Source of the DNA: a bacterium
GTDB taxonomy: Bacteria > Patescibacteria > ABY1 > BM507 > VMTK01
Reading direction: 5' to 3'
NCBI GenBank assembly: GCA_030641105.1
Contig: DAOWHZ010000025.1
Span: 1-15,468, forward strand
DNA: 15,468 nt
Shown here: positions 1 through 15,468 of the stretch, piece after piece
Numbering within the stretch: the first letter of the stretch is position 1
How the letters are laid out: every line of letters begins with the position of its first letter
Notes under the pieces: model-generated
The model's database searches: none
What the model was told of the DNA's origin: nothing
Seen by the model: only the letters and a program-made list of their open reading frames with translations
Translations under genes and position numbers: made by a program

Positions 1-1077
1 ATTATAGTTTCCGCCTCGCATAATCCGCCGGAGTGGAACGGTTTTAAATTAACCAGAGAAAAAGCTATACCGATTAGCGGCGATACCGGCATGGATTTTT
101 TGAAAGAAAAAGTAATTAAAGGTAAATTTATGCCAATTCAAAGAATTGGCCGGGTTACAAAAAAGGATAATGTTATAACAGAACAAATGGGATATGATTT
201 TAACTTTGTTGATATAGATAAAATAAAATCCCTAAAAGTTGTGGTTGATCCGGCTAATGGTATGGGCGCGCAATATATTAAATCAATGTTTAATCGTTTG
301 CCGTGTGAACTTATTACTATAAATTTTGAACTTGATGGAACTTTTCCAGCCCATGAAGCTGATCCGATTAAAGAAAAAAATTTAGTTGATTTACAAAAAA
401 AAGTATCTGCAGAAAAAGCAGACTTAGGCATTGCTATTGATGGAGATGGCGATCGCATTTTTTTTATTGATGATCACGGCAAAACCATTAACCAGTCAAT
501 CATTCGCGGCATTCTGGCCATGATTTTTTTACGAGAAAAGCCTGGCGCAAAGATTTGCTATGACATTAGGCCGGGTAAAATCACCCGAGACATGATTGAA
601 CAATATGGCGGCATTCCTATTATTACTAAAGTCGGACATTCTTTAATTAAAGAACAAGCCATTAAAGAAAATGCTTACTTTGCCGGTGAATCTTCCGGCC
701 ATTTCTTTTTAAACATGGAGATTGGCTGTTTTGAAGTGCCAGTGATTATTATTTTAAAGCTTTTGCAAGAATTTTCAGAAAGCAACAAATCAGTCTCTGA
801 ATATATTAAACCGTATCAAAAGTATTATCATTCCGGAGAGATTAATTCTCAAATTGAAAAAAATTATGAAGATGTTTTTAAAGAAATTGAAAAAAAATAC
901 AGCGATGGCAAAATTAATAAACTTGATGGTATTACCGTAGAATATCCTGATTTCTGGTTTAATGTTCGTGGCTCCAATACTGAACCAAAACTACGGCTTA
1001 ATTTGGAAGCTAAAACAAAAGAGATAATGAGAGAAAAAAGAGATGAAGTTTTAGAAATAATTAGAGGTGTTAATTGA
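1..1077 (+). CDS. Phosphomannomutase/phosphoglucomutase, 5'-partial
   Basis: Alpha-D-phosphohexomutase, interconverting hexose 1- and 6-phosphates for cell-surface sugar precursors (family knowledge). The reading frame is open from base 1, so the gene starts outside the window and the ATG at 91 is internal. Codons 3-9 give VSASHNP, the catalytic phosphoserine loop, with Ser6 (window numbering) as the expected phosphorylated residue. The metal loop DGDGDR is at codons 147-152, the sugar-binding loop GESSGH at 229-234, and the C-terminal phosphate-binding RGSNTEPKLR at 323-332. All four active-site loops are therefore present and only the N-terminal part of domain 1 is missing. The stop is TGA or in-frame equivalent at 1075-1077. 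The family is certain; mannose versus glucose preference (ManB/AlgC-like versus Pgm) cannot be decided from the sequence. Confidence 0.95.
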   Translation: MIVSASHNPPEWNGFKLTREKAIPISGDTGMDFLKEKVIKGKFMPIQRIGRVTKKDNVITEQMGYDFNFVDIDKIKSLKVVVDPANGMGAQYIKSMFNRLPCELITINFELDGTFPAHEADPIKEKNLVDLQKKVSAEKADLGIAIDGDGDRIFFIDDHGKTINQSIIRGILAMIFLREKPGAKICYDIRPGKITRDMIEQYGGIPIITKVGHSLIKEQAIKENAYFAGESSGHFFLNMEIGCFEVPVIIILKLLQEFSESNKSVSEYIKPYQKYYHSGEINSQIEKNYEDVFKEIEKKYSDGKINKLDGITVEYPDFWFNVRGSNTEPKLRLNLEAKTKEIMREKRDEVLEIIRGVN

Positions 1078-1111
1078 ATTTGACAAATTTTTAAATATAA
1101 TTTAAAGTGTA

Positions 1112-1117
1112 TATAAT
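1112..1117 (+). promoter_or_regulatory. Candidate -10 box upstream of the tRNA-like gene
   Basis: A TATAAT at 1112-1117 lies 30 bases before the tRNA-like gene in a very AT-rich spacer. A TTGACA occurs at 1080-1085, but its distance to this box (26 bp) is too long for a normal sigma-70 pair. Another TATAAT at 1096-1101 is too close to it. The promoter is plausible by position only. Confidence 0.35.
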
Positions 1118-1146
1118 AAATGTTCTTTCTGAAAAACAATTTGTGT

Positions 1147-1299
1147 GGGGATGTAGCTCAGGCTGGGCAGAGCGACATAATGTTTGAGAGTTTGTTATTT
1201 TTTTCACTCTCCATAAAAATCAGAGATATTCACCGTCAGCTTGCGAGATAGTTGATTAAAATATTATGCAGGCCGGAGGTTCAAATCCTCCCATCTCCA
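1147..1299 (+). tRNA. tRNA-like gene (Ala-type acceptor) interrupted in the anticodon arm
   Basis: The acceptor stem GGGGATG (1147-1153) pairs with CATCTCC (1292-1298), with A1299 as discriminator. Position 3:70 is G:U, the hallmark of tRNA-Ala. The D arm is GCTC/GAGC (1156-1173). The T arm is GGAGG/CCTCC with loop TTCAAAT (1275-1291), and the variable loop is AGGCC (1270-1274). The anticodon arm should be 17 nt but spans 1175-1269, about 78 nt too long. Its base is a 6-bp stem, CATAAT (1176-1181) with ATTATG (1263-1268). Inside lies a hairpin GAGAGT/ACTCTC (1186-1191/1206-1211). Exact excision after G1182 to leave ATAT would read GAU (Ile), which conflicts with G3:U70. A possible Ala loop CTTGCGA (1240-1246) lies inside the insertion but has no stem. 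It may be an intron-bearing tRNA, a remnant of one, or a pseudogene. CCA is not encoded. Confidence 0.7.
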
Positions 1300-1320
1300 C
1301 CGCCTCGCTATAAGCAATAA

Positions 1321-1356
1321 GGTCTTTTTTGTAGAATTAAGGCCTTTTCTTTTTTG
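1321..1356 (+). terminator. Rho-independent terminator after the tRNA-like gene
   Basis: GGTCTT (1321-1326) pairs with AAGGCC (1339-1344), six pairs with one G:U. It is followed by a T-rich tract broken by a single C (1345-1355). It would end the tRNA-like transcript before the pilin gene. Confidence 0.6.
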
Positions 1357-1398
1357 TTAATTTTTGATAAAATAAAGGCATAGTTTAACTGTTTTTTT

Positions 1399-1701
1399 AT
1401 GCAAGAAACAATTTTACATTATTTAAAGATTACCGCGGAAGCGGCTGGTTTTGCAGAGCCCAAAAGTATTGCTGAAATTGTCGGCGCTATCATCGGCGCT
1501 TTTTTATCTTTTTTAGGCATAATTTTTTTATGTTTAATAATTTACGGCGGCTTTATCTGGATGACTTCAGGCGCCAATGAAACCAAAATTTTAAAAGCCA
1601 AGGAAATTTTAAGGAACGCGATTATTGGCTTAATCATCATAATAGCGTCTTATGCCATTACCTCTTTTGTTTTTCATTCCATATTACAAGCAACAAATTA
1701 A
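1399..1701 (+). CDS. T4SS-pilin-like two-helix membrane protein
   Basis: A 100-residue protein with two hydrophobic segments, about residues 27-55 and 74-95. They are separated by a short polar loop, TSGANETKILKAKEILRN. The pattern YGGFIWMTSG, then an AKEILRNAIIGLIII stretch, is typical of the small TrbC/VirB2-like pilin proteins (Mbov_0395-type, T4SS_pilin family) common in Patescibacteria. The family role is as a subunit of conjugation/type IV secretion-like pili or an envelope-spanning structure in the inner membrane. No secretion ATPase or other T4SS gene is adjacent, so the function is inferred from family resemblance alone. There is no Shine-Dalgarno before the ATG, only a T run, and no obvious cleavable signal peptide. 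Confidence 0.75.
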   Translation: MQETILHYLKITAEAAGFAEPKSIAEIVGAIIGAFLSFLGIIFLCLIIYGGFIWMTSGANETKILKAKEILRNAIIGLIIIIASYAITSFVFHSILQATN

Positions 1702-1745
1702 TTAGAAAGACAAAAAAATTTTGTCGTCTGTTTTCTGCTTTCTAA
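1702..1745. repeat. Nested inverted repeat between two genes
   Basis: GACAAAA (1709-1715) faces TTTTGTC (1719-1725) around three bases. An outer pair TTAGAAAG (1702-1709) and CTTTCTAA (1738-1745) encloses it, sharing one base. The structure fills nearly the whole 48-base spacer. It lacks a clean U tract, so it is more likely an mRNA hairpin or repeat remnant than a terminator. Confidence 0.5.
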
Positions 1746-1749
1746 AAAT

Positions 1750-2346
1750 ATGTTTAAATTCATTCGTTTTCTAAAATACAATACTCATCCCGCGCGCATT
1801 GAAAGCAAATGCCGCAGTTTGGTTTTATTGGGCTGTAATCAAGCTATGAGAATGTTTAAAAGCGAGGATATTAGAAAATTGCTTAAATTTGATCAAGTTG
1901 GCAGAACCGAGCAGGATCGTTTTTTTAATGAAATGACCGTAACCAATATTATTATGCTTTTGTTAATTTTGGATAAACAAATTATAGAGGCGGATGATCC
2001 GGAAAGAAAAGAACATTTGAAAGCGCTGAGGGAACAAGCGCCGAAATTTTTTAATGCATTTTTAAAAAGGATTGGCATACCTAAAAAATATGCTAAAATT
2101 TGGCAGAAATTGGTTGATTTGCGTTATGACGAGTATGATAGAGATGTGATAGAATGGCGGGGCGCTTTAATGGATGTTAATTATGAAGTTGCTACAGAAA
2201 AATCATTTATGATTTTTCAAACCATGGCTTTTGGTTTGTATCATCATTTGCGCCGGGGCAAAGTTGATCCTAAAGACGAACTTTTTAAACGGGTTCAAGG
2301 ATTTTTATTGCCGGTTTATAAAGGGTTGATGAAGAAGATTGGGTGA
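1750..2346 (+). CDS. Uncharacterised helical protein
   Basis: A 198-residue protein that I do not recognise. It is charged and predicted mostly alpha-helical, with no signal peptide and no convincing membrane segment. One hydrophobic stretch, TNIIMLLLILDK, lies near residues 65-76. Two cysteines sit near the N terminus (CRSLVLLGC, about residues 21-29). Basic and acidic patches alternate (DDPERKEHLKALREQ), and the C terminus is basic (GLMKKIG). It follows the pilin-like gene by 48 bases on the same strand and may be co-transcribed. The ATG at 1750 has no Shine-Dalgarno, like most large genes here. The uninterrupted frame and biased codon use support a real gene. Confidence 0.75.
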   Translation: MFKFIRFLKYNTHPARIESKCRSLVLLGCNQAMRMFKSEDIRKLLKFDQVGRTEQDRFFNEMTVTNIIMLLLILDKQIIEADDPERKEHLKALREQAPKFFNAFLKRIGIPKKYAKIWQKLVDLRYDEYDRDVIEWRGALMDVNYEVATEKSFMIFQTMAFGLYHHLRRGKVDPKDELFKRVQGFLLPVYKGLMKKIG

Positions 2347-2352
2347 TTTTCA

Positions 2353-2373
2353 CGTAACGTGTAACGCGTAACT
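2353..2373. repeat. Tandem 7-mer (CGTAACG-type) x3
   Basis: Three 7-base units, CGTAACG, TGTAACG and CGTAACT, lie head to tail just after a stop codon. The same word occurs as its complement in a perfect triplet at 15093-15115. Confidence 0.7.
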
Positions 2374-2409
2374 CATAACATAAAATATATCAGTTGATTT
2401 AATATAGGT

Positions 2410-2562
2410 TGAATTACAAAACAGTCTTTTATTTTGTCATTTCGAACGGAGCGATAGCGGAGAGAGAAATCCCTTAAACTTGGTTTTTGAGCTATTTATG
2501 GTTAAGGGATTCCTCGCCTGCGGGCTCGGAATGACAAAAAGATGGCATTTCGTAATTTAAAG
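2410..2562. repeat. Long imperfect inverted repeat in spacer
   Basis: The arms TTTTGTCATTTCGA (from 2432) and TCGGAATGACAAAA (ending near 2539) are inverted copies with one mismatch. AAATCCCTTAA and TTAAGGGATT form an inner pair (about 2467-2511). Weaker complementarity outside (GAATTACAAAACAGTC against the stretch ending TTTCGTAATTT) extends the structure. It occupies most of the 254-base gap before the lamin-tail gene. The GTCATTCCG-type words recur in the palindromic insertion at 4594-4650. Possible roles are a small non-autonomous mobile element or a transcript-end hairpin. Confidence 0.7.
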
Positions 2563-2600
2563 AATATAGTAATTATATATTTTGAAATAATAATTAAGCT

Positions 2601-5600
2601 ATGATAAAACAAGGAGTAAAATTTGTTTTAATCCTGTTATTTATATGCGCAGGATTTTTTTGTTTTGGAAAAAATTGCTGGGCGGTTAGCGCTGGTGATG
2701 TGGTGATTAGCGAAATTCAAATTGGCGGGGATAGCGTTTACGATGAGTTTATAGAATTATATAATCCTACAGATGTGGAAATCGATTTAGAGGAGTGGGA
2801 CTTGAAGAGAAAAACAAGTAGCGGAAGTGAAAGTAATATGCTAAATAACATTGAAGGCATAATTCCAGCTTATGGATATTTTTTGATTGTTCCGCGCGCA
2901 CAATGCGGAGACAGTAGTGATAAAAATTGTTATAAGGGATTAGTTCCTGCTGACGATGAATATACAACAAAAAGTTATTTATCAAAAAATAATACAGTTT
3001 TATTATATGATAATAATGGAATTTTAATTGATAAAGTTGGATGGGGAGAAGCGGGCGACTTTGAAAGCGAAGTTATAATAGATAATCCGGAAAATAATCA
3101 GAGCATAGAAAGAATAAATATTAACGGCGTTATTCAAGACACGAATAACAATAAAAATGATTTTGTTTTGCGAGATAATCCATATCCGCAAAATTCAAAT
3201 AGTCTACCTGAACAACCGAGTGATGAGATTAGTAATGGTAATGGTGATGACAGTAATAATGGGATAGATGATGGCGAGGACGAAGAGGATAATGAGCAGC
3301 AAGGAGAACAGGAACAGGAAGAAGACGAAGATGTTGGTGAAGCACCAAGCAAAATTATTATTACAAATAAACTTGGTGATATTGTAATTAATGAATTTGT
3401 TAGTGATCCGGCAGATGAAGATGTGGAATGGATAGAATTATATAACACGACAAGTAAAGAAATTAATTTAGATGGCTGGACAATTAAAGAAGGCAGTGGC
3501 GCCAAGACAACTTTAGAAGGAATTTTGGCTGGCAGTGGAGAAGGTAAGTTTATGATTATAGAAAAACCAAAAGGCAATTTAAATAATAAAGGTGATATAA
3601 TTATTTTAAGAGATGATCACGGTACATTGATTGACCAAGTAACCTATGGTAATTGGGACGACGGTAATACTAATAATAATGCGCCAGTGACTGGTGATCC
3701 ATATAGTGTGGCGCGCAAGTTTGACGGGCAAAATAGTTTTAATAATGCTAATGATTTTGTTGTTACCACTACCTTAACCAAGGGCACAAGCAATATAATA
3801 ACTAAGACCGAGGAAGAACAGGAATTGGCTGACGAAATCAGCGCGAAGGAAAAAGCATTGTATGATTATAGTAATGACATAATTATTAGCGAAGTTTTTC
3901 CTAATCCGCTTGGCAGTGACAGCGAAGATGAATTTATTGAGTTGTATAATAAGAGCGAAAGGGATGTGAATTTGTTAGGATGGAGATTAGGGGATGAAAG
4001 TAAAAAGAAGTATAAAATCGCTAATTTAAGCGAATTTGAAGCAAGTACAGTGAATGCTATTATTAAAGCTGGTGGATATTTGGTAGTGTATCGCAGTGAA
4101 AGTAAAATTGCTTTGAATAATGGAAGTGATAGCGTAAAATTGTATCAGCCGTTGAAAGATGAGCCGTTACAGGTTGTTAAATATGAAAAGTCAATTGAGG
4201 GCTGGTCATATAATTTTGAAGGCGAAACGTCGACGTTTCGCCTTCAAAATTATAATTATGTTTGGAGTGAAATTGTAACGCCAGGAGCGGTTAATGAAAT
4301 AAAAACAATTAATCATCCGCCAATTGTGGATTTTGATTGCCCGGAAGAAATATTAGTTGGCGCGCCAACACTATTTGATAGTTCTGATACAGTTGATGAG
4401 GATGGAGATGAATTAAAATTCAGTTGGGATTTTGGAGATGGCTTTACTAATAAATTAGCAAATCCTGAACATACATTTTTTAAACAAGGCGCTTATACTG
4501 TGAAATTAACTGTGAGTGATGGGGAGAATGAGGTTGAGAAGGAGAAAATTGTGAAAGTGGTGAGTGATTTAAATATGGATGGTGCGGAAACTACGGGATT
4601 GCTTCGTCATTCCGTTCCGCTGTCGCTCCACTCCATTCCTCGCAATGACAATGTAGTAATTAATGAATTTTTGCCAAACCCGGAAGGCGCTGACGCAGAG
4701 GGAGAATTTATTGAATTATATAATCAAGGCAATGCCGATGTTAATTTAATAAACTGGAAAGTTGATGACAGTGAAGGAGGCAGTAAGCCATATAGTTTTG
4801 ATCTTGATTTGTGGCTTAACAGTGGAATGTATTATGTGCTGGACAGGGAAGAAAGCGGTTTGGCTTTAAATAATACCACGGATGCGGTTCGTTTGTTTAA
4901 TAATTTTAATGAGTTAATTGAGGAGATTGAATATGAAGCAGTGGTTGAGGGCGAAGCTTATGCGCGAGGTAAAAATGGTAAGTGGTTTTGGACAACTGTA
5001 ATAACTCCGGGTGAGGAAAATGTTATATCAGTTGCAGATAGTCGTGAATCAAAAGTAATTGTAAAATCAGCAAGTTATAGCAAAAATACTAAAAAAGTAA
5101 AGCAAATTGTTGAGACGACTTTAGAGAAAATAAGTGAATGTGAAGTTGGCGATTTAGTTAAAGTGGCTGGTATAGTAGCGGTTAAACCAGGCGTTTTAGG
5201 TTCGCAGTATTTTTACATTGTTGGCTCTGCAGGTATTCAAGTTTATAATTATAAGAAAGATTTTCCTAATCTAAAAGTTGGTGATTATATTGAAGTGCAG
5301 GGCGAATTAAGCGTTAGTTCTGGTGAGCTGCGGCTTAAAACCAAAATTCAAGATGATTTTAAAATTATTGAACATAGGGAGCCGCCAATTGCTAATGAAG
5401 CAAGTTGCGAGCAAGTTGATGAAAAATATGTCGGCCAATTAATTTCTGTGACTGGCGAAGTAGTTGAAAGAAAAAGTTCAATTGTTTACCTTGATGACGG
5501 CACTGATGAAGTTATTGTTTATCTTAAAAAATCAACTGGCATAAATCCAAAGTCCATTAAAGAAGGAGAAATAGTTGCTGTTACTGGTTTGGTTGGCAGG

Positions 5601-5834
5601 ACAAAGTCCGGCATCAGGATTATGCCTCGTTCCAGCAATGATATTATTAAGAAAGACCCGCAAAGCCATAGCGGTGAAGTGAGCCAGGTTTTAGGCGAAG
5701 TGGCTGTTAGTGATGTTTGGGAGATTGCGCAACGGGATAAGAAAATAGAGTTGTTTAAGTATTTGTTGATATTGGCTGGCGGCGTTATTGTAGTGTTGGG
5801 CGGATTGTTGGTGAAAGGGGTCAGGAGAGGTTAG
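2601..5834 (+). CDS. Large surface protein: lamin-tail, PKD and OB-like domains with C-terminal anchor
   Basis: A 1077-residue exported protein. Residues 1-31 form a signal peptide with a hydrophobic core and likely cleavage after VSA. Four lamin-tail-like domains begin with V-[IV]-[SN]-E...FIELYN motifs near residues 34, 260, 426 and 684. An acidic Asp/Glu/Asn linker covers about 205-248. A PKD domain spans about 571-655 (DEDGDELKFSWDFGDG). Two OB-like segments lie near 845-930 (VGDYIEVQGEL) and 943-1025 (VGQLISVTGEV). A membrane helix at about 1051-1070 ends in basic residues, so the protein is probably anchored with its bulk outside. Lamin-tail plus OB architecture is known from secreted nucleases and DNA-handling proteins, but no nuclease domain is visible, so adhesion or DNA binding is inference. 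Two palindromic insertions lie in frame at residues 537-551 and 665-683, beside domain boundaries. There is no Shine-Dalgarno. Confidence 0.88.
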   Translation: MIKQGVKFVLILLFICAGFFCFGKNCWAVSAGDVVISEIQIGGDSVYDEFIELYNPTDVEIDLEEWDLKRKTSSGSESNMLNNIEGIIPAYGYFLIVPRAQCGDSSDKNCYKGLVPADDEYTTKSYLSKNNTVLLYDNNGILIDKVGWGEAGDFESEVIIDNPENNQSIERININGVIQDTNNNKNDFVLRDNPYPQNSNSLPEQPSDEISNGNGDDSNNGIDDGEDEEDNEQQGEQEQEEDEDVGEAPSKIIITNKLGDIVINEFVSDPADEDVEWIELYNTTSKEINLDGWTIKEGSGAKTTLEGILAGSGEGKFMIIEKPKGNLNNKGDIIILRDDHGTLIDQVTYGNWDDGNTNNNAPVTGDPYSVARKFDGQNSFNNANDFVVTTTLTKGTSNIITKTEEEQELADEISAKEKALYDYSNDIIISEVFPNPLGSDSEDEFIELYNKSERDVNLLGWRLGDESKKKYKIANLSEFEASTVNAIIKAGGYLVVYRSESKIALNNGSDSVKLYQPLKDEPLQVVKYEKSIEGWSYNFEGETSTFRLQNYNYVWSEIVTPGAVNEIKTINHPPIVDFDCPEEILVGAPTLFDSSDTVDEDGDELKFSWDFGDGFTNKLANPEHTFFKQGAYTVKLTVSDGENEVEKEKIVKVVSDLNMDGAETTGLLRHSVPLSLHSIPRNDNVVINEFLPNPEGADAEGEFIELYNQGNADVNLINWKVDDSEGGSKPYSFDLDLWLNSGMYYVLDREESGLALNNTTDAVRLFNNFNELIEEIEYEAVVEGEAYARGKNGKWFWTTVITPGEENVISVADSRESKVIVKSASYSKNTKKVKQIVETTLEKISECEVGDLVKVAGIVAVKPGVLGSQYFYIVGSAGIQVYNYKKDFPNLKVGDYIEVQGELSVSSGELRLKTKIQDDFKIIEHREPPIANEASCEQVDEKYVGQLISVTGEVVERKSSIVYLDDGTDEVIVYLKKSTGINPKSIKEGEIVAVTGLVGRTKSGIRIMPRSSNDIIKKDPQSHSGEVSQVLGEVAVSDVWEIAQRDKKIELFKYLLILAGGVIVVLGGLLVKGVRRG
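4209..4254. repeat. Perfect 46-bp palindrome inside the lamin-tail gene
   Basis: Two 23-base arms are exact reverse complements with no spacer, centred on GTCGAC at 4229-4234. The palindrome encodes residues near 537-551 (YNFEGETSTFRLQNY) and leaves the frame open. It falls late in the third lamin-tail domain. There the protein is several residues longer than the matching part of the fourth domain, between VEG/IEG and the W..(T/S)..TPG motif. It looks like an inserted palindromic element or a local inverted duplication. An assembly or amplification fold-back cannot be excluded. Confidence 0.9.
4594..4650. repeat. In-frame palindromic repeat insertion in the PKD to lamin-tail linker
   Basis: The segment carries GGGATTGCTTCGTCATTCCG and, further on, CATTCCTCGCAATGACA. 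The ATTGC...TCATT and GCAATGAC blocks are inverted relatives of one another and of the GTCATTCCG-type arms in the spacer repeat at 2410-2562. It encodes about residues 665-683 (GLLRHSVPLSLHSIPRND). This stretch has a different composition from the surrounding acidic, Ser/Asn-rich protein and sits exactly between the PKD domain and the fourth lamin-tail domain. Confidence 0.7.
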
Positions 5835-5957
5835 AATGCTGGATATTATAAGAATTTGATGCAATATTAATTAGCACTATAATTAAAATACTGTTTAATT
5901 TTAGTACAAACATCTAAAATTAATGTATAATAAGCTAAATTTAAAAGATCTAAAGAA

Positions 5958-5989
5958 AAAAGGCAGATCCGTTCAAGGTTCTGCCTTTT
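5958..5989. terminator. Bidirectional terminator between convergent genes
   Basis: AAAAGGCAGA (5958-5967) pairs with TCTGCCTTTT (5980-5989), with inner pairs TCC/GGT allowing a mismatch. On the minus strand the stem is followed by further T residues (TTTTTTCTTT), giving a strong signal for the zinc-ribbon operon. On the plus strand the T tract is short and broken by GG, so termination of the lamin-tail gene may be weaker. Confidence 0.8.
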
Positions 5990-6002
5990 GGTTTGTTAAA
6001 CT

Positions 6003-6437
6003 TTATTTCCCTCCTTTTGCTTTTTTTATTATCTCCACATAATCCGGATGTTTTTGCCAGAATTCTTTCTCGGCAATCTTTTCCGCCTGCTTTTGAAATT
6101 TAATGCATTTGTGTCCTATTAATATGCTAAGACAAAAACAGAATAAAAAAATACCGCTTGCTTCTAAGAAAGATGCACTTAAAAATATAGGTGATATGCA
6201 TCCAAAGATAATTATCAAACCAATCAAACCTGACAATAAAACAAATCTCCACATTTTCCTTTCCTTTATTATATAATCCCATTTTAAGTCATCAATCTTT
6301 TGCAATTTTGTTTCACAAACTAGTCTTCCGATTAATTCCATCTGTCCGCACTCTGGACATTTTTCTTTTAATTTTGTTCCGCAATTACTGCAAAATTTCC
6401 CTTGCTGATTTTCACTTTCGCATTTTGTACATTTCAT
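6003..6437 (-). CDS. Zinc-ribbon membrane protein
   Basis: A 144-residue protein starting at MKCTKC. That start is chosen because GGGAGGAG lies directly upstream; an in-frame ATG six codons earlier would place the Shine-Dalgarno inside the gene. The N-terminal zinc ribbon has CxxC at residues 3-6 and 16-19. A second CPEC (27-30) starts another ribbon whose partner half keeps only one Cys (LVCETK), so it is degenerate. Two hydrophobic segments follow (about 63-84 and 88-108), then a charged C-terminal tail with KQAEKIAEKEFWQKHPDY. The likely topology is cytoplasmic ribbon, membrane hairpin, cytoplasmic tail. It contains LKWDY just before the first membrane segment, shared with the small protein encoded upstream. 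Function unknown; zinc-ribbon membrane proteins often act in stress responses or as adaptors. Confidence 0.75.
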   Translation of the reverse strand: MKCTKCESENQQGKFCSNCGTKLKEKCPECGQMELIGRLVCETKLQKIDDLKWDYIIKERKMWRFVLLSGLIGLIIIFGCISPIFLSASFLEASGIFLFCFCLSILIGHKCIKFQKQAEKIAEKEFWQKHPDYVEIIKKAKGGK

Positions 6438-6441
6438 GGCG

Positions 6442-6449
6442 CTCCTCCC
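6442..6449 (-). promoter_or_regulatory. Strong Shine-Dalgarno that decides the zinc-ribbon start
   Basis: GGGAGGAG reads on the minus strand four bases before the ATG at 6437. It complements the CCUCC anti-Shine-Dalgarno retained at the 16S 3' end in this window. It is one of few clear ribosome-binding sites in the region. Confidence 0.85.
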
Positions 6450-6460
6450 TATCATTATTT

Positions 6461-6646
6461 TTATAATTTGTTGTTTATTTTCTTAAACACAGAAATTAAA
6501 ATAATTATAAATAATACTTCCACAATAATAAAAATTATAGGATTGTCTTGAAAATATACAGCTATAATTACAGCTCCTATTACAAAAATAATGAGTTCAA
6601 TAATGTCCAGTATTAATATTTTTTTTCCAGTTTTTCGTAATCCCAT
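6461..6646 (-). CDS. Small two-helix membrane protein, probably the -1 frame part of a longer gene
   Basis: The open frame from 6646 encodes 61 residues with two hydrophobic segments (about 10-31 and 36-53) and a basic C terminus, KKINNKL. No Shine-Dalgarno precedes this ATG. The good ribosome site GGGGGG lies before another ATG at 6666, in the neighbouring frame. Joining that 17-codon frame to this one by a -1 shift at the A8 run (6619-6626) gives about 68 residues starting MNKNKLKWDYEKLEKK. It then matches the LKWDY-plus-membrane layout of the downstream zinc-ribbon protein. The pair is separated by 23 bases and is probably one operon. The gene may use programmed -1 frameshifting, be truly frameshifted, or carry a homopolymer sequencing error. 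Confidence 0.6.
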   Translation of the reverse strand: MGLRKTGKKILILDIIELIIFVIGAVIIAVYFQDNPIIFIIVEVLFIIILISVFKKINNKL

Positions 6647-6666
6647 TTTAATTTATTTTTATTCAT
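6613..6666 (-). CDS. 17-codon ORF with Shine-Dalgarno, likely N terminus of the membrane protein
   Basis: The ORF is ATG at 6666 to TAA at 6613-6615, encoding MNKNKLKWDYEKLEKKY. A GGGGGG run about nine bases upstream (6671-6680 on the plus strand as CCCCCC) fits a ribosome site. The stop follows immediately after eight A residues. LKWDY is repeated exactly in the downstream zinc-ribbon protein, supporting translation in this frame. It is either the true start of the 6461-6646 protein (frameshift needed) or a leader peptide. Confidence 0.5.
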   Translation of the reverse strand: MNKNKLKWDYEKLEKKY

Positions 6667-6728
6667 TTACTTCACCCCCCTTACTTTAATTGTCAAAGAT
6701 CATTTAATTATTCTTAATAGAATATTAT

Positions 6729-6757
6729 ATCATAAAAAGAAATTACAAAAATGTCAA
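6729..6757 (-). promoter_or_regulatory. Sigma-70 type promoter of the minus-strand operon
   Basis: On the minus strand TTGACA (6757-6752) is followed after exactly 17 bp by TATGAT (6734-6729). Predicted transcription starts near 6722, leaving a leader of about 56 bases before the ATG at 6666. It diverges from the promoter at 6827. Confidence 0.7.
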
Positions 6758-6826
6758 TAATATTATTATAGTAAATGCTTTTAAATAGCTAAAATAAAAG
6801 ATTTTTATATTTATTCATCAAAAATA

Positions 6827-6855
6827 TTGACAAATTTAATATGCCATGTTATCCT
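6827..6855 (+). promoter_or_regulatory. Promoter giving a leaderless transcript for the TrmB-like gene
   Basis: TTGACA (6827-6832), a 17-bp spacer and TATCCT (6850-6855), with the extended -10 dinucleotide TG at 6847-6848. Seven bases past the -10 end falls on A6862, the A of an in-frame ATG. The ATG at 6841 lies inside the promoter spacer and should not be transcribed. Confidence 0.7.
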
Positions 6856-6861
6856 GTTTTT

Positions 6862-7605
6862 ATGGATGAAACATTATTAAAACTTTTAGAGGATGCTAAT
6901 TTTACGAACAAAGAAGCGCGGATTTATCTTGCTCTTCTTGAGCTTGGGCAGGGAAATGTCAATGGAATAGCTAAAATAACCGAACTTAAACGGCCGATTA
7001 TTTATGTTATTTTAGAAAGCTTAATAAAGCGCGGTTATGTTAGTGAACTGCCTAATCAAAAAATAAATATATATCAAGCAATTGATCCATCACTTATCCT
7101 TAATCAATTGCAAATCACAACTAAAAATTTTTCAGAAATGCTCCCGATTTTCAGAACGTTAAAAAGTAAAGGCAAAAAAAGGCCAAAGATAAGCTACTAT
7201 GAAACATTAAAAGGTATTTGGAATGTTTATGAAGAAATGAGCCGTGCGCCTAAACCGTTTTTTATTTCAAATTATTATATAATTGAAAAATATTTTCCTA
7301 ATTCAATTGACGCTTGGATTAACGGAATAAAAAAAGGCCTGTGTAATCCCCAAGGCCGCCATTTAGTACCTGACCATCCAAGAAATATTGAAATTGGCAG
7401 AGAGTTTTTAAAAATTGGCCAAGAATATAGAATTTCCCCGGAGTTAAAGGACGCTAATATGGATTTTACTATTTGGAATAATAAATTAGCTATTACTTCT
7501 TTTGAGGACGAGCCATTTATTGTAGTTATTGAATCAGAAGAATTAGTAAAATCAATGCTACCAATTTTTGAAATAGCATGGGAGAGGGGCAGAAAAATAA
7601 AGTAA
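6862..7605 (+). CDS. TrmB-like winged-helix transcriptional regulator
   Basis: 247 residues from the promoter-supported ATG at 6862 (an ATG at 6841 would add seven residues but overlaps the promoter). The N-terminal 75 or so residues match the TrmB winged-helix pattern. They read LLEDANFTNKEARIYLALLELG, then the recognition segment AKITELKRPIIYVILESLIKRG, then the wing YVSELPN. A linker to about residue 105 precedes an alpha/beta C-terminal effector domain (FISNYYIIEKYFP..., FTIWNNKLAITSFEDEPFIVVIES). The layout resembles TrmB relatives found in archaea and CPR bacteria, which sense small molecules. The ligand is unknown. It is divergent from the membrane/zinc-ribbon operon across a 70-bp inter-promoter region, so it may control both. 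The predicted transcript has no 5' leader. Confidence 0.8.
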   Translation: MDETLLKLLEDANFTNKEARIYLALLELGQGNVNGIAKITELKRPIIYVILESLIKRGYVSELPNQKINIYQAIDPSLILNQLQITTKNFSEMLPIFRTLKSKGKKRPKISYYETLKGIWNVYEEMSRAPKPFFISNYYIIEKYFPNSIDAWINGIKKGLCNPQGRHLVPDHPRNIEIGREFLKIGQEYRISPELKDANMDFTIWNNKLAITSFEDEPFIVVIESEELVKSMLPIFEIAWERGRKIK

Positions 7606-7677
7606 ATTGTGGTTTGATTTAATTTTCATTTAATGGTAATTTATACTTATCAAATATAGAATTATTAATATTATTAA

Positions 7678-7802
7678 GAATTACGCATTTAAATGTTTTT
7701 GCTTTGCAGACAACCTGCTTGATATGTTTAATCTATGGATTTATTTAATTTTAACCACAGATTAAGCAGATTAAGCAGATTTCATGCCCAAACGCGTAAT
7801 TC
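7678..7802. repeat. Imperfect inverted repeat filling the spacer before the TPR gene
   Basis: GAATTACGC (7678-7686) and GCGTAATTC (7794-7802) are exact inverted arms. Inside, CTGCTTGATATGTTTAATC (from 7716) faces CAGATTAAGCAGATTAAGCAG (7757-7778) imperfectly. The right side is a direct duplication of AGATTAAGC. The repeat lies immediately before the TPR start codon. Confidence 0.65.
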
Positions 7803-7819
7803 CTAATTAAATTAAACTT

Positions 7820-9823
7820 ATGCCAAAGAAGAAAAATAAATCCGCTATTAATTTTTCAATCAATAAGAATGGTCAACTAGAGCCAGAGCCATCTGATCAA
7901 GAAATTGATCAATTATTGGACTTAGCTAAAAATAAAAAATTTGAGCCAGGCATTTATAATTACTGTGATCGCTGGTGTGAAAAATGTTCAGATACTGAAA
8001 AGTGTTATATGTATGCTCAAAAACAATTAAAAAAAGACCTCACTCCCAGCCCCTCTCCTAAAACAGGAGAGGGGAGCGATGAAAAGGATAAAAATGATTT
8101 TATGTCTGAAGTAATGTATAGTTTAAAAACAACAAAGAAGTTAATTAAGACTGTTATGAAAAGAGATGGTTTTAATCCTGATGAAATTGACGAAAACATA
8201 GAAGAAAATGCCTGGGACAAGGATGCGCACAAACGTTATGACAATGTTGAATGCTTGAAATTGATAAATGATTATAGTGATGAAGCGCATAAATTTTTAG
8301 AAAAATATTTTACCAGTCAAGAGCAATACAAACAGCAATTTAATTTAGAGCTGAATCAGGATGATATTAAAAATGAGATAGAAACAATAAATTGGTATCA
8401 CACTTTTTTGCCAATAAAAGTTTGGCGCTGCTTATATGAAAGAGAAAGCATAGAAAAAGAAGAAGATAAAGAATTAAAAGAAATGGTCAAAGAAGGTTTG
8501 GAAAAATATTTTGTCTTAGTAGAAAAATGTTTTAATAAATCAAGGCAAGCTTTATCTGGTTTAGCGCAAAAAAGGCAGGATTATGGTGAAACAGCGGCAG
8601 ATTTGTTAAATAAATTTAATTTAGCTGAAATTAGTTTTAGGGAAGAATTTAATTTGCCCCAAGGTTATAATGTAATGCCGCCTAGTTTTAATAATGAGCA
8701 GATTGCTATAATGGAAAAATTTAATCAAAGTCCAGAGCAAGGATTAGAAATGGCTCTATCATATTTAGCAATTCATCCAAATGATAAAATAATCAACGGC
8801 GTTATTGGTGATATGTTCATTAATTTAGGCGAGTTTAATAAAGCGATTAAATATTTGGAAACCGCTGCTAGATTAAATCCTAATGAACATATTACGCATT
8901 TTCTTTGGGGTGTAGCTTTAGCTAAAACCGGTCGGTTTAATCAAGGTTTGGCCAAGCTGCAAAGAGCGCAGGCATTGCAGCCAGATGATTTAGAAATTAA
9001 AAGAAATATTGGCTGGATAACAGCTATGCGCGGCCGTTATAAAGATGACAAGCAGGAAATTGAAAAAGGTAGAAATATTTTAAAAGAGGTGGTAGAGCAG
9101 GAGCCGGAAAATGTTGTAGCAATGACTGATTTAGGCCAAAGTTATTTAATGGCGCATAATTTTGATATTGCGTTTGAATGGATGGAGCGAGCTATAAAAA
9201 CTGAACCAGATAATGAGTTTGTCAAGATGATTCATCAAGATGTAATTGAAATGCGTGAACAGTATCAGCAAGACAAAGGTTTTCAGGAATTTATTGCCAA
9301 GCAAAAAGTAGTGAAGGCCTATAGCGGTCCGCCAGCCAAAGATGATGATGAAATGGATGAACAGGTGGCTAAGCAGTTTGAAATAGAAGGCCTTATCAAT
9401 GAGCTGAACAGCGGCAATTTAAGCAAGGAAGAAATGGCCAAGGTAATGAAAAAACTGGAAGCCACTGGCATGGTCGGGCAAATTACAGCTATAACAGATC
9501 CTAATTCTTCAGCCGCCAAAGTAGCTACAGAATATATTGAATATCATCAAAAAGTAGCCAATGTGGAAGAGAAAAAAACAGCGGTTGAAATTGAAAAATT
9601 AATTGATAAATTATTTAACAGTAAATTGGATTTAGAGGAACAGAAAAAAATAATTTTAATTTTAGCTCATCAAGGCACAGAACAGTCCTTGGCTGCTTTG
9701 GAAAAATTTCAACAGCAATCCAAAGGTGAAATGGTAACTTGGCTGAAAATGGCGATTGATGAATGTCGGGCTTTTTTACAGTCTGACAAGGATGGGCCGG
9801 GCATGTTTTTTAGTAAAGTGTAG
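7820..9823 (+). CDS. TPR protein with N-terminal cysteine cluster
   Basis: 667 residues, no signal peptide or membrane helix, so probably cytoplasmic. Near the N terminus is YNYCDRWCEKCSDTEKC, with Cys49, 53, 56 and 62, a likely metal-binding cluster. A region with charged helices follows (100-300). Tetratricopeptide-like repeats lie at about 308-465, with typical GDMFINLGEFNKAIKYLETAARLNPN and LGQSYLMAHNFDIAFEWMERAIKTEPDN units. The C-terminal third is helical, possibly a HEAT-like region (LAHQGTEQSLAALEKF). TPRs mediate protein-protein contacts; the partner is unknown. A palindromic insertion encodes about residues 77-85 (SPSPKTGEG) in the linker after the Cys cluster. The start lacks a Shine-Dalgarno but has TAAACTT directly before ATG, as in the gene at 13103. 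Confidence 0.8.
   Translation: MPKKKNKSAINFSINKNGQLEPEPSDQEIDQLLDLAKNKKFEPGIYNYCDRWCEKCSDTEKCYMYAQKQLKKDLTPSPSPKTGEGSDEKDKNDFMSEVMYSLKTTKKLIKTVMKRDGFNPDEIDENIEENAWDKDAHKRYDNVECLKLINDYSDEAHKFLEKYFTSQEQYKQQFNLELNQDDIKNEIETINWYHTFLPIKVWRCLYERESIEKEEDKELKEMVKEGLEKYFVLVEKCFNKSRQALSGLAQKRQDYGETAADLLNKFNLAEISFREEFNLPQGYNVMPPSFNNEQIAIMEKFNQSPEQGLEMALSYLAIHPNDKIINGVIGDMFINLGEFNKAIKYLETAARLNPNEHITHFLWGVALAKTGRFNQGLAKLQRAQALQPDDLEIKRNIGWITAMRGRYKDDKQEIEKGRNILKEVVEQEPENVVAMTDLGQSYLMAHNFDIAFEWMERAIKTEPDNEFVKMIHQDVIEMREQYQQDKGFQEFIAKQKVVKAYSGPPAKDDDEMDEQVAKQFEIEGLINELNSGNLSKEEMAKVMKKLEATGMVGQITAITDPNSSAAKVATEYIEYHQKVANVEEKKTAVEIEKLIDKLFNSKLDLEEQKKIILILAHQGTEQSLAALEKFQQQSKGEMVTWLKMAIDECRAFLQSDKDGPGMFFSKV
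8050..8074. repeat. In-frame palindrome in the TPR gene
   Basis: CCCCTCTCCT (8050-8059) and AGGAGAGGGG (8065-8074) are perfect 10-base inverted arms around AAAAC. The encoded TPSPSPKTGEGS is Pro/Ser/Gly-rich and unlike the Lys/Asn/Asp-rich flanks. The frame stays open, and it sits in a linker between the cysteine cluster and the helical region. Confidence 0.85.
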
Positions 9824-9848
9824 TTGATTGGTTAATTAGCTAATCAGT

Positions 9849-9876
9849 TTGATTTTCTTAAAATTTTGGATATAAT
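9849..9876 (+). promoter_or_regulatory. Promoter of the acyl carrier protein gene
   Basis: TTGATT (9849-9854), a 16-bp spacer and TATAAT (9871-9876). Predicted start near 9883, giving a leader of about 40 bases that ends in AAAGGAGGAGG before the ATG. Confidence 0.7.
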
Positions 9877-9924
9877 AATAAGAAACTATCGCATCTATAA
9901 AAACTAAAAAAAGGAGGAGGAAAA

Positions 9925-10164
9925 ATGACAGTTGACGAGAAGATTGAAGCGAAAGTAAAAAAAGTTATTGCTGAAAAATTAAGTGTAAAACTGGATGAGG
10001 TTATTTCAGAGGCATCTTTTGTTGATGATCTTGGTGCGGATTCTTTAGACCTTGTTGAACTAATAATGTCAATGGAAGAGGAATTTGAAATTGAGATTGA
10101 AGATGATGACGCAGAAAAAATGCTTACTGTTAAAGATGCCGTAAATTACATTAATAAGTGTTAA
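9925..10164 (+). CDS. acpP: Acyl carrier protein
   Basis: 79 residues, the usual ACP length. ACP carries acyl chains on a 4'-phosphopantetheine arm. The attachment motif [18 protein letters not shown] contains Ser40 in DSL, followed by the strongly acidic helix II/III region ([12 protein letters not shown]) that contacts partner enzymes. The protein is acidic overall, as expected for a cytoplasmic ACP. It has its own promoter, an exceptionally strong Shine-Dalgarno (AAAGGAGGAGG) and an adjacent intrinsic terminator, so it is a single-gene, probably highly expressed unit. No fatty-acid synthesis gene and no holo-ACP synthase lie nearby. Many CPR genomes lack a complete fatty-acid pathway, so its partners here are an open question. 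Confidence 0.95.
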
Positions 10165-10191
10165 TCAAGGAGGCGAAAAAAATATCATTGA

Positions 10192-10232
10192 ACCTGCCGC
10201 AATATATTATAAACGCGGCAGGTCTTTTTTTT
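10192..10232 (+). terminator. Strong intrinsic terminator of the ACP gene
   Basis: ACCTGCCGC (10192-10200) pairs perfectly with GCGGCAGGT (10215-10223) over a 14-base AT loop. It is followed by C and eight T residues (10225-10232). Confidence 0.93.
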
Positions 10233-10255
10233 GCTCTTGAGGTGTGATATAATGA

Positions 10256-10335
10256 AGTTAGTTACTCAGTTAATCAGCTACACAGTTATATATTTTTTAA
10301 AAAACTGTTTAACTGATTAACTATGTAATTAATTA
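10256..10335. repeat. Imperfect inverted repeat before ftsK
   Basis: AGTTAATCAG (10268-10277) faces CTGATTAACT (10313-10322). Inside, ACAGTT (10282-10287) faces AACTGT (10303-10308), around a T/A-rich loop. Outer words GTTAGTTACT and GTAATTAATTAACT continue the complementarity loosely. It fills the gap between the ACP terminator and the ftsK start. Confidence 0.65.
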
Positions 10336-10344
10336 ACTAAACCT

Positions 10345-12888
10345 ATGGCTAGACGAAAAAAAAGAAGATTTAAAAAAGATCCCTTGGACTATATTGCTCT
10401 GCCCAGATTAAATTTAAACCCTGATACTAAAAAGGGTATTTTTATTGTGTTGATTTTAGCATTAGGCGCCATTAGTGTGTTAAGCTTATTTGATTTAGCC
10501 GGTAATATAGGAATTTATTTAGCCAAAGCAATGATGCTCACTTTTGGCTGGGGCAAGTGGCTGTTTCCAATAATACTGCTAGCGTTGGGCTTTTTTCTTT
10601 ATAATGAAGATAAATATGAAATCAGGGGCACAAATTATTTAGGTTTATTTGTTTTTATTATTTCTTTTCACGGATTATTGCATTTATTTATTGAGCAAGA
10701 ACAATGGAAACAAGTGATTAGTACTGGTGAAGGCGGTGGTTATATTGGTTGGCTTGTATCTTTGGGTTTTATGAATATTATGGGTTTTTGGGCTGGCTTG
10801 ATTGTTTTAATTTGTCTGTTATTAATTTCTTTAATGCTAATGTTTAATACCAGTTTGTGGGCTTTAATAGGCAGTGAAAGCTGGTTAGCTAAATTATTTT
10901 ATCCTTTTAGTTTTGTTTATGCCAAAATTTTTAAACGAGATAAAGAAGATGAAGATGAAAGTGAAGATGAGGAAGATGAAGAAGATGATGATGAAGACGA
11001 GAGTGATGAGGATGAAGAAAATGAGGGTGAAGACGAGGGCGAGGAGGATGAGGAAGAGGAAGATGAACCCTCCTTCGCTAAAGCTACGGAGGGCGAGGCA
11101 AAATTTCATAGCCATAAGATTAAAGAAGCTATAATTTCCGAAGAACCATTGTGGCAGCCAACAAATATTAAAATTGATTTACCCTTAAGTTTGCTTAATG
11201 GCAAGGTTGGCAAGCCGACCAGCGGTGATATTAAAGCCAATACTTTGATTATTCAAAAAACTTTGGAAAATTTTGGCATTCCGGTGGAAATGGGAGAAGT
11301 CAGTGTCGGCCCAACAGTGACACAATATACATTAAGGCCGGCTGAAGGCGTTAAGCTGTCGCGCATTACTGCGTTAAACAATGATTTGTCTTTAGCCTTA
11401 GGCCTTCATCCTATCAGAATTGAGGCACCAATTCCCAATGAACAGCTAGTTGGCATTGAGGTGCCAAATAAAGCCAAGGCCATTGTTAGCTTAAAAGAAG
11501 TATTGTTGGCGCAAGATTTTAAAAATAAAAAAAGCAATTTAACTATTGCTTTAGGCAAGGATGTGGCTGGTAAATCCTGGTTAGATAATCTAAGCAGGAT
11601 GCCGCATTTGTTAGTGGCTGGCACAACTGGCGCTGGCAAATCCGTAATGCTTAATTCTATTATTGTGAGCTTGCTTTATCAAAATAATCCTGATGATTTG
11701 CGTTTTATCATGGTTGACCCCAAAAGAGTGGAACTGCCAAGGTATAACGGCATTCCTTATTTATTAACCCCGGTTATTACTGAAGTTGGCAAAACCATTA
11801 ATGCTTTAAAATGGTGCCTTAATGAGATGGATCGCCGTTTTGATGTTTTATCCAAATCCGGCAAAAGGAATATTGACAGCTATAACAAAAGCAGTCAATA
11901 CAAAATGCCCTATATTATTTTTATTATTGATGAGTTGGCTGATTTAATGGTGGCGGCGGCGCGCGATATTGAAGCAGGCGTGATTCGTTTAGCGCAAATG
12001 GCTCGGGCAGTAGGCATTCATTTAGTTTTAGCCACTCAACGTCCCAGTGTTGATGTGATTACCGGTTTAATTAAAGCTAACATGCCGGCGCGCATTGCTT
12101 TTTCAGTAGCTTCCAGTATTGATTCGCGCACTATCTTAGATTCACAAGGCGCGGAAAAATTATTAGGCAGAGGTGATATGCTTTTTATCACGGCAGAGAT
12201 GTCTAAACCAAAAAGGCTGCAAGGCGCCTTTGTCAGTGATCAAGAAATTAAAAAAATTGTTCACTATATTAAAGGCAAGGGTGAGCCGGATTACAAAGAA
12301 AGTATTTTAGAAAAACAAAAAGTTCATGGCATTGCCGGAGTTGGCTTAGACAGAGAAGAAGATGATGAATTATTTGAGGAAGCCAAAGAAGTAATTATTA
12401 ATGCAGGCAAAGCTTCAGCTTCATTGTTACAGCGCCGTTTGCGGGTTGGTTATGCCAGAGCCGCCCGTTTAATTGATTTACTTGAGGATGCTGGAGTTGT
12501 TGGGCCAGCGGATGGAGCTAAGCCGAGAGAGGTCTTGCTAAGTAGAGAGCAATATGATAATATGTTAAGCCAAGGGATTAGCGGCGTTAGTCTGCATGAT
12601 CAAGAGAAAGTAGAAGAGCCGGATGAATATTTAGATACGCCAATGGACGCTAATTTACGCCTGCCAGATAGCCTTGCATCAAGGCAGGCGGGCCAAGAAA
12701 CGCCAGAAGAAGAGGAGGATGAGGACGAGAATGGCGAAAATGAAGAAGATAATAATTTGGATGAAGAGGAGGAGGAGGAAGAGGAGGAGGAAGAGGAGGA
12801 GGAAGTCAAAAAAGAAGATGATAAAAAAGAGATTACTAAAGATATTAAAGAAGAGGATGATGAAGAAGGGAAATATTTTAGCAGATGA
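10345..12888 (+). CDS. ftsK: FtsK/SpoIIIE DNA translocase
   Basis: 847 residues. Hexameric septal ATPase that pumps chromosomal DNA during division. The N terminus is basic, followed by four membrane segments (about 31-50, 71-88, 98-115, 146-167). A highly acidic linker covers about 196-241. The motor holds Walker A GTTGAGKS at 426-433 and Walker B IIFIIDELADL with D529/E530. A C-terminal winged-helix gamma domain (about 679-735, SLLQRRLRVGYARAARLIDLLEDAG) would read orienting DNA motifs. Unusually, a very acidic tail follows (about 787-844), including 14 consecutive Glu. Two hairpin repeats are in frame: one ends the linker (residues 242-250, PSFAKATEG), the other precedes the acidic tail (772-782). 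No Shine-Dalgarno is present. Confidence 0.95.
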   Translation: MARRKKRRFKKDPLDYIALPRLNLNPDTKKGIFIVLILALGAISVLSLFDLAGNIGIYLAKAMMLTFGWGKWLFPIILLALGFFLYNEDKYEIRGTNYLGLFVFIISFHGLLHLFIEQEQWKQVISTGEGGGYIGWLVSLGFMNIMGFWAGLIVLICLLLISLMLMFNTSLWALIGSESWLAKLFYPFSFVYAKIFKRDKEDEDESEDEEDEEDDDEDESDEDEENEGEDEGEEDEEEEDEPSFAKATEGEAKFHSHKIKEAIISEEPLWQPTNIKIDLPLSLLNGKVGKPTSGDIKANTLIIQKTLENFGIPVEMGEVSVGPTVTQYTLRPAEGVKLSRITALNNDLSLALGLHPIRIEAPIPNEQLVGIEVPNKAKAIVSLKEVLLAQDFKNKKSNLTIALGKDVAGKSWLDNLSRMPHLLVAGTTGAGKSVMLNSIIVSLLYQNNPDDLRFIMVDPKRVELPRYNGIPYLLTPVITEVGKTINALKWCLNEMDRRFDVLSKSGKRNIDSYNKSSQYKMPYIIFIIDELADLMVAAARDIEAGVIRLAQMARAVGIHLVLATQRPSVDVITGLIKANMPARIAFSVASSIDSRTILDSQGAEKLLGRGDMLFITAEMSKPKRLQGAFVSDQEIKKIVHYIKGKGEPDYKESILEKQKVHGIAGVGLDREEDDELFEEAKEVIINAGKASASLLQRRLRVGYARAARLIDLLEDAGVVGPADGAKPREVLLSREQYDNMLSQGISGVSLHDQEKVEEPDEYLDTPMDANLRLPDSLASRQAGQETPEEEEDEDENGENEEDNNLDEEEEEEEEEEEEEEVKKEDDKKEITKDIKEEDDEEGKYFSR
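11068..11093 (+). repeat. 14-nt-loop hairpin element, copy E (inside ftsK)
   Basis: Stem CCCTCC (11068-11073), loop TTCGCTAAAGCTAC (14 nt), stem GGAGGG (11088-11093). The loop is identical to copy A beside tRNA-Gly, but the stem differs and is still fully paired. It encodes PSFAKATEG at the end of the acidic linker. The distal AA-plus-third-stem part seen in the tRNA-linked copies is absent. Confidence 0.85.
12658..12690. repeat. In-frame palindrome near the ftsK 3' end
   Basis: CGCCTGCC (12658-12665) and GGCAGGCG (12683-12690) are perfect inverted arms. An overlapping inner pair GCCTT/AAGGC (12671-12675/12681-12685) allows an alternative fold. It encodes RLPDSLASRQA, between the gamma domain and the acidic tail. 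It is unlike the 14-nt-loop family in sequence and spacing. Confidence 0.8.
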
Positions 12889-12900
12889 TTTAATATTAAA

Positions 12901-13028
12901 TTCCAAATAACAAATCCCAAATAACAAACAAATTTCAAATTCTAATGTCCAAAATTCCAATAACCAATCCCGAGCGCTCAAGATGGAATTTTGGACATTA
13001 GAATTTGTTTGGGATTTGTTATTTGGAA
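12901..13028. repeat. Large inverted repeat downstream of ftsK
   Basis: The 24 bases at 12936-12959 are the exact reverse complement of 12984-13007, and the 21 bases at 12901-12921 of 13008-13028. The left arm carries 14 extra bases (12922-12935). The loop holds the palindrome GAGCGCTC (12972-12979). The arms are built of repeated words such as CAAATAACAAA and TTCCAAAT. A 23-base stretch (12918-12940) recurs exactly at 14065-14087 in another spacer repeat. It could terminate or stabilise the ftsK mRNA, or be a non-autonomous mobile element. Confidence 0.9.
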
Positions 13029-13102
13029 TTTGGGATTTTATTTTTATAATTCTTGCAGAAAAATTTTTAAAATATATTAATTTTTAAATAATATTTAAAC
13101 TT

Positions 13103-13747
13103 ATGATAATAACTTGGTTAGGGCACTCGTGCTTTAAAATTCAAAACAAAATAGGACCTGAAGGCATTATTGTGGTAACTGATCCGTTTGATAAATCAGT
13201 GGGTTTAAAAGCGCCAAAATGCGAAGCTGATATTGTAACTGTTAGCCATGATCATTATGACCATAACAATATTAGCGCCATCAAGGGCAATCCTTTTATT
13301 ATTAAAGGCGCCGGTGAATATGAAGTTAAAGGAGTTTTTATTGAAGGCGTTGAAGCATACCATGACGAAAAAGCAGGAGCTGAACGTGGTAAAAATATTA
13401 TCTATCGCATTGATCTTGATGATATGTCAGTAACTCATTTAGGCGACTTGGGCCATACTTTGGATGCTAAACAATTAGACAAACTTGAAGGCACTGATAT
13501 TTTATTAATACCAGTTGGCGGAGTTTATACTATTGACGCTAAAAAAGCCGTAGAAGTTGTTTCACAAATTGAGCCGCGTATTGTAATCCCTATGCATTAC
13601 AGCGTGCCGGGCTTAAAGATTAAGCTTGAAGGAGTTGATAAATTTATTAAAGAATTAGGCGTTAAGCCGACTTATGAAGAAAAGTTAAAGATTTCTAAAC
13701 GGGATTTGCCGGCAGAGGAGATGGAGTTAGTAATATTAAGCATTTAG
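13103..13747 (+). CDS. Metallo-beta-lactamase-fold hydrolase (UlaG-like)
   Basis: 214 residues, cytoplasmic. The start MIITWLGHSCFKI is typical of the UlaG-like/Lactamase_B_3 branch. Metal ligands fit the fold: HDHYDH at residues 49-54, Asp115 in HLGDLGH (112-118) and His165 in PMHY. GHTLDAKQL and LLIPVGGVYTID match the core of this family. The relatives act on varied substrates (lactone, phosphodiester, RNA), so the substrate cannot be named. The family often shows a shortened single-domain form like this one. TAAACTT directly precedes the ATG, without a Shine-Dalgarno. The gene stands alone between a large inverted repeat and a terminator-like hairpin. Confidence 0.88.
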   Translation: MIITWLGHSCFKIQNKIGPEGIIVVTDPFDKSVGLKAPKCEADIVTVSHDHYDHNNISAIKGNPFIIKGAGEYEVKGVFIEGVEAYHDEKAGAERGKNIIYRIDLDDMSVTHLGDLGHTLDAKQLDKLEGTDILLIPVGGVYTIDAKKAVEVVSQIEPRIVIPMHYSVPGLKIKLEGVDKFIKELGVKPTYEEKLKISKRDLPAEEMELVILSI

Positions 13748-13757
13748 GATTGAAAAT

Positions 13758-13801
13758 AAAAAAGGCCTCAACAGCGCAGAACGCAAAGTCGGGGTTTTTT
13801 T
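13758..13801. terminator. Probable terminator after the MBL gene
   Basis: An A6 run and CCTC (13758-13769) can pair with GGGG and T7 (13791-13801) with a two-base bulge, over a 21-base loop. The plus strand then has a T tract. The stem is weak in its GC part. Because the tRNA genes converge on it from the right, it may act in both directions. Confidence 0.45.
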
Positions 13802-13818
13802 ATATGAAAATACTTCAG

Positions 13819-13890
13819 AGCGGGTAACGGGAATTGGACCCGTGTCCTCAGCTTGGAAGGCTGATATAATAGCCACTATACGATACCCGC
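13819..13890 (-). tRNA. tRNA-Gly(UCC), with C at position 55
   Basis: Acceptor GCGGGTA/TACCCGC, discriminator U. The anticodon arm TCAGC-CTTCCAA-GCTGA reads UCC. The D arm is of the GTA type with a G:U closing pair. The T arm ACGGG/CCCGT has loop TCCAATT, so position 55, normally U (pseudouridine), is C. CCA is not encoded. Its 5' end overlaps hairpin copy A. Confidence 0.93.
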
Positions 13891-13920
13891 CTTCGCTAAA
13901 GCTACGGCGGGCAAGCCCGC
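13886..13920 (+). repeat. 14-nt-loop hairpin element, copy A
   Basis: Stem CCCGCC (13886-13891), loop TTCGCTAAAGCTAC, stem GGCGGG (13906-13911), then C, AA and a third stem part GCCCGC (13915-13920) that can re-pair with GCGGGC. The first arm is mostly the tRNA-Gly acceptor sequence. It is head-to-head with copy B across TAAATATTTA. Confidence 0.88.
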
Positions 13921-13929
13921 TAAATATTT

Positions 13930-13963
13930 ATGGCTTGCCATACAAAGCTTTAGCGAAGTATGG
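13930..13963 (-). repeat. 14-nt-loop hairpin element, copy B
   Basis: On the minus strand: stem CCATAC (13963-13958), loop TTCGCTAAAGCTTT, stem GTATGG (13943-13938), then C, AA and GCCAT (third stem part). The first three bases, CCA, follow the tRNA-Pro discriminator and provide its encoded CCA. Confidence 0.88.
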
Positions 13964-14037
13964 TCGGAGTGCCGGGACTCGAACCCGGGATCTCATGCTC
14001 CCAAAGCATGCGCCTTAGCCAACTAGGCCACACTCCG
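13964..14037 (-). tRNA. tRNA-Pro(UGG)
   Basis: Acceptor CGGAGTG/CACTCCG, discriminator A. D arm GCCT/AGGC. The anticodon arm CATGC-TTTGGGA-GCATG reads UGG. T arm CCGGG-TTCGAGT-CCCGG. CCA is encoded at 13961-13963, contributed by the abutting repeat copy B. Confidence 0.96.
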
Positions 14038-14039
14038 AA

Positions 14040-14174
14040 TTAAAAAATCCCAAATTCCAATTTTCAAATAACAAACAAATTTCAAATCCCAATAATTAAA
14101 ATTCCATATATTTTTGGTTATTGAAAATTTGGAATTTGTTTGGAAATTGATTTTTGAAATTTGGGATTTTTTAA
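14040..14174. repeat. Imperfect inverted repeat between tRNA-Pro and tRNA-Phe
   Basis: A 17-base arm starting TTAAAAAATCCC (14040-14056) is the exact reverse complement of 14158-14174. Inner sequence is loosely complementary (CCAATTTTC against GAAAATTTGG). It shares an exact 23-base stretch (14065-14087) with the repeat after ftsK. Confidence 0.85.
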
Positions 14175-14180
14175 TTATAG

Positions 14181-14252
14181 TGCCGAGGGTGAGAATCGAA
14201 CTCACGACACAAGGATTTTCAGTCCTTTGCTCTACCACTGAGCTACCTCGGC
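14181..14252 (-). tRNA. tRNA-Phe(GAA)
   Basis: Acceptor GCCGAGG/CCTCGGC, discriminator A. D arm GCTC/GAGC with a 7-base loop. The anticodon arm AAGGA-CTGAAAA-TCCTT reads GAA. T arm GTGAG-TTCGATT-CTCAC. CCA is not encoded. Its 5' end overlaps hairpin copy C by two bases. Confidence 0.96.
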
Positions 14253-14288
14253 TCTACTACGCTAAAGCTTCGTAGAGCAAGCTTCTAC
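14251..14288 (+). repeat. 14-nt-loop hairpin element, copy C
   Basis: Stem GCTCTAC (14251-14257), loop TACGCTAAAGCTTC (14 nt), stem GTAGAGC (14272-14278), then AA and GCTTCTAC (14281-14288), a third stem copy with one extra T. It begins on the last two bases of the tRNA-Phe gene. Confidence 0.88.
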
Positions 14289-14319
14289 TATTCTTTAAAA
14301 TTTTATAAAACAAATTTTG

Positions 14320-14556
14320 CTAAATTAACCTTTTTTTGAAAAAGGCATTACCAGAACCAGTTTTAAGGTACTGTTCAAATTTAGCGGCAATACATTTATT
14401 TCTAAAGACTCCCACCCTCCAAAGCTTAACTGGTAGTTTTGATTTAGTATAATGAACTAATCCATTATTGTGTTCACTGATTCTTTTTTTAATATTATGT
14501 GTTAACCCAACATAAAATGTTTTGTCAGAACATAAGAAAATATATACAAAATGCAT
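14320..14556 (-). CDS. GIY-YIG domain protein (YhbQ/UPF0213-like)
   Basis: 78 residues, essentially one minimal GIY-YIG domain. The first motif is VYIFLCSD (VYI for GIY), followed by FYVG (for YIG). Arg in KKRISEHN and Glu in AAKFEQYLKTGSG occupy the catalytic Arg and Glu positions. Free-standing domains of this size are widespread in bacteria; cellular roles are mostly unproven, with DNA repair or nucleic-acid cleavage proposed. It sits inside the tRNA cluster on the same strand, between initiator tRNA and tRNA-Phe, flanked by hairpin repeats. A selfish-endonuclease link to those repeats is tempting but unsupported. No Shine-Dalgarno is visible. Confidence 0.85.
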   Translation of the reverse strand: MHFVYIFLCSDKTFYVGLTHNIKKRISEHNNGLVHYTKSKLPVKLWRVGVFRNKCIAAKFEQYLKTGSGNAFFKKRLI

Positions 14557-14580
14557 ATTTTATTTTTACTTCGGTTGTAT

Positions 14581-14627
14581 GCTTGTAATCCGAAGCTTTA
14601 GCCCACTTATGTTGAAACTTCAGTGGG
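14581..14627. repeat. Compound repeat: truncated copy F interrupted by copy G
   Basis: Copy F (minus orientation) keeps GCTTG, TAATCC and the loop part GAAGCTTTAGC (14581-14602), then stops. At 14602 begins copy G in plus orientation. It has stem CCCACT (14602-14607), a 14-nt loop TATGTTGAAACTTC and stem AGTGGG (14622-14627). The G loop differs from copy C at four positions, all transitions, and keeps the 14-nt length. Confidence 0.75.
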
Positions 14628-14670
14628 TGAACTCCGGCACAAAACAAGATAATTCTTGGCAAGCTATTTA

Positions 14671-14704
14671 ATGGCTTGCCATCCGAAGCTTTAGCGTAGG
14701 ATGG
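14671..14704 (-). repeat. 14-nt-loop hairpin element, copy D
   Basis: On the minus strand: stem CCATCC (14704-14699), loop TACGCTAAAGCTTC, stem GGATGG (14684-14679), then C, AA and GCCAT, followed by TAAATA as after copy A. The leading CCA is the encoded CCA of the initiator tRNA. Confidence 0.88.
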
Positions 14705-14777
14705 TTGCGGGAGGGGGATTCGAACCCCCGTCCTCCAGGTTATGGGCCTGGCGAGCTGCCAACTGCTCTATCCCGCT
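14705..14777 (-). tRNA. Initiator tRNA-Met (CAU), with C33
   Basis: Positions 1:72 are A and A, unpaired as in bacterial initiators, then GCGGGA/TCCCGC. The D stem GAGC/GCTC has the initiator-type A11:U24 pair. The anticodon arm CCAGG-CCCATAA-CCTGG reads CAU, but position 33 is C instead of U. Only two of the usual three G:C pairs at 29-31/39-41 remain (A:U at 29:41). T arm GGGGG-TTCGAAT-CCCCC. CCA is encoded at 14702-14704 by repeat copy D. Confidence 0.93.
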
Positions 14778-14782
14778 TCAAT

Positions 14783-14854
14783 GGATTGTCGATTTCAGAT
14801 TTTTGATTGTCGATTGAATTTTAATCGCAAATCGAAAATCGTCAATCGTAAATT
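14783..14854. repeat. Imperfect inverted repeat between two tRNAs
   Basis: The left side has GATTGTCGATTTCAG and GATTGTCGATTGAATT as a near direct duplication. The right side, TTAATCGCAAATCG and AATCGTCAATCG, is its loose reverse complement. The whole folds into one long imperfect hairpin. Confidence 0.65.
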
Positions 14855-14861
14855 TTCCGGG

Positions 14862-14935
<74 letters not shown>

Positions 14936-15006
14936 AAATTTTTAAATTTACAATAACTCGTTATTATATAAAATATTTTAATATAATAAATTTACCCAAA
15001 CTTCAT

Positions 15007-15045
15007 AATAAAAAAAGACTGGTTTAAGTGTTAAGAGCCAATCTT
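15007..15045 (-). terminator. Terminator-like hairpin downstream of 16S
   Basis: On the minus strand AAGATTGG (15045-15038) pairs with CCAGTCTT (15022-15015), one G:U included. It is followed by a run of seven T residues with more T beyond. It would end the 16S transcript before tRNA-Ile. Confidence 0.6.
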
Positions 15046-15092
15046 TTAAAAAGACAACAAACAGGCCCATAAACTATTTGCTTAAATTATAT

Positions 15093-15115
15093 CGTTACGC
15101 GTTACGCGTTACGCG
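15093..15115. repeat. Tandem 7-mer CGTTACG x3
   Basis: Three exact head-to-tail CGTTACG units followed by CG. The unit is the reverse complement of the CGTAACG units at 2353-2373. Confidence 0.85.
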
Positions 15116-15146
15116 ATTTCAATGCTAACAGGCGCCAATTTTTTAT

Positions 15147-15190
15147 CGCTTCATCTTATTTAACGCAAATTAAATAAGTTAATAGAAGCG
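15147..15190. repeat. Bulged hairpin in the 16S downstream spacer
   Basis: CGCTTC (15147-15152) and CTTATTTAA (15155-15163) pair with GAAGCG (15185-15190) and TTAAATAAG (15170-15178) across a 6-base loop, with an internal bulge. It may take part in rRNA processing or be another spacer repeat. Confidence 0.7.
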
Positions 15191-15202
15191 CGACTTGTTC
15201 TG

Positions 15203-15274
15203 AGTTAAAAAGTTAAAAGTTATAAAGTTTAAAGTCGTATGACTTTTTACTTTTTACTTTACAAACTTTAAACT
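15203..15274. repeat. Imperfect inverted repeat just after the 16S 3' end
   Basis: Arms of about 34 bases (15203-15236 and 15241-15274) built of AGTTAAAAAG and CTTTTTACTT words are imperfect reverse complements around four bases. GTTTAAAGTC and GACTTT close the apex. It lies 17 bases past the mature 16S end. Confidence 0.75.
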
Positions 15275-15291
15275 AGAACTTATCTCCCTAG

Positions 15292-15468
15292 AAAGGAGGT
15301 GATCCATCCACAGCTTCCGCTACGGATGCCTTGTTACGACTTTGTCCCTGTTACCAGCCCTACCTTCTCCCGCAGTATTGCGGGATTCGGGTCTTGCCGG
15401 CTCCCTTGACCGGACGGGCGGTGAGTACAAGACCCGGGATCGTATTCAACGCGACATGGCTGATTCGC
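15292..15468 (-). rRNA. 16S ribosomal RNA, 3' end (partial)
   Basis: The complement of AAAGGAGGTGATCC at 15292 is the canonical 16S 3' terminus with the anti-Shine-Dalgarno CCTCC intact. Further conserved blocks are the TTGTTACGACTT site, ACGGGCGGTG and GTACAAGACCCGGG. The helix-45 and nearby variable positions are divergent (ATCCATCCACAGCTTCC), in line with a CPR lineage. The 5' part lies beyond the window edge. No intron is visible in the part shown. Confidence 0.97.

Follow-up and report, generated by a model that had tools for sequence, protein, structure and literature searches.

A REP-like, CTTG-tagged hairpin family of Patescibacteria genomes, with copies at tRNA gene ends and in frame within genes

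The window, by which we mean the whole 15,468-nt stretch of Patescibacteria DNA analysed here, carries four tRNA genes on the minus strand, tRNA-Gly(TCC) (13818–13890), tRNA-Pro(TGG) (13961–14037), tRNA-Phe(GAA) (14180–14252) and tRNA-Met(CAT) (14702–14777), together with an ftsK gene (ORF 10345–12888) and a GIY-YIG gene (14320–14556). The identity of FtsK was confirmed by Pfam, and its relatives are labelled mostly Candidatus Falkowbacteria, Parcubacteria or Patescibacteria. An original prediction had reported six hairpins in the window (A–E and G), and a sequence check and folds returned their coordinates, stems and 14-nt loop just as described. Four of them lie directly against the end of a tRNA gene, a placement that had gone unnoticed: A and C lie at 5′ ends, and B and D at 3′ CCA ends. 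Rfam recovered only tRNA and 16S rRNA in the window, and no family over the hairpins at the gathering threshold.

Copy A (13886–13915, plus strand) is composed of arm 1 (CCCGCC, 13886–13891), the loop (13892–13905), arm 2 (13906–13911) and the tetranucleotide CAAG (13912–13915), followed by a repeat of the arm-1 start (CCCGC, 13916–13920); its arm 1 shares 5 nt with the 5′ end of tRNA-Gly. Copy B (13934–13963, minus strand) has arm 1 (CCATAC) at 13963–13958, the loop at 13957–13944, arm 2 at 13943–13938, CAAG at 13937–13934 and the repeat CCATA at 13933–13929, and its arm-1 start is the CCA end of tRNA-Pro. Copy D (14675–14704, minus strand) is built likewise, with arm 1 (CCATCC) at 14704–14699, the loop at 14698–14685, arm 2 at 14684–14679, CAAG at 14678–14675 and the repeat CCAT at 14674–14671, its arm-1 start being the CCA end of tRNA-Met. 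Copy C (14252–14281, plus strand) adjoins the 5′ end of tRNA-Phe with a 1-nt overlap and is a 30-nt unit, CTCTAC-loop-GTAGAG-CAAG, the stem of which reaches 7 bp (14251–14278); folded as the 30-nt unit without the seventh pair, it prefers a different 5-bp hairpin. The AA and further part-copy of the first arm predicted behind the second arm of A–D are present in A, B and D, as CAAG and then 4–5 nt of the arm-1 start, but in C the repeat is only approximate (CTTCTAC, 14282–14288); E and G have no such repeat. Copy E (11068–11097, plus strand) lies in frame in ftsK, where it carries the tag CGAG and encodes PSFAKATEGE within an acidic linker. Copy G (14602–14627, plus strand) is a diverged form, CCCACT-TATGTTGAAACTTC-AGTGGG, that lacks the CAAG tag and differs from the consensus loop at four positions, all of them transitions, as first reported. 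It is a probable relic, a status made less sure by a degenerate copy that overlaps it on the minus strand (loop match at 14592–14605 with two mismatches, then GGATTA-CAAG on that strand).

With up to two mismatches allowed, the loop pattern matches the window seven times, compared with 0.47 matches expected from shuffles, and none of 200 shuffles reaches seven; copy G, being too diverged, is not one of these matches, and one of them (8912–8925) lies outside the six hairpins. The folding energies of single copies are ordinary (z −0.5 to −1.3), and the case for the hairpin rests on recurrence and covariation.

Several other features of the window were seen along the way. A tRNA at 1147–1299 (plus strand), found by Rfam and missed by ARAGORN, has about 80 extra bases in its anticodon arm, which may be an intron or another insertion. 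A perfect 23-bp inverted repeat without a spacer (4209–4254) lies inside a 1,077-aa lamin-tail/PKD ORF; it may have arisen through misassembly or be a further palindromic insert. Two related inverted repeats, each with arms of roughly 50 nt and AAATCCCAAAT-type words, located after ftsK (12892–13044) and in the gap between tRNA-Pro and tRNA-Phe (14038–14176), perhaps belong to a second, longer palindromic repeat family. Finally, a palindromic in-frame stretch, CGCCTGCC...GGCAGGCGG, was noted by eye near the ftsK end (12660–12697).

The unit of the family is 30 nt: a 6-nt arm 1, the 14-nt loop TWCGCYAARGCTWC, a 6-nt arm 2 and CAAG, which on the other strand places CTTG 5′ of the hairpin. Within the loop, 3 bp form an inner stem closed by an AA turn. 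Of 379 sampled Patescibacteria genomes, 120 contain the exact loop, with 430 matches compared with 13 for the reversed pattern and up to 21 in one genome (G162); 44 of the 120 genomes have a single copy, and part of these single matches may be chance. Among genomes of FtsK relatives, for which 50 of 68 FtsK loci were used, it occurs in 26 of 50, with 103 copies, at most 17 per genome and no match to the reversed pattern. These 103 matches, together with four exact copies from the window and one from a further locus (L042), make up a set of 108 distinct copies, in which the conserved block runs from position −6 of the loop to ten positions after it (YCCNCC, loop, GGN′GGR, CAAG). A wider set of 151 copies allowed one mismatch and the GCCAAGGC loop variant (controls gave 8); it leaves out copies with fewer than 30 nt before the loop or fewer than 45 nt after it to the end of the locus, and includes four from stretches fetched for tRNAs or gene context, three of which abut tRNAs. 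In this set the inner loop pair is T-A in 127 copies, C-G in 15, C/A in 7 and T/G in 2, a variation indicating that the loop holds a small stem, as originally seen. The tag, read in 192 copies, is CAAG in 75, TAAA in 20, CAGG in 11 and CGAG in 9. Separately, an 18-nt core pattern was found in 51 viral-contig stretches (L343–L393), five of them with two copies, which are possibly host DNA, and two other short repeats in one genome (L130:3582–3646 and L130:5068–5220 of G025) have many matches in another (G026).

The stems were first described as always perfectly paired and freely varying. Perfect pairing is true of the six window copies, but in the wider family all six positions are paired in only 43 of 151 copies and five or six in 97 (6.7 and 31.9, respectively, with shuffled partners), at least one position being unpaired in the remaining 108; nor do the arms vary freely, as most stems stay near YCCNCC/GGN′GGR. 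In the 108-copy set, pairing exceeds that of shuffled partners at each of positions 1–6 and is at or below chance from position 7. When one element per genome is taken (64 genomes), pairing at positions 1–6 is 0.71–0.80 compared with 0.31–0.69 (z 2.7–7.5), with no covariation at positions 7–10. All four Watson–Crick pair types are present at positions 2–5. The idea that a held loop and a covarying stem reflect a structure that is selected or copied is supported by this covariation and by the many copies in related genomes, in which we find a wide excess of copies and covarying stems rather than chance numbers or stems that do not pair.

The copies are distributed over several kinds of site. 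Of the 151, 45 lie in frame in ORFs of at least 120 aa, 24 lie otherwise in ORFs, 22 abut tRNAs and 60 are elsewhere; in the 108-copy set, 43 lie in ORFs of at least 120 aa, and 32 of these 43 share one sense phase. In-frame copies encode a decapeptide, for example PSFAKATEGK or SSYAKASEDK. The host genes include polA (twice), gatB, pheS, trmD (twice), a leuS/ileS-like gene, gltX, murC, queA, a Xer-type recombinase gene and ftsK, identified by eye from the flanking residues, with GatB confirmed by the Pfam domains of homologs.

The hairpin appears to be mobile, for which the gatB site provides good support. The gatB genes of G006 and G012 are 75% identical and differ by a single 30-base gap, which is the element; in G006, arm 1 opens with CCA, which recurs after CAAG, and a third genome (G003) carries the element at the same place as G006. 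For a wider sample, 80 of 120 listed GatB proteins matched the loop text pattern and entered a tree, and the other 40 were dropped. An element-like insert, called by a text pattern and with DNA tied to the entry for one of the 13 proteins, is present at one place in 13 of these 80 homologs. It accounts for 12 changes on the tree, which was built without the insert segment, had a bootstrap that had not settled and counts changes rather than gains; at least ten of the changes are forced by well-supported branches. The insert is not clustered on the tree (12 changes compared with a shuffled mean of 12.2), and the site is one of repeated gain, or of gain and loss. Two copies are nested in older copies, adding 30 nt each (L160 and L131; by eye).

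Other candidates for an empty site were tried and set aside. In PheS, TrmD and an IleRS-like gene, ortholog lengths differ (for PheS and TrmD in the same loops) and other inserts are present, leaving no clean junction; the tRNA-Ile of related genomes, considered as a base-exact empty site, has contexts that are too different. The same protein loops in relatives (L202, L210, L248 and P0005) hold other small inserts of the PTGQAG, PARHASQLAGIAG, PAPLLKGG and SPAAVEARHG types, and these loops may thus admit several families of short repeats. In the IleRS-like gene, three loci (L271, L274 and L284) have much longer inserts where G025 has a repeat-rich segment; by eye, one of these inserts resembles a hydrolase and another a phosphatase.

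A feature of the copies at tRNA genes is how precisely they are placed. Of the 22 copies within 2 nt of a tRNA (three of them from a stretch fetched for its tRNAs), 20 overlap the tRNA by 1–6 nt; in these 20, arm 1 faces the tRNA, whether at its 5′ or its 3′ end, and the other two turn arm 2 toward it. In loci not chosen for tRNAs (78 tRNAs), arm 1 faces the tRNA in six of six copies at 3′ ends and in ten of 13 at 5′ ends; three of the six at 3′ ends start with CCA, and in four of the six the loop starts 6 nt beyond the discriminator base. A pattern joining a T-loop word to the element loop, with the loop-to-discriminator distance left free, gave 57 matches in 33 of 379 genomes (control 1), and a pattern joining the element loop to a D-arm word gave seven matches in seven genomes (control 0), one of which (L342) is not tRNA-like. 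Among 30 loci fetched from the T-loop pattern, 29 have a recognised tRNA at the match, with CCA after the discriminator in 26 of the 29 (by eye), and in pattern-chosen loci the offset of the loop start from the discriminator base is 6 nt in 19 and 7 nt in eight of 31 cases, 27 in all. In a census of tRNAs, 158 of 181 were classified, 68 of these 158 coming from tRNA-plus-element-pattern loci in which orientation is thereby fixed; copies turned the other way numbered one at 3′ ends and three at 5′ ends. For 3′ ends, the support from orientation and from CCA leans on pattern-chosen loci.

Stems at tRNA ends also differ from those elsewhere. All of the outer four pairs are formed in 19 of 22 tRNA copies compared with 42 of 129 others, the other 87 lacking at least one, and a direct repeat of at least 4 nt after the tag is present in 11 of 22 compared with six of 129. 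Ten tRNA copies of three related genomes (G023, G025 and G026) have in common an A·C mismatch at pair 2, and in nine of the ten the outer four pairs match (CCCC/GGGG or CCAC/GTGG). Because the mismatch is kept while the outer pairs match, the stem–site match at tRNA ends probably arose with insertion and not through general repair of the stem.

We interpret these elements, with a probability of about 0.6, as a family of non-autonomous, REP-like, CTTG-tagged mobile hairpins of about 30 nt that insert as a unit at short CC-rich targets and are stem-matched at tRNA ends. We infer that movement would be single-stranded and arm-guided. A trans-acting enzyme would cut and join the hairpin as single-stranded DNA; arm 2, complementary to the target, would help to choose short CC-rich targets, such that the hairpin would span target and element; and copies would persist where harm is small, at tRNA ends, in intergenic DNA and in protein loops. 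Pairing between arm 2 and target would explain both why differing stems are paired and why the arm-1 start recurs after CAAG at tRNA sites; against such a match, the gatB insertion of G006 has CCAT facing CGGA. IS200/IS605 elements are not known to make a target duplication, and a target duplication is indistinguishable from sequence alone from an arm that matches its target. The arm may select the site or be a copy of it: an arm 1 common to several tRNA copies within one genome, together with the gatB case that lacks a match, speaks for selection by an arm that is inherited, whereas the eight differing arm pairs of the eight G002 copies favour copying from the site. That the second arm is a guide for, or a copy of, its landing site, with each stem formed partly with host DNA, is a tentative and rather doubtful proposal.

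Y1 transposases are a lead, and may be the mobiliser of the hairpin; the GIY-YIG gene of the window would be another conceivable candidate. Proteins with a Y1_Tnp match are found in 178 of 379 genomes, and in 75 of 120 element-bearing compared with 103 of 259 element-free genomes (p = 4 × 10⁻⁵, with kinship ignored). As a demonstrated mobiliser, a RAYT or Y1 transposase was rejected, the association being loose: in element-bearing genomes an element lies within about 1.5 kb of two of 20 RAYT-like loci, and seven genomes with at least five copies have no Y1_Tnp match, although these genomes are possibly incomplete. In this the family may differ from RAYT systems, with no element near 18 of the 20 RAYT-like genes and element-rich genomes without a match.

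Of the alternatives to a mobile hairpin inserted as a unit, one has the element bringing only a core (about CC-loop-GG plus CAAG), with snap-back or template switching generating arm 2 on the target and the stem thus built anew at each site. It would suit the 11 different outer-four arms found among the 22 tRNA-end copies, 19 of which pair, the CTAATT/GATTAG stem at tRNA-Leu that differs from the consensus, the eight G002 copies with seven different arm 1 sequences, and the A·C mismatch that persists at pair 2 while the outer four pairs match. We nevertheless consider it unlikely: arm 2 of the G006 gatB copy (GGCGGA) is the arm usual in the family and does not complement the target CCA, the arm 1 CCACTGC occurs three times in G201, twice in G345 and twice in G287, as inheritance predicts, and one consensus fits most non-tRNA arms. 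Alternatively, the hairpin could be selected as RNA, for processing, protection or termination at tRNA ends, with compensatory mutation keeping its stems paired. Exact placement at tRNA ends and covariation are consistent with such a role, as is CCA being encoded in 31 of 39 tRNAs with a 3′ element compared with 41 of 119 for all others. However, the CCA difference is not significant against same-locus tRNAs (21/31, p = 0.29), a comparison that also leaves the element unsupported as a supplier of CCA to tRNAs, and CCA is found in only three of six cases in loci not chosen for tRNAs. Moreover, 129 of the 151 copies lie in genes or elsewhere, the same orientation is found in copies at 5′ ends, whose arm 1 overlaps the acceptor strand, and the A·C mismatch stands unrepaired in ten copies, which together make RNA selection a quite unlikely explanation.

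Quasipalindrome correction, in which template switching during replication perfects stems and target matching plays no part, is a known mutational process that yields variable yet paired stems. Here, however, most of the 151 copies are imperfect (108), and copies from three related genomes retain the A·C mismatch next to the loop while their outer pairs match, so that we regard it as very unlikely. Chance or base composition, that is, CC/GG-rich stems around a common word, would fit the strong C/G bias of the stem columns but is hardly credible, as shuffles that keep this bias are far exceeded and the exact loop far outnumbers its reversed pattern.

The mobile hairpin, if our reading of it is right, matters in several ways. 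Patescibacteria genomes are small, yet about a third of those sampled hold the exact loop, with copies inside core-enzyme-like genes, and such in-gene copies affect annotation and protein alignments. The family offers a compact model of how the smallest repeats, which encode nothing, are able to move and of what chooses their targets, and the gatB site and tRNA ends supply filled and empty sites for testing. If an arm does match its target, a 30-nt element would have a target-matched mode of insertion, and tRNA gene ends would be a safe harbour across a bacterial phylum.

Among titles and abstract openings, a coverage that most subscription papers fall outside, we recognised no description of this hairpin. 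The original claim that no described element has this form does not hold in the light of published REP elements (PMC3733652, in the parts consulted). Rickettsia palindromic elements (RPEs), which that paper cites, are in-frame palindromes tolerated in many protein genes; the present family also inserts in frame in protein genes, but on a comparison by description only, RPE-1 is longer and belongs to another lineage. MITEs differ in that the hairpin has no target duplication of fixed length, its terminal direct repeat ranging from 0 to 6 nt. Elhai in 2008 reportedly described the small dispersed repeats of cyanobacteria as very small mobile repeats without a known enzyme, and, compared by description only, these resemble the hairpin in being a very small mobile repeat.

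Enzymes of the IS200/IS605 group are guided by a tetranucleotide located at the hairpin foot (PMC6006769, in part), and the other strand of the present element, 5′-CTTG-hairpin-3′, has this guide-tetranucleotide layout, which REP elements share. For REPINs and their RAYT enzymes, single-strand hairpins are described as likely intermediates and a target-pairing step has been proposed for REPINs (extracts of PMC6006769 and PMC3116915), but the mobile unit here is a single 30-nt hairpin, as in gatB and, by eye, in the two nested cases, and not an inverted doublet. REP elements, as presented in the sections of PMC3733652 drawn on here, are palindromes of 20–40 bp that bear an unpaired tetranucleotide tag at one end; their stems show complementary changes, some copies lie inside genes, including those for DNA polymerase I and tRNA synthetases, and some of their loops have GC/GC or GGC/GCC ends set apart from the stem. 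The 30-nt hairpin resembles the GTAG and CGTC REPs of those sections in falling within this size range, in being dispersed, in having a tetranucleotide at one end, in its complementary stem changes and in-gene copies, and in loop ends of that kind. It differs in holding its loop while the stem varies, in its exact tRNA-end placement, in the repeated hits at the gatB site and in having most in-gene copies in one frame, and its tag is CTTG (CAAG) rather than GTAG (GTGG) or CGTC. Because the tag differs and the element is not a doublet, we describe the hairpin as REP-like and file it in neither the GTAG nor the CGTC super-family. The 30-nt REP-like hairpin is both real and widespread, and it has a new tag, CTTG, as well as copies at tRNA ends and in-frame copies within genes.
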